A DNA stretch of 64,000 nucleotides. It comes from Nitrospirota bacterium. GTDB lineage: Bacteria; Nitrospirota; Nitrospiria; Nitrospirales; Nitrospiraceae. The notes beneath the pieces are model-generated. The model was given only the letters and a program-made list of their open reading frames with translations, made no database searches and was not told the origin of the DNA. The position numbers and the translations under genes were made by a program. The DNA lies in assembly GCA_004296885.1 (NCBI GenBank), contig SCVN01000008.1, positions 1-64,000 of the forward strand, given 5' to 3'. Each line of letters opens with the position of its first letter. Position 1 is the first letter of the stretch. Shown one piece after another: positions 1 through 64,000 of this stretch.

Positions 1-1065
1 CTGCCACTCGCGGATCTGGTCCAGCCAGGGTTTCCGCAAATCCTTTTGATCCCCGTTGACCGTGGCCCGCAGAATCTGGACCAACTCCCGCAGGACGGAC
101 TTGCAGTCCCCGACGATCGGAACGTCCACGTTCACATTCTTGCGGATGGACGTGGGGTCGATATCGATGTGGATCACCTTGGCCTGGGGACAGAACTCCG
201 ACACCTTACCCGTCACACGGTCGTCGAACCGTGCGCCGACCGCAATCACGAGGTCGGAATAGTGCATGGCCATGTTGGCCCAATAGGTGCCGTGCATACC
301 CAGCATGCCCATCGACAAGGGATGCTCTCCTGGAAACGCCCCCAGGGCCATGAGGGTCATGTCCACGGGAATGTGGGTCAGCTCGGCCAGTTCCAGCAGC
401 TCTTCCGAGGCGCCGGAGAAAATGACCCCGCCGCCGACATACAGAATCGGCTTCCGCGCCTTCATGATGGCCTCGGCCGCCTGCTTGATCTGCCACTTGT
501 TGCCGTCGTACGTCGGATTGTAGCCCCGGATCGACACGGACCCGGGATACTTGAACTCCGCCTTGTTCATGGACACGTCTTTCGGAATGTCCACGAGCAC
601 AGGTCCCGGCCGGCCGGTCGTGGCCACGTAGAAGGCTTCCTTGATGGTCACGGCCAGATCGTTTACATCCTTCACGAGAAAATTATACTTGGTACAAGGA
701 CGGCTCAGTCCGATGTTGTCCGCTTCCTGGAAGGCGTCATTGCCGATCAAACTGGTCGGCACCTGGCCGGAAAAACACACCAAGGGCACCGAATCCATAT
801 AGGCATCGGCCAGCGCGGTGATGACGTTGGTCATGCCCGGCCCGGAGGTGACCAGACAGCAGCCGGCCTTGCCCGTCGCCTTGGCATAGCCCTCGGCCAT
901 ATGGCCGGCACCCTGCTCGTGGCGAGTCAGGACCACGTTGACATCCTTCTGCTGGTGCAGAATATCGAAGATCTTCAGCACGACGCCGCCCGGCAAGGCA
1001 AAGAGGGTCTTCACCCCTTCTCGCTTGAGACACTCCAAGAAGATCTCTGCGCCTGTCAGCTTCAT
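1..1065 (-). CDS. ilvB: Acetolactate synthase large subunit (3' end outside window)
   Basis: Thiamine-diphosphate enzyme that makes 2-acetolactate (or 2-aceto-2-hydroxybutyrate), the first common step of branched-chain amino acid synthesis. The first 355 residues are present; the family is usually about 570, so the C-terminal diphosphate-binding domain lies beyond base 1. The N-terminal Pyr domain is clear: ALPGG near residue 24, [14 protein letters not shown] with the cofactor-activating Glu50, then the SGPG loop. The central FAD-binding-like domain follows ([11 protein letters not shown]). The start is the ATG at 1065. It is transcribed leftward, divergent from the glutaredoxin-like gene. 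A distant thiamine-diphosphate decarboxylase paralogue is unlikely. Confidence 0.93.
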
Positions 1066-1133
1066 ATACCCAACTCCCTCTCGCGGACGACTGAATCGGC
1101 AGCCCCCGCGGAAGATCCTGTCTTTTGAACGTA

Positions 1134-1158
1134 AGTCGGGCCGCCCTTTATCCCGACT
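1134..1158 (-). promoter_or_regulatory. Hairpin in the ilvB leader
   Basis: A 7-bp perfect inverted repeat (AGTCGGG / CCCGACT) with an 11-nt loop sits 70-90 nt upstream of the ilvB ATG, inside the predicted transcript. No U-run follows it, so it is not a standard terminator. Its role is unknown. Confidence 0.3.
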
Positions 1159-1206
1159 CAGCAAATTGCTCGAATCTCTCTGAAAAACAAGGCAAAAGAG
1201 TTTTTC

Positions 1207-1236
1207 ATGCTACCATTCGGGGGGCCTTTAAGTCAA
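1207..1236 (-). promoter_or_regulatory. Predicted sigma-70 promoter of ilvB
   Basis: Read on the minus strand: TTGACT, an 18-nt spacer, then TAGCAT. This would start transcription near 1200 and give a leader of about 135 nt before ilvB. Consensus match only. Confidence 0.4.
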
Positions 1237-1376
1237 TAAGAATCCCCCTCCCACTGCACTCCGCCATGGGTCCTGGGCCGGTATATTCACTGTCCCAGCC
1301 TCAGGTTGCGACCTCCGGCACCTTGAGCAACACCAGCAAATCAGGTACGGTACCGGCCGAGGAGCGGACAGCCCCC

Positions 1377-1676
1377 ATGCTGGAGATCACGATTCTTTCG
1401 CGTCCCGATTGCCACCTCTGCGAGGTAGTCCTGAAGATCGCCCGCCGCCTGCAGGAGGAGACCCCGTTCAACTTGGCTAAAGTGGATATCAACGAGAATG
1501 CAGACATGGCCCGCCGCTACGGGACGAGGATCCCGGTCGTCCTGATCGACCAAGTCGAAGCCTGTGCCGGCAAGATTACCGAAGGAGACTTGCGACGGGC
1601 TCTAAAAAGGGCGCGCTGGAGAAGACCTATAAGCCGGATTCTGTCCCGTTTCGGCTTGACGCCAGCACGGGGATGA
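1377..1676 (+). CDS. Glutaredoxin-like thioredoxin-fold protein
   Basis: A 99-residue protein that begins LEITILSRPDCHLCE, with a redox-type CxxC (CHLC) directly after the first beta strand. IPVV, the cis-proline segment of the thioredoxin fold, follows. This matches the small glutaredoxin-like family (DUF836 type). The ATG at 1377 is preferred because the in-frame upstream extension from 1125 is not family-like. The last ~22 codons (rich in Arg and Ser) are the antisense of the 3' end of the RNase P RNA gene, so the C-terminal tail is dictated by that RNA. The true physiological partner is not visible. Confidence 0.75.
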   Translation: MLEITILSRPDCHLCEVVLKIARRLQEETPFNLAKVDINENADMARRYGTRIPVVLIDQVEACAGKITEGDLRRALKRARWRRPISRILSRFGLTPARG

Positions 1677-2013
1677 TCATTTCTCTGGAGCCCGAGTTAC
1701 CCCGGGCTTCGGGCGACCTACCCGAGGACCTCGGCCGGGCCAGCCGATCCGACCTCGCGGTCGGGCGTCCTCCTATTTGGTCTTGCTCCGGGCGACGCTT
1801 ACCCTGCCGTCTGTGTCACCACAGACGCGGTGGGCTCTTACCCCACCGTTTCACCCTTACCTGATCCCTTGCGGGCCATCGGCGGTTTGTTTTCTGTGGC
1901 GCCGGTGTCGGATCGCTCCGCCTGGGGGTTACCCAGCACCCTGCCCTGTGGAGTCCGGACTTTCCTCCCGCCGGCAAGCCGACGAGCGATCACCCGGTCC
2001 ACTCCAGCACGCG
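1609..2013 (-). ncRNA. rnpB: RNase P RNA, bacterial type A
   Basis: Catalytic RNA that trims the 5' leader of tRNA precursors. Read on the minus strand it carries the hallmark GAGGAAAGTCCGGACTCC-like P4 strand near 1956, a P15-type GGTAAGGGTGAAA segment, and the 3' signature ACAGAATCCGGCTTATAGG near 1630. The ends pair as P1 (GCTGGAG near 2005 with CTCCAGC near 1617). A strong promoter places the 5' end at about 2012. At about 405 nt the length is usual. Its last ~68 nt overlap, tail to tail, the coding sequence of the glutaredoxin-like gene. Confidence 0.95.
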
Positions 2014-2018
2014 CCTGC

Positions 2019-2047
2019 AGTATAAGCCCTCAACAACCCACGTGCAA
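2019..2047 (-). promoter_or_regulatory. rnpB promoter
   Basis: TTGCAC, a 17-nt spacer and TATACT on the minus strand. The predicted start, about 7 nt downstream, coincides with the 5' strand of RNase P helix P1, which supports both calls. Confidence 0.7.
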
Positions 2048-2134
2048 GCGGCCGGCGCCGATTGACCGCCATCGAAGCCTCTGTTACAGTCCGCCCGGCA
2101 AACCACCAGACCTCACCACGAACAGGCATCACCG

Positions 2135-2803
2135 GTGACGACCGAACACCAGACCGCAGGCCAAGCCCGCATCGGTATCGACGAATCAGGGAAGGGGGAT
2201 TACTTCGGCCCCCTCGTCATCGCCGCCGTCCACGTCACACCGGAATTGGAGCCGGATTTACGTCTGATGGAGGTGCGGGACAGCAAGCGCATCTCCGACG
2301 GCCGCATTCTCGAGATGGCCCCGGACATCAAGCTGGTGTGCCGGCACAGCATCGTGGCGATTGGCCCGGAGCGCTACAACGAACTCTACAAAAAGATTAA
2401 AAACCTGAACCGGCTTCTGGCCTGGGGTCATGCCCGCGCGCTGGAGAACCTGCTGGAGCAGGTGCCGTGCGAGCTGGCGATCGCCGATCAATTCGGAGAC
2501 GAACGGTTCGTCCTGAACGCCTTGCAGGAGAAGGGAAAGCGTATTCGTTTGATTCAGCGCACCAAGGCCGAATCAGACCTGGCGGTGGCAGCAGCGTCGA
2601 TCCTGGCCCGCGCCGAGTTCCTCCTCCGGCTCAAGCGGCTGTCGGACGAAATCGGCCTGGCCCTCCCGAAGGGGGCTTCGCCGCAAGTCGAACTGGCGGG
2701 ACGCATGATCGTGAAGAAACACGGGGTGGAGCGGTTGGGCACGGTCGCGAAGCTGCACTTCAGGACGACGCAGGCGGTGCTGGGGCCGGCACAGGAAGGC
2801 TAA
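2135..2803 (+). CDS. rnhC: Ribonuclease HIII-type RNase H (catalytic domain)
   Basis: Cleaves the RNA strand of RNA-DNA hybrids. The HII/HIII active-site motif IDESGKGDYFGPLV lies at residues 15-28 (Asp16, Glu17), followed by DSK at 49-51. The ESGKGDYFGP form is typical of HIII rather than HII (which has DEAGRGPLAGP). The protein is 222 residues. Classic HIII enzymes are about 300 because of an N-terminal TBP-like substrate-binding domain, which is absent here: the motif starts at residue 15. The start is the GTG at 2135. The 3' end overlaps the convergent zinc-ribbon gene by 4 nt. Confidence 0.87.
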   Translation: MTTEHQTAGQARIGIDESGKGDYFGPLVIAAVHVTPELEPDLRLMEVRDSKRISDGRILEMAPDIKLVCRHSIVAIGPERYNELYKKIKNLNRLLAWGHARALENLLEQVPCELAIADQFGDERFVLNALQEKGKRIRLIQRTKAESDLAVAAASILARAEFLLRLKRLSDEIGLALPKGASPQVELAGRMIVKKHGVERLGTVAKLHFRTTQAVLGPAQEG

Positions 2804-3576
2804 ACCGTTTCCCCCACGTCATACTCTTCTTTTTCCAGCGCGGAGGGGGCGGCCTGGGCCGTCGCGATCACCTCCCCTTCCCAATACAGAATTCGGTGGC
2901 AGTAGGAGCAGGCCAGGAGGTCCTCTTTCCGCTTGACCTCGGCAATGAGCTGCGGGGGAAGCTGCAAGCGGCATCCGGAGCAGATGCCGTCGCGCACCGG
3001 CACCAGCGCCAGATCCTTCTTCATCGCCTTGAGCTTCCGATATCGTTCCATCAACGTCTTGTCCACGACGGCGGCCACGGCGGCCTGCTTCTGCTCCAGC
3101 TGGGCCGACTCGGTCCCCAGCTCGGCGGCCAGCGCTTCGAGCCTTTGTTTTTCCTTGGCGAATGACTGCTCGGCTTCGGCAGCCTTGACCTGAATCTCTT
3201 TCACGTCTTTCTGCTTGATCTCGATCTTTTCCATCAGCACCAGGATCTGCTCTTCGATCTCACCCTTCTTCTTGTTGGACATCTCGATCTCGAACAGATG
3301 GGCCTGGTACTCCTTGTTCGTCTTGAGTTCGGACAATCGGGTCTTCATCTTTTCGGTTTGGGACTCGTGCGCCTCGAGATCGCGTTCGCGATCTTTGCGT
3401 TCCTTGGTGAGCGCATCGAGAGTGGCCTTGGCCTCCTGGTGGAGACGCTGCGCCTCTTGGAGAGGCGCTTCGGCGGCCTGAATCAGTTCGGGGGATTTGC
3501 GCTGCTGCTCCTTGATCTCCGCCAGGCGGAGGTCAAGGACTTGAAGATCAATAAGCGGCTGAAGCTGCGGATTCAA
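2800..3576 (-). CDS. Coiled-coil protein with C-terminal C4 zinc ribbon
   Basis: A 258-residue protein. Residues ~10-185 are a long charged coiled coil (KDRERDLEAHESQ, heptad-like). Residues ~195-235 form a zinc ribbon with two Cys pairs (CSGC and CSYC). This matches the widespread 'zinc ribbon domain-containing / C4-type zinc ribbon' family (DUF164-like), often thought to bind nucleic acid or act as an adaptor; its exact job is unknown. The C-terminal tail is acidic (EKEEYDVGE). It converges with rnhC and overlaps it by 4 nt. Confidence 0.8.
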   Translation of the reverse strand: MNPQLQPLIDLQVLDLRLAEIKEQQRKSPELIQAAEAPLQEAQRLHQEAKATLDALTKERKDRERDLEAHESQTEKMKTRLSELKTNKEYQAHLFEIEMSNKKKGEIEEQILVLMEKIEIKQKDVKEIQVKAAEAEQSFAKEKQRLEALAAELGTESAQLEQKQAAVAAVVDKTLMERYRKLKAMKKDLALVPVRDGICSGCRLQLPPQLIAEVKRKEDLLACSYCHRILYWEGEVIATAQAAPSALEKEEYDVGETV

Positions 3577-3775
3577 CTGCGCCTCATTGCCGACATGAAG
3601 GATGGACGCAGAACCGACATCGACGACGGATAATACCGTAACACAAGCCTTCGGGTCGTTTCAAGAAGAGAGGAGCCGGAGGGGTCAGATCACGCAAAAA
3701 CCGAAAAGCGAGAAAGTTGCTCAGTGGCGTTGAGCGGCCACACAATCGGAAAGTGGCCGCCACGCAAGCGCGGTG

Positions 3776-3852
3776 TGGTGGGCCCACCAGGCCTCGAACC
3801 TGGGACCAACGGATTATGAGTCCGCCGCTCTGACCAACTGAGCTATGGGCCC
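3776..3852 (-). tRNA. tRNA with CAU anticodon, probably tRNA-Ile2
   Basis: A 77-nt cloverleaf with encoded CCA. The acceptor stem is GGGCCCA / TGGGCCC, the D-loop contains AGCTCAGTTGGTC, the anticodon loop is CTCATAA, and the T arm is CAGGTTCGAGGCCTG. The anticodon arm (GCGGA-CTCATAA-TCCGT) followed by TGGTC resembles lysidine-type tRNA-Ile2 more than elongator Met. The two cannot be separated with certainty by eye. Confidence 0.93.
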
Positions 3853-3862
3853 TTTCAAACCA

Positions 3863-3890
3863 GTGAATAGTGAACAGTGATTGGTGAACA
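3863..3890 (+). repeat. Heptamer array, left arm (GTGAAnn)
   Basis: Four tandem ~7-nt units of GTGAANN type (GTGAATA, GTGAACA, GTGATTG, GTGAACA), starting 10 nt upstream of the tRNA 5' end. It is inverted relative to the array at 4279-4305. Together they flank the four-helix-bundle gene. Confidence 0.8.
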
Positions 3891-3916
3891 GCGCCACACG
3901 CCTCAAGGTCCGCCGA

Positions 3917-4270
3917 TTACTTTTCGTGCCGGATCAGCCCGCTCAGCAACTTGGCCACTCGCACTAGCTGCTCATCAATCGCTTTCCACTGGCCTCCGTC
4001 CAAATACCCGAGCCTTTGGGCCAGTTCGAATTGCGTATCCAACTCGCTGAGTGGGCCTTGTGCGACGTAGAGGAACTGGACAAATTCTTTCTTGGTTTGC
4101 CTTCCCGCTCCTTCAGCGATGTTACTGGAGACACTCACGGCGGCGCGCCGCAACTGATCAATCAAATTAAAACGCTCGCTGCCTGGAAACTGCTCGGTGA
4201 CACGATACACTAAAAGCGCCAATTCAATGGCTTCTTTCCACACCGAGAGCTTTTTGTGAGGGCGTTCCAC
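3917..4270 (-). CDS. Four-helix-bundle protein (S23 / 23S rRNA intervening-sequence family)
   Basis: A 117-residue protein of the four-helix-bundle family named after proteins encoded in 23S rRNA intervening sequences and related to Avd of diversity-generating retroelements. Family signatures: HKKLSVWKEAIELALLVY at the N-terminus, LIDQLRRAAVSVSSNIAEG at 36-54, KKEFVQFLYVAQGPLSELDTQ at 60-80. The function is unknown. It starts at the GTG at 4270, directly beside the right heptamer array, and is enclosed by inverted arrays. This is the same layout seen in empty gaps of the his/rho run, so it may be cargo of that element. Confidence 0.85.
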   Translation of the reverse strand: MERPHKKLSVWKEAIELALLVYRVTEQFPGSERFNLIDQLRRAAVSVSSNIAEGAGRQTKKEFVQFLYVAQGPLSELDTQFELAQRLGYLDGGQWKAIDEQLVRVAKLLSGLIRHEK

Positions 4271-4278
4271 CTCGTCAA

Positions 4279-4305
4279 TTCACCATTCACTATTTACCAT
4301 TCACC
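4279..4305 (+). repeat. Heptamer array, right arm (TTCACnn)
   Basis: TTCACCA, TTCACTA, TTTACCA, TTCACC in tandem: the inverse of the 3863-3890 array. It stops 3 nt from the rpoD stop codon. Confidence 0.8.
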
Positions 4306-4307
4306 AA

Positions 4308-6113
<1,806 letters not shown>

Positions 6114-6139
6114 TGTGACTCCCTTACGATGCGACGCCC

Positions 6140-7972
6140 TCATGGGGCGACTTCCGGCCGCACCGCGGCCTTTTGCACGTGCATGTCCTTCAGTTGGGCG
6201 TTCAGATCGCGCCACTCCTCCAGCCGGCCCTCCCGCTCCGCCGCGCGGAGCCTGGCGATCAAGTCGCGCTCGGCCGCCTCGCGCTGTTTGCGTCCCATTA
6301 ATTCCAGGCACCCGCGGATATGGGCCTCTTCGTCGTCATACTGCTGTTCCATCAGAGACAGTTGGGTGGCCATGGGGGCGCAGGCCTCGTCGGCCATTGC
6401 CTCGTCCAGCACCGCCCGCACGAGCACCCGCCCGTCCTTGCCGCGATGCTTCAGGCCCAGTTCGGCCAAGCGCCGGCAGGCGGGCACGCTGAAGGCGGCG
6501 GCGTCCAGGGCTTGCAAATGCTCGGCGCGCAGCCGTCCCTGGAGCAGCAGAAACGCCAGGTCCCGCTCCTCCGGCGACCCCTTGAAAGGCCCCGGCGGCG
6601 CGGGCGGAACCGGCGCCGCCGGCTTGCGCGCCCCCTTGCGTTCGTCGCGCGCGAGCAATTCCGGGTAGCGCTCGATCAGGCGCGACTGGTTGATCCCCAG
6701 CCGCTCCGCCACCAGCTTGAGGCATTCCTCCTTGGCCAGTCGGTGGCTCGTCTTCTGGAGGATGCGCAGGATTTCGTCCACGCTCCGGATACGGTCCTCG
6801 ATCGAGCTCGAGCCGGCCTTCTCCAGGCTGTGCGCGACGGAAAAGTCCAGCAGGCTTGGCGCCTGCTCTTGCAGCCGCGCGAAGGTCTCCGGCCCCTGCT
6901 TCCGGATGAACGTGTCCGGATCGTCCCCGTCCGGCAGCGACACCACCGTCACGCCGATCCCGCTGTCCACGAACAGGTCCAGCGTCCGCAGAGCCGCCCG
7001 CACGCCCGCTTCGTCCGGATCGAACAGCAGCACCACCTTCGTGACGTAGCGCCGGATCGTCCGCACATGATCGGGCGTCAGGGCCGTGCCGAGCGTCGCG
7101 ACCACGTTCGTGATCCCCGCCTGGTGCAAGGCGATCGCGTCGAAATAGCCCTCGACGATGACCAGCCGGTCCAGCTTGCCCGCCGACTCGCGCGCCTTCT
7201 CCAGCAGGTAGAGCGCCCGGCCCTTGTTGAAGAGCGGCGTCTCCGGCGAATTGAGGTATTTGGGCATCCCCTCGCCCAGGATGCGCCCGCCGAAGCCGAT
7301 CACCTTCTTGCGCAGGTCGCAGATCGGAAACATCACCCGCTGGCGAAACTTGTCGTAGTAGCCGGACACATCCTTGGGGTTCCGCCCCCCGCTTTCTTTC
7401 TGGGTGATCAGGCCGCCGGCCACAAGGTCCGGCAGCGTAAAGCCCTCTTTCAGCAGATGCTTCAACAGGCCGTCCCAGGCCTGGGGCGCATAGCCGAAGC
7501 CGAACGTATGCAGCGTCGCCTGCGCCATGCCTCGCTCGTCCAGGTAAGCCCGCGCCGACGCGCCCCCCTCGCCCTCGTGCAGATTACGCGCAAACCAGGC
7601 CTGCGCCGCCTCGTTCAGCCGCTCCAGTTTCTCGCGGCTGCCCGCATCCGGCGAGGGACGCCCGCTCGGCGCCGCCGGCACCTCGATGCCGGCCTTGCGG
7701 GCCAGCTCGCGCACCGTCTCGGGGAAGCTCGTCCCCTCGATCTTCATCAGGAAGCTGAAGACGTTCCCGCCCGCCCCGCAGCCGAAGCAGTGAAAGATCT
7801 GCCGGGAGGAACTGACCGTGAAGGAGGGGGTCTTTTCGCTGTGAAACGGGCAGAGCCCCTTGAAGTGCTGGCCGGCCTTGGACAGGGTCACGTAGCCGGA
7901 CACCACGTCGAGGATATCGATGCGGTCTTTGACCTGTTCGATGATGTCCTGGGGGATGAGACCGAGGCTCAC
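6140..7972 (-). CDS. dnaG: DNA primase
   Basis: 610 residues, full length. Synthesises RNA primers at the replication fork. The CHC2 zinc-binding domain is at 41-65 (C41PFH44, C62FGC65). The TOPRIM catalytic core has [12 protein letters not shown] and the metal-binding [11 protein letters not shown]-terminal helicase-binding region follows. It starts with GTG at 7972 ([10 protein letters not shown]). It is the first gene of the pair with rpoD. No rpsU gene lies upstream in the 540-bp gap. Confidence 0.97.
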
Positions 7973-8515
7973 GCCGGTTGCGCTCCTGTGCTGCCAGTTG
8001 TCGTGAACCGAATCGGAAGGGCTTGAAATTCCTGAACTATCGACCGGTCAATGTAACAGACGAGAAAAGACTAAGTCAATGAGGGGAAGAGGCATAAGAG
8101 ACAGCCTATTCGGCCCTCTGCTTGCAGGGCCAGCACGGCTGAAAAATCGACGCGGAGCAACCAGGTTATTCCCTTGCTCCCGCAGCGCGCGGCCTCGGAA
8201 GGAGGGGGCAACTGCGGCCGCTATCCCCCGTGCTCGCGCATCGCGCACTTCAGAAAGTGCTCGCTGGACGCGCGCATAGGGGACAGCCAGGCCGCCTCGC
8301 CAAACGCAAGATGAGCGAGATCATGGCAGTGTCTGTCCTGCTCGCTTGAGGCGGATGGGTGAGAACGGTAGCGCGCAATGCGGACCGAGCAGGCCGCCCG
8401 TGAGGAAGGCCGGTCGTAGTTCAGAGAGGGGGAGGGAAGGGGTGGAGGAAAAAGGCGCCTTGAGCCTTTTCCCTCCTCGGGAACGTCTGAGTGGAAAGAC
8501 CTCTGATGCTCTCCA
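7973..8515. other. Gene-free region upstream of dnaG, with one repeat copy
   Basis: No convincing gene: the short ORFs here lack family features. It contains the dnaG leader (a TTGACC box near 8045 on the minus strand without a good -10) and, at 8224-8276, a copy of a structured repeat that recurs inverted at 13575-13628. A degenerate relative may lie at ~8174-8215. Confidence 0.6.
8224..8276 (+). repeat. Structured intergenic repeat, copy A
   Basis: A ~53-nt unit that starts TCCCCCGTGCTCGCGCA and ends TGGACGCGCGCA. It has a central hairpin with 6-bp arms (GCACTT / AAGTGC) and a CAGA loop. A second copy is inverted at 13575-13628. In that copy the arms differ (GGCC / GGCC) but still pair, which suggests selection on structure. 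Confidence 0.7.
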
Positions 8516-8797
8516 TCAATCGCCGTAGTGAGTCCTGGCCCGTTCGATATAGATAGTCTTCGTCGTCTCGTCGATGGAATAGACGATCCGGTCTTGATAT
8601 GTGAGCCGGTATGAATAACTGCCGGCCAAGTCGCCGATCAGTCGCTTCCCCTCGTAGGGATCGTGGGCGAGGACGTTCAGGAGAATCGTACGGAGCTTCT
8701 GTTTGAGTTTCGGTGTGAGGGTGTCGATGTCTTTTTTAGCTTGTCGAGTGATCCGGATCGTATACGGTGCGGCCTCAGCCACCGAAGACGTCCTCAA
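8516..8797 (-). CDS. RelE/ParE-family toxin
   Basis: 93 residues. RelE-fold toxin, expected to be an mRNA interferase acting at the ribosome. YTIRITRQAKKDIDTL near the N-terminus is typical; GDLAGSYSYRLTYQDRIVYSID gives the central beta strands and Arg residues, and the end is IYIERARTHYGD (YoeB/RelE-like). It overlaps its antitoxin gene by 23 nt, so the two are translationally coupled. It belongs to the accessory island. Confidence 0.88.
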   Translation of the reverse strand: MRTSSVAEAAPYTIRITRQAKKDIDTLTPKLKQKLRTILLNVLAHDPYEGKRLIGDLAGSYSYRLTYQDRIVYSIDETTKTIYIERARTHYGD

Positions 8798-9029
8798 GCG
8801 AGTAGGTCTGGCCTTTCTTGATCTCCCGTTTGGCTTTGCGGACGCCTTTCAACAGGCCGGGTGTGGAGAGTAATTCCAGGGTCTCGATCAAACTGGAGTA
8901 ATCCTCCTCCGACATGAGGACCACGTCGCCGCGCCGGGAGACGACGCGAAACTGCCGGTGCCCATCCACCGCTTTCGTGATGACTTCGAAGAGATTGCTT
9001 CGGGCCTTGGTCGCGCTCAGGGTTTGCAT
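8775..9029 (-). CDS. Phd/YefM-family antitoxin
   Basis: 84 residues. It begins MQTLSATKARSNLFEVITKA, the DNA-binding N-terminal half of Phd/YefM antitoxins (S-x-x-x-A-R-x-x-L/F). RRGDVVLMSEEDYSSLIETLELL follows, and a C-terminal segment (YSLEDVFGG) would wrap the toxin. It lies first in the operon and autoregulates in this family. The palindrome CCTGTACAGG just upstream of the start is a candidate operator. Confidence 0.9.
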   Translation of the reverse strand: MQTLSATKARSNLFEVITKAVDGHRQFRVVSRRGDVVLMSEEDYSSLIETLELLSTPGLLKGVRKAKREIKKGQTYSLEDVFGG

Positions 9030-9040
9030 CGTTCCTCCGA

Positions 9041-9061
9041 CCTGTACAGGATTCTGTACGG
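9041..9061. promoter_or_regulatory. Candidate operator of the toxin-antitoxin pair
   Basis: A perfect 10-bp palindrome, CCTGTACAGG, followed after 3 nt by a second CTGTAC half-site. It lies between the predicted -10 and the antitoxin ATG, where Phd-type antitoxins usually bind. Confidence 0.45.
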
Positions 9062-9064
9062 GTT

Positions 9065-9093
9065 AGCTTAACAGATCATCGCACCGGATGCAA
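9065..9093 (-). promoter_or_regulatory. Predicted promoter of the toxin-antitoxin pair
   Basis: TTGCAT, a 17-nt spacer, then TAAGCT on the minus strand, 36 nt upstream of the antitoxin ATG. Consensus match only. Confidence 0.45.
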
Positions 9094-9139
9094 CGAACCG
9101 GTTGTACGCAACGCTCCAGACAATGCGCAGGTGGCAGGG

Positions 9140-9340
9140 TCAGCTGTTGGAGTAATCCGATTCCAGCGGGGCGATGTTGTACTGGAGTTCCAGGTCGAAT
9201 TCGTCGATCAGCCCGTTCACCACCGCCGCGCCATGGTCCGACCGCACCTCGTTGATCACCAACTCGATCGCATTCGCCGCATGCTGGCCATACTGCTCAA
9301 TCGCCGCCTCTATCCTCTGCCTGGCTTCTTCGAGTTTCAT
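9140..9340 (-). CDS. Small hypothetical protein
   Basis: 66 residues, mostly predicted helical (KLEEARQRIEAAIEQYGQHA), ending in an acidic, polar tail. I do not recognise a family. It lies between the toxin-antitoxin pair and the ImmA gene, on the same strand. The amino-acid make-up is protein-like and the start has a GGAG about 10 nt upstream, but the evidence is limited. Confidence 0.45.
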   Translation of the reverse strand: MKLEEARQRIEAAIEQYGQHAANAIELVINEVRSDHGAAVVNGLIDEFDLELQYNIAPLESDYSNS

Positions 9341-9497
9341 ATCGCGCCACTCCCCCCTACTCTCTCAACAAAAAGATTCCCTCACGCAAACCTTTGGCTG
9401 AACCGTCAGCTCAGCATCGTTACACTATAATCGATGCCAGCGGAGAACCGCCAACAGGATTCCATCTGCTCGCTGCGTGCGATCCTCTGTGCTCCCC

Positions 9498-10079
9498 TCA
9501 GCCTCTCGACCTCATCCGTCGCCACGACTCCAATTGCTTCAATACACCCGAATGATGGGCACGCCAAGAGAACAAGGCGCGGCTCACACCGAAATGTTGT
9601 GCACCGTCCATCTCACTACCCCCACCTCGTAACCAATTCAGCACCCCTTCCCTCGGAACTAACAGTGCTCCAGCTAACCAGTCCGCCTCGTCTTCATACT
9701 GAGAATTCCAATGTCGACAACCTCCGTCGCCGAGAACAGGGCTTGGGGAATGCTCAAGAATCGTGTGGGATAGCTCATGCGCCAAGGAATTCGCCTGGCG
9801 TCCAGGCGGATGCCGATGATTGTATACGATTAACCTATGCGTACCATCAATAACGGTCAGAGCAGAGAACTTCGCACTTTCCCCCTGGATAAGCTGAATC
9901 TCTTCATCGGCAGCGCCAGATGCCCTTAGAGCGAGAAGTGAAATGACCGGGATCTCTAGATAGGCGGCGAGCGATAAAGCGTCGAGGCGATCTACAAGAG
10001 CAAGGCCAAGCTCGACGCGCACCTCAAGAGAAATCCGCTCAGCTTGTGCCTTAAAACCATGCGGGAGCTTCTTGGACAT
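9498..10079 (-). CDS. ImmA/IrrE-family metallo-endopeptidase
   Basis: 193 residues. The zinc site is complete: HELSH at 101-105 (His101, Glu102, His105), with a likely third ligand Glu131 in YEDEADWLAGALL. Family members (ImmA of ICEBs1, IrrE/PprI of Deinococcus) cleave a partner XRE repressor and so release its targets. It starts 3 nt after the XRE gene ends, so the two are co-transcribed, and it faces away from the ubiquitin-like operon. By inference it could derepress that operon upon a stress or phage signal. Confidence 0.88.
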   Translation of the reverse strand: MSKKLPHGFKAQAERISLEVRVELGLALVDRLDALSLAAYLEIPVISLLALRASGAADEEIQLIQGESAKFSALTVIDGTHRLIVYNHRHPPGRQANSLAHELSHTILEHSPSPVLGDGGCRHWNSQYEDEADWLAGALLVPREGVLNWLRGGGSEMDGAQHFGVSRALFSWRAHHSGVLKQLESWRRMRSRG

Positions 10080-10082
10080 CTA

Positions 10083-10439
10083 TCATTTCTTCCCTTTCAA
10101 ATGGCGATAAGCGGCCTGAATGATTTGCTCAAGCGCCGCAGCCTCACCGGGAGAGACGTTTTTTGCTGAACGCAAATAACTAGAAATCATCGCCATTGGT
10201 TCGGCATCCCTTATCTTTTTTCGTTCGGAATGAGTGAATTTATCAGCCGTTTCCCCAAGCCACCTCAAGAGCGTTGCAAAGGTATCAACATCTGGCCGTC
10301 TACCCTGAGCCATCCGTGTGAAAGTTGACGGAGCAATCTGTAGTTCGCCAGCCAATTCTCGCCAACTCAGCTCCTTGCTTTGCCGCTTACCGTCTACAGC
10401 GTCATAGAGAGCCCTCACATCGACGGTAGTTTCTGCCAT
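10083..10439 (-). CDS. XRE-family helix-turn-helix regulator
   Basis: 118 residues. A helix-turn-helix lies at about 25-60 (LSWRELAGELQIAPSTFTRM, then VDTFATLLRWLG), typical of Cro/CI-type repressors. The C-terminal part (GEAAALEQIIQAAYRHLKGKK) is helical. The ATG at 10439 has an AAGGGGGT ribosome site; an upstream in-frame extension is rich in Cys and not family-like. It is paired with the ImmA peptidase and divergent from the bil-like operon. Two near-identical 19-bp repeats in the shared upstream region are candidate operators. Confidence 0.87.
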   Translation of the reverse strand: MAETTVDVRALYDAVDGKRQSKELSWRELAGELQIAPSTFTRMAQGRRPDVDTFATLLRWLGETADKFTHSERKKIRDAEPMAMISSYLRSAKNVSPGEAAALEQIIQAAYRHLKGKK

Positions 10440-10475
10440 ATAGCACCCCCTTTCGATGCCACCTTTTAGCATCGC

Positions 10476-10542
10476 CGTTCGACACTTGCAACACAAAACT
10501 TGCAGTGCTATGATATGATATGGCGTTCGATACTTGCAACAC
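10476..10542. promoter_or_regulatory. Paired 19-bp direct repeats in the divergent control region
   Basis: Two copies of CGTTCGAYACTTGCAACAC at 10476-10494 and 10524-10542 differ at one base and are 48 bp apart. Each contains the palindrome TTGCAA. A partial third copy (ACTTGCAGTGC) lies between them. The position between the XRE gene and the ubiquitin-like operon suggests a repressor binding region. Confidence 0.55.
10510..10539 (-). promoter_or_regulatory. Predicted promoter of the XRE-ImmA pair
   Basis: TTGCAA (10534-10539), an 18-nt spacer and TATCAT (10510-10515) on the minus strand. The -35 lies inside the second 19-bp repeat, so a repressor bound there would block its own promoter. 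Confidence 0.4.
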
Positions 10543-10670
10543 ATGGGGCGTGATCAATACGAACACCATGAGAAAGACCGTCCGATCAACAACTACCATG
10601 CCGCAAGGAGGTGAAGAGTGGGCATGGCCAACAGGGAAGCGAGAACACAGACACTGCCCAGGAGGCACCC

Positions 10671-11153
10671 GTGAACATTTCAATTGACTTAGAAGACAAG
10701 AATGGAGAGCACCGATCAGTAAGGGTCGATGCCTCGGAACAGGAAAACGTGGAAACCATTGCCGCTCGGGTTGCCACACAATTCGGTCTCAACCCGTCCG
10801 AAGTAATCGAGGGGCTTGGGACAGACGATGTCGCCTTCACGAAATACGACACTGTCGGCGACTGTATCCGTCACGGCCACAAGTGGCACTGCCGACGCAG
10901 GCAGACATGCGTCGAAGTCCATTATCAAAGTGAAGAACCGGCTCGGCACTTCTTCAATCCGAAGAGCCCCTGGCGGGTTGTGCACGAGTGGGCGTGCCGA
11001 CACTTCAAGGTCGCAGCCTCGATGTGCCGGGACCTTGAGCTCTTTGCAGGGGCCCCGACGGGTAGCCCTCTGAATGAGAACTTGCCGATCGGCACGTCCC
11101 ACGACTGCAAAATTGTTTGGCTCGCTAAGCCGGGCCCTGAGCCCAATGGCTGA
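10671..11153 (+). CDS. Ubiquitin-like modifier with two beta-grasp domains (BilA-like)
   Basis: 160 residues from the GTG at 10671, which has AGGAGG 5 nt upstream; an in-frame GTG at 10611 overlaps its own ribosome site and is less likely. Two beta-grasp-like units are visible. Residues ~1-75 read as strand, strand, helix (VNISIDLEDKNGEHRSVRVD, then VETIAARVATQFGL). Residues ~80-155 repeat the plan (VEVHYQS, WRVVHEWACRHFKV, LNENLPIG, KIVWLAK). It ends in Gly160, as expected for a conjugable modifier, with nothing after it. A tandem modifier resembles ISG15 and hence BilA. It is first in a four-gene overlapping operon with E2, JAMM and E1 genes; the context drives this call. Confidence 0.75.
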   Translation: MNISIDLEDKNGEHRSVRVDASEQENVETIAARVATQFGLNPSEVIEGLGTDDVAFTKYDTVGDCIRHGHKWHCRRRQTCVEVHYQSEEPARHFFNPKSPWRVVHEWACRHFKVAASMCRDLELFAGAPTGSPLNENLPIGTSHDCKIVWLAKPGPEPNG

Positions 11154-11601
11154 GCAACCCGCAGACCAACTCCAGTGCGATCTGGAGTCGACGGAGTTCC
11201 GGCTCGGGGCCGAGCAACGTTTCTGGACGTTGCTCGACCGCCAGGGCGATCTTGTTTATCTGGAGTTCCACGCCAGAGACAACATGGACTACGTAATGCA
11301 GCTGGAGTGCGCCGGATATGGGCAACAAGCCATCGGCGGAAAATTCATTGATCCCCAAAGTAAGGTTTGCATATCGAGCGCATGGCCACGCGGGGATGGA
11401 ACATTTAATGGGTGGGTGAAATGGGATGCCAATAACTTGTTCATCTGTTGGCCCGGCGATCGCTACGGCATCCAGCATCACCAAGAATGGGCAGCACAAC
11501 AGTTATGGAGGAAACCGCCAAGCCCGATTGTAGCCTACGCAGACTTTATCAGGAGGTTACTATGGAACAGAGCATGCGGTTACACAGGACGGGCAGGATA
11601 A
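11146..11601 (+). CDS. E2-like ubiquitin-conjugating protein (BilB-like)
   Basis: 151 residues. It would carry the modifier as a thioester and pass it to the target. A beta-sheet region (LVYLEFHARDNMDYVMQLEC) is followed by WVKWDANNLFICWPGDR, where Cys101 sits at the end of a strand like the catalytic Cys of bacterial E2-fold proteins. A His-His-x-x-Trp helix start (QHHQEW) follows. The eukaryotic HPN motif is not present. The ATG at 11146 overlaps the modifier gene by 8 nt (ATGGCTGA), indicating coupling. The call rests on the Cys context plus gene order; sequence similarity to classical E2 is weak. Confidence 0.7.
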   Translation: MAEQPADQLQCDLESTEFRLGAEQRFWTLLDRQGDLVYLEFHARDNMDYVMQLECAGYGQQAIGGKFIDPQSKVCISSAWPRGDGTFNGWVKWDANNLFICWPGDRYGIQHHQEWAAQQLWRKPPSPIVAYADFIRRLLWNRACGYTGRAG

Positions 11602-12113
11602 ACTCATCGCTGATCGTTCCTCATCCGCTGTGGACCGATGTCTTGGAAACACTTCGTCAGCGGAGTGAAGGATGGCGAGAAAGTGCTTGCATCCTCATCG
11701 GCACAGCTTCTACGAACGGAGTTCGGGTCGCTGTTGATGCTATTTTCCATCATCGTCTCGCCGATGACCGCGCAACAGCCTTGTCCATTGAACTTCCTGA
11801 GCATGCGAAATTCAAGATGTATGCAGACCTCGCAAAGCGTCGATTATCCCCTGTGTCGTTGGTCCATACTCACCCAGAGGCATGGGTCGGGCTGAGCGTG
11901 GTTGATCAGAGCAACCGCATCTCATCAACCATTGGATTTTGGTCCATTGTGGTACCCCACTATGGAAGTCCTCCTTGGAACCTTGAGGAGATAGGCTTCC
12001 ATGTCCTTGAAGACAGCGGCTGGCGTGAGCTTACAGCAGAGGAACGTCTTGCTCATTTTCGCTTGGAGGAGCAGCCATGGAATGGTGGCAAGACCGTGTC
12101 GCTAATGGCGTAG
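11562..12113 (+). CDS. JAB/MPN-domain deubiquitinase-like peptidase (BilC-like)
   Basis: 183 residues with a complete JAMM zinc-protease motif: Glu40 (RESACILIG), then HTHP at 102-105 and Ser112-x-x-Asp115, giving the exact H-x-H-x7-S-x2-D spacing. This predicts an isopeptidase that removes or processes the modifier. The ATG at 11562 has AGGAGG 5 nt upstream and overlaps the E2 gene by 40 nt. Because the modifier already ends in Gly, removal from targets seems likelier than precursor processing. That is an inference. Confidence 0.87.
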   Translation: MEQSMRLHRTGRINSSLIVPHPLWTDVLETLRQRSEGWRESACILIGTASTNGVRVAVDAIFHHRLADDRATALSIELPEHAKFKMYADLAKRRLSPVSLVHTHPEAWVGLSVVDQSNRISSTIGFWSIVVPHYGSPPWNLEEIGFHVLEDSGWRELTAEERLAHFRLEEQPWNGGKTVSLMA

Positions 12114-13339
12114 CAAAGTCCGGAAGGGGACTCCTAACAGAGACAGAAGTTAAACGAGTCTTGGCGCAAGACGTCGCAATCTACGCCGACCCAAAACGTG
12201 CCACCGAAGAGGATCTTTGGCCTGGAATTTGGGCCCTGGCTGCGACTCTTTCTCGCCAATTCATGGGGCAAATTTATGTCGTTACTGGTCTCGACCGACC
12301 TCATGCGGCACCAGGCTCGTTGCCTTCTCGATGTGTTTTTACAGATCGCCCCCCGACATGCCGACTCACAGTAGGCTTGGGGCAAGCGGCATCTTCCCCT
12401 TCGGATGTGACATTGTGGGGAGACGCTCGGGGAAACCGCATTGCCTTCGGGCAGCATTTGCCTGGCGAAGTCGCTTCTCCTATTTCGGCATTTGCTGTTG
12501 CAGGCTACCTCTCATTTGCACTTTTAGCTTCCGCCGCAGGCTTTTCCACTCACAAGAAGAGATTCTGTCAAGGCACGTTAGAAGTAGGAAAAGTGAACCT
12601 TGCCGGACTCAGCATGCCGGAACAAAGCTTAGCCATCTTGGGTCTAGGACACCTCGGGAATACATACCTCGCACTCCTCTATTTCATCGCACAACAGCAG
12701 GGGAGTTTTCCTCAACTTCTTCTACTCGATCGAGGGGAAGATGGCGGCAGGCTGGAAAAGGCGAACTGGAAAACTCACGTGTTGCTGGACGAAAATCCGT
12801 CATGGGAAGGAGCCCTCAAGACCGAAATATTTTCCGAGCAATTAAAGGCAATTGGAATGCCTGTGGACGCGGACGCGCAAACCCTTCAGTGGGGATGGAA
12901 GAAGTCCGACGCCCATCCATCTATAGCACTGATGGGATTTGACACGTTTGAAGCCAGGCGCATGGCCATTGCCGGAGGGTATGAATGGCTAATTGATGCA
13001 GGGATTGGCTTGAGATTCGAGTGCCCTCGTATCACCTGGCATAGCCTTCCACCGGATAAAGAACTCGGCAAACGCATTTTCGAAGAGAGGCCTCCCGCAG
13101 CCGTCCCCCTCATTCCTTTCGACAGCCCTTTGGCAAAAAGCTTGGATGATCCGTCCAATCCTTGCGGATGGGTAAAATCGTTCGACGGGATTAGTGCAGC
13201 TGCCCCCTGCATGGGCATCGTAGCGGCCGCTTACGCCTGGGCGGAGGTGTTGGAGGTCTGGGGGGGAGAACGTACCCCTTTGAAAGGGAGCGCTTACCTC
13301 TGGAGCCCCGGCATCCCTCCTTCAATCGAACCTCTATAG
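12077..13339 (+). CDS. E1-like ThiF-family adenylyltransferase (BilD-like)
   Basis: 420 residues. The Rossmann nucleotide-binding motif is ILGLGHLG at 187-194, with an acidic ribose ligand Asp218 (LLLLDRG) and KANWKTHVL, the counterpart of the E1 segment that holds the Asn/Arg adenylation residues. Near the C-terminus Cys378 in AAAPCMGIVAAAYAWAEVL is a candidate thioester cysteine or helix-capping site; Cys363 is another candidate. About 170 N-terminal residues precede the Rossmann fold and I cannot name that domain. The ATG at 12077 (GGAGGAG upstream) overlaps the JAMM gene by 37 nt. It would activate the modifier's C-terminal Gly with ATP. Confidence 0.85.
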   Translation: MEWWQDRVANGVAKSGRGLLTETEVKRVLAQDVAIYADPKRATEEDLWPGIWALAATLSRQFMGQIYVVTGLDRPHAAPGSLPSRCVFTDRPPTCRLTVGLGQAASSPSDVTLWGDARGNRIAFGQHLPGEVASPISAFAVAGYLSFALLASAAGFSTHKKRFCQGTLEVGKVNLAGLSMPEQSLAILGLGHLGNTYLALLYFIAQQQGSFPQLLLLDRGEDGGRLEKANWKTHVLLDENPSWEGALKTEIFSEQLKAIGMPVDADAQTLQWGWKKSDAHPSIALMGFDTFEARRMAIAGGYEWLIDAGIGLRFECPRITWHSLPPDKELGKRIFEERPPAAVPLIPFDSPLAKSLDDPSNPCGWVKSFDGISAAAPCMGIVAAAYAWAEVLEVWGGERTPLKGSAYLWSPGIPPSIEPL

Positions 13340-13464
13340 CGTGCCAGGAGAGGAACTTTTTGCAGCTACCCCCCAGTTGCCAATGCATCTGCCGTCAGCT
13401 GGAGCAAGGAACGGCACCAAGCCACGTCTTGGGGTAAAGGGTTTCAACCAACCGATGGGGAGAG

Positions 13465-13522
13465 CAAAAAAACAAGGGGCCAGGCTTTGAAGCGGCCTGG
13501 CCCCGTCACTCTCTCTTTTTTA
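13465..13522. terminator. Bidirectional rho-independent terminator
   Basis: Stem GGGGCCAGGC / GCCTGGCCCC (13476-13504) with a short loop, a run of A on the left and CTTTTTTA on the right. It can stop both the bil-like operon (rightward) and the his-HIT run (leftward). Confidence 0.85.
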
Positions 13523-13574
13523 GTCTCGGCTAAACGTTTTTCTCTTCAAGGGGTGGACTGGTTGATCCCCTAAC

Positions 13575-13628
13575 TGCGCGCGTCCAACGAGGGCCTTCTG
13601 CGGCCGCGCGTTGCGCGAGCACGGGGGA
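13575..13628 (-). repeat. Structured intergenic repeat, copy B (inverted)
   Basis: Read on the minus strand it starts TCCCCCGTGCTCGCGCA and ends TGGACGCGCGCA like copy A at 8224-8276. The central hairpin has different arms (GGCC / GGCC). The two copies bracket the accessory island in opposite orientation. Confidence 0.7.
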
Positions 13629-13656
13629 GCAGCCAGTCCGCCCCGTCCCATCAACT

Positions 13657-14001
13657 TCATCCCGGCGGCCAGTGCATGGGGCGGCCGCCGAGCAGGTGGA
13701 GATGCAGGTGGAAGACCGTCTGGCCGCCGTTCCGACCGGTGTTCACGACGAGCCTGTAGCCGCCCTCGGCGATACCCTTCTGTTTGGCGACCTGATTGCC
13801 GACGAGCAGCAGATGCCCCAGCAGGCCCGCATCGGCTTCATTCAGCTCCGCCATGGAGGCCACGTGTTTGCGCGGAATCACCAACGTATGGACCGGCGCC
13901 TGAGGATTGATGTCGTCGAAGGCGACCGCCCGATCGTCTTCATGGACGAGCTTGGCCGGAATGGCCTTTGCGGCGATCTTGCAGAACAGGCAGTCGCTCA
14001 T
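13657..14001 (-). CDS. HIT-family nucleotide-binding protein (HinT-like)
   Basis: 114 residues, the usual length. The histidine triad HLHLHLLGG near residue 97 follows the family form H-x-H-x-H. The N-terminus CLFCKI has a zinc-type Cys pair. HinT proteins hydrolyse adenosine phosphoramidates and acyl-adenylates. The ATG overlaps the hisIE stop (ATGA), so it is the last gene of the histidine run. Confidence 0.93.
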   Translation of the reverse strand: MSDCLFCKIAAKAIPAKLVHEDDRAVAFDDINPQAPVHTLVIPRKHVASMAELNEADAGLLGHLLLVGNQVAKQKGIAEGGYRLVVNTGRNGGQTVFHLHLHLLGGRPMHWPPG

Positions 14002-14651
14002 GCTTTGCCCTTCCTGAGCCCGGATTTCCCGTACCGGCCCGCCAGCTCCCGATAGATCTCCTCCGGCTGGATATCGTGGTACCCGAGCGCCACCAGCGTG
14101 TGGAACAAGAGGTCGGCGGTTTCGTAGACGATCTCCTCCTTCTTGCCCCCCTTGGCTGCCAGGACGACCTCGCCCGCTTCCTCGACCACCTTCTTGAGCA
14201 CCTTGTCGATCCCGCCTTGCAGGAGCGTCGAGGTATAAGAGTCGCTCGAGGGCTGCCGTTTACGCTCCTGAATCGTCTGGTAGAGCCGCTCGATGATGCC
14301 GCCCCAGGCCTCCTGCGTCTTCTCCCCGTTGCCCTCCAGGCGCGTAAAGAAGCAGGCCTTCTCCCCCGTGTGGCAGGTCGGGCCGGCCGGTTCGGCCTTG
14401 ACTAAGAGAGTATCGCCGTCGCAATCCACGAAGAGGTCTTTGAGGGCCAGCTTATTCCCTGAGGTCTCGCCCTTCTCCCAGAGTTTCTTCCGCGACCTGC
14501 TCCAGAAGTGGACGGATTTTGTTTCGAGGGTCTTCTGCAAGGCCTCCCGATTCATGAAGGCCAGCATGAGCACGGACCCGTCACGCCAGTCCTGGACGAC
14601 CGCTGGGATCAACCCCTGTGCGTCGAATTTCAATCGGCTGAAGTCCGTCAT
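13998..14651 (-). CDS. hisIE: Bifunctional phosphoribosyl-AMP cyclohydrolase / phosphoribosyl-ATP pyrophosphohydrolase
   Basis: 217 residues; histidine pathway steps 2 and 3. The HisI domain (1-~115) shows [37 protein letters not shown] and GPTCHTG with zinc ligands. The HisE domain (~120-205) shows [25 protein letters not shown] and [13 protein letters not shown]. It overlaps hisF by 4 nt and the HIT gene by 4 nt. Confidence 0.96.
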
Positions 14652-15409
14652 CTGATCGCAATGCCCTTTTGCCGGAGATAAGCCTTGGCCTCCGGAATCG
14701 TGTGTGTCCGGTAGTGGAAAATCGAGGCGGCCAGCACCGCGTCCGCCTTGCCCTTGACGAAGCCATCGTAGAGGTGATCGAGCGTGCCCACACCGCCGGA
14801 CGCGATCACGGGAATCGAGACTGAATCGGAGACCGCTGCGGTCAGCTCCAGGTCATAGCCGTTTTGCCGGCCGTCCTGGTCCATGCTGGTGAGCAAAATT
14901 TCGCCCGCCCCGTAACTTTCCATCTTGCGCGCCCACTCGACGGCATCCAGTCCGGTCGGCTTGCGCCCGCCATGGGTAAACACTTCCCAGCCGGTTTCGG
15001 GCTTCGCTCTCCGCTTGGCGTCGATGGCGACGACGATGCACTGGGTGCCGAACCGCTCGGCCGCCTCTTTCACGAACTCCGGCCGCTCGACCGCGGCTGT
15101 GTTGATGCTGACCTTGTCTGTGCCGGCCTGAAGCAGGGCCCGGATATCCTCGAGCGTCCTGACTCCTCCCCCGACGGTCAAGGGCATGAAGACCTGCTCG
15201 GCGGTCCGGCTCACGATATCCAGAATCGTCTTGCGGTTCTCATAGGAGGCCGTGATGTCCAGAAAGCAAAGTTCGTCGGCCCCCTCCCGATCATAGGCCC
15301 GGGCCACTTCCACCGGATCGCCCGCATCCCGGAGATTGACGAACGAGACGCCCTTGACCACGCGCCCGTCTTTGACGTCCAAACAGGGGATGATGCGCTT
15401 GGTCAGCAT
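14648..15409 (-). CDS. hisF: Imidazole glycerol phosphate synthase, cyclase subunit
   Basis: 253 residues, a (beta/alpha)8 barrel. Uses ammonia from HisH to form imidazole glycerol phosphate and AICAR. The catalytic acids Asp11 ([16 protein letters not shown]) and Asp130 (IVVAIDAKR) are present, as are the phosphate loops VGGGVR and ASGGVG. The gap to hisA is filled by inverted heptamer arrays. Confidence 0.97.
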
Positions 15410-15418
15410 ATCACCGAC

Positions 15419-15497
15419 GTGAACAGTGAACGGTGAAAAGATATTGATAGAAGTTGGACGGCCTGCTCTTGCTCACTATTCACTATTTACTGTTCAC
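15419..15497. repeat. Inverted heptamer arrays between hisA and hisF
   Basis: Left arm 15419-15437 (GTGAACA, GTGAACG, GTGAA) and right arm 15473-15497 (TTCAC-type units, inverse of the left), with a 35-nt loop. The left arm starts 10 nt upstream of the hisF ATG. The right arm runs into the last codons and stop of hisA, whose SerGluGln end is encoded by the array. Confidence 0.75.
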
Positions 15498-16209
15498 TTG
15501 CGGCGATTGCCGCTTTCAGGTCCAGCTTGCCGTCGTAGAGCGCCTTGCCCACGATCGCCCCCTCGATACGCGGCCCCAGAGCCTTGATCGCCTGGATATC
15601 CTCGGCCCTCGTGATCCCTCCCGAGGCGATGACCGGCACGGGCGACCGAGCGGCGATCTCCCGGAGCGCCGTCAGGTTGGGCCCCTGCAACATGCCGTCC
15701 CGCGCAATGTCCGTGTAGATCACCCCGGCCAGGGGACATTCCGCCAGACTCTTCAGCAAATCGACGGCCAGCGTCTCGGACTGGCTGGTCCAGCCCTGCA
15801 CCGCGACCTTGCCGTTGCGCGCATCGAGGCCGACCAGGATGCGGGCCGGGTACAGGGAACAAGCCCGCTCCAACAAATTCCGGTCGCGGAGCGCGGCAGT
15901 GCCCAATACGACACGGCGGACCCCTCCGTCCAGGTAGCGTTTGATGATCTCCAGGTCCCGCACGCCGCCTCCGACTTGCACCGGAATGGAGACGGCTTTC
16001 ACGATGGCCTCGATGCCCGCCATGTTCTTGGGCTGGCCCTCGACCGCGCCGTTCAGATCCACCAGATGCAACATCTGGGCGCCCCGCCGCTCCCACTGCA
16101 TCGCCATGGAAGCCGGGTCGTCGGAATAGACGGTTTCCGCCTGCAAATCTCCTTGCCGGAGACGCACGCACCGCCCATCCTTCAGGTCAATGGCGGGAAT
16201 GATCAGCAT
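15487..16209 (-). CDS. hisA: ProFAR isomerase
   Basis: 240 residues, a (beta/alpha)8 barrel paralogous to HisF; isomerises ProFAR to PRFAR. Asp8 (IPAIDLKDGRCVRL) and Asp129 (VGLDARNGKVAVQGW) are the catalytic acids, and VGGGVRDLE and ASGGITRAED bind phosphate. Its last three codons and the TAA stop lie inside a heptamer repeat array. Confidence 0.97.
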   Translation of the reverse strand: MLIIPAIDLKDGRCVRLRQGDLQAETVYSDDPASMAMQWERRGAQMLHLVDLNGAVEGQPKNMAGIEAIVKAVSIPVQVGGGVRDLEIIKRYLDGGVRRVVLGTAALRDRNLLERACSLYPARILVGLDARNGKVAVQGWTSQSETLAVDLLKSLAECPLAGVIYTDIARDGMLQGPNLTALREIAARSPVPVIASGGITRAEDIQAIKALGPRIEGAIVGKALYDGKLDLKAAIAASEQ

Positions 16210-16221
16210 GGCCTACCCGAC

Positions 16222-16284
16222 GATGAACGTGGAACGATGTTCGATGAACAAATGGCTGGTCCCGTTCATCATTCAACCTTCGTC
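16222..16284. repeat. Inverted heptamer arrays between the lipoprotein gene and hisA
   Basis: Left arm 16222-16249 (GATGAAC, GTGGAAC, GATGTTC, GATGAAC) and right arm 16264-16284 (GTTCATC, ATTCAAC, CTTCGTC), with a 14-nt loop. The unit differs from GTGAANN but the 7-nt period and inverted layout are the same. It fills the gap from 12 nt before the hisA start to the lipoprotein stop codon. Confidence 0.7.
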
Positions 16285-17070
16285 TTACCGTTCCGCCGGC
16301 GTGCCGAAGGGAAACTCTTTGAATACATGCTCGGCCCCGTAGGCAGCCAGTTCGTCCGCCGTGACGAAGACGCCGCCGCGATCCAGAAAGCCGGCCAAGT
16401 CCTCGATCAGGGGCCGCTGCCGTTCGAAATAGTTACCGACCCAGAGAACCTTGCCGTCGGCTCCCACCAGCTTCAGTTCGAACCCGACCACGGCCGGGTC
16501 TCCTCCCCACTTGCTCCCGGCCCGCTCCTGATAGATCAGCACTCGCCCCACCAGCACCGCATCGGCTTTCATCTGCTCCGCCACTTGTCTGACGAGCTGC
16601 GGCTGCGGCAGCTTGGCCGCCTGGGGGCCCAATGACGCCGCCACCCGTCCCGTTTCCGACGGGGTGAGCGTCAGAATCCCGCCCCACTGCCGCAGCTTCC
16701 CATAGACGATGCGTGTGACGTGGTCGGCCGCCACCGCCGGCACCGTGGCGGTCGGCTGGTTTTGCCGTTCAACCGTCGGGGGAATGCCCAGGGAGATGTC
16801 CGATCGAAGCACGCCCTGGGGAGCCAGGATCTCCGTATCCCGCCGCTCGGTCGTTTGCGGCGTGGCCAGGGCTTCGAACGGCAGCACCGCGATCGTCTTG
16901 ATCCGGTACTTCTCGATGTCCGGAGCGCTGTTCGTCGTCACCTTGGTCGGCCCGCAGCCTTCCAGGGCGAACCAAGACATTCCGAGCAGCAACCCAAGCG
17001 CCAGCGAGGACATGGAAGACCCCCCGTCGTTCAGCCGCTGCCGGCCTATTTTAGCGGCCTCATGCGACAT
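16285..17070 (-). CDS. Putative lipoprotein embedded in the his run
   Basis: 261 residues from the ATG at 17070, which shares a base with the hisH stop (TGATG). An alternative start at 17013 has GGGGGG 6 nt upstream. A hydrophobic segment ending in ALEGC (Cys39) is a lipobox. The body begins PDIEKYRIKTIAVLPFEAL, the opening strand of CsgG/GNA1162-like outer-membrane-associated lipoproteins that have an ABC-ATPase-independent, nucleotide-binding-like fold. ADAVLVGRVLIYQER and GAEHVFKEFPFGTPAER follow. The exact family is uncertain, and no link to histidine synthesis is apparent. Confidence 0.75.
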   Translation of the reverse strand: MSHEAAKIGRQRLNDGGSSMSSLALGLLLGMSWFALEGCGPTKVTTNSAPDIEKYRIKTIAVLPFEALATPQTTERRDTEILAPQGVLRSDISLGIPPTVERQNQPTATVPAVAADHVTRIVYGKLRQWGGILTLTPSETGRVAASLGPQAAKLPQPQLVRQVAEQMKADAVLVGRVLIYQERAGSKWGGDPAVVGFELKLVGADGKVLWVGNYFERQRPLIEDLAGFLDRGGVFVTADELAAYGAEHVFKEFPFGTPAER

Positions 17071-17705
17071 CAGTGCCACTCGGCGAAGTTCCGAATAATG
17101 TGCAGCCCGCTCGACTGGCTCTTCTCCGGGTGGAACTGGCAGGCAAAGACGTTGTCCCGCCAGATGCTCGAGACGAATGAAAGCCCGTAGTCCGTCATGG
17201 TGCAGGCGATGCCGACATCTTGCGGCTCGACATAGTAGGAATGCACGAAATACAGATAGGCCCCCGATTCGAGCCCCCGCAGCGGCGGCGCCGCCTGCGT
17301 CACCCGCACTTCGTTCCACCCCATATGCGGAACCTTCAGGTGCGCCGCCCCGGCGCCGGCGGCCTCGCTCAGCCCGGCCGGAAATCGCCGGACCGTTCCC
17401 GGTATCACACCCAATCCCTGATGACGGCCGAACTCTTCACTCTCCGTGAACAACAGCTGGAGGCCGAGGCAGATTCCCAGAAACGGCTTGCCCGACTGCA
17501 CGGCCCGGCGGACCGGTTCGATCAAGCCATACCGGTCCAGATTGGCCATGCAATCGCCGAACGCCCCCACGCCCGGGAGCACGACGTGCGAGGCATCCCC
17601 GATGGCGCGCGCGTCGCGCGTCACGACCGCCTGGTGCCCCACCGCTTCGAACGCCTTTTGGACGCTGCGGAGGTTGCCCATGCCGTAATCGATAATCGCA
17701 ATCAT
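17070..17705 (-). CDS. hisH: Imidazole glycerol phosphate synthase, glutaminase subunit
   Basis: 211 residues, class I glutamine amidotransferase that feeds ammonia to HisF. The nucleophile is Cys79 (FLGICLGLQLL) and the His-Glu pair is FHPEKS near 190. GVGAFG forms the oxyanion-side loop. The ATG at 17705 (MIAIIDYGMGN) is preferred; upstream codons lie in a repeat array. Confidence 0.97.
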   Translation of the reverse strand: MIAIIDYGMGNLRSVQKAFEAVGHQAVVTRDARAIGDASHVVLPGVGAFGDCMANLDRYGLIEPVRRAVQSGKPFLGICLGLQLLFTESEEFGRHQGLGVIPGTVRRFPAGLSEAAGAGAAHLKVPHMGWNEVRVTQAAPPLRGLESGAYLYFVHSYYVEPQDVGIACTMTDYGLSFVSSIWRDNVFACQFHPEKSQSSGLHIIRNFAEWH

Positions 17706-17712
17706 CGGATCA

Positions 17713-17787
17713 GTGAATGGTGAATGGCGAACCGTGAACGGACAGGCTCCCTCGGAGCCCCTCACCATTCACCGTTGACTGTTCACC
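17713..17787. repeat. Inverted heptamer arrays between hisB and hisH
   Basis: Left arm 17713-17739 (GTGAATG, GTGAATG, GCGAACC, GTGAAC) and right arm 17762-17787 (TTCAC-type inverse units), with a 22-nt loop. It reaches from 8 nt before the hisH start to 2 nt before the hisB stop. Confidence 0.75.
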
Positions 17788-17789
17788 AA

Positions 17790-18389
17790 TTACAGCTTTC
17801 CCTTCGTCGAGAGCACGCCCTTCACCCGTCCGTCGAGCCCCGTCGCCTGATCGAGGGCTTTCGCCAGCGCCTTGAAGGTCGCTTCCACGATATGGTGCGG
17901 ATTCCGCCCGTACAGCACGTTGACGTGCAGGTTGAACGCCCCATGCGTGACGAAGGCCTGGAAAAAATCCTCGAACAGGTAGAGGTCGAACTCTTTGATG
18001 CGCCGGTTCGGCAACTTGGCGTTGTAGACGAGGTACGGCCGCCCGCTCAGATCCACCGTGACCTGCGCCAACGTTTCGTCCAGCGGCACCGAGGCGAAGC
18101 CATACCGCCGAATGCCTTGTTTGTCGCCCAGCGCCTGCTTGAGCGCGTCGCCCAGCACGATGCCGACATCCTCGACCGTGTGGTGATCGTCGATATGCGT
18201 GTCGCCCTTGGCCTGCACGGTCAGATCGAAGAACCCGTGCCGCCCCAGCAGGTCGAGCATATGGTCCAGGAACGGAATCGGCGTCTTGATCCGGCTCCGG
18301 CCCGTGCCGTCCAGCATCCAGTCCACGCGGATGTTCGTCTCTTTCGTCGCGCGCGTGATCATCGCGCGCCGCGCCTGTGTCTTCTTCAT
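17790..18389 (-). CDS. hisB: Imidazoleglycerol-phosphate dehydratase
   Basis: 199 residues, monofunctional (no phosphatase domain). Manganese-binding His motifs are [17 protein letters not shown] and [14 protein letters not shown], and later [14 protein letters not shown]. The ATG at 18389 overlaps the hisD stop (ATGA). Confidence 0.97.
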
Positions 18390-19675
18390 GAGTACCGGCT
18401 CTCCACGGACTTGGCGTGCGCGTCCAGCCCTTCCATCTGTGAAATGCGCGCGATATGGTCTTTCACCTTCGTCAGCTCTTCTTTGGTATAGGCGATGATG
18501 TTGCTCTTCTTCACATAGTCGTCGAACGACAGAGCCGAGGAGAACCGGGCCGTCCCGCCCGTGGGCAGGATATGATTGGGGCCCGCGACGTAGTCCGCCA
18601 CCGCCGGAGGCGTGTACCGGCCCAGGAACAGGGCCCCCGCGTGCCGGATCTTCTCCAAATAATCGAATGGCTGATCCACCGCCAGCGTCAAATGCTCCGG
18701 CGCGATCTCGTTGGCCAGTTCGATCGCCTCCTCCATCGTCTTCACCACGAAGGCCACTCCGTGCTTGGCCAGGGACTTGGCCAGTATCTTGTCGCGCGAG
18801 CACCGCTTGCGCTGCTCGCCCAGCTGCCGGACGACGTCCTTGGCCAGCCGCTCCGAGGTGGTCACCAGGTACACCTGGGCCTCTTCGTCATGCTCGGCCT
18901 CGGCGAGCAAGTCCGCCGCCACATGCGCCGGGGTCGCCGTCTCGTCCGCCACGACCAGGAGTTCGCTGGGCCCCGCCACCATATCGATCGCCACGGTCCC
19001 GTACATCAAGCGCTTGGCGGTCGCCACATAGTGGTTGCCCGGTCCGATGATCTTGTCCACCCGCGCGATGGTTTTCGTCCCGTGCGCCATGGCCGCAATG
19101 GCCTGGACCCCGCCGATCCGGTACACTTCGTCCACGCCCGCAATATCGGCCGCCACGAGCAGATAGGGGCTGATGCCGCCCTTGGGCATCGGCGTGCACA
19201 TGACCACCCGCTTGACGCCGGCCACTTTGGCGGGGATCGCGCTCATGAGCACGGAGGAGGGATAGGCCGCCTTGCCGCCGGGCACATACAGCCCCACGGA
19301 ATCCAGCGGCATCACCACTTGTCCCAACGTGGCCCCGCCGTCCTGGTACATCCAGGTCTTGGTCCGCTGCCGCTCGTGAAACGCCATGATGCGATGCGCG
19401 GCGTAGCGCAGCGCGTCCCCTTCTTCCTTGCGAATCTGATAGTAGGCCTCTTTGACTTGCTCGGGACTGATCCGGAACTGGGCGGCTTTGAGAGAGACCC
19501 GGTCGAATTTTTTCGTGTAGCGGGAAACGGCGCTGTCTCCGCCGCGCTCGACCGCCTTCAGGATGGTTCTGACGGAATTCTCGACGCCCCCCCCCTGGAG
19601 GTTGGACCGTGACGTCACACGCTTGAGCGCTCCCTTGAAAGCTCGATCCGTGCTGGCGATCACCTTCATCGTCAT
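18386..19675 (-). CDS. hisD: Histidinol dehydrogenase
   Basis: 429 residues, full length. Oxidises histidinol to histidine in two NAD-dependent steps with zinc. Signatures: [54 protein letters not shown] and the C-terminal [10 protein letters not shown]. It overlaps hisB by 4 nt and lies 27 nt downstream of hisG. Confidence 0.97.
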
Positions 19676-19702
19676 CCCCCTTCGCTCGGCCCTGTCCTGG
19701 CC

Positions 19703-20341
19703 TTACCGGGCGCGGCGCGGACGCCCGCGCTTCAGTCGTTCGATCAATTCGGTGAGACTCCCGTGCTTCATCTTCAGGCTCGCCCGGTTCACGATCAGTC
19801 TCGCGGTGGACCGCGCGATCACGTCCACCTCCACCAGATCGTGGGCCTTGAGCGTCTTGCCGGTGGAGACCAGATCCACGATCCGGTCCGCCAGCCCGAC
19901 CATCGGCGCCAGTTCGATGGACCCGTACAGCTTGATGATCTCGACCGGCACGCCCTTCTGGTTGAAGTACCGTTCCGTGATGCGCGGATACTTGGTCGCC
20001 ACGCGCACCTTGGCCGAAAGCCGATCCCGCTGCTCCCGCCCCCGCAACGCCGCCACCGAAATCCGGCAGCCGCCGATCTTCAGATCCAGCGGCTCGTAGA
20101 CGTCTTTCTCCTGCTCCAGCAGGACGTCTTTTCCGACCACGCCCGCATCCGCCGCCCCATATTCGACGTAGGTCGGGATGTCGGTCGGCCGCACGATCAG
20201 GAAGGTCACGTCCCGGTCCTCGTCCGTAAAGACCAGGCGCCGGCTTTCCGCCGAGATCCCGTTCTTGGCATACCCGGCCCGCCGGAACAACTCGAGCGCG
20301 GGCGCAAGCAGCGTCCCTTTGGCCAGCGCGACCGTGATCAT
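19703..20341 (-). CDS. hisG: ATP phosphoribosyltransferase, short form
   Basis: 212 residues; first and usually feedback-controlled step of histidine synthesis. MITVALAKGTLLAPALELFRR and the periplasmic-binding-protein-like catalytic halves are clear (GLADRIVDLVSTGKTLKAHDL). It lacks the C-terminal regulatory ACT-like domain of the ~300-residue form. Short forms normally need HisZ, which is not in this window. The ATG at 20341 overlaps the murA stop by 4 nt. Confidence 0.96.
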   Translation of the reverse strand: MITVALAKGTLLAPALELFRRAGYAKNGISAESRRLVFTDEDRDVTFLIVRPTDIPTYVEYGAADAGVVGKDVLLEQEKDVYEPLDLKIGGCRISVAALRGREQRDRLSAKVRVATKYPRITERYFNQKGVPVEIIKLYGSIELAPMVGLADRIVDLVSTGKTLKAHDLVEVDVIARSTARLIVNRASLKMKHGSLTELIERLKRGRPRRAR

Positions 20342-21624
20342 GCCCCTGCTCCGCTTGCCGCCCCGGCCGATCCGCTCTTGACCCGCGTGATTCTCGCGCC
20401 CAATCCCCGCAACTTGTCCTCGATCCGTTCGTAGCCCCGATCCAGGTGATAGACACGGGCGATGTCCGTTTCGCCCTCCGCCGCCAGTCCCGCGACGATC
20501 AGGCCGGCGCTGGCGCGCAGATCCGAGGCCATCACCGGTGCGCCGGTGAGCCTGGCCGTGCCGGTCACGACCGCATGGCTGCCGTCCACCTTGATCTCCG
20601 CCCCCATGCGCTGCAACTCCGGCACGTGGATGAAGCGGCTCTCGAACACGGTTTCGGTGATCACGCTGGTGCCTTGCGCCACGCACATGAGCGCCATCAT
20701 CTGGGCCTGCATGTCGGTGGCGAACCCCGGATAGGGGTAGGTCCTCACATCCACGCTCTTGAGGCGCGCCGGGGCCTTGAGCCGCACCGACTCCTTGCCC
20801 TCCACCACCTCGGCGCCCGCCTCGCGCAGCTTCGCGGTCACCGCCTCCAGGTGTTGCGGCCGGCAGTCCTCCACCGAGACGTCCCCGCCGGTAATCGCCC
20901 CGGCGGCCAGATAGGTGCCGGCTTCGATGCGGTCCGGGATGACGTCATGGTCGGCGCCGCGCAAGGCCTTGACCCCTTCGATCGTAATCAGGTCGCTGCC
21001 GGCGCCGGCGATCCGCGCGCCGCGCTTGACCAGAAAAGCCGCGAGGTCGACGATCTCCGGCTCCTTGGCCGCATTTTCGATGACCGTCGTGCCGTCGGCC
21101 AGACAGGCGGCCATCATCAGATTTTCCGTGCCCGTCACCGTCGGAAAGTCCAGACAGAGCCGCGCGCCCTTCAAGCGCGACGCTTTCGCCTTGATATAGC
21201 CGTGCTCGACCGTCACGGTCGCCCCCATTTTCTCGAAACCCGCCAGGTGCAGGTTCACCGGCCGGGAGCCGATCGCGCAGCCCCCGGGGAGCGAGACCGT
21301 GGCTTCCCCCCAGCGGGCCAGCAACGGGCCCAGCACGACCACCGACGCGCGCATGGTTCTCACTAAATCGTATGGCGCCTCGGATGACCGCAGCGCGTCC
21401 ATCGTCATGGTCACCCGGTTGCCATCGGCCTGCACCGTCGCGCCGAGCATGCCCAGCAGTTTGCCCATCGTGAACACGTCCACGACGCGCGGGACGTTCG
21501 TGACCGTGCATTCGCCGCCACCCAGAATGACCGAGGCGAGAATCGGCAAGGCGGCGTTCTTGGCCCCGCTGACCTTGACGCTCCCCCGCAAGGGCTGCTT
21601 ACCGGTGATGACGATACGATCCAT
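20338..21624 (-). CDS. murA: UDP-N-acetylglucosamine 1-carboxyvinyltransferase
   Basis: 428 residues; first committed step of peptidoglycan synthesis in the cytoplasm. Lys22 (SGAKNAALPIL) and the catalytic, fosfomycin-targeted Cys116 (GGCAIGSRPVNLH) are present. The C-terminal end YERIEDKLRGLGARI is typical. It sits between prmC and hisG. Confidence 0.97.
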   Translation of the reverse strand: MDRIVITGKQPLRGSVKVSGAKNAALPILASVILGGGECTVTNVPRVVDVFTMGKLLGMLGATVQADGNRVTMTMDALRSSEAPYDLVRTMRASVVVLGPLLARWGEATVSLPGGCAIGSRPVNLHLAGFEKMGATVTVEHGYIKAKASRLKGARLCLDFPTVTGTENLMMAACLADGTTVIENAAKEPEIVDLAAFLVKRGARIAGAGSDLITIEGVKALRGADHDVIPDRIEAGTYLAAGAITGGDVSVEDCRPQHLEAVTAKLREAGAEVVEGKESVRLKAPARLKSVDVRTYPYPGFATDMQAQMMALMCVAQGTSVITETVFESRFIHVPELQRMGAEIKVDGSHAVVTGTARLTGAPVMASDLRASAGLIVAGLAAEGETDIARVYHLDRGYERIEDKLRGLGARITRVKSGSAGAASGAGA

Positions 21625-21633
21625 AACAGCTTA

Positions 21634-21712
21634 GTGAAGGGTGAATGGTAAAAAGTGAACGGCGAATAAGACCCCGGCCACGACTATTCACTTTTCTCTA
21701 TTCACCTTTCAC
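21634..21712. repeat. Inverted heptamer arrays between prmC and murA
   Basis: Left arm 21634-21667 (GTGAAGG, GTGAATG, GTAAAAA, GTGAACG, GCGAA) and right arm 21687-21712 (TTCAC-type inverse), with a 19-nt loop. The left arm starts 10 nt before the murA ATG. The right arm enters prmC and encodes its last residues and stop. Confidence 0.75.
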
Positions 21713-22598
21713 TTTTTTGTAGACAGACCACCCGCTCGATGCCCGCCTCGTCCCGGCGGACCTGAATCGATTCGTATCCGCCCGACTCTTCAGCCATGCG
21801 ACAGACCGGTCCTGCCTGTCCTTGTCCCACTTCGAGCGCCAGCGTTCCGCCCAGCGCCAGGTATGGTTTGGCCTCGTGCAGCAACCGACGATAGAGTGTC
21901 AGCCCGTCCGGCCCTCCGTCCAGCGCCAGCCTGGGTTCCCGCCGGACCTCCCGTTGGAGCCCCGACAGATCGCCTGCGGGAATGTAGGGAGGATTGGAGA
22001 CGACCGCGGCCAGCCGGCCTTCCAACCCAAGACCAGCCAGCGGCGCCAGGAGATCTCCTTCCAGAAACCGCACCCGTTCCGTCACCCCGTGCCGACCGGC
22101 ATTCCTGCAGGCGATATCCAGCGCTTCGGCTGAGAGGTCCGTCGCGTAAACCATCGCCTTCGGCAGGGCATGGACCAGCGCAACCGCGATACACCCGGAC
22201 CCGGTGCCAATGTCGGCGACGAGCGGAGCGTTGCCGTTCGCCGGTCGCTCGCTCAATTGCGTCAGCTCTTGGACCAACAGTTCGGTTTCCGGCCTGGGTA
22301 TCAGGACCGCCGGCCCCACCTCGAAATCCAACCCGCAAAATTCCTGGGTGCCGAGCAGGTACTGGAGCGGCTCTCCGGACGCGCGGCGCGCCAAGAGGGA
22401 CCACGCCAGATTGCGGTGCTCCTCCGAGACCGGGTGGTCGCTCTCCACCCTGAGCCGGAGCCCGGTGGTGCCCAGCGCCCGCTCGAGCAGCCACCGCGTG
22501 TCCTGCGCCGCATTGGCAACGCCCGCATTCGACAGGAGGTCCAGCCCCGCCCGAACCAGGGCGCCATAGGTCGTCGGCTGCCGGGTCAGCGTGAGCAT
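21702..22598 (-). CDS. prmC: Peptide chain release factor N5-glutamine methyltransferase
   Basis: 298 residues. Methylates the Gln of the GGQ motif in release factors. The N-terminal helical domain is followed by a SAM-binding domain ([14 protein letters not shown]) and the substrate-binding NPPY ([12 protein letters not shown]). The ATG at 22598 overlaps its substrate gene prfA by 13 nt, the usual pairing. The last codons (LysSerGluArg) come from a heptamer array. Confidence 0.96.
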
Positions 22599-23704
22599 GA
22601 GGGTTCTTCCGTCGCAGCCCTGGCGTGCTCCGCACGCAGGCCTTCCACGATTTCGTCCAAATCGCCAGCCAGCACCTGCTCGAGCTTGTGCAACGTCAGC
22701 CCGATACGGTGATCGGTCACCCGGTTTTGCGGAAAGTTGTATGTCCGGACCTTCTCGCTCCGCTCTCCGGTTCCGACCTGGGCTTTCCGGCTTTGGGCGA
22801 TCTCCGCTTCTTGCTTCTCCCGTTCGGCCTCTACGATGCGGGCCCGCAACGTCCGCATGGCCTTCGTCCGGTTCTTCAACTGGGACCGCTCGTCCTGGCA
22901 CGAAACCACCACCCCGGTCGGGATGTGGGTGATGCGCACCGCCGAATAGGTCGTGTTCACGCTCTGGCCGCCGGCCCCCGACGAGCAGAACGTGTCGATC
23001 CGCAGATCCTTGGGATCGATCTGCACCTCCACCTCGTCCACCTCGGGCATCACGGCCACCGTCACCGTGGAAGTGTGGATGCGCCCGCTGGCCTCGGTCG
23101 CCGGGACCCGCTGGACCCGATGCACCCCGCTCTCATGCTTGAAGTGGCTGTAGGCCCCCTTGCCCTCAACCAGCATCACCACATCCTTGAACCCGCCGAT
23201 CCCGGTCTCGCTCGACTCCATCACTTCGACGCGCAGCCGCTTTCGCTCCGCATACTTCATATACATCCGAAACAGGTCCCCCGCGAAGAGCGCCGCCTCG
23301 TCCCCTCCGGTCCCGGCCCGGATTTCCACGAAGGTATTCTTTTCATCGCGGGGATCCTTGGGCACCAACTGCTCCAACGCCTGCGCCTCCATCTCGCGGC
23401 AACGGGCCTGCAGGCTGCCGGCCTCTTCGGCCGCCACCCGCTGCATCTCCCCGTCCGTGGCCGAATCCTGGATGAGCTGGGTGACCTCGTCGAGTTGCTT
23501 GACCAAGGCCCGATAGTCGACATACTGGCGGGCGAGCGCTTCGATCTCCGTCCGCTCCTTGTTCAGCTTGTGGATCATCGCCGGCTGACTGAGGACGGAC
23601 GGGTCCATCAGCTGTTGGGTCAGCTCGTCGTAGCGCTGCGCCACCCCTTCCCACTTGGCGATCAGGGGCGCGGCTTGCTGGTCGGCTGTCTGTGCGTCGG
23701 CCAT
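22586..23704 (-). CDS. prfA: Peptide chain release factor 1
   Basis: 372 residues. Recognises UAA/UAG; the codon-reading PAT motif ([14 protein letters not shown]) and the catalytic GGQ ([11 protein letters not shown]) identify RF1. It lies between rpmE and prmC. Confidence 0.97.
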
Positions 23705-23798
23705 AGGGCTCCGGTTGACGACTCAGGATTCCGGGCTAAAAAACAAAAAACCCCGCCCCTCCTCGGAGCAGGATTCTTTGCACCACAGTTCGCGGCCC

Positions 23799-24008
23799 CT
23801 ACTTCTTCGTGTACTTCTTCTTGAATCGCTCCACACGTCCTTCGGTGTCCACGATTTTCTGCGTGCCCGTGAAAAACGGATGGCAGCGCGAACAGATGTC
23901 CACCTTCAGGTCGCCCACGGTCGAGCGGGTCCTGAACTTGGCCCCGCAGGCGCAATGGACGGTCACTTCCACGTACTCCGGATGAATGCCCTTCTTCATG
24001 CTCCTCAC
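23799..24008 (-). CDS. rpmE: 50S ribosomal protein L31
   Basis: 69 residues. Zinc-binding (C+) form with Cys16-x-Cys18 (CACG) and a downstream [13 protein letters not shown]. The start [12 protein letters not shown] is canonical. It lies between rho and prfA; the ~95 bp downstream include a run of A on the plus strand that may act as a weak terminator on the minus strand. Confidence 0.97.
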
Positions 24009-24019
24009 TCCTTGAATGA

Positions 24020-24110
24020 AGCTGTCAGCGATCAGCTATCAGCTTAACCATGGACGATATTCGCTCTCTTCTCCCCAGGTCCCTTACTGAACGCTGACGG
24101 CTGAGAGCTT
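24020..24110. repeat. Inverted heptamer arrays (TCAGCnn family) between rho and rpmE
   Basis: Left arm 24020-24045 (TCAGCGA, TCAGCTA, TCAGCTT) and right arm 24085-24110 (CTGAACG, CTGACGG, CTGAGAG, CTT), inverse of the left. Same 7-nt period and placement as the GTGAANN arrays but an unrelated unit. It spans from 12 nt before the rpmE start to just before the rho stop. Confidence 0.65.
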
Positions 24111-24115
24111 CCCCG

Positions 24116-25363
24116 TTACCGGTTCATCGACTGCAGAAACTCCTGGTTGTTCTTGGTCCCGCCGATCTTGTCGATCAAAAACTCCATGGCTTCCATCGTG
24201 CCCAACGGACTCAGCACCTTTCTGAGAATCCACATCTTGTTGAGCCGGTCCCGATCCACCAACAGCTCTTCCTTCCTGGTGCCGGACTGGCTGATGTCGA
24301 TCGCCGGGAACACCCGCTTGTCGGCCAGGCGGCGATCCAGATGCACTTCCATGTTGCCGGTCCCCTTGAACTCTTCGAAAATCACGTCGTCCATGCGGCT
24401 GCCGGTATCCACGAGCGCCGTCGCCATGATCGTGAGACTCCCGCCGTTCTCGATGTTGCGGGCGGCGCCGAAGAACCGTTTGGGCCGCTGCAGGGCATTG
24501 GAATCCAATCCGCCGGACAGGACCTTGCCGCTCGGCGGCGCGATCGTATTATACGCCCGCGCCAGCCTGGTGATGCTGTCGAGCAGAATCACCACGTCCT
24601 TCTTGTGCTCGACCAGCCGCTTGGCCTTCTCCAACACCATTTCCGCCACCTGGGCGTGGCGCTGGGCCGGCTCGTCGAAGGTCGAACTGATGACTTCCGC
24701 CTTGACCTGCCGCTGCCAGTCCGTCACCTCTTCCGGACGCTCGTCGATCAACAGCACGATCAGGGTGACTTCGGAGTGGTTTTTCAAAATAGCCCGTGCA
24801 ATAGCCTGGAGCAACATCGTTTTCCCGGTTCGCGGGGCGGCCACGATCAACCCGCGCTGGCCCTTGCCGATCGGGGTGATCAGGTCCATGACCCGCGTGC
24901 AATGTTCCCCTTGGTCATACTCCAGAATGAGCCGCTCTTCTGGATAGAGCGGGGTCAGGTTGTCGAACAGTATCTTGTCCCGCGACACCTCCGGATCTTC
25001 GCAGTTGACCTTCTCCACCTTCAAAAGGGCAAAGTACCGCTCGCTTTCCTTGGGGGGGCGGATTTGCCCGGATACGATGTCCCCGGTCCGCAGGTTGAAC
25101 CGGCGGATCTGGGAGGGGGAGATATAGATGTCGTCCGGGCCGGGCAGATAGTTGGAGTCCGGCGCCCGCAAGAAGCCGAAGCCGTCCGGCAGCGTCTCCA
25201 GGACCCCCTCGCCGAAAATGACCCCGTTCTTTTCCGTCTGCGCCTGGAGGATGGCGAAGATCAGCTCCTGCTTGCGCAGGTTGGCGGCGCCTTCGATCTT
25301 CAGGTCTCGCGCCACCTCGTTGAGGTCGGCAATGGACTTCTGCTTGAGCTCGGCAAGATACAT
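24116..25363 (-). CDS. rho: Transcription termination factor Rho
   Basis: 415 residues. Hexameric RNA-dependent ATPase that ends transcription. The N-terminal Rho-N helices ([18 protein letters not shown]) precede the cold-shock-like RNA-binding domain ([16 protein letters not shown]). Walker A is APRTGKT and Walker B is [15 protein letters not shown]; the Q/R loops follow. The ATG at 25363 is preferred; upstream in-frame codons are not Rho-like. A strong promoter lies about 340 nt upstream, giving a long leader of the kind used for Rho autoregulation. Confidence 0.97.
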
Positions 25364-25843
25364 GGTCTTCTCCCTTAACATGGAACAAATCCCTTCACGA
25401 GCCGCAATGGGGCTGTGGGTATGACATGGTGCGACAGAGCGAATCTTGAAGCATGGATCAACTGTTGAGCGGTGAATGGGGCGTATGCGGAGAGGATGGT
25501 CCGCGAAAGGACTACTACTTGGCGCCCTGAATCTCCATGGTTGACAGCGCGGTGGTTCCACCCGCGGGGGACAACACACCCCAATCCATCAGACAGTCAC
25601 AATCAAAACCTGGCAAAACCTGGTATGTCGAGAGCAGCCCCGGGAAGCTCGACTGAGGTGGAAGCGTATTGTTGATTGCTCGTATTCAGGGAAGCTTGGA
25701 TCGTGACGATATAGTATCGGCGAGGCTTCCCGTTGTCAATAGCTATTTTCTTTTCAACCGGCCTGGAAAAGGCCGGCCAGTCCCCGTGCCAAGGCCCGCT
25801 CGTCGTTGCGCGGGAGCGCCGGATTGTGCTAAAGATCTTCCCC
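25364..25843. other. Divergent gap between rho and the DUF2203 gene
   Basis: No gene. It holds the rho leader (about 340 nt) and its promoter at 25711-25739. ORFs here are antisense or compositional. Confidence 0.6.
25711..25739 (-). promoter_or_regulatory. rho promoter
   Basis: TTGACA, a 17-nt spacer and TACTAT on the minus strand: near-consensus sigma-70. Predicted start near 25704. Confidence 0.7.
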
Positions 25844-26260
25844 ATGGCGGCGCGCGAAGAAGGACAGAATCTGGAACGCCTGTTCACCCTGGCCGAGGCC
25901 ACCCGCCTGCTTCCCCAGCTCCGCGAACACTTGACCGCCGTCCAAGCGGCCAAGGCCGTTTTGATCCGCACCAAAGACGAGATCAAAAAGGCCAGCGCGC
26001 AGGCCTTATACGGCGGGGGTAGCTTCGCCGGCCCCCACTACATCGCCGCGCTCGAACAGATCAGCGAACACCTCCAGGCCATACAGGAACTGGGCGTCCA
26101 TGTGAAAGACCTCGACATGGGTCTCTGCGACTTCCCGCACCTGCTGGACGGGCGAATCGTCTACCTCTGCTGGAAGCTCGGGGAGGCCGAAATCCGGTGG
26201 TGGCACGAAGTGCACAGCGGGTATGCCGACCGCCATCCGCTGGAGCCGGACGAATCGTAA
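25844..26260 (+). CDS. DUF2203-family protein
   Basis: 138 residues from the ATG at 25844. Residues LFTLAEATRLLPQLREHL and the C-terminal GLCDFPHLLDGRIVYLCWKLGEAEIRWWHE are the conserved blocks of DUF2203 (family call from memory; function unknown). An upstream in-frame extension to 25733 is less likely. A YciI-like gene follows on the same strand. Confidence 0.8.
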   Translation: MAAREEGQNLERLFTLAEATRLLPQLREHLTAVQAAKAVLIRTKDEIKKASAQALYGGGSFAGPHYIAALEQISEHLQAIQELGVHVKDLDMGLCDFPHLLDGRIVYLCWKLGEAEIRWWHEVHSGYADRHPLEPDES

Positions 26261-26309
26261 ACACGTTCCTTCTGGGGCGTATCGTGCCACGAGAAGCGCA
26301 GCGGAACAG

Positions 26310-26600
26310 ATGAAATTCGTCATTCTTGGTTTCGACGGACCCGAGGGTGCCGCCAAACGAAAAGTGCACCGGCCGGCCCACTTGGCCCGCATGGACGCTC
26401 TGGATGCCGAAGGACGGGTTGTACTGGCCGGCCCGCTCACCGACCAGGCCGGAAGCCTCATCGTGATTGAGGCGGAGTCGCTCGGGGAGGCCGAAGCCTT
26501 TATCCGGGAGGACCCCTACGTGGTCCACGGCGTTTTTGCTCGGTTTGAAGTCCACCCCTTCCTGCAGGTTTTTCCGAAGGACGGGGCGGCGACGTCTTAA
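26310..26600 (+). CDS. YciI-like protein
   Basis: 96 residues, ferredoxin-like dimeric alpha/beta-barrel fold. It begins MKFVILGFDGPEGAAKRKVHRPAHLARM and has the conserved HLARMDAL, GRVVLAGPLTD and EAEAFIREDPYV blocks of YciI/YCII proteins. Their reaction is mostly unknown; His and Asp in the fold suggest a catalytic role. The ATG at 26310 is preferred. Confidence 0.88.
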   Translation: MKFVILGFDGPEGAAKRKVHRPAHLARMDALDAEGRVVLAGPLTDQAGSLIVIEAESLGEAEAFIREDPYVVHGVFARFEVHPFLQVFPKDGAATS

Positions 26601-26630
26601 CCGCTGGAGTCGCCCGCTCACAAGACGGAC

Positions 26631-27929
26631 ATGCGCACGAAGGTCCGCTTCATGGGCACACCCTACCTGAAAATCGCCCTCGCGATCACCCTCGTCCTTC
26701 CCAGCACATCGGCCCTGGCCCAATCAGTCCCGGCCCAGCCGACCAAGGTCATCGTCGCGGAAGCCAGCTATGTCATGGGCGATGCCGATACCTTGACCGG
26801 GGCCGAAGAGGCCGTGCTGATGCGGGCCAAACGCAAGGCCGTGGAAGAGGCCGGTGTCTATGTCGAAGCCGCCTCAACGGACGTCGAAACCCATGCCGAC
26901 GGCACCACCTCACATCTCAACCAGCTCAGCGTGCGCACGATTTCATCCGCCGTGACGGAAACCGAATTCCTCGACAAACGGCAAACCTTGGAGAACGGCC
27001 GGCTGACGTTCTACGTGAAGATCCGCTGCACCGTACACGTGGACATGCTGGCGGACGCGGTCAAGCGGATGAAATCCGACGAACTGTTGGCCCAGCATCA
27101 TCAGCAGCTCCAAACGGAAAACAGCCAGCTCAAAAACCAGCTCGAGAATTTAAAAAAACAGCTGCACACCACCGACCTGCAAGCCAACAGCATCAGGGTC
27201 ATACCCAAAAATCGGCGGGAGGCAGTCAGACTCGGGCGGGCGGCCTTTCAAACCCGCAGCCTCCCCGAAAAAATTGATCTGGCCACGCAAGCCATGGCCG
27301 CCGACGACCGCTATGTGGACGCCTACATTATTCGCGGACAGACCTATTTGCGGATCGCCGCCGTGACCTTTTCGAAAGCCGGTCCCAAAGCCGATTTGAA
27401 CGGCTATATCGAACAGGCCCTTCAGGACTTCGACCGAGCGGCGGCACTCGATCCCACGAGTACTTGGGCGATCCTGGGACGAGGGGATGTGTTCACCTGG
27501 CAGCGCAAGCCGGATGAGGCAGCCAAGGAATACTCCCAGGTCTTGCAGATGGACCCCTTCTTCGATGTCGCCCGGCAGCGACTGATTGCCTTGCTCACCA
27601 CCAACGCCAGGAGGCAGGTCGCAGCCAAGCAGTGGCGGCAAGCCCTGATCACGTTGGAGCAAGTCCTCCAACCGGACCTGCCGCCGAGTTGGCTGGCCCA
27701 ACAGAAAGAATCTCTGCTGCTGCGCAGCCAGATCTATGCGGAGTTGGGGGAACTGGATCGGGCGGTGGAGGACCTCGGCAAAGTCATCCGGGTGGACCCG
27801 ACCAACCCGGCCCTGTTTACTCAACGGGCCCAGCTTTACCGACGCCTCCTCCAAGGGCGGCTAGCCAAGGATGACCTGGAGCGGGCCTGCGCTCTGGGCT
27901 CGGAAGAAGGCTGTTCCGGCCTCCAATAG
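26631..27929 (+). CDS. Exported TPR-repeat protein
   Basis: 432 residues. A signal peptide (IALAITLVLPSTSALAQ) precedes a ~120-residue domain that resembles the N-terminal part of FlgT/LPP20-like proteins (ADTLTGAEEAVLMRAKRKAVEEAGVY). A short coiled coil (LQTENSQLKNQLENLKKQL) and tetratricopeptide repeats to the C-terminus follow (AYIIRGQTYLRIA, WAILGRGDVFTW, ALFTQRAQLYRRLL). It is likely a periplasmic scaffold. The start at 26631 has no clear ribosome site; 26652 is an alternative. Confidence 0.8.
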   Translation: MRTKVRFMGTPYLKIALAITLVLPSTSALAQSVPAQPTKVIVAEASYVMGDADTLTGAEEAVLMRAKRKAVEEAGVYVEAASTDVETHADGTTSHLNQLSVRTISSAVTETEFLDKRQTLENGRLTFYVKIRCTVHVDMLADAVKRMKSDELLAQHHQQLQTENSQLKNQLENLKKQLHTTDLQANSIRVIPKNRREAVRLGRAAFQTRSLPEKIDLATQAMAADDRYVDAYIIRGQTYLRIAAVTFSKAGPKADLNGYIEQALQDFDRAAALDPTSTWAILGRGDVFTWQRKPDEAAKEYSQVLQMDPFFDVARQRLIALLTTNARRQVAAKQWRQALITLEQVLQPDLPPSWLAQQKESLLLRSQIYAELGELDRAVEDLGKVIRVDPTNPALFTQRAQLYRRLLQGRLAKDDLERACALGSEEGCSGLQ

Positions 27930-28289
27930 CCTGCCCGGAGCGCCCTGCCGTTCGTTGACAACCGCGCAAAAGAACAGCTATACTCGGACGTTCAAAACCG
28001 GCGTCAAATCTGACATTTGATCGCTGGCGCGGCTTAGTTCAAAAGACCCATAAGGACTAGATATCATGGACCTTAATCTCTAGAGGGTGGGCCTTCTGCG
28101 AGCTTGCGGAAAACAGACGAAAAAGCATATATGAGATATCATTGACTCTCGGACCGCGCAAGATTGACGTTTCCGGGAGGGGGGATATGAGGCCGGAAAG
28201 ATTAGCAGAGGCCTCCTCTCGTTTTATGAATTGGTCCTTTGCTGACGCCGATCCGTCGAAGACGGAGCCGCGATAGGAGCTGAAGTCGC
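27930..28289. other. Upstream region of the oxidoreductase operon
   Basis: No gene seen in 360 bp, more AT-rich than its surroundings. A candidate promoter lies at 28104-28133, and the short sequence AGATATCAT recurs nearby. Confidence 0.5.
28104..28133 (+). promoter_or_regulatory. Possible promoter of the oxidoreductase operon
   Basis: TTGCGG, an 18-nt spacer, TATATG. A weak -10 match. Confidence 0.28.
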
Positions 28290-28925
28290 ATGAACCAATA
28301 CCGCGTAATGCCAGGCCCCGAACATTTTCTGCCGCCGGCGGCGGCGTCCATGGGCATCAGGCTGCCGAATCCTGGCGAGGCCCATATCCACGGCGTCATC
28401 GTACCTGAGGAGAAGGCCTACGAAGAAGCGGCCCGCCAGTTTTTAATGGCTAAAGTCCCCACCATTTTCCCGGGCCCCTTGGTCCTGTGGGCCTGGAACG
28501 AAAAAGCCGCCAAAAAGGCCACGGCAATCCGGCATCTGTACGAAACGCTCAAGGAGTGCGTCACCCCACAACAGCACGCCATGCTCATCCCGATGCCCGA
28601 CTACCGGCCCAAGTACCCCAAGATCAATCCTGAAGTCGAAATCAACCCAAACCATCCGAATTTGACTATCTGGCACAACAAGATCGACTGCTGCATGTTT
28701 GTGGGCGTGCATTGCCACCAGGCCAACCTGTCGCTGAAAATCATCCGCGGCGGCACGTCTTGCTATACCGTCGCCATGTGCGCTCAGGCGGGGCACGAGG
28801 ATGCCATGCTTTCGTTCCGCGATGCCTCCGTGGAAAAAATCATGAAACTGGCCGAGTGGGTGCGCAAGCTCAAAGGGACCGTCAAGGTTTCGCAAACGGT
28901 ATCCAAGAGCGGGTCTTCAAACTGA
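28290..28925 (+). CDS. 2-oxoacid:ferredoxin oxidoreductase, epsilon-type subunit
   Basis: 211 residues. Resembles the extra small subunit (often labelled 'CO dehydrogenase beta subunit family') of five-subunit pyruvate and 2-oxoglutarate:ferredoxin oxidoreductases of Hydrogenobacter and Nitrospira. It has His- and Cys-rich stretches (DCCMFVGVHCHQ and a later CAQAGHED) that could bind metal; its role is unproven. AGGAG precedes the ATG. It is the first of five genes E-A-B-G-D. Confidence 0.75.
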   Translation: MNQYRVMPGPEHFLPPAAASMGIRLPNPGEAHIHGVIVPEEKAYEEAARQFLMAKVPTIFPGPLVLWAWNEKAAKKATAIRHLYETLKECVTPQQHAMLIPMPDYRPKYPKINPEVEINPNHPNLTIWHNKIDCCMFVGVHCHQANLSLKIIRGGTSCYTVAMCAQAGHEDAMLSFRDASVEKIMKLAEWVRKLKGTVKVSQTVSKSGSSN

Positions 28926-28996
28926 CGCAGAGCAGTTCCTGAGCCATTACCGCCGCGCAGCAAGCTGCGGGGCCTACGGATAAGGAGGCCGGGTCC

Positions 28997-30205
28997 ATGG
29001 ACAATCATTCGCCGATCGGAACGATAAATAAAAAGGGGCAGGTCATCACGGATGCCCGGAAGATGATGTTCGAGGCGCCCCGCACCCCGTCCTTTTTCAC
29101 GGGCAGTGAAGTGATCAAGGAAGCCGTCCGGCGCGCCAACGTGGACGTGATGGTCGCCTATCCGATTACGCCCCAGAGCGAGGCCGCCGCCCTGTGCGGC
29201 GAACTGTTCGCGGAAGGGTACGTAAAGGAATACTTCCGGGGCGAGAGCGAGTTTGCCGTGATGTCACAGTGCGCCGGTGCAGCCTTCGGCGGCGCGCGGG
29301 TGTTTACGACCACCGCAGGGCCCGGCACGATGCGGGCGATGGAGAACTTCCCCATGTGGGCCGGAGCCAGGCTCCCGATCCAAATGATCGTGACCTGTCG
29401 CGGCATCAACTCCCCGCTCTCCATCCAGCCCGACACGTTGGAGATCGCCTATCTTCTCAACACCGGCATGCTGGTCTGGCACGCCGAAACCGCCCAGGAC
29501 TTCTACGACTGGATTCTCAAGGGCTACATGGTTTCGGAGGAGCCGGATGTGCACCTGCCGCTGGCCCTCTGCTGCGACGGGTTCTTCGTGACGCACACCA
29601 AGGACGTGGTCAATCTCACGCCGGTGGACATGTGCCTGCCGCCCTATGACCCCTACCGCTCGCCGGTGCCCTGCATGGATATGGAGTGCCCCCCGGTCCG
29701 AATGATGCGGGATCCCTTCGTGATGAAGAGCAACTACATCAGCTACGCCACCCACGCCTCCTGGCAGCAGGAAGTCTGGGCGGCGGTGGAACGGTCGCGC
29801 AAGCACACGATCGCGTGGATCGATGGGTTGATCGAGACCGAGAACACCGACGCCGACATCATCATCGTCTCCTCCGGCACCGCCGTGTCGCAAGGACGGG
29901 AGGCCATCCGGCTATTGGCCGACGAGGGCATCCGCGTGGGCTTGGTCAAGATCAAGTCTCTGCGGCCCTGGCCCTGGCAGGAAATCCGCGAGGCCACCAA
30001 GAACGCCAAGCATATCATCGTGCCGGAGTTCAACGTGGTGGGCTGGATGGCCCGTGAGATCAAGGCAAGCATCCCGGACAGTGACCGCGTGGTCTCCGGC
30101 CCTCGCGTGGGCGGCGGCATGACGATGCCCCCGGAGATCATCGTGTCGGAGATCAAGAACGCGCTCGGCATCCGCAACGCGGCCCTTGCCGGTCGTGGAA
30201 GCTGA
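28997..30205 (+). CDS. porA: Pyruvate-type 2-oxoacid:ferredoxin oxidoreductase, alpha subunit
   Basis: 402 residues. The alpha chain holds the substrate-side thiamine-diphosphate pocket (VAYPITPQSEAAALCGEL, then FTTTAGPGTMRAMENFPMW) and the transketolase C-terminal domain (DIIIVSSGTAVSQGREAIR, RPWPWQEI). With the next three genes it reversibly carboxylates acetyl-CoA to pyruvate (or succinyl-CoA to 2-oxoglutarate) with reduced ferredoxin, a key reductive TCA reaction. AAGGAGG precedes the ATG. Confidence 0.87.
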   Translation: MDNHSPIGTINKKGQVITDARKMMFEAPRTPSFFTGSEVIKEAVRRANVDVMVAYPITPQSEAAALCGELFAEGYVKEYFRGESEFAVMSQCAGAAFGGARVFTTTAGPGTMRAMENFPMWAGARLPIQMIVTCRGINSPLSIQPDTLEIAYLLNTGMLVWHAETAQDFYDWILKGYMVSEEPDVHLPLALCCDGFFVTHTKDVVNLTPVDMCLPPYDPYRSPVPCMDMECPPVRMMRDPFVMKSNYISYATHASWQQEVWAAVERSRKHTIAWIDGLIETENTDADIIIVSSGTAVSQGREAIRLLADEGIRVGLVKIKSLRPWPWQEIREATKNAKHIIVPEFNVVGWMAREIKASIPDSDRVVSGPRVGGGMTMPPEIIVSEIKNALGIRNAALAGRGS

Positions 30206-30272
30206 GCCGTAGCAGCTGACCGGTTCGCGCACAGTCACCGACGATCGACAGCAGCCCTGAGAGGAGGCTTCC

Positions 30273-31178
30273 ATGAGCAAAGAGCGGATAAAAATCGCGC
30301 CGGAGTTCTACGAGATCATGCCGCCCGAATACCAAGACTTGGTCAATCGGGCCACCTATGGGAATGAATCCCGAGGATGGAAAGACATCGGGACATCCAA
30401 GGAGCTGATCGAGGAGCATTCGCTCTGCGCCGGCTGCCCTGAATCCATGGCATTCCGGTACATCCTGGCCTCCCTGCCCAACCCGGAAGACACCGTCATG
30501 GTGGGGTCCACCGGTTGCACCAGCCTGGTATTCCCCCACGTGGCCGTGCACAACATCCACTCGCTCTTCGGCAACCAGAACGCCATCGCCTCCGGCCTCA
30601 AGCGGGCGTTGACGGTGCGGTTCCCGGGCCGGATCAAGGACGTGGTGGTGCTGGCCGGCGACGGGGCCACGGTGGACATCGGTTTGGACATGACCCTGCA
30701 AGCCTGGTTTCGTCAGGAGAAGTTCACCACGATCTGCTTCGACAACGAGCTGTATGCCAACACCGGCGGCCAGGAGAGCGGGCTGATGCAGAAGGGCTTC
30801 GTGGCCAAGATGGCGCCGGTCGGCAAGCAGTTCGAAAAGGTACGGCTGCCCGAGATCGCCCGCGAGTCCGGCTGCCACTACGTGATCCAATGCACGGTCA
30901 GCAAGCCATCGGTGGTGGAAAAAGTCATCAGGAACGCAGTCCACGTCGCCCGGGAGATCGGACCGACATACATCCAGCTCTACACTCCTTGCATCCTGGA
31001 AATCGGCAAGAACAGCATGGAAGGCCTCCAGGAGATGCGGGATTCGGAAAAGCCGACCGAACGCTTCGCCTACAAAGAGTACGTCAGCGAACCGGCCAAG
31101 CAGTTGCTCGCGGAAATCGCCGCCAAGGAAAAGGAAAAGAAGGCTGCCGCCAAGGAACAACTGGCGGCTCAGGCCTAA
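30273..31178 (+). CDS. porB: Pyruvate-type 2-oxoacid:ferredoxin oxidoreductase, beta subunit
   Basis: 301 residues. Binds thiamine diphosphate and a 4Fe-4S cluster: CAGCPES near the N-terminus, GSTGC, the GDG...N magnesium motif (LAGDGATVDIG to FDNELYANTGG), and a later Cys. ANTGGQ is closer to pyruvate-type beta chains (NTG) than to 2-oxoglutarate-type (MTGGQ), which favours pyruvate as the substrate. A Lys/Ala-rich tail (KEKEKKAAAKEQ) ends the protein. Confidence 0.87.
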   Translation: MSKERIKIAPEFYEIMPPEYQDLVNRATYGNESRGWKDIGTSKELIEEHSLCAGCPESMAFRYILASLPNPEDTVMVGSTGCTSLVFPHVAVHNIHSLFGNQNAIASGLKRALTVRFPGRIKDVVVLAGDGATVDIGLDMTLQAWFRQEKFTTICFDNELYANTGGQESGLMQKGFVAKMAPVGKQFEKVRLPEIARESGCHYVIQCTVSKPSVVEKVIRNAVHVAREIGPTYIQLYTPCILEIGKNSMEGLQEMRDSEKPTERFAYKEYVSEPAKQLLAEIAAKEKEKKAAAKEQLAAQA

Positions 31179-31205
31179 CGGTATCCGGCGCAGGAGAGAG
31201 CACAC

Positions 31206-31910
31206 ATGATCAAGAAGCGACTCAACATTCGGATGTCCGGCCTGGGCGGGCAAGGTGCAGTAACCGCGGCGCACGTGATGGCCATGGCCGCGTCGAAGGA
31301 CGGCAGGTTTGCCATTTCGAATCCGTTCTTTGGCGCCGAAAAGCGAATGGCGCCGGCGGAAAGCTACTGCCGGATCGGTATCGAGCGCATCTACGACCGG
31401 GGCGAACTGGTGTTCCCGGACGTGATCCAAGTGTTTCACCCCCAGGTGGTCACGATGGGCAAGAGCTATACGATGCCCTTCTATTCCGGCATCAAGGAAG
31501 GCGGCTTGGTGATCATCAACTCGGACGCCCCCCTGCTCACCGAGGAGGATATCCAGCGGCTCAAGGACCTCAAAGTGGCCGTGTTCTACATCAACGGGAC
31601 GCAGATTGCCCTGGACGTCGCGGGCACTGAACTGTCCACGAACATGACCATGATCGGGTCGGTGGCCGGAATCACCAAATGCGTCTCTATGAACGCGCTT
31701 GATTTGGCCCTCCAGGAGCGGTTCGGAAAGAAGTTCGTGGCCTCCGGCGGCACGGCCACCCTGGACGAAGCGATCAAGAAAAAATTCGCCAAGAAGGAAA
31801 TGTTGCTGGCCAAAAACCTCGCCACGGTCAAACGGGCCTACGAAATGGGCGTCGAATGGGCCGAGAAGAACAAGTTTGAACTGCAAGTGGCGGCCATGGC
31901 CGCAGCGTAA
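31206..31910 (+). CDS. porG: 2-oxoacid:ferredoxin oxidoreductase, gamma subunit
   Basis: 234 residues. The gamma domain motif SGLGGQGAVTAAHVMAMAA lies at the N-terminus, and PAESYCRIG and VINSDAPLL are typical of the catalytic-domain family that closes the CoA site. GCAGGAGAG precedes the ATG. It lies between beta and delta genes. Confidence 0.88.
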   Translation: MIKKRLNIRMSGLGGQGAVTAAHVMAMAASKDGRFAISNPFFGAEKRMAPAESYCRIGIERIYDRGELVFPDVIQVFHPQVVTMGKSYTMPFYSGIKEGGLVIINSDAPLLTEEDIQRLKDLKVAVFYINGTQIALDVAGTELSTNMTMIGSVAGITKCVSMNALDLALQERFGKKFVASGGTATLDEAIKKKFAKKEMLLAKNLATVKRAYEMGVEWAEKNKFELQVAAMAAA

Positions 31911-31930
31911 CGAACGGGGATACCAGACGC

Positions 31931-32209
31931 ATGTATAATATCGCGCAGGTGATTGACGAGAAGTGTGTGGCCAAGAAGGGCTGCCGTCTTTGCATCATGT
32001 ACTGTCCGGAGGCCAACTGTCTGGACCTGAACGTGACCAAGATGGTGGCGGAGGTGAATATCAGCCGCTGCAAGGGCTGCGAGCTCTGCGTGGTCGTCTG
32101 TAACGCGGCCAAGCACAACGCGATCGAGATGCAGGCGGTCAGCTCGAGCGGCGCGCTCATGTCCCACAAGGGTGAGTCCGCAGGCCTGGGGCAAGCCTAC
32201 CAAGGCTGA
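31931..32209 (+). CDS. porD: 2-oxoacid:ferredoxin oxidoreductase, delta (ferredoxin) subunit
   Basis: 92 residues with two 4Fe-4S motifs: C-x5-C-x2-C-x3-C (CVAKKGCRLCIMYC) and CKGCELCVVVC, each followed by a cysteine or proline region. Passes electrons between the thiamine site and ferredoxin. It is the last gene of the operon; a terminator lies 28 nt downstream. Confidence 0.9.
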   Translation: MYNIAQVIDEKCVAKKGCRLCIMYCPEANCLDLNVTKMVAEVNISRCKGCELCVVVCNAAKHNAIEMQAVSSSGALMSHKGESAGLGQAYQG

Positions 32210-32236
32210 CAACCCGCGCGGTACCAAGAGACCAAG

Positions 32237-32270
32237 AAACCCCATGGCGCCAACGCTGTGGGGTTTTTTA
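32237..32270 (+). terminator. Rho-independent terminator after porD
   Basis: AACCCCA / TGGGGTT stem with internal loop, followed by six T. Confidence 0.8.
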
Positions 32271-32297
32271 TTGAGGCCCAGGGAATGCGGAGGCTCT

Positions 32298-32567
32298 ATG
32301 ACGAACGAAGACAATGTGGCGAGCGAGTTGCTAGGGGAGATCACGACCCTGCTCAATCGGTTCCCCAAAGTCCTGGAGCACCGTGCCGCTGAAATCGAGG
32401 CAACTGGGAAGGACCCCGAACTGGCAAGCAAGCTCGCCAAGGGTGCTGACGCCATGCGTGACAGCGGAAATCTTTACATCACCTGGGCTCGCCACTTTGC
32501 CGGGCTCTCGGAGGGTACCTCCGACGCGGCCGATGACGAGGATGAATCGGGGACGTTTGACGTCTAG
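32298..32567 (+). CDS. Small acidic hypothetical protein
   Basis: 89 residues; GGAGG lies before the ATG at 32298. Helical N-terminal two thirds (ASELLGEITTLLNRFPKVLE) and a strongly acidic tail (DAADDEDESG). No family recognised. Confidence 0.6.
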   Translation: MTNEDNVASELLGEITTLLNRFPKVLEHRAAEIEATGKDPELASKLAKGADAMRDSGNLYITWARHFAGLSEGTSDAADDEDESGTFDV

Positions 32568-32702
32568 TGCCGATTGTTCCCTCTGGACCGGGGTGCACGC
32601 GCCCCAGCGATAAAACCTGGCGATTCAATCCGTCAACTATGCTAATATCGGGCCTTGCCGATAGCTTCAGGCTAAAGATTCTTCTGATGGCGTTGACTGC
32701 GT

Positions 32703-32778
32703 TCCCCGGTAGCTCAGTTGGTAGAGCGCCTGACTGTTAATCAGGTGGCCGCAGGTTCGAGTCCTGCCCGGGGAGCCA
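32703..32778 (+). tRNA. tRNA-Asn (GUU)
   Basis: 76-nt cloverleaf with encoded CCA. Acceptor TCCCCGG / CCGGGGA, D arm AGCTCAGTTGGTAGAGC, anticodon loop CTGTTAA, T arm GCAGGTTCGAGTCCTGC. Its 3' half overlaps the C-terminal codons of the serine recombinase on the other strand. Confidence 0.96.
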
Positions 32779-34365
32779 ATCCAGTCCGAAACTGGGCACC
32801 CTGCCAAAAGTGCCCGGTTTCGCTTCTCCCACCGCCTGGGCCAACGCTCCATAACTCCCTTTCAGATGAATTTCCCTCCCATGGCAGCGGATTTCCTCGA
32901 CCAGGAGCTTGAGATAGGCCTTTCCCAAGCCCGAGGCCTGATCCAGGAGCTTGGCCCGCAGAGTTGTGCAGAAGGTTTGGATATGCTTCTGGGCAAGGAT
33001 GGCCTGGGGGAGGTCCCGGTGTCGCCTGCGTCCCGCGATTTCGGTTAGCAGGGCCTGTCGTTGAACTTGCAGCTTGTGCGCCCGCTCGGTCAACGTGGCA
33101 TCCATCGGCAGGAGCCCTTGCTCGACCGCCTCGTAGAGCTTATCCAACCGGCCTTGAAGGCTCTTGAGTTCTTGCGTCAACTGCTTGATCTGTCCATCGT
33201 CACTGGTCCGGGCCTGACTCAGCCGTTTTCGTAAGGCCTCTAACATGGCCCGCACGCGCCCAGGGACAAAGACCCGATCCGCCAGCGCCTCCAGCACCAG
33301 CCGGTCGAGTTTGTCCATCGGGAGATTCCCACTCGCGCAGCTGTCGGCCCCGCGCGTAATCCGATTGGTGCACTTGTAATAACGGTATTTCCCACTCTTC
33401 CCGGTCGCCAATGTCATACGCGCCCCACACTGGCCGCAGCGCAGGAGGCCGGTTAGCAGGGTCGGAGAATTGACCACCCGTGGAGGAATCACCCCCGGCG
33501 AGCGTGACGCCAGGAGCTGCTGGGCCTGTGCAAAGACCTCGTCGCTCAGAATCGGCTCGACCTTGATAAGCGCCCATTCGGAGAGCGGCTTGAGCTGGCG
33601 AAGTGTCCCCGTTCGCTTGTAGCACTTGTTGAAATAGTATTCGCCGATATAAGCCCGGTTCCCCAAGATTTCGTGAATACGGCCCTTGGTCCACCGACGC
33701 CCCCGAACCGTCACCCCGGACTGATTGAGATAGGCCGCCAGACCGTGAATGCCGACGATCCGCCCCTGCGCCCCACGCAAATAGAGATCAAACACCTGTT
33801 TGACAACCGCTGCCTCTGCCAGGTGTACCTCCAGCCGTTTCTTCTTGCCGGAATTCCCCGGACTCTCCACCTCCACCGTGCGAAACCCAAACGGCGGCGT
33901 GGACCCGTTAAAGTAGCCTTGCCGGGCGTTCTCCTGCATGGCCCGTAGCGTATGCTTCCCCGTCTCCTTGCTGTTGTACTCATCGAAGATGCTGAAAATC
34001 CGGCGGGCCACTTGCCCAGCAGGATCGTCTCCGGTTTGCTGGGTGATGGAGATCAACCGGACCCCCGCCCGCCGTAATTGACGTTCATACAGCGCAAATT
34101 CCAACGCATCACGGAAGAACCGCGATTGGCTATGGACCACAATGGCCTCAAACGGCGACGGCACCGCACCGGCCTCTGCGATCATGCGTTGAAACTCCGG
34201 GCGACGGTCATCCGTGGCGGAGGCACCCCGCTCAATGTATTCCACCGCCACCCGATGGCCCTGATGGCGACACCAGTCCTGCATCTGGTGCAACTGATCC
34301 GGGATCGACAGGTCTTTTTCCGCCTGTCTCACGGTGGACACCCGAGCATAGAGCGCAACGATCAT
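32737..34365 (-). CDS. Large serine recombinase
   Basis: 542 residues. Resolvase domain 1-~150 with catalytic Ser10 (YARVSTVRQ) and Arg-rich SQSRFFRD; recombinase domain (YGFR-like FGFRTVEVE); zinc ribbon with CGQC (about 345) and a second Cys pair; then a long coiled coil (KQLTQELKSLQGRLDKLYE). This is the plan of integrases of mobile elements. The last 13 residues (TrpLeuProGly to Asp) and the stop are read antisense through the 3' half of tRNA-Asn, so the gene abuts its probable attachment site. Confidence 0.92.
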   Translation of the reverse strand: MIVALYARVSTVRQAEKDLSIPDQLHQMQDWCRHQGHRVAVEYIERGASATDDRRPEFQRMIAEAGAVPSPFEAIVVHSQSRFFRDALEFALYERQLRRAGVRLISITQQTGDDPAGQVARRIFSIFDEYNSKETGKHTLRAMQENARQGYFNGSTPPFGFRTVEVESPGNSGKKKRLEVHLAEAAVVKQVFDLYLRGAQGRIVGIHGLAAYLNQSGVTVRGRRWTKGRIHEILGNRAYIGEYYFNKCYKRTGTLRQLKPLSEWALIKVEPILSDEVFAQAQQLLASRSPGVIPPRVVNSPTLLTGLLRCGQCGARMTLATGKSGKYRYYKCTNRITRGADSCASGNLPMDKLDRLVLEALADRVFVPGRVRAMLEALRKRLSQARTSDDGQIKQLTQELKSLQGRLDKLYEAVEQGLLPMDATLTERAHKLQVQRQALLTEIAGRRRHRDLPQAILAQKHIQTFCTTLRAKLLDQASGLGKAYLKLLVEEIRCHGREIHLKGSYGALAQAVGEAKPGTFGRVPSFGLDWLPGQDSNLRPPD

Positions 34366-34369
34366 AGCC

Positions 34370-34525
34370 CTACTCCTCTCTCCCTTCCGTCTGGGTCAAG
34401 ACCTGCTTGATCAGGTCTGGGAGATGCTGTTCCAATAATGCCAGTTCGTCCACGGAAACTCGACCGTCTTCGATCTTCACACGGGTCTTCAAGGTCACTC
34501 GAATGGATGGTCTGGAGTCAGCCAA
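34370..34525 (-). CDS. Possible small protein upstream of the recombinase
   Basis: A 51-residue frame from a TTG at 34525 (or a shorter one from GTG at 34498) ending 4 nt before the recombinase ATG. Contains KTRVKIEDGRVSVDELALLE and ends EGREE. The amino-acid make-up and tight spacing suggest a real gene; no family recognised. Confidence 0.4.
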   Translation of the reverse strand: MADSRPSIRVTLKTRVKIEDGRVSVDELALLEQHLPDLIKQVLTQTEGREE

Positions 34526-34552
34526 ACATAGGGCACCACCTTTCCTGCGTGG

Positions 34553-34759
34553 TCAATTCCGGCCCGGTCCGTTCCGTTCCGTCTGCTCGCTTTCCCGCTC
34601 CAACCGCTCCAACTCCCCTTCCAATCCGCTTCGCCCAAACTCATCCAAAGCAATCTTTCGAAACGCCCGAAACTGAGGCTCCGGGAGGCATGACTCGGCC
34701 ACCAGCAACACCTTGTTCAGGCGTCCCTTCAGCAGGATCAAGATCTGATCCTTGGTCAC
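34553..34759 (-). CDS. Small helical protein of the mobile element
   Basis: 68 residues; the GTG at 34759 shares a base with the stop of the upstream replication gene (TAGTG), indicating coupling. Charged, helical C-terminus (LEGELERLERESEQTERN). No family recognised; possibly a plasmid-control protein, which is inference. Confidence 0.5.
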   Translation of the reverse strand: MTKDQILILLKGRLNKVLLVAESCLPEPQFRAFRKIALDEFGRSGLEGELERLERESEQTERNGPGRN

Positions 34760-35838
34760 TATTCGCCCAGCTCAATGGCCTTGATCCGGTGTCGCACGTC
34801 GGCCTCCCAGGTCATCCGCTCATGGACCTTATGGACCCGGGTGCCCAGGTGCGCGATCGCCTCCTCCACCGTGAGCATGGGTTGTCTGTTCTGGACGCAC
34901 TCCATCGCAGCTATGCGCTTGAGATAGCCATAGATACTAATCGTCATCCGCATCAGACGCTCTTCCAGCACGGCAAATTGCCCGTCCTGTATGCGATGCT
35001 CCAGAGTCGGGAGGGCTCGAATGCGCTGCTGCAAATCCTCCCACAGCGGATGCAACGGCCACCGGGAGCGGTTGCTATCTGACGTGGGGCAACGGAGCGT
35101 ATCGTGTTCTTCGGCTAGATACCGGAGCAAGGTGCCCTGATGGGTATAGAGGTCCGTCATGGTCGTGATCCCGGCACTGCGGAGCAGCGGCTTTCTGACC
35201 TGCCATTCAATGCGCCAGACGTGTTCCGACTGGCCCCACAGGTCATAGAACCAGACTTTGGCGCTCTTCTGGTTGACCTCCGCCACCTTGTCATAGACCC
35301 GCAGGACAATATCCCCTTTGCCCAGAGTGAAGGTCTGCATTGTTCCATTTTCGCGGTGTTGGCTATCTTTGGTCGAGAGGCTCACAAAGGCATCCGCCGT
35401 AAAATCGACGGTGGGCACGTGATAGTCGAAGCTGAAGTCTACCCGCGAGAGGCCTTCCGGGCGATGCGGGACCAACCCCAACGCCATCCCCCATCGCAAG
35501 AACTTCTCATGCAGCCCCGCCGCCGTGTCCCGCCACAGCCCCTGGCTGCGAAAGGTCACAAAGCACGACGGGGTATTGAACTCGCCCAGTTCGATCTTGA
35601 AATCTTCATTGGTTAGGACAAATGGATAGCCGGAAGGGCTCCCGTAGGGATGGAGCATGAACTCCATCCCGCCCAGCGTTACGGCCTTCGGCTCCCGGCT
35701 CTTCGAATGGCGCAGCATTTCCTTTTCCATCCCCAGGTGCGCAAAGGGAATCCCCTGCGCGGGTGGCGAGACAAGAAAATAGGCGCATTGGACGGTATCG
35801 ATACCATGGAGCAGCAGCTTGTACGGCTCGCGTTCCAT
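34759..35838 (-). CDS. Replication-initiator-like protein
   Basis: 359 residues from the ATG at 35838. The middle part (LSRVDFSFDYHVP, IVLRVYDKVAEVNQKS, VWRIEWQVRKPLL) resembles replication initiation factors of the Rep_trans/RstA type, in which R-x-Y-D-K is a catalytic-type tyrosine segment of rolling-circle initiators. The C-terminal region is helical. It lies between a MerR-like gene (2 nt gap) and small ORFs, so it probably drives excision-stage replication of the element. The family call is moderate. Confidence 0.6.
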   Translation of the reverse strand: MEREPYKLLLHGIDTVQCAYFLVSPPAQGIPFAHLGMEKEMLRHSKSREPKAVTLGGMEFMLHPYGSPSGYPFVLTNEDFKIELGEFNTPSCFVTFRSQGLWRDTAAGLHEKFLRWGMALGLVPHRPEGLSRVDFSFDYHVPTVDFTADAFVSLSTKDSQHRENGTMQTFTLGKGDIVLRVYDKVAEVNQKSAKVWFYDLWGQSEHVWRIEWQVRKPLLRSAGITTMTDLYTHQGTLLRYLAEEHDTLRCPTSDSNRSRWPLHPLWEDLQQRIRALPTLEHRIQDGQFAVLEERLMRMTISIYGYLKRIAAMECVQNRQPMLTVEEAIAHLGTRVHKVHERMTWEADVRHRIKAIELGE

Positions 35839-35840
35839 GC

Positions 35841-36536
35841 TCAATCCTCGTCGGGCTTCGGGAGCGATTCGAGGCACAGCGCCTCCCCCTCGACCCGGAT
35901 AACCAGGCCCTTGGATCTCTCAACCGTGAGTGCAAGGGGGCCTCGCAAGGACAGCACCTTGTCCATGATCGGCAAGAGGTTCAGGGTGAGAAAGAGATCC
36001 GTCGTTTCCGGTTCGAGATGGCCGATACGAATGAGATAACTGGCCTGGGTTTTTCGTTCAATCGGCGTCGAGGCAAGTAACCCTCGCATATCGGTGTGTA
36101 CCCAGAAGGGCTGTCGATGGACCCACGAGGGCAGGGCTTGATACAACCACCACTGAATCGCTTCGCCCTCGAAGGCCCGGCTATCCTTCGCCTTGTGCTT
36201 CATGCCTCGCAACCGCTCGAAGTAGATGCCTTCATCGCGGAACCGTTTATAAAACCCAAGGGTCCAAATATCGAAGATTGAAAAGAGTCTCCATTTTCCA
36301 AACCGCTCATCCCCACGACCGGCCCCCAGTCCCTGATACAGTTGGGCCAGAATGCCGGCCCGGTTCCAGTCCATCAGGACCTTACGCGACACGCCAATAC
36401 AGGTCTCGACATCCCCAGAGGTGTAGCGTCGCTGGCGAAGGTACTCCAAGAGGATATCCCAGTTGCGCGGCAGGCCTGGCAAGTCAGGCATTTCCAACTG
36501 GGGAAGTGCAGGCGCTGGCCTCTTACGTTTCCACAT
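35841..36536 (-). CDS. MerR-like DNA-binding protein of the mobile element
   Basis: 231 residues. A winged helix-turn-helix-like start at 37-65 (RRYTSGDVETCIGVSRKVLMDWNRAGIL) resembles MerR/excisionase readers. The remainder (WRLFSIFDIWTLGFYKRF and a C-terminal domain) is unfamiliar. It is upstream of and nearly joined to the replication gene, suggesting a regulator or origin-binding protein. Confidence 0.6.
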   Translation of the reverse strand: MWKRKRPAPALPQLEMPDLPGLPRNWDILLEYLRQRRYTSGDVETCIGVSRKVLMDWNRAGILAQLYQGLGAGRGDERFGKWRLFSIFDIWTLGFYKRFRDEGIYFERLRGMKHKAKDSRAFEGEAIQWWLYQALPSWVHRQPFWVHTDMRGLLASTPIERKTQASYLIRIGHLEPETTDLFLTLNLLPIMDKVLSLRGPLALTVERSKGLVIRVEGEALCLESLPKPDED

Positions 36537-37131
36537 GGCCGTATCGTTACCATTTAGTTACGAATATGTCAAGGCACAAGAATCGGCTCCGCAATCTTCG
36601 CCTTCCTCGAAGACTTCATTAGCAATCCTCAGCAGCAAGACCCCTCTACAAACAGAAAAGGGGGAGTCTTACGACACCCCCCTACTCCCCCCAAGATGCG
36701 CCCGCGTTACCGCCGGCGATATTAGAAAGGACCACAAGAAAGTGGCTATGTATCCATAGCCCCCCGTGTTACTGACATGGGGGGCTATGCCGTGCCCGGT
36801 GCCTTTCGGCATCCGAGCACGGCCAATGCCCTAGCTCCACCTGGCCTGCCCTTCCGTATTATTTAGACATCGATCTGATCTTGTCTCGTCGGCATGGGAA
36901 AAGATTGCCACCTCGTGGCAGGCTTTACCTAGGTTCTTCAGTCAAACGGCTCATGGTATACACAATATTGTGTGGAAATATTCATCCTAGCCACAAATTT
37001 TCGATGGCATAGGGTGTGCTTTCACGCATTGACGAACAATTCCCATTTATACATCTTGCAGGCAGGCTGTTAACTGACTCGCTGTCCGTCAGTGTACATT
37101 CACCACATGGCTGTGAAAGGAGAAGCTCCGT
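36537..37131. other. Hairpin-rich gene-free region
   Basis: No gene. It contains several inverted repeats: GGGGGAGT / ACTCCCCC at 36660-36692; a 14-bp stem with 7-nt loop at 36755-36789; a second long hairpin at 36790-36822; TGCCAC / GTGGCA at 36906-36920; and a perfect 14-bp palindrome at 36960-36973. It is AT-richer than the core. Lying just upstream of the replication genes, it could hold an origin; no tRNA-Asn duplicate was found. Confidence 0.55.
36755..36822. other. Two consecutive strong hairpins
   Basis: The first has CATAGCCCCCCG / TGGGGGGCTATG-type arms (14 bp, one G-U) and loop TTACTGA. The second has CCGTGC / GCACGG outer arms and CGGTGCC / GGCATCCG inner arms with loop TTTC. Neither is followed by a T-run. 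Confidence 0.6.
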
Positions 37132-37785
37132 ATGATTATACCTGGGCCCCATTGGAATCCCGTGAAACCGTTCGGTCCACAGCCCGTGGGTCACCCTCTC
37201 CCTCCAAGTCCCAAATTTATGAATAAAGTTGGGCCCCCTCCGGCGAAACCAGTCTCTGCTTCTGCGCTTCCGCCGAGTAAGCCGACGGACTCAGTCACCA
37301 TTTCTTCTGCGGCCCAGGCGAAAGCGGAAACGACTTCGTCAACCGTACCAAGCACCGCCTCCGGCCTGTCCGCTCTTGACCTAAACTGTGCGTGCAATCC
37401 GTCAGCCACAGATCTGCAGCAGAATCTTCGCGGCCTCACAGTAGACCGCCGGGACATTCAGCAGGAGTCTGAGAACGAAGATGATGACGAGGGGAACGAC
37501 GAAGATGACAATAGCCATGCAATGGTGGGACACCATGGCGATGGGAGCGAAGATGCGCTGAAATTGCCGCAAAGTGTTAGCCTGAGCGCAAGTGCGCAGG
37601 ATACCTTCAACAGTCCACAGGGTCTTACAGGGGACCAGAACGATGACGGGCACGTCAGTAGCCAAAATCCACTTGATGGGCAAAAGACGGAGTCAATCCT
37701 TCATCAGAGCCAGCCCTCTGACCCACGAGTGGAGCAGATTCTAAGGGATCTCAAGGGGCTTCTGGCAGATTTAGAAAAGGTCTAG
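37132..37785 (+). CDS. Low-complexity acidic hypothetical protein
   Basis: 217 residues with AAAGGAG before the ATG. Pro-rich start (PFGPQPVGHPLPP), then SKPTDSVTISSAAQAKAE, an Asp/Glu stretch (ESENEDDDEGNDEDDNS), and a helical C-terminus (RVEQILRDLKGLLADLEK). Probably largely disordered. DSVTIS-x-A recalls small flagellar or motility-associated proteins, but that is weak. No family recognised. Confidence 0.6.
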   Translation: MIIPGPHWNPVKPFGPQPVGHPLPPSPKFMNKVGPPPAKPVSASALPPSKPTDSVTISSAAQAKAETTSSTVPSTASGLSALDLNCACNPSATDLQQNLRGLTVDRRDIQQESENEDDDEGNDEDDNSHAMVGHHGDGSEDALKLPQSVSLSASAQDTFNSPQGLTGDQNDDGHVSSQNPLDGQKTESILHQSQPSDPRVEQILRDLKGLLADLEKV

Positions 37786-38273
37786 GAGGGGTGGTGCGGC
37801 CTCCCACGTGATCAGTGTTTGATGACGACAGGCACTCATCTGCGCCGGTGAAACTGAATCGTTCGCAAAGGATAGAAACAACAGAAGTGCTGGTTCTCTC
37901 CGTCGTGGCCAGTCCTGCGCGGCCGTTCTGGCAATATTTCCTCCGGCTCTCTGTTCCATATGTACGCTGTCCGGAAATTGAGCAGGGACAGTCCAAAATT
38001 TGTGTGGCGTAGGCCACCGCGCTTCCTTATAATTCAAACTTGCACGGCGGTTGAGAGGAGGTAGCTCTGTTCGTACAACGCAGGTTGGTGCTTCCATCAC
38101 GCTCACCGGTTCTAGGATAGCAACAACGTCCACTCCTTCCACGACCCCATTACTGGCATTGGGTATGTCCATGAAAGCGATGTCTCTCCCTTGTCCATAG
38201 CTTAGGCTCCCAACATAGCACCCCGTCCATCTATGTACGAAGTATCCTGTTTTGCTCGTCATCGGTATGCCTC
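37786..38273. other. Gap upstream of the Omp85-type gene
   Basis: No supported gene in 488 bp. ORFs on both strands lack family features. A stretch near 37975-38000 with TTTCCGGACA-like sequence resembles the ends of some insertion sequences, but no transposase is present. Confidence 0.4.
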
Positions 38274-39623
38274 ATGATCTGGGGAATCTGGGTTTTCCTC
38301 ATCTGCGTGCTCCTGCTCGGGGACCCGACATATGCGGAGCCAGGCCCCGAATCGTCTCCTGCGCCCCCTCAACTCGGACCGCCGGCCCCCCTGGCTGGTG
38401 AACAGACGTCGCTGTCTGAAGGGCGGCAAGGCCGTGTCGTCTCGCCACAAGAACCGGATCTGGCTTCCCTGTTCAGCAGTGGAGACTACACCTATTTCCC
38501 GCTTCCGGCCTTCGGCTATTCCCGGAACGAGAGTTACTACGTCGGGACCCTCGCGCCGATCCTCAAGGCCAACAAAAAAGGGGAAATCGACGACATTTTC
38601 GCACCCCAGTACCTCTACAACCAGTATGTGGGGAGCAGCGTGACCATGAACTACTACGGTTACCGCTCTGATACGGTGCAGTACCGGGCCATCGTGAACT
38701 ATGCGGAACGAGTGCAAAAGAATTTCGATTTCAGCTACAAGGACCTTGGGGCTGGAGGGGGACGATACATCCTGGGCGGACAGGTGAATTTCTTCAAGAA
38801 CCCCTTCTCCCGTTTCTTCGGCTTCGGGAACGGGGCCAGGCTAAACAATGAGACCGATTACACAGCACGGGAAACAAACCTCAATGCCTATATTGGGCTG
38901 AACCTCAGTCCTGACCTTTCTATGATCCTGACTGGGCGATACCGGGATGTACGGGTGGAGAACGGCATCATTCCAACCTTGCCACAGACCTCGGTGCGAT
39001 TCCCGCGTACGCCAGGCGTAGAGGGGGCGCAGTTGACCGGTGGCAAACTGTCCTTGCTCTACGATACCCGGGACTCGCAGCTCACGCCCATCAAGGGCAC
39101 GTATGCCCTGTTCTCAACGGAGATGGTTTCTAACGTCCAGCACGATGACCCCAACCGCTGGGTACATTTCATTTTGGATGCCCGGCACTTGTTGCCTCAC
39201 GATGGGGACACGAAGGTATTCGTCGTCCGCTTTCTCGCCGACGGCGTGGTGCGGACTGACAAGACTCGTTCCCGCGACATCCCCTTTTACGAACGCCCCA
39301 CGTTGGGTGGTGAAACGACGCTGCGCGCCTTCGGTCTCAACCGGTTCATCAGCGATCAGGCCTTTCTTATCAACCTGGAGGAACGGATTCGGGTGCGAGA
39401 GGTGCAAATCATGGATCACAAGATCGAGATGCAGCTGGCGCCGAATCTGGATATGGGGAAAGTGACCAATTTGACCCGCCAGCATTTCACCTTTACCCAG
39501 ACTCAGATCAATCCGGGGCTGGGTATCCGTGTCATGGCCAAGCCTCATGTGGTCGGCCGGCTGGATATCTCCTACGGACGTGACGGGAGCAATGCCTTCG
39601 TGGGGGTGGATTATCCATTCTAG
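38274..39623 (+). CDS. Omp85/BamA-family outer membrane protein
   Basis: 449 residues. Signal peptide (IWVFLICVLLLGDPTYA), a Pro-rich linker, then a beta-barrel (alternating aromatic strands such as YYVGTLAPIL, YRDVRVEN) with the Omp85 loop GGETTLRAFGLNRF and a C-terminal strand ending in Phe (VGVDYPF). No POTRA repeats are evident, so it resembles the 'surface antigen D15/BamA-like barrel' group of unknown transport role. Confidence 0.8.
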   Translation: MIWGIWVFLICVLLLGDPTYAEPGPESSPAPPQLGPPAPLAGEQTSLSEGRQGRVVSPQEPDLASLFSSGDYTYFPLPAFGYSRNESYYVGTLAPILKANKKGEIDDIFAPQYLYNQYVGSSVTMNYYGYRSDTVQYRAIVNYAERVQKNFDFSYKDLGAGGGRYILGGQVNFFKNPFSRFFGFGNGARLNNETDYTARETNLNAYIGLNLSPDLSMILTGRYRDVRVENGIIPTLPQTSVRFPRTPGVEGAQLTGGKLSLLYDTRDSQLTPIKGTYALFSTEMVSNVQHDDPNRWVHFILDARHLLPHDGDTKVFVVRFLADGVVRTDKTRSRDIPFYERPTLGGETTLRAFGLNRFISDQAFLINLEERIRVREVQIMDHKIEMQLAPNLDMGKVTNLTRQHFTFTQTQINPGLGIRVMAKPHVVGRLDISYGRDGSNAFVGVDYPF

Positions 39624-40115
39624 CTGGCTGTGGAGAAGCCTCGCTCACACTGGGTAGGGTTTTCTCGTTATGAATCATGGTGCGATCAATACCATCCCAA
39701 ATAGTCCGAATCGCTAGAATTAATAGAATTCCTGGAATCCACAGAAACGCGAGAATTTGCAATAAACACTTGAGAACCGCCGCAAAATGAAGCAATTGGG
39801 AAATATCCTGTCCCGCTCTTAATCAATCGGCCTTATCCCCTTCTCCATACGAATGCTGCAGACCCAGTGCCCAGATTGATCCCTCCCAGGGAGCCACTCC
39901 ACCAGGGCTGCATTCCACACCAGATGCAGCCCTTTTCCTTTCCCGGTTTCCCCCCTCTCGAGTGTGATAGACTATGGCATTGTGAGAGTCGCGTCGCCCA
40001 CCTTATCCCTCGCGCTTTCTTGCCGTTTTCGTGCGGTTGATTCCCCTGGTCTCCGCCGTCCCGACTCAACAGCTTCTGCGCTGAGTACTGCACCCGCCGC
40101 CCAAGGAGACAGCCG
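39624..40115. other. Gap without a supported gene
   Basis: 492 bp, AT-rich at 39660-39800. A minus-strand ORF overlapping the end of the Omp85 gene has a hydrophobic start but no other support. No hairpin with a T-run seen. Confidence 0.4.
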
Positions 40116-40346
40116 ATGACCTGCCCACGCTGCCAAGGCCTGATGGGCCCGATTCGCCTGGAGGATACCGGGAAAATGACCAACTGCCAGTCCTTGGCCG
40201 GCTGGCAATGTCTCCTCTGTGGTGAAGTCATCGAGCCCGGCATTACCGCCAATCGGATCGGCCATCATGAACCGGTACGGGACCGGACCAGACCTCGTTA
40301 CCTGGCTGAGGTTAGTGATTCCAAGCGGAAACGGAGTAAACGCTGA
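40116..40346 (+). CDS. Small zinc-ribbon protein
   Basis: 76 residues; AAGGAGA before the ATG. CPRC at 3-6 and CLLC at 32-35 form a zinc ribbon, followed by a basic tail (KRKRSKR). Such small two-CxxC proteins are common in Nitrospira. Function unknown. Confidence 0.7.
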   Translation: MTCPRCQGLMGPIRLEDTGKMTNCQSLAGWQCLLCGEVIEPGITANRIGHHEPVRDRTRPRYLAEVSDSKRKRSKR

Positions 40347-40858
40347 CCCGCTGCCCCCTGAAGATGAAGGATTGAGCTCAGGTCAAGTCAGAAGCGAAGC
40401 GCCTCCTTCACGGTACAGCACCAATATCGGAGCATGCTATGTTGCATGAGTGGCGCGACAGAGTAGTCGAGTTCTCGGTGGGGCTTTTCTTACCGGGCTC
40501 ACTCGGACTCACTTTGAGGGCGTTCTCCATCACCCACTGAGCAAACAGATGGTGCAATACCATGACAATTGCTGAAAATTCAAAGACTTCCGAGAATCAT
40601 TACAGATAGCTACTACGCCGGAGATGTGGTAGACTGCCTTACCGTACGAGCCACGGTCACTATCCTATCTTTCGCGCTTCCGTACCGCCAGTCCTGCTTC
40701 CTGCGCGACCGATTCCCTGGGACGCGCTGCTCCTACGGCCGAGCTCTTCTCCGCGCATACCATGGGCGGCGAGCTGTCCTGGATACGCCATTGGTGTCTG
40801 TGCCCCAGCCACAAGCGCCTGCCTAAGCTTAGGCGCGGGCCAAAAGGATAGATCGCAT
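40347..40858. other. Gap without a supported gene
   Basis: 512 bp. ORFs of up to 85 codons lack family features and ribosome sites. Nothing else recognised. Confidence 0.4.
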
Positions 40859-41185
40859 ATGGGGAAAATGAATGTCGAACCGATCGTCACCTTTGCAGAT
40901 GGTTCTCAGCTACTGGTCAGCTCCCAATATTCCGGAGCCGGCAGTTTTACCTGCGAGCTGTATCTGTCCGTTCCCTGCAAGAAGGAAAAACTGGATCTCC
41001 GCGCCCTGTCGGACCATCTTGAGGCACCAACCTGCCGCGAGGCACAGGATATCGCGTTTCACTATGCCCAGCGCCAGTTTCCGGACAGCGCCAATGCCAT
41101 CAAGGAGCCGCCCTACTTGGTCTGGTCTGGGCCGAACCTGCCTGTTGCACCCGACAATCGTGGGCACCGGCACATGCAGCGTTGA
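40859..41185 (+). CDS. Hypothetical protein
   Basis: 108 residues from the ATG at 40859, with AAAGGAT upstream. Beta-rich N-terminal half (PIVTFADGSQLLV, FTCELYLSV), then a helix (CREAQDIAFHYAQRQFP). No family recognised. Confidence 0.5.
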   Translation: MGKMNVEPIVTFADGSQLLVSSQYSGAGSFTCELYLSVPCKKEKLDLRALSDHLEAPTCREAQDIAFHYAQRQFPDSANAIKEPPYLVWSGPNLPVAPDNRGHRHMQR

Positions 41186-41253
41186 CGGCGAAGAGACAGT
41201 AGCAGCATCCATCATCTCAACATCACGCAAGACGGACAGCCGAAGGAGGCTTC

Positions 41254-41523
41254 ATGGCATGGCCTGGCGGTAAACATCTCCTCAAAGCAAAGCGTGGCAC
41301 TCCGAAGCGGAAGATCAAGATGGAGCAATGGGGGCTGGGGATATCCATCAAGGATCGGCCGACCGTCCCCATCGAAGAGATCCGCCGACAAGGGTTGGCA
41401 CTAGCCGGTCGCGCGCTCGGGCAAGGCGCCCGGGCTCAGCCAATGACCCAGGGCGGGAAGCACGGGACCGCCGACCGACCCGCAGAGGCCGCGCGTCCAA
41501 GCCGGCGAGGCGCCACCCGGTAA
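41254..41523 (+). CDS. Small basic hypothetical protein
   Basis: 89 residues with a strong AAGGAGG 4 nt before the ATG at 41254. Basic N-terminus (KHLLKAKRGTPKRKIKMEQW) and a Gly/Arg-rich tail, as in nucleic-acid-binding proteins. No family recognised. Confidence 0.5.
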   Translation: MAWPGGKHLLKAKRGTPKRKIKMEQWGLGISIKDRPTVPIEEIRRQGLALAGRALGQGARAQPMTQGGKHGTADRPAEAARPSRRGATR

Positions 41524-41541
41524 GGGCTGGAAAGACAGTGG

Positions 41542-41570
41542 TTGCTATTAGGCCCATAGCATGCTACGGT
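41542..41570 (+). promoter_or_regulatory. Possible promoter of the RRM gene
   Basis: TTGCTA, a 17-nt spacer, TACGGT. Would give a ~185-nt leader. Confidence 0.33.
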
Positions 41571-41761
41571 GTATCGACTTCATCGCGCAGGGCCTGTGGT
41601 GGAGCAGGAATAAGTAAGGCCTTCAACCGATGTTGTTTTGTCCGGGAATTTGATCGGAAGCCAGACCTAAGTCGCCTCAGCGCTCGCGCCTTCGGCCCGT
41701 TCCTTCCTGTCGTTTTTTTCTCGAGTCCAAGACAATATCATTCTCTCAAAGGAGGAACCCC

Positions 41762-42088
41762 ATGGGTTCGAAGATTTATGTGGGCGGGCTGCCCTATTCG
41801 GCAACCGAGTCTCAGTTGAACGACCTGTTCGCCGTCCACGGAGCGGTCGAGTCCGCGCGTGTGATCACGGACAAGTTCACCGGGCAGTCCAGGGGCTTTG
41901 GCTTCGTGGAAATGGCCACAGCCGAAGAAGCCAAGGCTGCGATTGCGGCGCTGCACGGCACCCAAATGGACGGTCGGACATTGACGGTGAACGAGGCGAA
42001 ACCCCAGGAGCCCCGTACCGGTGGCGGCGGCGGAGGCCGGTTCGGTGGCGGCGGCGGAGGCCGCAGCGGCGGTCGCGACCGCTTCTAA
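41762..42088 (+). CDS. RRM-domain glycine-rich RNA-binding protein
   Basis: 108 residues. RNP2 (KIYVGGLPYS at 4-13) and RNP1 (RGFGFVEM near 44) are intact, followed by a Gly/Arg-rich tail (GGGGGGRFGGGG). Such proteins act as RNA chaperones and are often cold-induced. AAAGGAGG lies 5 nt before the ATG and a strong terminator follows, so it is a single-gene unit. Confidence 0.93.
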   Translation: MGSKIYVGGLPYSATESQLNDLFAVHGAVESARVITDKFTGQSRGFGFVEMATAEEAKAAIAALHGTQMDGRTLTVNEAKPQEPRTGGGGGGRFGGGGGGRSGGRDRF

Positions 42089-42108
42089 GGTCTGCCCCTT
42101 TGCAGTTA

Positions 42109-42143
42109 AGGGAGCGGCTCGAATGAGCCGCTCCCTTTTTTTT
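42109..42143 (+). terminator. Rho-independent terminator after the RRM gene
   Basis: 12-bp perfect stem AGGGAGCGGCTC / GAGCCGCTCCCT, loop GAAT, then a run of seven or more T. Confidence 0.92.
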
Positions 42144-42254
42144 GGCACGTAGCCAAAGCGCCGGGGATCCCACCTGCCAGAGACATCCTTTTGGCTGTGC
42201 AACCGACTAGCTTTTCCTCTCGTATCCCATGATAGACTCACCCTCAAGAACAAT

Positions 42255-43406
42255 ATGGCCTGGACCGACTTCCACCCTCACCCGCTCTGTTTTCACCCAC
42301 ACCTGATGACGGTCCTTCCCAGGCTCAGGTGGTGGCGCCCTCCGCCGCCGATCGATATCCCGAATCACTCCAGGCTCTTTACGGTCGCCCCGGATTCTCA
42401 GCTCCTCGGCTATTGTCACTGGCAACCGTTGCGTCGGCGCGCAAGGACGCTCATCCTCGTCCATGGCTTCGAAGGCTGCAGCGACTCGCACTACATGTTC
42501 GGAATCGCCGACAAGGCTTGGCGCGCCGGCTTGAATGTGATCCGGCTCAACCAACGGAATTGCGGCGGGACAGAGCACCTGACTCCGACGCTATACCATT
42601 CTGGAATGAGCGGCGACGTCGCGGCCGTAGTCCGCGAGCTGGCCGACAAGGACGGGGTCGATGATATCTGGGCGGCGGGCTACTCCATGGGTGGCAACCT
42701 GGTTTTGAAGATGGCCGGGGAATCAGGGACCGGGCTACCTTCGCTCAAAGGGATCGTCGCCGTCTGTCCGAATATCGACCCGGCCGCCTGCGTGTCGGCC
42801 TTAGAGCAACCCACAAACTGGTTCTACCAGCACTATTTCTTGACTCGACTGAAGGCCCGAGTGCGCCGCAAGGCCGCACACTTTCCCGGAAAGTTCGACC
42901 TGGCATCCCTCGACCGAACCCGCTCTCTGCGTGAGTTCGATGACCGGTATACCGCATTCCACGGAGAATTCTCCGACGCAAACGACTATTATGAACGGGT
43001 CGGCGCCAGACATGTCTTGCACCAAATCAAAGTTCCGACACTGATCATAGCCTCGCAGGACGATCCCTTTATCCCGTTCGGAACCTTCACCACGCCTGCC
43101 GTACAGTCCAACCCCATGATCAGGATACTGGCCACGGAACAGGGAGGCCATTGTGGATTTTTCCAGAGACCGAGGCAAAATGAAGATTGCTACTGGGCGG
43201 AAAACCGACTCGTCGCCTTTGTCGTTCGTGGAGGCCTTCTGTGGGCCGCCCCCGCTATTCGACCACCTGCAACGTCACTGCTACCTGGTAACGCTTCCCC
43301 TCACGCAGGTACTCAACCGATACCCGGTCACCCACTTTGTGCCGATCCAGCACCGACAGGAATTCATCCAATTCTGAAACGGCCCGTCCGTCGATCCCAA
43401 CGATGA
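42255..43406 (+). CDS. YheT-type alpha/beta hydrolase
   Basis: 383 residues. The nucleophile elbow is GYSMGGN; LVHGFEGCSDSHYM is the oxyanion strand, DDPFIP holds the acid, and GGHCGFF the His. Matches the YheT/Eli family of predicted esterases. The family is about 320-340 residues; the last ~50 here are Pro-rich and lie antisense over the 3' end of the htrA-type gene, so the tail is atypical. Start 42255 is provisional. Confidence 0.85.
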   Translation: MAWTDFHPHPLCFHPHLMTVLPRLRWWRPPPPIDIPNHSRLFTVAPDSQLLGYCHWQPLRRRARTLILVHGFEGCSDSHYMFGIADKAWRAGLNVIRLNQRNCGGTEHLTPTLYHSGMSGDVAAVVRELADKDGVDDIWAAGYSMGGNLVLKMAGESGTGLPSLKGIVAVCPNIDPAACVSALEQPTNWFYQHYFLTRLKARVRRKAAHFPGKFDLASLDRTRSLREFDDRYTAFHGEFSDANDYYERVGARHVLHQIKVPTLIIASQDDPFIPFGTFTTPAVQSNPMIRILATEQGGHCGFFQRPRQNEDCYWAENRLVAFVVRGGLLWAAPAIRPPATSLLPGNASPHAGTQPIPGHPLCADPAPTGIHPILKRPVRRSQR

Positions 43407-44358
43407 TGTCTCCGAGTTCGATGCGACCGCCGAAGCTTTCTCGCACACCTTTGAGGCCGATTCGCTCTGCCGCCCCTCCGCGTAATACCCGTCCGATGAC
43501 CAGGCCCTTGATGCCCCACTGCCGGGCAATCGCGTCCGGAATCAATGTCACGCCCAGTCCTGGCTTGATGAGTTTCCCATGTTGGATCAGCTCGGGCACG
43601 ATGCGATGAATTGTGTCCACCGGCACCGCAAATCCAATTCCTGCATAGGCGCCGCTGGGGCTGATGATTTGCGTATTGATTCCGATCAACCGTCCAGCGC
43701 CGTCCAGAAGAGGACCGCCTGAATTGCCGGGATTGATCGCCGCATCGGTTTGAATCACTCCGTCAATCGTCCGATCCGTCATGGACTTGATCGTCCGCCC
43801 CAAGGCGCTGACCACTCCCGTCGTCAACGTGTGATCGAGGCCGAAGGGATTACCGATGGCCAACACCTTTTGCCCCACCCTCAAATCACCTGAGGTACCG
43901 ACCGGAATCGGGACCAGCAAATCCGGCGATGCCTTGATCTGCAGCACCGCCAGATCGTGATCCGGATCCACACCGACGATTTTGGCTTTGTGGTCCGTCC
44001 GATCTGCCATGATCACGTTGATTTGATCGGCGCCATACACCACGTGAAAATTCGTCACAATGTGTCCGGCCTTGTCCCAGACAAACCCGGATCCGGATCC
44101 TTGAGGAACCTCAAAGAGATTCAGCGAGAACAAATCCCGACGAATGCCGGTATTGGTAATGAAGACAACCGACTGGGCCGACTTGTCAAACACCGCAATG
44201 GTGGCGCGCTCTTCCGGAGAAAGTTCAGGGGCGGGCGTGATGGCTCTAGACTGCGCATCGCCGCCAGCGTCACCGGCCCCACAGAGCCCCGCAACCAGGA
44301 TCAGGCAGCTCAGAGAAAGGACGAGGAGGGGAGAAAGTCTTGCAGAAACGTTATTCAC
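43255..44358 (-). CDS. HtrA/DegP-type trypsin-like protease with PDZ domain
   Basis: 367 residues from a GTG at 44358 (8-nt overlap with the YjbQ gene); an ATG at 44418 lies inside that gene. An exported N-terminus (PLLVLSLSCLILVAGLCG) precedes the catalytic triad His105 (NFHVVYG), Asp135 (DPDHDLAVL) and Ser213 (NPGNSGGPLL). One PDZ domain follows (residues ~270-365). Quality-control protease of the periplasm. Confidence 0.9.
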   Translation of the reverse strand: MNNVSARLSPLLVLSLSCLILVAGLCGAGDAGGDAQSRAITPAPELSPEERATIAVFDKSAQSVVFITNTGIRRDLFSLNLFEVPQGSGSGFVWDKAGHIVTNFHVVYGADQINVIMADRTDHKAKIVGVDPDHDLAVLQIKASPDLLVPIPVGTSGDLRVGQKVLAIGNPFGLDHTLTTGVVSALGRTIKSMTDRTIDGVIQTDAAINPGNSGGPLLDGAGRLIGINTQIISPSGAYAGIGFAVPVDTIHRIVPELIQHGKLIKPGLGVTLIPDAIARQWGIKGLVIGRVLRGGAAERIGLKGVRESFGGRIELGDIIVGIDGRAVSELDEFLSVLDRHKVGDRVSVEYLREGKRYQVAVTLQVVE

Positions 44359-44773
44359 CGAGGATTTGCACGACCAGATCCCGTGTGCGTGAACGGGTAT
44401 CGAAGTCAATGACCACAATCTGTTGCCAGGTGCCGAGCAGCAAGGCTCCGGCCGAGAAAGGAATCGTCACGGACGGACCCTGCAAATGGGCCCGCAGGTG
44501 GCTGTGTCCGTTGTTTTCACCAGGATTACGCGTATTGTGCTGCCAGGCCGGATCGGCTGGAATCAGCCGATCCCAGACCGCCTTGGTGTCTGCTCGGATG
44601 CCCGGCTCATCCTCGATAATCAGAACCGAGGCCGTCGTGTGCTTGATGAAGACCGTCACGACACCGGCCTGCAAGCCAGACCCACTCAAAGCCTGCTTCA
44701 CATGACCGGTCACATTCTCAATCTGTGCATCCCCGCGCATCTCAATGCGGAGCGGAACGGTCTTCACCGGCAT
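44351..44773 (-). CDS. YjbQ/UPF0047-family protein
   Basis: 140 residues, the family's usual length. HTTASVLIIEDEPG and RAHLQGPSVTIPFSAG-LLLGTWQQIVVIDFD carry the conserved His, Glu and GTWQ blocks of YjbQ, which can act as a secondary thiamine-phosphate synthase. It lies in a run with the HD protein upstream and the HtrA gene downstream. Confidence 0.93.
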   Translation of the reverse strand: MPVKTVPLRIEMRGDAQIENVTGHVKQALSGSGLQAGVVTVFIKHTTASVLIIEDEPGIRADTKAVWDRLIPADPAWQHNTRNPGENNGHSHLRAHLQGPSVTIPFSAGALLLGTWQQIVVIDFDTRSRTRDLVVQILGE

Positions 44774-45711
44774 CAGACCACTCCTTCGGCCAGTCGTCTG
44801 AGTAGACGGCGTTCACGCGCCGACAACGCACCCCCCCTGGCCTCTTCAAGAATCCGGTCGAACGCCCCGCTGGCAGCCAAATTCCGCAATGTCCGTACGA
44901 CCGGATCTGAGAGAATCCCTTCGAGCCGAAGCCTCTCCAAATAGGCAAAGGCCTCAGCAAGGGTTTCCCGTGAGCGAGTATAATAATCCTCTCCACGTCG
45001 GCGATTGCTGTAGGCCTCAAACTGTTCGCAGGCCACCAACACCTCGGCAAGCTGACGCACCCAGAGCTTGGCTCTTTCGAGTTTCTCTGGATAATAATAG
45101 TACAGCATGACCTTGGCCATCCAGGGCTCCCACTGAATGCCTAAATCCAGCAACTTCGGCTTAACCTCGCGCAGACGACGGGCCAAGCGCCGCGCATAAC
45201 CGAGGCGCATCTCCACCTGGGCCTCGCTCCAGCGGTCCATGGGAATGCCGGCACGCTCCAAGTCATCGGCATATCGGACGAGGAACGCTTCTGTCTCGCG
45301 GCCATAGACCGTATTCGGGTGAACTGCGCGCCACTCGCGAGGTCTGGTGGGAATGCCACGCTGACGCGCCCAGGACCAGATGGCCCCGAACCGCTTCCGG
45401 TCCAAGCCCGTCCTCCCCAGATCGTGCAACAGACAGGCAATTTGGTACTGGCGTAACCGGTCGTGAGAATGGCCCAATTCGGCCGCGACCGCAGCGCACA
45501 TACGCGCTGTCCGCAAGGCATGCGGCCGGTCATAGCCTCGAATAAGACGGTCCGGCCTGCGTGGATCTGGCACATCATAAAGCCGTAGCAGTGCTCCGGC
45601 CAAAGTCTTCGGCATCAACAACGGAGCTTTCTGCTGCGGAGGAGAGTCAGGTGTGCCCTGACCTATTGCTTGCTGACGTGTGGTGCGTTGGGGAAAGGCC
45701 ATGGCCATCAT
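44773..45711 (-). CDS. HD-domain phosphohydrolase-like protein
   Basis: 312 residues. HALRTARMC then LLHDLGRTGLD gives the H...HD metal site of HD phosphohydrolases, with a later His/Asp region. The rest is helical and Arg-rich. Could hydrolyse nucleotides or cyclic dinucleotides; the substrate is not visible. The stop shares a base with the YjbQ start. Confidence 0.78.
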   Translation of the reverse strand: MMAMAFPQRTTRQQAIGQGTPDSPPQQKAPLLMPKTLAGALLRLYDVPDPRRPDRLIRGYDRPHALRTARMCAAVAAELGHSHDRLRQYQIACLLHDLGRTGLDRKRFGAIWSWARQRGIPTRPREWRAVHPNTVYGRETEAFLVRYADDLERAGIPMDRWSEAQVEMRLGYARRLARRLREVKPKLLDLGIQWEPWMAKVMLYYYYPEKLERAKLWVRQLAEVLVACEQFEAYSNRRRGEDYYTRSRETLAEAFAYLERLRLEGILSDPVVRTLRNLAASGAFDRILEEARGGALSARERRLLRRLAEGVV

Positions 45712-45765
45712 TTTTGCAACGGCAGGATATCGTTCGCCCGTCGGAGTGTCAAGGCTGAGGCGGAC

Positions 45766-46143
45766 TCACTGTATGTGACAAACGAATATGATGAGGCCTA
45801 CGATGGCCGCCGCCAATGATGAGATGAGCACCGCGGCAGCGGACACATCTTTGATGAACTTCACCCTTTCATGCTGCATCGGGTGCAACAGGTCGAGCGT
45901 TTTTTCAATCATGGTATTCAACAACTCGAGCGAGAGCACCATGCCAACCGCCGTGACGATGAACAGCCATTCCGTTTGCGACAGCCCGACGATCAACCCG
46001 GCCAAGCTGACGACGCTGGCGACTGTCAGTTGGATACGAAAACTCTGCTCCGCTCGATAGGCCGCCTTCACCCCGTGCCAGGCGCAAGCGAACCTCTGCC
46101 GGATCTGCGGCAATGGGGACATGCCGACGTTGCCAGGCGACAT
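45766..46143 (-). CDS. dgkA: Diacylglycerol / undecaprenol kinase
   Basis: 125 residues, with three membrane helices. The family motif SLELLNTMIEKTLDLLHP (ExxNTxIE) is clear. Phosphorylates diacylglycerol or undecaprenol. It lies 17 nt after the PAP2 gene, a natural pairing of kinase and phosphatase of membrane lipids. Confidence 0.94.
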   Translation of the reverse strand: MSPGNVGMSPLPQIRQRFACAWHGVKAAYRAEQSFRIQLTVASVVSLAGLIVGLSQTEWLFIVTAVGMVLSLELLNTMIEKTLDLLHPMQHERVKFIKDVSAAAVLISSLAAAIVGLIIFVCHIQ

Positions 46144-46160
46144 AGATTCGTCCGCTTAAA

Positions 46161-47045
46161 TCAGAATCGCTTCCCGATCATGAGACCCGTACCTACGCCT
46201 TGCTCCAGGGACAGAGGACGAATCTGCCAGTCGTCCGGATCCCCCGCATGTTGCCGACTGATAAATTTCCCCATACCCCAACCGATCAATCCGCCAACGA
46301 TGACATCGGAGGTAAAATGCTTGTCCGTGTATACCCGTGACGCAGCCACGGCAGTTGCTACACCATAGGATAACCAGCCGATAGCAGGATCGAACCGATC
46401 GGCAAAGACCGACGCCACGGCAAAACTGGCCGCCGAATGCGAGGAGCCGAACGATGTATTCCCGGAGAACGGACGGAAGTTCGTCGCGCCTTGATGTTTC
46501 TCAGGGCGAGCACGGCCCGTTGCATTGCTGAGCAACTCAGCCGCCACCACGGCAAATCCCTCGGCTTCCAGGCCGACCAGACCCGCCTCTTTGATCCAAC
46601 TGCCCCCCCCGTAGGACTGGTTGGCAAGACCAATCGCAATGACGCCGACATTGACACCCGCCATGGTCACCGGGTTGCCGAAGGTGTTGAAACCATCCGC
46701 CACCTTTTTCCCCGTCGCACTCTTGTTGTTCCGGTCCACCCAGTCCTGAATACTGTGATCGGCAGCAACAAAGCCTCCGACAACCGCCGCCCCAGCCCCA
46801 GCCTTGAGCCAATCCTCCCCGGTCATTCTCAAGGGAGCGGTCACCAAGGCTCGTGCGTCTTCGATCACGGCCTTGACCCCTTCCGTGACCGATTCCTCCC
46901 GCACCGTCTGCACCGGCCCTTGCTGAGACGGCATTTCGGCAAATACGGGAACATGTGTAACGATGACCTGCAGGAGGGCCAGGAACGGTACCCAGAGGAC
47001 ATGCCGGGCACTGGCATGACTTGAACCTTGCGTTTCAGGGGACAC
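46161..47045 (-). CDS. PAP2-family phosphatase
   Basis: 294 residues, exported or membrane-bound. The acid-phosphatase motifs are GRARPEKHQG (KX6RP-like), GSSHSAASF (SGHS-like, with Ser for Gly) and SRVYTDKHFTSDVI (SRx5HxxxD). Probably dephosphorylates a lipid phosphate. First of the run PAP2-dgkA-HD-yjbQ-htrA. Confidence 0.88.
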   Translation of the reverse strand: MSPETQGSSHASARHVLWVPFLALLQVIVTHVPVFAEMPSQQGPVQTVREESVTEGVKAVIEDARALVTAPLRMTGEDWLKAGAGAAVVGGFVAADHSIQDWVDRNNKSATGKKVADGFNTFGNPVTMAGVNVGVIAIGLANQSYGGGSWIKEAGLVGLEAEGFAVVAAELLSNATGRARPEKHQGATNFRPFSGNTSFGSSHSAASFAVASVFADRFDPAIGWLSYGVATAVAASRVYTDKHFTSDVIVGGLIGWGMGKFISRQHAGDPDDWQIRPLSLEQGVGTGLMIGKRF

Positions 47046-47477
47046 TGCGCAATTTCTCCTGCGAGCGACGTGGGCTACCTGCCGTATCTACGTCTTCAAT
47101 CCTTTGCTGGACCGTCTTTTGGTTTCAGGCTGTGAGGCTCCTCGTACGGGCATCTCGTATACCTGACATCGTCCCAGGGGGGTCTTGACTGCCACCCTTC
47201 TCACCTGAACCTGGAGAACAGCCAGTCCAGACGAAAAGACGCCCTGCTTCGCCGGAGTCGATAGTGGGGAGACTGGAGCGACCGGTTGGATTGCACCACC
47301 CTGCTGGATACAAACTGAAACCACCCCCTCCAATACAGCGATGCGGATGAATTATAAGAGCTCCAACCGGGCAAAGCTACGTCAATTTTTTCTCTCGCCC
47401 TATTCCCATTCCCAGGCCATCACGGACAGACAGCTGCCATAGAGACATAGAAGCGGCAGGGAAAGCGCTTACTTGGC
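47046..47477. other. Gap between PAP2 gene and tRNA-Thr
   Basis: 432 bp; an 81-codon minus-strand ORF lacks family features and is not accepted. Nothing else recognised. Confidence 0.4.
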
Positions 47478-47552
47478 TGGAGCCGGCGAGTGGGATTGAA
47501 CCACCGACCTGCTGATTACGAATCAGCTGCTCTACCACTGAGCTACGCCGGC
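47478..47552 (-). tRNA. tRNA-Thr (CGU)
   Basis: 75-nt cloverleaf with encoded CCA. Acceptor GCCGGCG / CGCCGGC, anticodon loop TTCGTAA, T arm GGTGGTTCAATCCCAC(T). Reads ACG. Confidence 0.95.
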
Positions 47553-47632
47553 TCTCGATCTGGCTGCTCTGGCAAGAAAGAACGTGGAATCTTACTCAGG
47601 TCGGGACCAGGCTGTCAATGAGCTGGAGGTCT

Positions 47633-49501
47633 CTACTTCACACGAGCCAGAGGCAGACTCCAGGCCTTGGCGGTGGGCACCAAGGCGGGTACGCAGGCCG
47701 GGTCCTGCTCGTTCCCAAAATCCGCCTTGGCGGTCGTGGAGACTTGCCGTTGCGCGTACTCAAAGAGTTCACCAACTGCCACAGTTCCGTTATGGTCTCG
47801 ATCGGCTGCTCCGGCCAATCCCTTGAGCAAAAAGTAGGTAAACAGTCCATGCTTGCCTTGTTCATACTGGTGCGTGAGTTGGCTTCGGCTGACCCCGATC
47901 ATCTGCACCAGCTTGCCGTCCAATACCTCCGGTGTGCCCCAGACGGGATCGACCCCGTCGGCTCGTCCATCCGGCAAGACCGCACCCGGCGGCAGCGCGA
48001 GCGTGACATCGAGCAATACCACGGCATGCTGCACGGGAAGGTTGGCCAGGGCGGTCTGAAGACGACGCAGGGAAAACCCTTTAAGCGGCGCCCCCACATT
48101 CCCTTCATGGGGCAACAGGACAACCGATCCGGTGGCTGGGTCCACCTGCGCTCGGCCTGAAAAGAACACCAAGGCTACCCCGCCGGCCTCCGCCTGCTGG
48201 GGAAGCCAGTCTTCGAAAGCCTCCACGAGATCGTCCTTGAGCGCATGCTCATCTGTCAGCAACTTCACGCGTTTCGCAGGAATTCCCCCGACGGCTTTAA
48301 AATAGTTGGCCATAACCTCCGCGTCACGGGCGGCATATTTTACGCCTGGCATGTCCGGCTCGCGGAAGCTTCCCACTCCAATGGCGAGGGCCACAGCCTT
48401 CTTTCGCTCGTAGCCGCGGACCGGCGTGGGGACTTGATCCACGTCAACCGACAATACTTCCACACTCTCCGGCTTGGCGGGACGCAAGGCGACCAGGAAC
48501 TTCTTCGGTCGGAGCGGGCCGGTCAAACCTCCTGGAGCTTCCACAGAGACGATCAATTCCGCTTGCTGGACCGCGGGCACCTGGGGAAGATTTCCGCTGA
48601 CCGTGACATGTTTGCTCTCTCCCGGTTGCAGGTCACCGACCGGAATCGGATTCTGCAACATTTGGATCAGGGCCGGAGTGCCCTTCAGCGCAACGACCAC
48701 GCCTCGGGCGACATCCGGGCCCGCATTATTGACCTCGACATCCACCGTGACCCGTTCCGTCCCCTCCAAGACGTTATCCTGACTTTCATCTCTCAGCATG
48801 GCCCGGAACGACAAGGCGCTGGGTTGCGCAGGTGGCACTGCTATGGGCTGAGCCTGGGTCGGCACACCTGCGGTGGCTACCGGAGGACCGCTCCTCTGCT
48901 TTCTGTCGGCCGCCGCCTGCCGAATCTGGCTGGATGATCCAAGGTGCGTCTTGAATCCTTGGGCCAAGGTTGCCGCCGCCTTGGCGACCAGGCCGTCGAG
49001 CCCTTGCACGTCACAACTGCCCCGCTCCGTCTCTACGCTCCCCTGGGCTTCGGTCCGAATGCTTTTCGTATAGACGACGGAGCCACTGCCGTCCAGATAT
49101 GTCGCCGTCCCCCCGAGCACCACGACAGCCGTATAGCTATTGGTCTCATGACGCGGAATAAAGAGCTGCAGATCTTTCAACCCCAGAACCAGCTGCACGG
49201 TTCCATCAGGAAGCTCTTTGCCGGTTAATTTGGTTTGCCCGTCAATAACATGCTCGAAGGCCATCCCAACCTCACGGGTCACAGATTTCGTGAGTTTCTC
49301 CCCAAAAACCAGGGTGGCTGGTTGCTGGCAGGCGTTCGTATAGTCGAATGCCGCGCTGGTTACTGTAGGGTCTAGCTGCAGATTGACGGTCAGAGGCAGC
49401 CAATAGCCTCGGCTATCGCCGCCGAACCAGGGGCGCGACGTGAGCCCGCTGCAGCCGGTGAAGGCCGCAAGGAGAAGAAGCCAGGTAGCAACGCGAGTCA
49501 T
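47633..49501 (-). CDS. Caspase-like lipoprotein lacking the catalytic dyad
   Basis: 622 residues from the ATG at 49501. Lipobox AAFTGC (Cys17). Residues ~35-190 look like an LPS-assembly-lipoprotein-type domain, ~230-340 like an adhesion/CARDB-type beta domain. Residues ~365-620 form a caspase (peptidase C14) fold: KKAVALAIGVGSF, AARDAEVMANYF, VALVFFSGR, AVVLLDVT, GLFTYFLLKGL. The usual His of SGH is Arg450 and the usual Cys of D-x-C is Thr500, so it cannot be an active protease of this type. Outer-membrane location inferred. Confidence 0.82.
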   Translation of the reverse strand: MTRVATWLLLLAAFTGCSGLTSRPWFGGDSRGYWLPLTVNLQLDPTVTSAAFDYTNACQQPATLVFGEKLTKSVTREVGMAFEHVIDGQTKLTGKELPDGTVQLVLGLKDLQLFIPRHETNSYTAVVVLGGTATYLDGSGSVVYTKSIRTEAQGSVETERGSCDVQGLDGLVAKAAATLAQGFKTHLGSSSQIRQAAADRKQRSGPPVATAGVPTQAQPIAVPPAQPSALSFRAMLRDESQDNVLEGTERVTVDVEVNNAGPDVARGVVVALKGTPALIQMLQNPIPVGDLQPGESKHVTVSGNLPQVPAVQQAELIVSVEAPGGLTGPLRPKKFLVALRPAKPESVEVLSVDVDQVPTPVRGYERKKAVALAIGVGSFREPDMPGVKYAARDAEVMANYFKAVGGIPAKRVKLLTDEHALKDDLVEAFEDWLPQQAEAGGVALVFFSGRAQVDPATGSVVLLPHEGNVGAPLKGFSLRRLQTALANLPVQHAVVLLDVTLALPPGAVLPDGRADGVDPVWGTPEVLDGKLVQMIGVSRSQLTHQYEQGKHGLFTYFLLKGLAGAADRDHNGTVAVGELFEYAQRQVSTTAKADFGNEQDPACVPALVPTAKAWSLPLARVK

Positions 49502-49660
49502 ACGGAGTGTACGCGCGGGAAGGGGGACCAAGAATGTGGACGGAGCCCACACGTTAGGGTTATACCGGATTCCTCGCTGCAAGGCAACCGCAAAGGCCGG
49601 ATGCGGCTGCTGTGGACACCACATTGACAGGGTTTTCTTGCTTGCGTTAAGGTCAGCGGC

Positions 49661-50572
49661 ATGGTTCCAGCCCCCTCGCCGGAGAGCTTTTCCTCACCCA
49701 TGTGCGGGGAAAAACAAACCCGTTGGCAGCCACTGGCCGACTTGATTCGGCTTCGGAACCAATCCGGCACCCTCCTCCTGCTGTGGCCGATTCTGTGGAG
49801 CCTGGTCTTGGCCTCTGAGGGACGTCCCTCGCTGACGCTGCTGGCCCTGTTCATCCTTGGCTCATTTCTGATGCGCAGCGCCGGCGTCGTCCTCAACGAT
49901 CTGGCCGACCGTTCCTTCGATCGCCAGGTGGCGCGCACCAAAACACGTCCGCTGGCCAGCGGGAGGTTGAGCGTGCAGACCTCACTGGTCACTGCCTTCC
50001 TGCTCTTGTCCGCCTCGGCTGGCCTCTTGTATTTTCTCAATCGTCTCACCATCTTGCTCAGTCCGATAGCCTTCTTGTTGGCCGTCCTCTACCCATTTTC
50101 CAAACGATTTGTGCAAATTCCGCAAGCCGTGCTCGGCATCGCATTTGGCTGGGGCGCGGTCATGGCTTGGGCCGCAGCGCGAAACCATCTGGACTTGCCC
50201 GTCTGGCTCCTCTATGCCGGCACCGTCTGCTGGGCCCTGGGCTATGACACGATCTATGCGCTGCAGGATCGCGACGACGATGAGCGGATCGGCGTGAAGT
50301 CCTCGGCTATCTTTTTCGGTCCACGGACATGGCTGGCCGTGGCCTGCTTCTTCGCCGGAACACTGGCTATGATCGGGGCTACCGGATGGCTCACCGGTTT
50401 GGGTCCGGCGTTCTACGTCACGCTGACCGGGGCGGCATGGGTCATGAGCCGGCAGGTTCGCCTCCTGAGAGGCCCCGTGTCGCAGCCCATCGCGTTCGCC
50501 TTGTTCAAACAGCACGTATGGATCGGTATGGCGATCCTGGTAGGCATCTGGGCCGGAGTTCTACTTCCATAA
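49661..50572 (+). CDS. UbiA-family prenyltransferase
   Basis: 303 residues with about eight membrane helices. The first Asp-rich motif is VLNDLADRSFDRQVARTKTRPLASG; the second is IYALQDRDDDERIGVKSS. Transfers a polyprenyl chain to an aromatic acceptor; it is closest in form to 4-hydroxybenzoate octaprenyltransferase (UbiA or MqnP type), so it serves quinone synthesis. Divergent from the caspase-like gene. Confidence 0.9.
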   Translation: MVPAPSPESFSSPMCGEKQTRWQPLADLIRLRNQSGTLLLLWPILWSLVLASEGRPSLTLLALFILGSFLMRSAGVVLNDLADRSFDRQVARTKTRPLASGRLSVQTSLVTAFLLLSASAGLLYFLNRLTILLSPIAFLLAVLYPFSKRFVQIPQAVLGIAFGWGAVMAWAAARNHLDLPVWLLYAGTVCWALGYDTIYALQDRDDDERIGVKSSAIFFGPRTWLAVACFFAGTLAMIGATGWLTGLGPAFYVTLTGAAWVMSRQVRLLRGPVSQPIAFALFKQHVWIGMAILVGIWAGVLLP

Positions 50573-50599
50573 ACCGCTCCGGCCGGATGAGCGCCCGGC

Positions 50600-51649
50600 T
50601 TAGCTGGCCGGCTTCTCGATCGGCTTCTCCGGCTTGGGAGCCTGCAGGGTGGCCAAGTACATGGCGATCGCCTTCGCGTCAGGATCATTGATCCCGAGGT
50701 TCGGCATGCGGGTCTCCGGCTTCATGCTCTGTGGATACTTGATCCAGCGCACCACCCACGTGCTGTTCAGCCGAAAACCGGCTCGGTCCAGGGCCGGACC
50801 GACGACTCCGCCTTCCTCCCCGACCCGGTGGCAGGCATTGCAGCCATACTTGTTCGAGTAGAGCCGTTTCCCCACTTCGGCTTGCTTGGCCGCCACGTCG
50901 GCAGCCATCGTCAGGTCTGGCCTTGGGACGGATGCAAACTTTGGTCTGGCGGTGAAATTGGCCAAGGCGGCTTTGGCCGTCTCCAGCTCCTTGGCGGCCA
51001 CCCCCATGGCCTCTTGTTCTTTGGCGGTTGCGGCATCATCCATGTCTTTGCCGCTCTTCTCCGCCTCGTCGCTGGCCTTCTTGTCCGCCGCATCGAAGGT
51101 CTGCTTGGCCTGATCGAATTTCTGCTGGGCGGCCTGCAACTGATCCGCGATTTCCTTCTTCCGACCTTCGACATTATAGGTCAGTTGCATTCCGTGCAAG
51201 GTTCGGACGTAGGCGACAATAGCCCAAATTTCCTCTTCCGACAGGGTGTACTTGAACGTGGGCATGGTCGGAACGGCAAAGTCATCGTCTCCGATCTTAT
51301 CGCCGATCTCAGGAGTCGTATCCTTCATGTCTCGGGAGACCGTGCTGAAGATCTCCTCGTCCTTGAATGTGGACATTTCAGACTTATTGGAAAGATCCTT
51401 GGGCTTGGGATCAGGCATCTGATTCCAGTTGTATCCTTCGTTCTGTTGCCCGTGCTCGCCATGACAATGCATGCAGTAGTGTTCATAGAGGTGCTTGCCT
51501 TTGGCGACCTGTTCGCTCTGAAAGAGGGCGCAGCCTGCGCCTCCGACCGCTGCGGCAATCCCGATCACCATAGCCGCGACGACCAGCCTTCGCCGGCCGC
51601 CCGTCGTCCCCATGCGCGCGCCGTCTGTCGCCTGCGCCACCGCCTTCAT
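50600..51649 (-). CDS. Dihaem c-type cytochrome
   Basis: 349 residues. Lipobox GGAGC (Cys40). Two haem c sites: C59MHCH63 and a later CNACH in the C-terminal domain. Between them is a long Ala/Lys/Glu coiled-coil linker. C-terminal LGINDPDAKAIAMYLATL is a class I cytochrome c end with the Met ligand nearby (RMPNLG). Last gene of the respiratory operon; overlaps the EB_dh gene by 4 nt. Confidence 0.9.
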   Translation of the reverse strand: MKAVAQATDGARMGTTGGRRRLVVAAMVIGIAAAVGGAGCALFQSEQVAKGKHLYEHYCMHCHGEHGQQNEGYNWNQMPDPKPKDLSNKSEMSTFKDEEIFSTVSRDMKDTTPEIGDKIGDDDFAVPTMPTFKYTLSEEEIWAIVAYVRTLHGMQLTYNVEGRKKEIADQLQAAQQKFDQAKQTFDAADKKASDEAEKSGKDMDDAATAKEQEAMGVAAKELETAKAALANFTARPKFASVPRPDLTMAADVAAKQAEVGKRLYSNKYGCNACHRVGEEGGVVGPALDRAGFRLNSTWVVRWIKYPQSMKPETRMPNLGINDPDAKAIAMYLATLQAPKPEKPIEKPAS

Positions 51650-52521
51650 GAGGTCGCCCCTTTCTTCAACTTCCTGATGATGACAAACTGAAAGCCCGCC
51701 GCAAGCCCCACCGCCAGGGCCACGTAATAATAGGCCGAATAGTCCGGCGGAGGATCAGCTCTGAAGTACCACCAGGAAGAGACCGCCTTCTGCGAGCCCT
51801 TCTCCTTCAAATCCCCGCTCTCCAGCTTCTTTCCGTCCCAGACGGCAAAGGCAATATTGATAAAGTCACCCGGCTTGATCTGCGTGTCATGCTCGACATC
51901 GGGCGTGGAGAGGGCCCGGCTGAAGACGACTTTCCAGGAGCCGTTCTGATAGACCCCCTTAGCCTTGACATCCTGCTGGTCTTGCACTTTCAAGCTGCCG
52001 AAGCCCTGGGCATTCATGTCCAGCGCTTTGTTGTCCTTGTTCTTCCAGAACCAGATGTTCACCGGACCGCCCTGCACCTGCGCCATCGGCTGCCCGTGCG
52101 CAAAGTGGGCTTTCTTATCCCCCACCATGAACTCCAAGCCGGCGGCATCATCCGGGTCCTGGCTCGGATCTTCATACTCCAGAAGGACGGCGATCTGCTG
52201 CCCATCGTGCAACGCGCGGACCTTGACGGACTTGACCGTCACTTCCTGAATCCGGTTGGGCCAGTGGACCTGCGGGGACATCGGAAACTCCGAGGCCGGC
52301 GCACTATTCCAGGCCGCCGCCGTAGGATCATCGGCCGGCAGCCCTCCCTTGACCAGCGCCGCTCGGACCGACACGCTTTCCTGAGCAAAGCCTGGGGAAG
52401 GGACCAAAGAGCCCGCCGCCAGCACCGTTCCGACCAGGAGCCCGGCACACCAGGGCTTGACTTGACCCAACGTCCTCATAGATTCCTCTTGATTCGCTCG
52501 TACGGCTTGGAAGACGGCCAT
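51646..52521 (-). CDS. EB_dh-domain haem b protein
   Basis: 291 residues. Signal peptide (LLVGTVLAAGSLVPSPGFAQ), an ethylbenzene-dehydrogenase-gamma-like domain (HWPNRIQEVTVKSVKVRALHDGQQIAVLLEYEDPS, WKVVFSR) and one C-terminal membrane helix (YYYVALAVGLAAGFQFVII). The fold binds haem b in DMSO-reductase-family gamma chains such as NxrC. Here it lies with cytochromes, not with a molybdenum enzyme. Confidence 0.78.
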   Translation of the reverse strand: MAVFQAVRANQEESMRTLGQVKPWCAGLLVGTVLAAGSLVPSPGFAQESVSVRAALVKGGLPADDPTAAAWNSAPASEFPMSPQVHWPNRIQEVTVKSVKVRALHDGQQIAVLLEYEDPSQDPDDAAGLEFMVGDKKAHFAHGQPMAQVQGGPVNIWFWKNKDNKALDMNAQGFGSLKVQDQQDVKAKGVYQNGSWKVVFSRALSTPDVEHDTQIKPGDFINIAFAVWDGKKLESGDLKEKGSQKAVSSWWYFRADPPPDYSAYYYVALAVGLAAGFQFVIIRKLKKGATS

Positions 52522-52540
52522 CGGCGGCCCTCCTCAGTGA

Positions 52541-53260
52541 CTATTCCCAAGTCCTCGGCTTCTGATGGGCCCCGTCGTATTCCCCCATAATGATCTTCCA
52601 AATCCACTCATCAGGCAACTCCACTTCCCAGCGCGGCATGGCCGACTTCCAGGGCATGCCCTCGATCGGCAGGCCGACCCCGCCCTTTTTAATGCGCCAG
52701 AACAAGTAGCTCTCCTGCAGCATCGCGATGGTTGTCGGATCGGAAAAGTTCGCCGGCGGCGGATTGAACCCCCTCGATGCGGGCCCCTTCCCGTCAAAGT
52801 TCCCTCCATGACAGGGGGAGCAAAACGCGGCATAGAGCCCCTTTCCGGTCATCACGTTTTCCGGAGTGTTCGGCACGGGATTCGAGAGCCCTGTGTACTC
52901 TCCGGGAGGCGCCGGATGGATGGTGCGGTTCTCGGCCGGCGGCTGATCGCTCGGCGCCGTACTGGTATAGGTTTGCCAGCCGACCAACATGGGAAACAGC
53001 AGCAGCACGGCGATCCGTGCCCCCTGAGCCGCCCCACCCTGCCCCTCCCCGGTCAGAAACCGCACGATGGGCCCAAAGAACGCATCCGTGGAAGGGCCGC
53101 TGAGCGTGGCGAAGATCACGATCCCGGTCGTCGTCAGGGCCAGGTAGAGGAAAATCAAGCTGGCCGGAAGCGGGGCCGTGAACAGCGGCAACACAATCTT
53201 CAGGAAGACATAGACCCCGACGATCAGGATCGCTGGTTTGAGGAATACGCCGCCTTTCAT
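52541..53260 (-). CDS. Membrane-anchored monohaem cytochrome c
   Basis: 239 residues. Three N-terminal membrane helices (KPAILIVGVYVFLKIVLPLF and two more), then a cytochrome c domain with CSPCH and a Met region (EGMPWKSAMP). Within the respiratory operon. Confidence 0.87.
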   Translation of the reverse strand: MKGGVFLKPAILIVGVYVFLKIVLPLFTAPLPASLIFLYLALTTTGIVIFATLSGPSTDAFFGPIVRFLTGEGQGGAAQGARIAVLLLFPMLVGWQTYTSTAPSDQPPAENRTIHPAPPGEYTGLSNPVPNTPENVMTGKGLYAAFCSPCHGGNFDGKGPASRGFNPPPANFSDPTTIAMLQESYLFWRIKKGGVGLPIEGMPWKSAMPRWEVELPDEWIWKIIMGEYDGAHQKPRTWE

Positions 53261-53321
53261 AATCTTCCACCCTTCTGTGCCAGAACCGGCATCACTCCGC
53301 TCCTCGGATGCCGTCTCGTGG

Positions 53322-53918
53322 TTACTGCGCGTGCGCGATCGACACTGGTGCCGTTGCCTGAGCCGTCTGTGCGATCTCGTCCGGACTGACAGTGATCGGC
53401 TCCCCGCTCATCTGCTGCAAGAAGGCGATCACGGATAGGATCTCGTTCTTCGACAAGCCGATCGGGTTCTTGTTGATATACGGCATGCGCGCCGGGTACT
53501 CCTTCGGCGGCCCCTCGTGCCGGTAGTCCAAATAAATGTAGGCCTGGGGTTGCGTCAAACTCTCAAATATAAACTCCCGGGACAGTTTCGCCCCGATCCC
53601 CTTCAGGTCCGGACAGCGGGCCGACTCGCTGGGCCCGATCGAATGGCAGAGGGCGCACTGGCCCTTGCTGAAGAAAATCTTCTGACCGATGGCCGCCATG
53701 TCCGAAGCAGTCTTGATGCTGGCCACATCGAACTTCTCTTCCGCCGGCGGCAAGGACGCCATTTGGGGCACACCCAGCGCCGTCATGGAAAAGAGCCCGA
53801 GCACGATCATGACAAACCCGACGACGCGGACGAACCGGGCCTTGACGAACAAGAGAATCGAGACTCCGGTGCCGATCACGCAAAGTCCGATGATCTGTAA
53901 CAGCGCAACTTCGCTCAT
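53322..53918 (-). CDS. Membrane-anchored monohaem cytochrome c
   Basis: 198 residues. Two N-terminal membrane helices (LLQIIGLCVIGTGVSILLFV, VVGFVMIVLGLFSMTALG), then haem motif CALCH and a Met ligand region (YPARMPYINKN). Within the respiratory operon. Confidence 0.87.
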   Translation of the reverse strand: MSEVALLQIIGLCVIGTGVSILLFVKARFVRVVGFVMIVLGLFSMTALGVPQMASLPPAEEKFDVASIKTASDMAAIGQKIFFSKGQCALCHSIGPSESARCPDLKGIGAKLSREFIFESLTQPQAYIYLDYRHEGPPKEYPARMPYINKNPIGLSKNEILSVIAFLQQMSGEPITVSPDEIAQTAQATAPVSIAHAQ

Positions 53919-53984
53919 AGCGCCCTTCTCAGTTGTGAGGTGTCAGTTCCCCGACCGCCGGGTTGTCCCCAGCCACAGCCCGGA

Positions 53985-55856
53985 TTACTTGCGCTCATCC
54001 AGCGCCGGAGACCCGCCCGCCATCGCCGGCAGGGTGCCCTGCGCTCCATGCCCCTTGCCCCCCGCTTCTTTCTCCTTGGCCTTGTCCCCCATGGTGGCCA
54101 CCCAGAAGATGAACGCCACCAGCATACAGAAGAGGAACGTGTTCAGCGACATAAAGGCGGCCGCATATCCCAACGCAGGCGAAAAGGCATACTGCGAGGA
54201 ATCGCGCATCACGCCGTAGATATGCCAGTGGACCCGTGAAGAAGACCGGGCATAACCCATCAGCGTCATCAACAGAATGACCATGACAGCGTTGAGAACC
54301 AGCGCATAGCCAGCCCGCGGCGGCATCTTTCCCCACACCATCTCGGTCGTGGTTTTGGCGCTGCGCAGCAGGAGGGCCGTCAGCGGTGTGATCGTGAGCA
54401 TCACGAACAACACGATCAACACCTGGGCAACCGAGAAGTAGTTGATGCGCACGATGGCCGGAACGAAATAGCCCCAGACTCCGAGCACGATGACCACGAT
54501 CGCGGCCACCCCGAGCACCCCGCCCATCAGGGACCTGGCGACTTTGGCCCAGGTGGCGGTCTCTTCTTTGCCGGCGCGCCAGTACATGATGAAACTCATG
54601 AACGTGACCAGGATCATGAGGTTGGCCACCGTCATCTTGGCGGACATGACGCCGAAGACGCCCAGCAATGGATGGTGCGTCCCGCCCATCTTCCGCGCCT
54701 CTTCCAGGCTTGCAACCAAGGAGTGCGGCGTCATCCAGACCCCGAGACAGAGCAGCAGAATGATCAGCATCGCCATCATCGGCTTCCGGTACTTGACCTC
54801 CGAACCGGGGATCCGATGCGTGATCCCGAGCCAGAAGTAATAGTTGGAGCCGAGAAACAGAACACCGATCAACATCGCCTGGAGGATAAACAGCCAGGAG
54901 AGGAACCCGCCCATCAGGGTGATGCCCATCTGCTGGTTGTACTGGTAGATTTCTCGCATCAACCAGTAGCCGGCGAAAGGCAGGGGCAGGAGGCCGAACA
55001 CCCCGATGAAGTTCCCGACGTAGCCCATCCAATCGTAGTGGTCCCGCTCTTCCTCATTTTTGGCCGAGAGGTATCGGATGCCGGCATAGGCGCCGCAGAT
55101 ATACCCGCCCAGCACCACATTCGCGATTAGGCGATGAATGTTGACCGGCCACCAGGTTGGATTCCAAGTGGCGGCCCAGGCCCGCTGGAGGTCCGTGCCT
55201 TCAGAAATCACCACCGGGCTCGCTTGGAATGTCGCCCAGGAATTGGGCACGATCATGATGAAGAAGGCAAAGACGTTGAGCAAAAATCCCAAAAACAGGT
55301 GCAGTCCCTTCTTGCTGTCCTGCATGGCATCCCAACCGTACCAGTAGAGGTAGAGGGTTGCCGTTTCTACTAAGAATAGCAGGCAGTAGACGATGAAGGA
55401 CGGGAAAAAGACATCCGCCAGGTAGTTCATCAGCTTCGGATAAAAGCCGATTAGCAGGAACAACAAGATTCCGCCGAAGAGCGCCGTGGTCGCATAGGAG
55501 GAGGTCAACAGCTTGGTAAACTCCTTGGCCAGCTTGTCATAGCGCTTCTCGCCGGTCTTCCACCCGACGAGTTCGCACAACCAGGCGAAGATCGGCACAC
55601 CGAGCACGAAACCGGCCAGCAACAGATGGAGCTGGGCGACAACCCAGACCATGTTCCGGCTGCCCAATCCAGGGATGTCACGGTAGGCAGTAGCCGAGGC
55701 GGCGGGCACATCCTGCGCAAAACCCAGCAACGGCATCGCCCCAAGCGCAAGGAACACCAACAACCCGGCGAGCCAGGCTCCTCGTCCTTGCTCGCCTGCA
55801 GTGCTGCCAGTCGGATCGTCGCCCTGGTTCATCATGACATTCTCCTCGTCAGACAC
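53985..55856 (-). CDS. Cytochrome bd-like subunit I, copy 2
   Basis: 623 residues with about 14 membrane helices. The first half matches cytochrome bd subunit I (VAQLHLLLAGFVLGVPIFAW, FLVETATLYLYWYGWD, PVNIHRLIANVVLGGYICGAYAG). The second half continues with more helices and ends HWHIYGVMRDSSQYAF. It is longer than classical CydA. In Nitrospira such bd-like proteins have been proposed as quinol or cytochrome c oxidases; the activity is inferred. Starts with MSDEENV at 55856. Confidence 0.87.
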   Translation of the reverse strand: MSDEENVMMNQGDDPTGSTAGEQGRGAWLAGLLVFLALGAMPLLGFAQDVPAASATAYRDIPGLGSRNMVWVVAQLHLLLAGFVLGVPIFAWLCELVGWKTGEKRYDKLAKEFTKLLTSSYATTALFGGILLFLLIGFYPKLMNYLADVFFPSFIVYCLLFLVETATLYLYWYGWDAMQDSKKGLHLFLGFLLNVFAFFIMIVPNSWATFQASPVVISEGTDLQRAWAATWNPTWWPVNIHRLIANVVLGGYICGAYAGIRYLSAKNEEERDHYDWMGYVGNFIGVFGLLPLPFAGYWLMREIYQYNQQMGITLMGGFLSWLFILQAMLIGVLFLGSNYYFWLGITHRIPGSEVKYRKPMMAMLIILLLCLGVWMTPHSLVASLEEARKMGGTHHPLLGVFGVMSAKMTVANLMILVTFMSFIMYWRAGKEETATWAKVARSLMGGVLGVAAIVVIVLGVWGYFVPAIVRINYFSVAQVLIVLFVMLTITPLTALLLRSAKTTTEMVWGKMPPRAGYALVLNAVMVILLMTLMGYARSSSRVHWHIYGVMRDSSQYAFSPALGYAAAFMSLNTFLFCMLVAFIFWVATMGDKAKEKEAGGKGHGAQGTLPAMAGGSPALDERK

Positions 55857-55861
55857 TGGGG

Positions 55862-56800
55862 TCAGGGCTTCGCCGGCCCAGGCTTGGCCGGCTTGCCTGG
55901 CTCAACCTTGACCTGAGCCGCATCCTTGGCTGGGGCCTTCCCCTTCCCTTTGCTCTTGCTTTGCTCCGCCTCTTCCTTGGCCTTCTGCTCTTCCAAGGCT
56001 TGGACTGCCCCCTCTGCCTGCGCCAACAGCTTCTCGCTCTTTTGCAAGACTTCCATCGGCTTGATAGTTGGCGCTGCCCTGACCTCTTCCTTCTTGTACT
56101 GCTCATGCGGATGCGGTGTCGTCACCGGCATAAACCCCCAGAATAAGAACACCAGCAACACGCCACTCGCGGCAAAGGCGGTCAGCAGGAGGGGCTGATC
56201 GGAGGGCACTCGCATCAAATCCCATTGGCGGATCAGCGCCTGGTACGAAGCATTCGATGGCTGTGCGCCAGTCGCTTGCCGGGCAACGATCTTTCCGAAC
56301 AGGAACAACCAGCCCAGGACCAAAGCAATGAGCATCATCGTAGCAACCGAGCTCCAAAGAGTCAGCTCGATGCTGATCCGCTCGGCCACCGGCCACGCTT
56401 TGATGAGTTCAGTCTCCATGATGTGGCCCGTAACGGCCTTGGACAACGCCTTAGTCTGGCTTTCGATAAAATAAGCCAGGGGGAAGTAGAGAACGTTGAG
56501 CAACATCCCCTTCCACCACAGGGCCATGCCGAGCCCCTCGGGCGGCTGCATACGAAGTCGCTCCAAGAAGACCGTTCTGGCACTCAGGCCGACAGCCCAG
56601 ATGTCGATCGGAACGGAAAGGAGGAGCAGAAAGGCCAGCCCCACGGGTTCCCAAGGATGGAGCCCCGCCGCCAGCAGCAATAGGACCACGACGATTTTAA
56701 TGGGAATCCCGGTCCACAGGGCCGACCAAGCCACGGCCAAGCCAAGTTTGACAGGCGGCATATTGACTGGCTGTTCCGTCATAGCCAAGAAGCCATTCAA
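55862..56800 (-). CDS. Membrane protein of the respiratory operon
   Basis: 312 residues with about seven membrane helices and a cytoplasmic or periplasmic Lys/Pro/Ala-rich tail (KSKGKGKAPAKDAAQ). No redox motif is visible. No family recognised; its position between cytochrome b and bd-like genes suggests an accessory subunit. MTEQPV at 56782 is an alternative start. Confidence 0.7.
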   Translation of the reverse strand: MNGFLAMTEQPVNMPPVKLGLAVAWSALWTGIPIKIVVVLLLLAAGLHPWEPVGLAFLLLLSVPIDIWAVGLSARTVFLERLRMQPPEGLGMALWWKGMLLNVLYFPLAYFIESQTKALSKAVTGHIMETELIKAWPVAERISIELTLWSSVATMMLIALVLGWLFLFGKIVARQATGAQPSNASYQALIRQWDLMRVPSDQPLLLTAFAASGVLLVFLFWGFMPVTTPHPHEQYKKEEVRAAPTIKPMEVLQKSEKLLAQAEGAVQALEEQKAKEEAEQSKSKGKGKAPAKDAAQVKVEPGKPAKPGPAKP

Positions 56801-56811
56801 ACCAAATGGAA

Positions 56812-57906
56812 TTAGTCCAAAAACTCGCGATTGATGATCGCAGACACCGTGAACATCAAAATGCCGGCCATGACAAGAATCCAGCCAACCAGGGCGACCG
56901 GCCGCTTGAAAATGTTCCGTTCCGGACTGCGGTCAATGAAGGGCAGCGCGGCCAACAACGCCATGAATGCGCCGGGAATGGCAATCGCTCCCAAGAATTG
57001 CCCGAATTCACCGGAGAAAATCTTCAGTCGCAGGAGTTGGAACAAAAAGAGAAAATACCATTCCGGCTCCGGATGGTACTCGCCTGGATCCGGCGTGGCT
57101 TCCTCCAACAATACCACCGGCTCAATGAACGCCAGACTGCAGATGGCGAAGAACACGGCCCCCATGGCTACCATATCCTTCCAGATTTGCCGCGGGAAGA
57201 AATAATCCGTCTTGGCTTTCAACTCTTCCACACTGCCCCGGAATGGGCCGGCGGGGCCGGCTTTGCGGAAAAGAAAGATATGGAGTCCGGCCAACCCCAT
57301 AAGGGTCGCCGGCAGGATCATTACGTGGATCACGAAGAACCGGCTGAGTGTCATCTGGCCGGGGGTAGGACCGCCCTTCAGGAATCGGGCCATGAAGTCT
57401 CCCACGATTGGGGTCTTGTCCATGATCTCGACGCCAACGGTCGTGGCCCAGTAGGCCCGCTGATCCCATGGGAGCAGGTAACCGGTGAACCCGAACCCCA
57501 TCACGATCCCGAACAGGGCCAAGCCGACCAGCCAAATCATTTCACGGGGCTTCTTGTATGCTCCCCACAAGAACACCTGGGACATGTGGGCAAAGACCAT
57601 CACGACCATCGCGGAAGAGCCCCAGAAATGGTAACTCAACAAGAACCAGCCATAGTCCACTTCGTGAATAATATATTGGGTGCTGGCGTAGGCATGGTCG
57701 GCGCTGGGCACATAATAGAACATCAGCAGAATGCCCGTCACGGCTTGCATGATGAAGATAAACAACAGGACCGAGCCGAACACGTAGGCCCAGCGGGACC
57801 CGCCCGGGACCGGCTCGTTGAGCATCTTGGCCTGCAGGTGCTTGAGGCCGACACGCTCGTCGACGAAGGCCAGAATTTTTTCGAGTGCTGTTGGTTGCCC
57901 GCTCAT
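56812..57906 (-). CDS. Cytochrome b of a bc/b6f-type complex
   Basis: 364 residues, b6 and subunit IV fused in one chain. Haem ligands His93/His107 and His194/His209 (spacings 14 and 15, the b6-like pattern), quinol site PEWY (EPEWYFLFLF). Oxidises quinol and passes electrons to the Rieske protein. The stop-start junction with the Rieske gene touches at 57906. Confidence 0.94.
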   Translation of the reverse strand: MSGQPTALEKILAFVDERVGLKHLQAKMLNEPVPGGSRWAYVFGSVLLFIFIMQAVTGILLMFYYVPSADHAYASTQYIIHEVDYGWFLLSYHFWGSSAMVVMVFAHMSQVFLWGAYKKPREMIWLVGLALFGIVMGFGFTGYLLPWDQRAYWATTVGVEIMDKTPIVGDFMARFLKGGPTPGQMTLSRFFVIHVMILPATLMGLAGLHIFLFRKAGPAGPFRGSVEELKAKTDYFFPRQIWKDMVAMGAVFFAICSLAFIEPVVLLEEATPDPGEYHPEPEWYFLFLFQLLRLKIFSGEFGQFLGAIAIPGAFMALLAALPFIDRSPERNIFKRPVALVGWILVMAGILMFTVSAIINREFLD

Positions 57907-58844
57907 TAGACGATCCGGACCTGTTCCTTCTTGCCGGCCTTGAACTCCATATCAATCACTTCGATATCCCCGTTGCCGGCCACCCGAATCGGAAGCGTAT
58001 CGAGCGGGCGCGGCGCCGGCCCATCCAACACTTTCCCGCTGGCATCGTAGATGCTGAGGTGACAAGGGCAGAGAAATACCTGGCCCAGCACCTTGTGGGC
58101 ACGCCACTTATATCCACACCCCAGGTGCGGGCATTTCCCCGAATAAGCGAGATAGGGAACCGATTGCTTGTTGGTCCAGATCTCCCTGCCCGTGGCATCA
58201 TGAAAGACCTGATCCTTCCCCTTGTACACTTGCTCCAGCACCGCCGGGGAAGCCCTCAGAACCCAGATGTTCTTATCGATCTCAGCCTCGGGCATGAACG
58301 CTTCCTTGAACTTCTTTTTGAACTTGAACTGGACCCCGACGTCTTCCGTCTTGATCTTGTTGGCGCTGCCGATCTTAATCCACTGATTGTCGAAGGGAGC
58401 ATACATCGGCTTCATCAGATACTTGAGAACCGGAAAGGCGAGGGGAAGCCCGACCAAGGCGCCGATGGCGTGGGTGAAGTTGGTGAAGAAAGTCCGTCGT
58501 TTGACGTTACGTTCAAGCTCCGGGAGCGGGATCAGGACCTCGCCCGGCTCGACATGGAGATGGTCTTCGAGATGCGCGATCTCCACCTCATGGATCGTGA
58601 CATATTCGTCACGCTTCAACAGTGGAAACTGCGTCAAGTCCGTCGAAGCGGCCCGTAGCTGGACAGTGCCATCGGTGACCGCCTGGACTTGAGCCATCGG
58701 TACTTGGCGCCCGGGCTCACCGGCACCGTTGCCGACGACAATGTCGCTGACCTCCTTGGTGATCGGGTCTACGATCACCTTGGTCACTTCCCCGACCTCG
58801 CGATCGGTGCACTGGACTTTGGACTTCAGCTTAGGCTGCTGCAC
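57906..58844 (-). CDS. Rieske iron-sulfur protein with N-terminal PRC-barrel
   Basis: 312 residues. Residues 1-~80 are a PRC-barrel-like domain (VGEVTKVIVDPITKEVSDIVV). A membrane helix at ~122-140 follows (FTHAIGALVGLPLAFPVL). The Rieske 2Fe-2S site is complete: C238PHLGC243 (Cys238, His240) and C259PCH262. A PRC-barrel in front of a Rieske domain is unusual. Confidence 0.93.
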   Translation of the reverse strand: MQQPKLKSKVQCTDREVGEVTKVIVDPITKEVSDIVVGNGAGEPGRQVPMAQVQAVTDGTVQLRAASTDLTQFPLLKRDEYVTIHEVEIAHLEDHLHVEPGEVLIPLPELERNVKRRTFFTNFTHAIGALVGLPLAFPVLKYLMKPMYAPFDNQWIKIGSANKIKTEDVGVQFKFKKKFKEAFMPEAEIDKNIWVLRASPAVLEQVYKGKDQVFHDATGREIWTNKQSVPYLAYSGKCPHLGCGYKWRAHKVLGQVFLCPCHLSIYDASGKVLDGPAPRPLDTLPIRVAGNGDIEVIDMEFKAGKKEQVRIV

Positions 58845-58845
58845 G

Positions 58846-59670
58846 TCACTTCTTCTTGATCGGTTTTGGTGTGTTGACCGCCGGGTTCTTCAGCGTGGAG
58901 AGGAATGCGACCAGCGCATCGACCTCCTTCTCCTCCATCAGTTCCTTGTATTTGTCCGGCATCTTCTTCTTCTCATACTCTTTCTCGAACCCTTCGGCCA
59001 TCCAGCTTTGCGGATCCAGCACCTTCTGGCGAAGCTCTTCCGGTTTGAGCAAGCTCCCGATGTTATCGAGCTCAGGCCCGCGTTTTTTTCCGCCCTCGCC
59101 GAACAGCTTGTGGCAGTTGTAGCATTCCTGCAGATTCCATTGCTCTTTGCCCAGCGCCACGAGATCCCCCGCCGCTGCCGGCGCTCCCGCTGGCTTCGCC
59201 CCGCCGTCCCCGGCCGGAACTTCGGCCGCCGCTCCGCCACCCACAGCCTGGAGTCGCGCCATGATCGTATCCGCTTTTTCGGAGAGCGCCTTGGCACGGG
59301 CCAGAAGCTCCTCGGCCTTCCCTTGCTCCGAGGCAGCTCGCTTGGCCTTGAGTAGCTTCTCGATCTTTCCCTTTTCATCCTCAGGATCGTACTGGGGCAG
59401 ATTCGAGGCCCCCCCGATATAGACGACCGAAAGGACGGCATAAAAAACCACCAGGGCCATGACCGCCTTCACGCCGCCGATCGGCTTCAGCGAGGGCGCG
59501 TCCAGCAGGATAAAGACCGCCGCGCCTAGCATGGCGTAACCGAAGAACATCCCCTGGAAGATGGGCGGGAAGTGCAAGGCGATCGCCACCCCCACCAGAA
59601 TGCCTCCGATGACTATCCCAATAATGCCTTTTTTTACTATGCTCTTGATCAAACTCGGCTGTTCAGCCAT
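58846..59670 (-). CDS. Membrane-anchored monohaem cytochrome c
   Basis: 274 residues. Three N-terminal membrane helices, a coiled-coil and Ala-rich linker (AKRAASEQGKAEELLARAKA), then C183YNCH187 and a C-terminal class I end (EVDALVAFLSTLKN). Next to the Rieske gene, which suggests it accepts electrons from it. Confidence 0.9.
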   Translation of the reverse strand: MAEQPSLIKSIVKKGIIGIVIGGILVGVAIALHFPPIFQGMFFGYAMLGAAVFILLDAPSLKPIGGVKAVMALVVFYAVLSVVYIGGASNLPQYDPEDEKGKIEKLLKAKRAASEQGKAEELLARAKALSEKADTIMARLQAVGGGAAAEVPAGDGGAKPAGAPAAAGDLVALGKEQWNLQECYNCHKLFGEGGKKRGPELDNIGSLLKPEELRQKVLDPQSWMAEGFEKEYEKKKMPDKYKELMEEKEVDALVAFLSTLKNPAVNTPKPIKKK

Positions 59671-59710
59671 GAGCGCCTCGTCCTAATGAGTGCTTCTGCC
59701 AATGAACTCA

Positions 59711-61432
59711 CTACTCCGCCCCGGCGGGAACCGGCTTGGATTCGGCTGCATGTCCCTTCTTCGGATCCGCCACCCGCAAGGTAACCACGATGGCAAAGCT
59801 CACCACAATATAAAACACCAACGTAATCCCAGTAATCCACCAAGCCGCATAGGACAGGGTCGGCGTGAAGGACTCCGCGGTGAAGTCCGGCAGCAGGTTG
59901 TACGTGTGGAAATACTTCCGGAGCAACGACCGCACCGCCCCCATCAAGCCCATCGTCCAGATCGCGCTGAAAGCCAGGAAGATCAACACGAATTGCGAGG
60001 CAAAGTCGATCTTACCCCAGACGATCGTCCCCTGTCTGATGGCCCGGTTGTAGAGGATGTAGTTCATGACCGTCACGAAGACCAGCGTAAACGCTGCGCT
60101 ATTCTTCGCCGGCATCAGCGCCAGGAATCCATAGTCAGAAGGCAGTTCCAGATGCTCGGTTGCCAGCGCCTGGGTGGCTACAAACCCGTGCGGGGTCATC
60201 CATATCGCGTTGCCGATCACCACCATCAGAAAGCCGACCTTGATGAACACCCTGGAGGATACGGTAATCCGGCCGAGCGGCGGAATGACTTTACCCAGCA
60301 CCACCGGCGCAAGCAGCAGCGGCAACAGGACGCCCAGCGACTTGGGGTCAGGCGCCGGGAAGATCGTCCAGGTATAGGTCATCACGAAAGGCAGCGCGAT
60401 CATTACCAGCATGCTCAACACAGACATCCGTACGCGCTCAACCCCTTCGATGCGCTTCATACTGAGCCAGATATAGTAGTTACTCGCCAGGAAGATCAGC
60501 CCGATCATGGCCCCCTGCATCTCGAAGAACATCGAGAGCTGGTCCGCCATCATGTACGGACAGATGGAGGCATCGTAGTCGCAGAGCTCGTAGGCCAGGA
60601 GATACCCCATGAACGGCAGGAACAAGAGCGCGCCCACCCCAATCAGATTACCGACGAAGCCCATCCAATCGTAGTAGGAACGCTCCTCGTCGCTCTTGGC
60701 ACCCATGAACATGTAGGCCGCAATCAGACCGGCGATAAATCCGCCGAAGGTGACGTTGCCGACCAGACGGTGCAGATTCAACGGCATCCAGGAGTAATTA
60801 AAAATCTTATCCCACAGCGAAGCCGTCTGGATAAAATCAGCTAACGAGATGCCCTCCACCGCCTTGGACGGTGTGTTCATGAAGGACGTTGGACCGTCGA
60901 TCACAAACAACGTGATCGTCCCGATCAAGTTCAACAACACACCAAGCGCAATGTGACGCCCCTTCTTCTCACCCTTCCACGAATCCCAGCTGTAGAAATA
61001 GAGGTACAGCACGATCGTCTCCCCGATGAACAACAGGGGGTAGATCACCGCAAAGATCAGGAAGAAGTGATTGATGAGCCACGTAGTGAACTGCGGATAG
61101 GTCGCCAGCAGGACAAATATAAACAGCCCCCCGGTCAGCGCGGTCATGCTGTACAGGATGACGGTGACCTTGGTGACCTCTTTGGCCAACCGGTCATACC
61201 GCGGATCTTGCCGCCGATACCCCAACCATTCCGAGATCACGACAAAGATCGGAGCGCCAAGAATGAATCCGGCAAATAGGATGTGGAGTTGGGCGACGAT
61301 CCAGACCGCCGTTCGATTTCCGGTATAGGGAAACTCTCCAACCGGTGCATTGGGCACCTGGGCATAGGCAGTTGCCCCCCATACCGTCAGCAGGCCAAGT
61401 ACAATGAGCAAGCTCCGTTGCCACATTCTCAT
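59711..61432 (-). CDS. Cytochrome bd-like subunit I, copy 1
   Basis: 573 residues, about 14 membrane helices after a signal-like start. Matches bd-like subunit I (WIVAQLHILFAGFILGAPIFV, LFIGETIVLYLYFYSWDSW, PLNLHRLVGNVTFGGFIAGL). Paralogous to copy 2 and shorter by 50 residues. Second gene of the operon. Confidence 0.87.
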   Translation of the reverse strand: MRMWQRSLLIVLGLLTVWGATAYAQVPNAPVGEFPYTGNRTAVWIVAQLHILFAGFILGAPIFVVISEWLGYRRQDPRYDRLAKEVTKVTVILYSMTALTGGLFIFVLLATYPQFTTWLINHFFLIFAVIYPLLFIGETIVLYLYFYSWDSWKGEKKGRHIALGVLLNLIGTITLFVIDGPTSFMNTPSKAVEGISLADFIQTASLWDKIFNYSWMPLNLHRLVGNVTFGGFIAGLIAAYMFMGAKSDEERSYYDWMGFVGNLIGVGALLFLPFMGYLLAYELCDYDASICPYMMADQLSMFFEMQGAMIGLIFLASNYYIWLSMKRIEGVERVRMSVLSMLVMIALPFVMTYTWTIFPAPDPKSLGVLLPLLLAPVVLGKVIPPLGRITVSSRVFIKVGFLMVVIGNAIWMTPHGFVATQALATEHLELPSDYGFLALMPAKNSAAFTLVFVTVMNYILYNRAIRQGTIVWGKIDFASQFVLIFLAFSAIWTMGLMGAVRSLLRKYFHTYNLLPDFTAESFTPTLSYAAWWITGITLVFYIVVSFAIVVTLRVADPKKGHAAESKPVPAGAE

Positions 61433-61465
61433 GGTGTCTCGCCGCCCCCCTCCAGAATCCGTATC

Positions 61466-62074
61466 CTACTTCCCGCCAGCCGCAGGCGCCGCCGGAGCCG
61501 CACCCTTCACATCACCAGCCGGAGCTGCCGCACCACCAACCGCAGGCGCAGGAGTCGCTGCCGGAGCCGTGGCCCCCGCACTGCCCACAGGCACCCAGGC
61601 CTTCTTGGCGTCATCCCATTCCTGACCCTTCAACCCCCAGGTCCGTTCGAAAGCCACCAACTTCCAGCGATCCTCCTCAGGCAGCTTGCTCTTCCAGGCC
61701 TTCATCTTGGTATTGGGTACGCCTTCGGAAATGCGCCAGAACCAAACCGAGTCGGAATACAACTTCATGCGCTCGGTATTGCGGAAGTCTCGGGCCCCGG
61801 CCTTGACCGGTTTCCCGTCCTTTCCGTGGCAACTGGCACAGTTGACGTCAGGATTCTTTGCGCCGATATACAACTGACGCCCCTCTTCCACGATCTTGTC
61901 ATCAGCCCACCAGCCCGCAGGCATGTGCTTGTCGGCATATTCAGCCGGCGGAGGTGGTGGCGCCACAACGGGCCCCTCCCCTCCTCCTTCACCTCCTCCA
62001 CATCCGACGAGCCCCAAGCTAACTGTCGACAGCCCGATCATCGTTGCCATTTTCAACCATGCCATCCGATTCAT
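61466..62074 (-). CDS. Monohaem cytochrome c lipoprotein
   Basis: 202 residues. Lipobox LVGC near 25, then CASCHGKDG (haem) and a Met region (TKMKAWKSKLP). Ala/Pro-rich C-terminal tail (APAATPAPAVGGAAAPAG). First gene of the respiratory operon; it faces the gap at 62075-62283. Confidence 0.9.
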   Translation of the reverse strand: MNRMAWLKMATMIGLSTVSLGLVGCGGGEGGGEGPVVAPPPPPAEYADKHMPAGWWADDKIVEEGRQLYIGAKNPDVNCASCHGKDGKPVKAGARDFRNTERMKLYSDSVWFWRISEGVPNTKMKAWKSKLPEEDRWKLVAFERTWGLKGQEWDDAKKAWVPVGSAGATAPAATPAPAVGGAAAPAGDVKGAAPAAPAAGGK

Positions 62075-62283
62075 ATTCGTCCACCGCTCCTTTCTATTGC
62101 TCGCGCCTGCACAAGAACGCCCGATGATCTGACATGAAAAGAACTCAACATATAAAGACGCTTTTCCTCAGGCTGCCCGGCCTGAAGAAAAAGCGCCACC
62201 GCCCAGATCGCCTGACCGCATCGCACACCCCGCATGACTGCTGCGAGGCGCGCCAACCTCTTCGCGAACCATTACGATGTGAG

Positions 62284-62856
62284 CTATTTGCGCTGCCCCT
62301 TCCCCCGTTTCTGAGCACGCTGGCGGTTTTTCACAAATCCTATGCCAGCCGCCACTGCCAACGCCGCAAGACCAATCCCCGCTCCATAGTAGACCCAGCG
62401 CGAGGTTTCTTCCTGCTGGACTGCACAGCCTGATCCGATATTGACAGTGACCTGCCGTTCATTCTTGACATCTGCCGGATCAAACTGTGCGGTGACTTTT
62501 TGCTCCTGCTCCAAGGCGGCCACCAAGATGGGGTCGCCGCGATTATCATTGTGGAGGTGAAGAACCGCCTTGTAATATCCGCGCGAGTCGGTGAAGACCG
62601 CCGTTCCGATAGACACTCTCGTGTCCTTCACCATCACTTTGGCCTCAGGAACGGGACGGCCATCACTCCCACAGATATGTCCCTCAACCGTAAACCGGTG
62701 ATCCACCTCATGCATGGCCTCGGCGATCCCAACGAGATACGTGGTGCCACTGAGCCAGCTCGCCGCAACAGCCAGTGCTATCCGCGCAAATGCCCTGAAT
62801 CGAACTGCAACGAGCTCGAGCTTCCGATCATTCGAAGCCTGTTTCGCCGCATCCAT
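62284..62856 (-). CDS. Membrane-anchored carboxypeptidase-regulatory-like protein
   Basis: 190 residues from MDAAKQ at 62856; an upstream start at 62943 lies in a terminator hairpin. One N-terminal helix, a beta-sandwich (VEGHICGSDGRPVPEAKVMVKD, GYYKAVLHL) of carboxypeptidase-regulatory type, and a C-terminal membrane helix (WVYYGAGIGLAALAVAAGIGF) with basic end. Role unknown. Confidence 0.75.
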   Translation of the reverse strand: MDAAKQASNDRKLELVAVRFRAFARIALAVAASWLSGTTYLVGIAEAMHEVDHRFTVEGHICGSDGRPVPEAKVMVKDTRVSIGTAVFTDSRGYYKAVLHLHNDNRGDPILVAALEQEQKVTAQFDPADVKNERQVTVNIGSGCAVQQEETSRWVYYGAGIGLAALAVAAGIGFVKNRQRAQKRGKGQRK

Positions 62857-62899
62857 GTCTAAAAGCCTTGGCGGCGTCTCACGCCTCGAAAATGCACAC

Positions 62900-62931
62900 A
62901 AAAACGCGCGCGCGCCTGATTTTAGGCGCGC
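62900..62931 (-). terminator. Rho-independent terminator (minus strand)
   Basis: GCGCGCCT / AGGCGCGC 8-bp stem with 6-nt loop, followed on the minus strand by GCGCG then five T. Ends the transcript of the 63103-63492 gene. Confidence 0.72.
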
Positions 62932-63102
62932 CATTTCTAGCACAGGCCCTAGGCTTTGTCAACAATGTGAATCCACCGTCTGGTAGCGGTCCGAAAGATA
63001 TTTGGACGGGTGGAGAAAAGAAGTGGGGCCGGTGTTGAACGCGGGTGGGTTACGCTGAATCCGCTGTCCGTGAAGGAACTGCTTTCACATATCGGAAACC
63101 TG

Positions 63103-63492
63103 CTAAAGATGTCCACGAGCCTTGGCTTCGGCTGCGGCCTGCTCAGCCTCCGTGCGCCGTTGCGACTCTTTTTTCTCAACCCAGGATTCCCAGGACTTCC
63201 CCGAGGCCGTGTCCTTGCCGCTGAAGGAGATCGAAACAATGTCGGCATATTCGATCATACGTTCATCCGACTGGCCTTTGGGGAACATCTGCAAAAACGG
63301 ACGGGAGCCGGTCGGGGTGCGGTTGAAGAGATAACCCTCGATCGTGGCGCCGGAGGCTAACACCAGCGTTATATCGCCTCGATAATCAAACGCCTGCTCT
63401 ACCGCCTCGGCCAGCTCTTTGGGGTTGGCCGGACGGAAGATCCTTCCCTCGAGACTTTGCGCCTCGGACCCATGCGGCTTGGAGTCAGTCAT
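63103..63492 (-). CDS. Hypothetical protein downstream of hpnH
   Basis: 129 residues from MTDSKP at 63492. Beta-rich middle (ITLVLASGATIEGYLFNRT, ADIVSISFSG), resembling Sm/RNA-binding-like folds, and a charged helical C-terminus (EKKESQRRTEAEQAAAEAKA). No family recognised. It follows hpnH by 44 nt and may share its transcript. Confidence 0.65.
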   Translation of the reverse strand: MTDSKPHGSEAQSLEGRIFRPANPKELAEAVEQAFDYRGDITLVLASGATIEGYLFNRTPTGSRPFLQMFPKGQSDERMIEYADIVSISFSGKDTASGKSWESWVEKKESQRRTEAEQAAAEAKARGHL

Positions 63493-63536
63493 ACTCGACG
63501 AAGATCGCGCAGGAATATTCGAGCGGGTTCCTTGAA

Positions 63537-64000
63537 CTATCGGGCATTCGGAAGCAAGGTGGCCTTGACGGTCCGGCCGAATCCGGACCAAGAGCCGAAC
63601 GTGTCTTCGACAGCCGACGGCTCATATCCGCAGTGAACCATACAGTCGGCACATTTATCGTTCCGGCCTGTGCCATACTGGTCCCACTCCGTATGCTCCA
63701 GCAGTTCCTGAAACGTGGTGACATACCCATCCTGAAGCAAATAGCAGGGCTTTTGCCACCCGAAGATGTTATAGGTCGGATTCCCCCAGGGCGTACACTG
63801 ATAGTCGCGCTTGCCCATCAAGAACTCCAGGAACAATGGAGACTGATTGAAGCGCCACCCGCGCTTCCGCTCGGTGAGGAGCCGGACAAACAAGTCACGC
63901 GTCCGGTTTCGTTTGAGGAAGTTTTTCTGATCAGGCGCCTTCTGGTAACTATACCCGGGGGAAATCATCATCCCCTCGACCCCCACCGCCATCATCTCAT
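63537..64000 (-). CDS. hpnH: Hopanoid radical SAM protein HpnH (5' end outside window)
   Basis: C-terminal 154 residues. The blocks VEGMMISPGYSYQKAPDQ, FLEFLMGKRDYQCTPWGNPTYN and CADCMVHCGYEP match HpnH, which attaches an adenosyl group to diploptene to begin extended hopanoids. The N-terminal radical SAM core and CxxxCxxC lie beyond base 64000. Confidence 0.9.
   Translation of the reverse strand, partial: EMMAVGVEGMMISPGYSYQKAPDQKNFLKRNRTRDLFVRLLTERKRGWRFNQSPLFLEFLMGKRDYQCTPWGNPTYNIFGWQKPCYLLQDGYVTTFQELLEHTEWDQYGTGRNDKCADCMVHCGYEPSAVEDTFGSWSGFGRTVKATLLPNAR

Follow-up and report, generated by a model that had tools for sequence, protein, structure and literature searches.

The window analyzed here, a 64,000-nucleotide stretch of contig SCVN01000008.1 from a Nitrospirota bacterium, carries at positions 10671-13339 a modifier-E2-JAMM-E1 operon of four intact, overlapping, co-directional ORFs. 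It probably encodes a divergent, inducible ubiquitin-like conjugation system of the BilABCD type, most likely serving in antiphage defense. BilABCD (bacterial ISG15-like) antiphage systems are described by Millman 2022, Hor 2024 and Chambers 2024, as reported in PMC13373217 and PMC11354881, the latter a review that covers their biochemistry. Judged by gene content, predicted folds and motifs, the operon is homologous to Bil and would be expected to work like it. It is a Bil-like variant and not a canonical Bil operon, in that every tested feature of Bil was found except the position of the E2 cysteine.

The four genes are bilA (10671..11153, + strand), bilB (11146..11601, +), bilC (11562..12113, +) and bilD (12077..13339, +). 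Their products matched the corresponding PADLOC profiles in the same order (BilA, 1.1e-8; BilB, 1.4e-17; BilC, 1.3e-20; BilD, 8.3e-28), which bears out the original prediction of four overlapping genes with the order and content of a Bil operon. The Pfam search returned DUF7665 for BilB (8.4e-18) and a weak Prok-JAB match for BilC, with no significant match for BilA and none of any kind for BilD. Since Pfam recognizes so little of BilA, BilC and BilD, the four proteins are highly divergent, as had been judged by eye from the letters; the E1 is at most 31% identical to any member found.

The start of bilA is best placed at GTG 10671, rather than at GTG 10611, which was given in the mechanical ORF list. 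This choice rests on an AGGAGG sequence (10660-10665) located five bases upstream, on the homologues, which begin at the same position, and on the AF2 model, in which the beta-grasp starts with the residue that GTG 10671 encodes, the 20 residues preceding it in the longer form being a lower-confidence coil. A possible leader ORF of 16 codons (10624..10674, +), preceded by a strong Shine-Dalgarno sequence (AAGGAGGTG), can also be read here, and its TGA overlaps the bilA GTG (GTGA), which suggests translational coupling. The AF2 model of BilA (pLDDT 86.6, using an alignment of homologues from the fetched loci) is a tandem beta-grasp with Foldseek matches to linear diubiquitin and ISG15, and its C-terminal half aligns with the bacterial Ubl 8tyz_B (Z 11.2). 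The terminal Gly (C-terminus ...PEPNG) is the sole invariant BilA column among 51-53 homologues. The modifier is thus modeled as the tandem beta-grasp protein ending in Gly that had been proposed.

The predicted active sites of the two downstream enzymes are complete. BilC is a JAMM/JAB peptidase with intact E40, H102/H104, S112 and D115, that is, the full H-x-H-x7-S-x2-D motif that had been read from the sequence (H102-x-H104-x7-S112-x2-D115), and a profile built from five sequences, including that of the window, matched the solved BilC 8tyx_B (4.5e-19). BilD is an E1 with an inactive-like N-terminal half, an adenylation domain that is active by motif, and an insert bearing Cys363. The GxGxxG motif noticed earlier is present as G189-x-G191-x-x-G194, together with D222, K248 and D289, and the active-site columns GGG-D-N-K-D-Cys are intact.

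The unusual member of the operon is BilB. Its AF2 model (mean pLDDT 91, again with homologues from the fetched loci) has an E2 fold, the best Foldseek matches being the E2 chains 8tz0_C and 8tyz_C of bacterial E1-E2-Ubl complexes (E 1.5e-4 and 1.2e-3); many eukaryotic E2s come next by structural alignment (Z about 9-10). No match was obtained in a PDB sequence search with the BilB profile, so these solved relatives came from fold comparison only. An alignment of the window protein with 81 homologues located the E2 catalytic cysteine in a P-C-D-R motif, which was present in 61/82 operons; at this column the window BilB has Gly104 (P-G-D-R). In PMC11354881 the catalytic residue of BilB is named as Cys138 of a CEHH motif. 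The original prediction had described an E2-like protein with Cys101: the E2 fold and the residue itself are both there, but Cys101 lies off the catalytic column, three residues upstream and beside a two-residue insertion. Because Gly104 occupies the conserved column, Cys101 should not be taken as a normal catalytic residue, and a thioester relay of the standard kind cannot be assumed.

Two readings of this protein compete. According to the first, the chemistry is that of canonical Bil with a shifted active site, Cys101 replacing the usual BilB cysteine. Its position directly after predicted strand 98-100, only three residues from the conserved column, is consistent with this, and the strand and Cys101 together resemble the ...IC... 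motif of eukaryotic E2s. On the other hand, Cys101 does not align with the catalytic cysteine, it is common to no relative in the aligned BilB set, and the conserved P-x-D-R...H frame puts Gly104 at the catalytic place. Cys101 could thus be, at best, a displaced nucleophile, and we consider the shifted site quite possible, though at somewhat less than even chances.

According to the second reading, BilB is a non-catalytic E2 variant comparable to UEVs, acting as an adaptor or target selector, and BilA passes from Cys363 of the E1 to targets directly or by a non-cysteine intermediate. This is suggested by the other Bil loci. A single GTDB genome scan, seeded on an E1 motif and therefore not an unbiased census, yielded 80 loci, and in most of these all four genes are present in A-B-C-D order. 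The E2 Cys column is occupied by W, I, Y, L, F or S in 20 operons other than that of the window, several of which encode an E2 with zero or one cysteine in its entire length. Where the genes of such Cys-less operons are complete, the JAMM residues and the modifier Gly are intact, as is the E1 Cys in all but one (L005). Against this stand the presence of Cys101 near the Cys column in the window protein and the hypothetical nature of direct transfer in such operons. A non-catalytic BilB is accordingly a tentative explanation, which we are inclined to doubt.

Four tested members of the Cys-less set with intact E1s were called as BilB by PADLOC at 145-192 bits, and a fifth (L038) at 149 bits; the profile-defined BilB family already includes Cys-less members. 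A statement to this effect was not found in the literature searched, which comprised sources other than the primary Bil/Bub papers. We tentatively propose, while thinking the opposite somewhat more probable, that the window and about 17 operons outside the main P-C-D-R clade may form a Bil set that conjugates without the usual E2 cysteine, whether through a displaced nucleophile, through an intermediate other than a cysteine, or by transfer straight from the E1 to the target, often under the control of an M78 protease/HTH switch.

Several other loci from the scan deserve mention. In L037 (189-668) the BilB protein has Ser at the catalytic Cys (PSDR), where the otherwise near-identical operons L040 and L041 have PCDR; this could be a genuine substitution or an artifact of a MAG with a coverage of 1. 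L005 (973-3322, -) encodes an E2, a JAMM protein and an E1; its BilB match is very weak (2.6e-4), the Cys columns of both the E2 and the E1 lack a cysteine, and by sequence it appears to be another diverged Bil-like type. L004 (1030-3048, -), from the same family as the organism of the window, is a small operon for one beta-grasp-like protein, a JAMM protein similar to BilC and a ThiF-type E1 that has no cysteine at the corresponding E1 column; no E2 was found in this operon.

The window operon has no close relatives among the sequences searched. No homologue with more than 31% E1 identity was found in the GTDB scan, plasmids, 270 genomes of the class or phages: the best match in the 270 genomes was partial (30%), the only plasmid match was a partial E1 (25.6% identity), and neither viral contigs nor phages contained a close relative. 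The full trees group the window with the Cys-less operons, but in a careful analysis of 28 rows the AU test accepted it with either group. The window forms a very long single branch (5-8 changes per column), and for this reason neither placement is trusted. The suggestion that the operon may be a separate lineage holds in one sense: on sequence comparison the lineage appears to be a deep singleton with at most 31% E1 identity, which the 28-row AU test allows to branch with either group.

Divergently transcribed from the operon is the XRE/ImmA pair of the original prediction. It consists of a CapP-like M78 (ImmA/IrrE) metalloprotease (9498..10079, -; Pfam Peptidase_M78, 8.3e-17; PADLOC capP, 1.6e-11), in which the HEXXH motif is present as HELSH, and an XRE-type, CapH-like HTH repressor (10083..10442, -), whose matches were weaker (Pfam HTH_31, 8.8e-5, below the gathering score; PADLOC capH, 0.019). 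The HTH gene most likely starts at ATG 10442, preceded by a Shine-Dalgarno-like AGGGGG, and its ORF is open to 10544. The intergenic region contains two divergent sigma-70-like sites, and the -35 element of each is covered by one of two 20-nt direct repeats that lie 48 bp apart. At the rightward promoter-like site (10486-10514) the -35 is overlapped by the first putative operator, CGTTCGACACTTGCAACACA (10476..10495, +), and at the leftward one (10539-10510) by the second, CGTTCGATACTTGCAACACA (10524..10543, +). The 19-nt repeat core has 2 matches in the 64 kb, against 0.02 expected.

A divergent CapP-like protease/HTH arrangement beside Bil-like operons recurs in further loci, a Mesorhizobium plasmid among them. 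In 47 of the 61 Cys-bearing loci, bilA is directly preceded by a gene for a fusion protein of 1,110-1,270 residues with an M78 domain; this fusion was found in only 2 of the 21 Cys-less loci, 12 of which have a shorter divergent M78 gene. Genes for such fusions lie at L034:581-3922 and L033:620-3907 and in about 45 other Bil loci, and the two examples checked had matches to UvrD helicase and, at the C-terminus, to a PD-(D/E)XK nuclease; a role of the M78-UvrD-PD-(D/E)XK fusion as a built-in DNA-damage sensor for Bil is plausible. The association between Cys-less E2s and the divergent M78/HTH pair (12/14 against 1/50 in classified loci) is descriptive, because joint changes of the two traits number no more than one or two on the tree. 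With only one or two independent contrasts, shared ancestry may account for the association.

The operon lies in an island with a GC content of 52-56% over about 8.5-13.4 kb vs 60-66% in the flanks. In a sister species (about 90-94% DNA identity) the sequences flanking the site are collinear with those of the window, and an Mrr type IV restriction gene takes the place of 9341-13411, which is missing. In another congener the same site holds an Avs3-like gene, whose match (1.6e-66) is to the C-terminal portion of Avs3a. The variable segment extends between a primase-like gene (6140-7972 in the window) and a HIT-family gene, and corresponds to window 8150-13600, L120:3676-4723 and L121:3619-5981. 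Within it, the window also carries a Phd/YefM-type antitoxin with a ParE/YoeB-like toxin (8516-9029, -); the sister species lacks 8484-9137. The site appears to be a defense hotspot in the genus, occupied by Bil, Mrr or Avs3-like genes, and for that reason an immune role of the operon is supported, not proved.

A stress-response or housekeeping modification system, with no part in antiphage defense, would be compatible with the related CapHP-linked Bub operons, for which phage defense is not demonstrated (PMC13373217), but the hotspot location and the presence of Mrr and Avs3-like genes at the site in congeners make it unlikely. That the cluster is a sulfur-carrier or cofactor operon (ThiF/MoeB-type) beside a chance JAMM neighbor is already contradicted and extremely improbable: the PDB sequences matched by the E1 profile do include ThiF, but the similarity of the E1 extends beyond ThiF/MoeB to BilD, the insert with the Cys is present, the modifier is tandem and ends in NG (not a single domain ending in GG), and an E2 fold is predicted. 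Neither of the outcomes named with the original prediction as counting against it was therefore observed: the first two proteins are modeled with tandem beta-grasp and E2 folds, and the matches of the E1 are not confined to sulfur-carrier adenylyltransferases.

For an inducible Bil-type defense system, we infer the regulation, conjugation, targets and phage defense as follows. The HTH protein would act at the two putative operators to repress bilA as well as its own gene. DNA damage or ssDNA arising in infection would switch on the M78 protease and lead to destruction of the repressor, by analogy with CapH+CapP, in which an ssDNA-activated protease cleaves the repressor (PMC13373217). BilD would adenylate the C-terminal Gly of BilA, which, already ending in Gly, needs no trimming, and would then carry BilA on Cys363. 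BilB, with its E2 fold, may help transfer BilA to targets, probably virion proteins as in the tested Bil systems; attachment to phage structural proteins is presumed from the literature on these other systems. BilC would remove or recycle the BilA tag. If Bil can function when its E2 has no cysteine at the conserved position, a three-step thioester relay is not obligatory in bacterial ubiquitin-like conjugation, and the Cys-less set offers natural variants for testing this requirement. A link between Bil and M78-protease damage switches would explain how potentially toxic tagging is kept off until infection.

The arrangement has counterparts in known systems. The Bil-like operon of the Mesorhizobium sp. 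AR02 plasmid pMspAR02c (L032) has the same gene order, a divergent HTH + ImmA pair and an E2 that is likewise without the canonical Cys (PYDR), although it has Tyr at this column and its E1 is only about 25% identical to that of the window. As with CapH+CapP of CBASS, Bub and other immune operons (PMC13373217), an HTH repressor and an M78 protease adjoin an immune operon, and the window protease shares the capP profile match (1.6e-11) and HEXXH motif. In contrast, the HTH protein matches capH only marginally (0.019), and the pair adjoins, in divergent orientation, a Bil-like operon. From BilABCD the window operon differs in the Gly at the catalytic Cys column of BilB, in the lack of the upstream M78-UvrD fusion gene present in 47/61 Cys-bearing loci, and in an E1 at most 31% identical to that of any member found. 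It shares with BilABCD the gene order, the tandem beta-grasp modifier with a C-terminal Gly, the E2 fold, the JAMM peptidase and the E1 with a Cys insert, and all four PADLOC profiles match.
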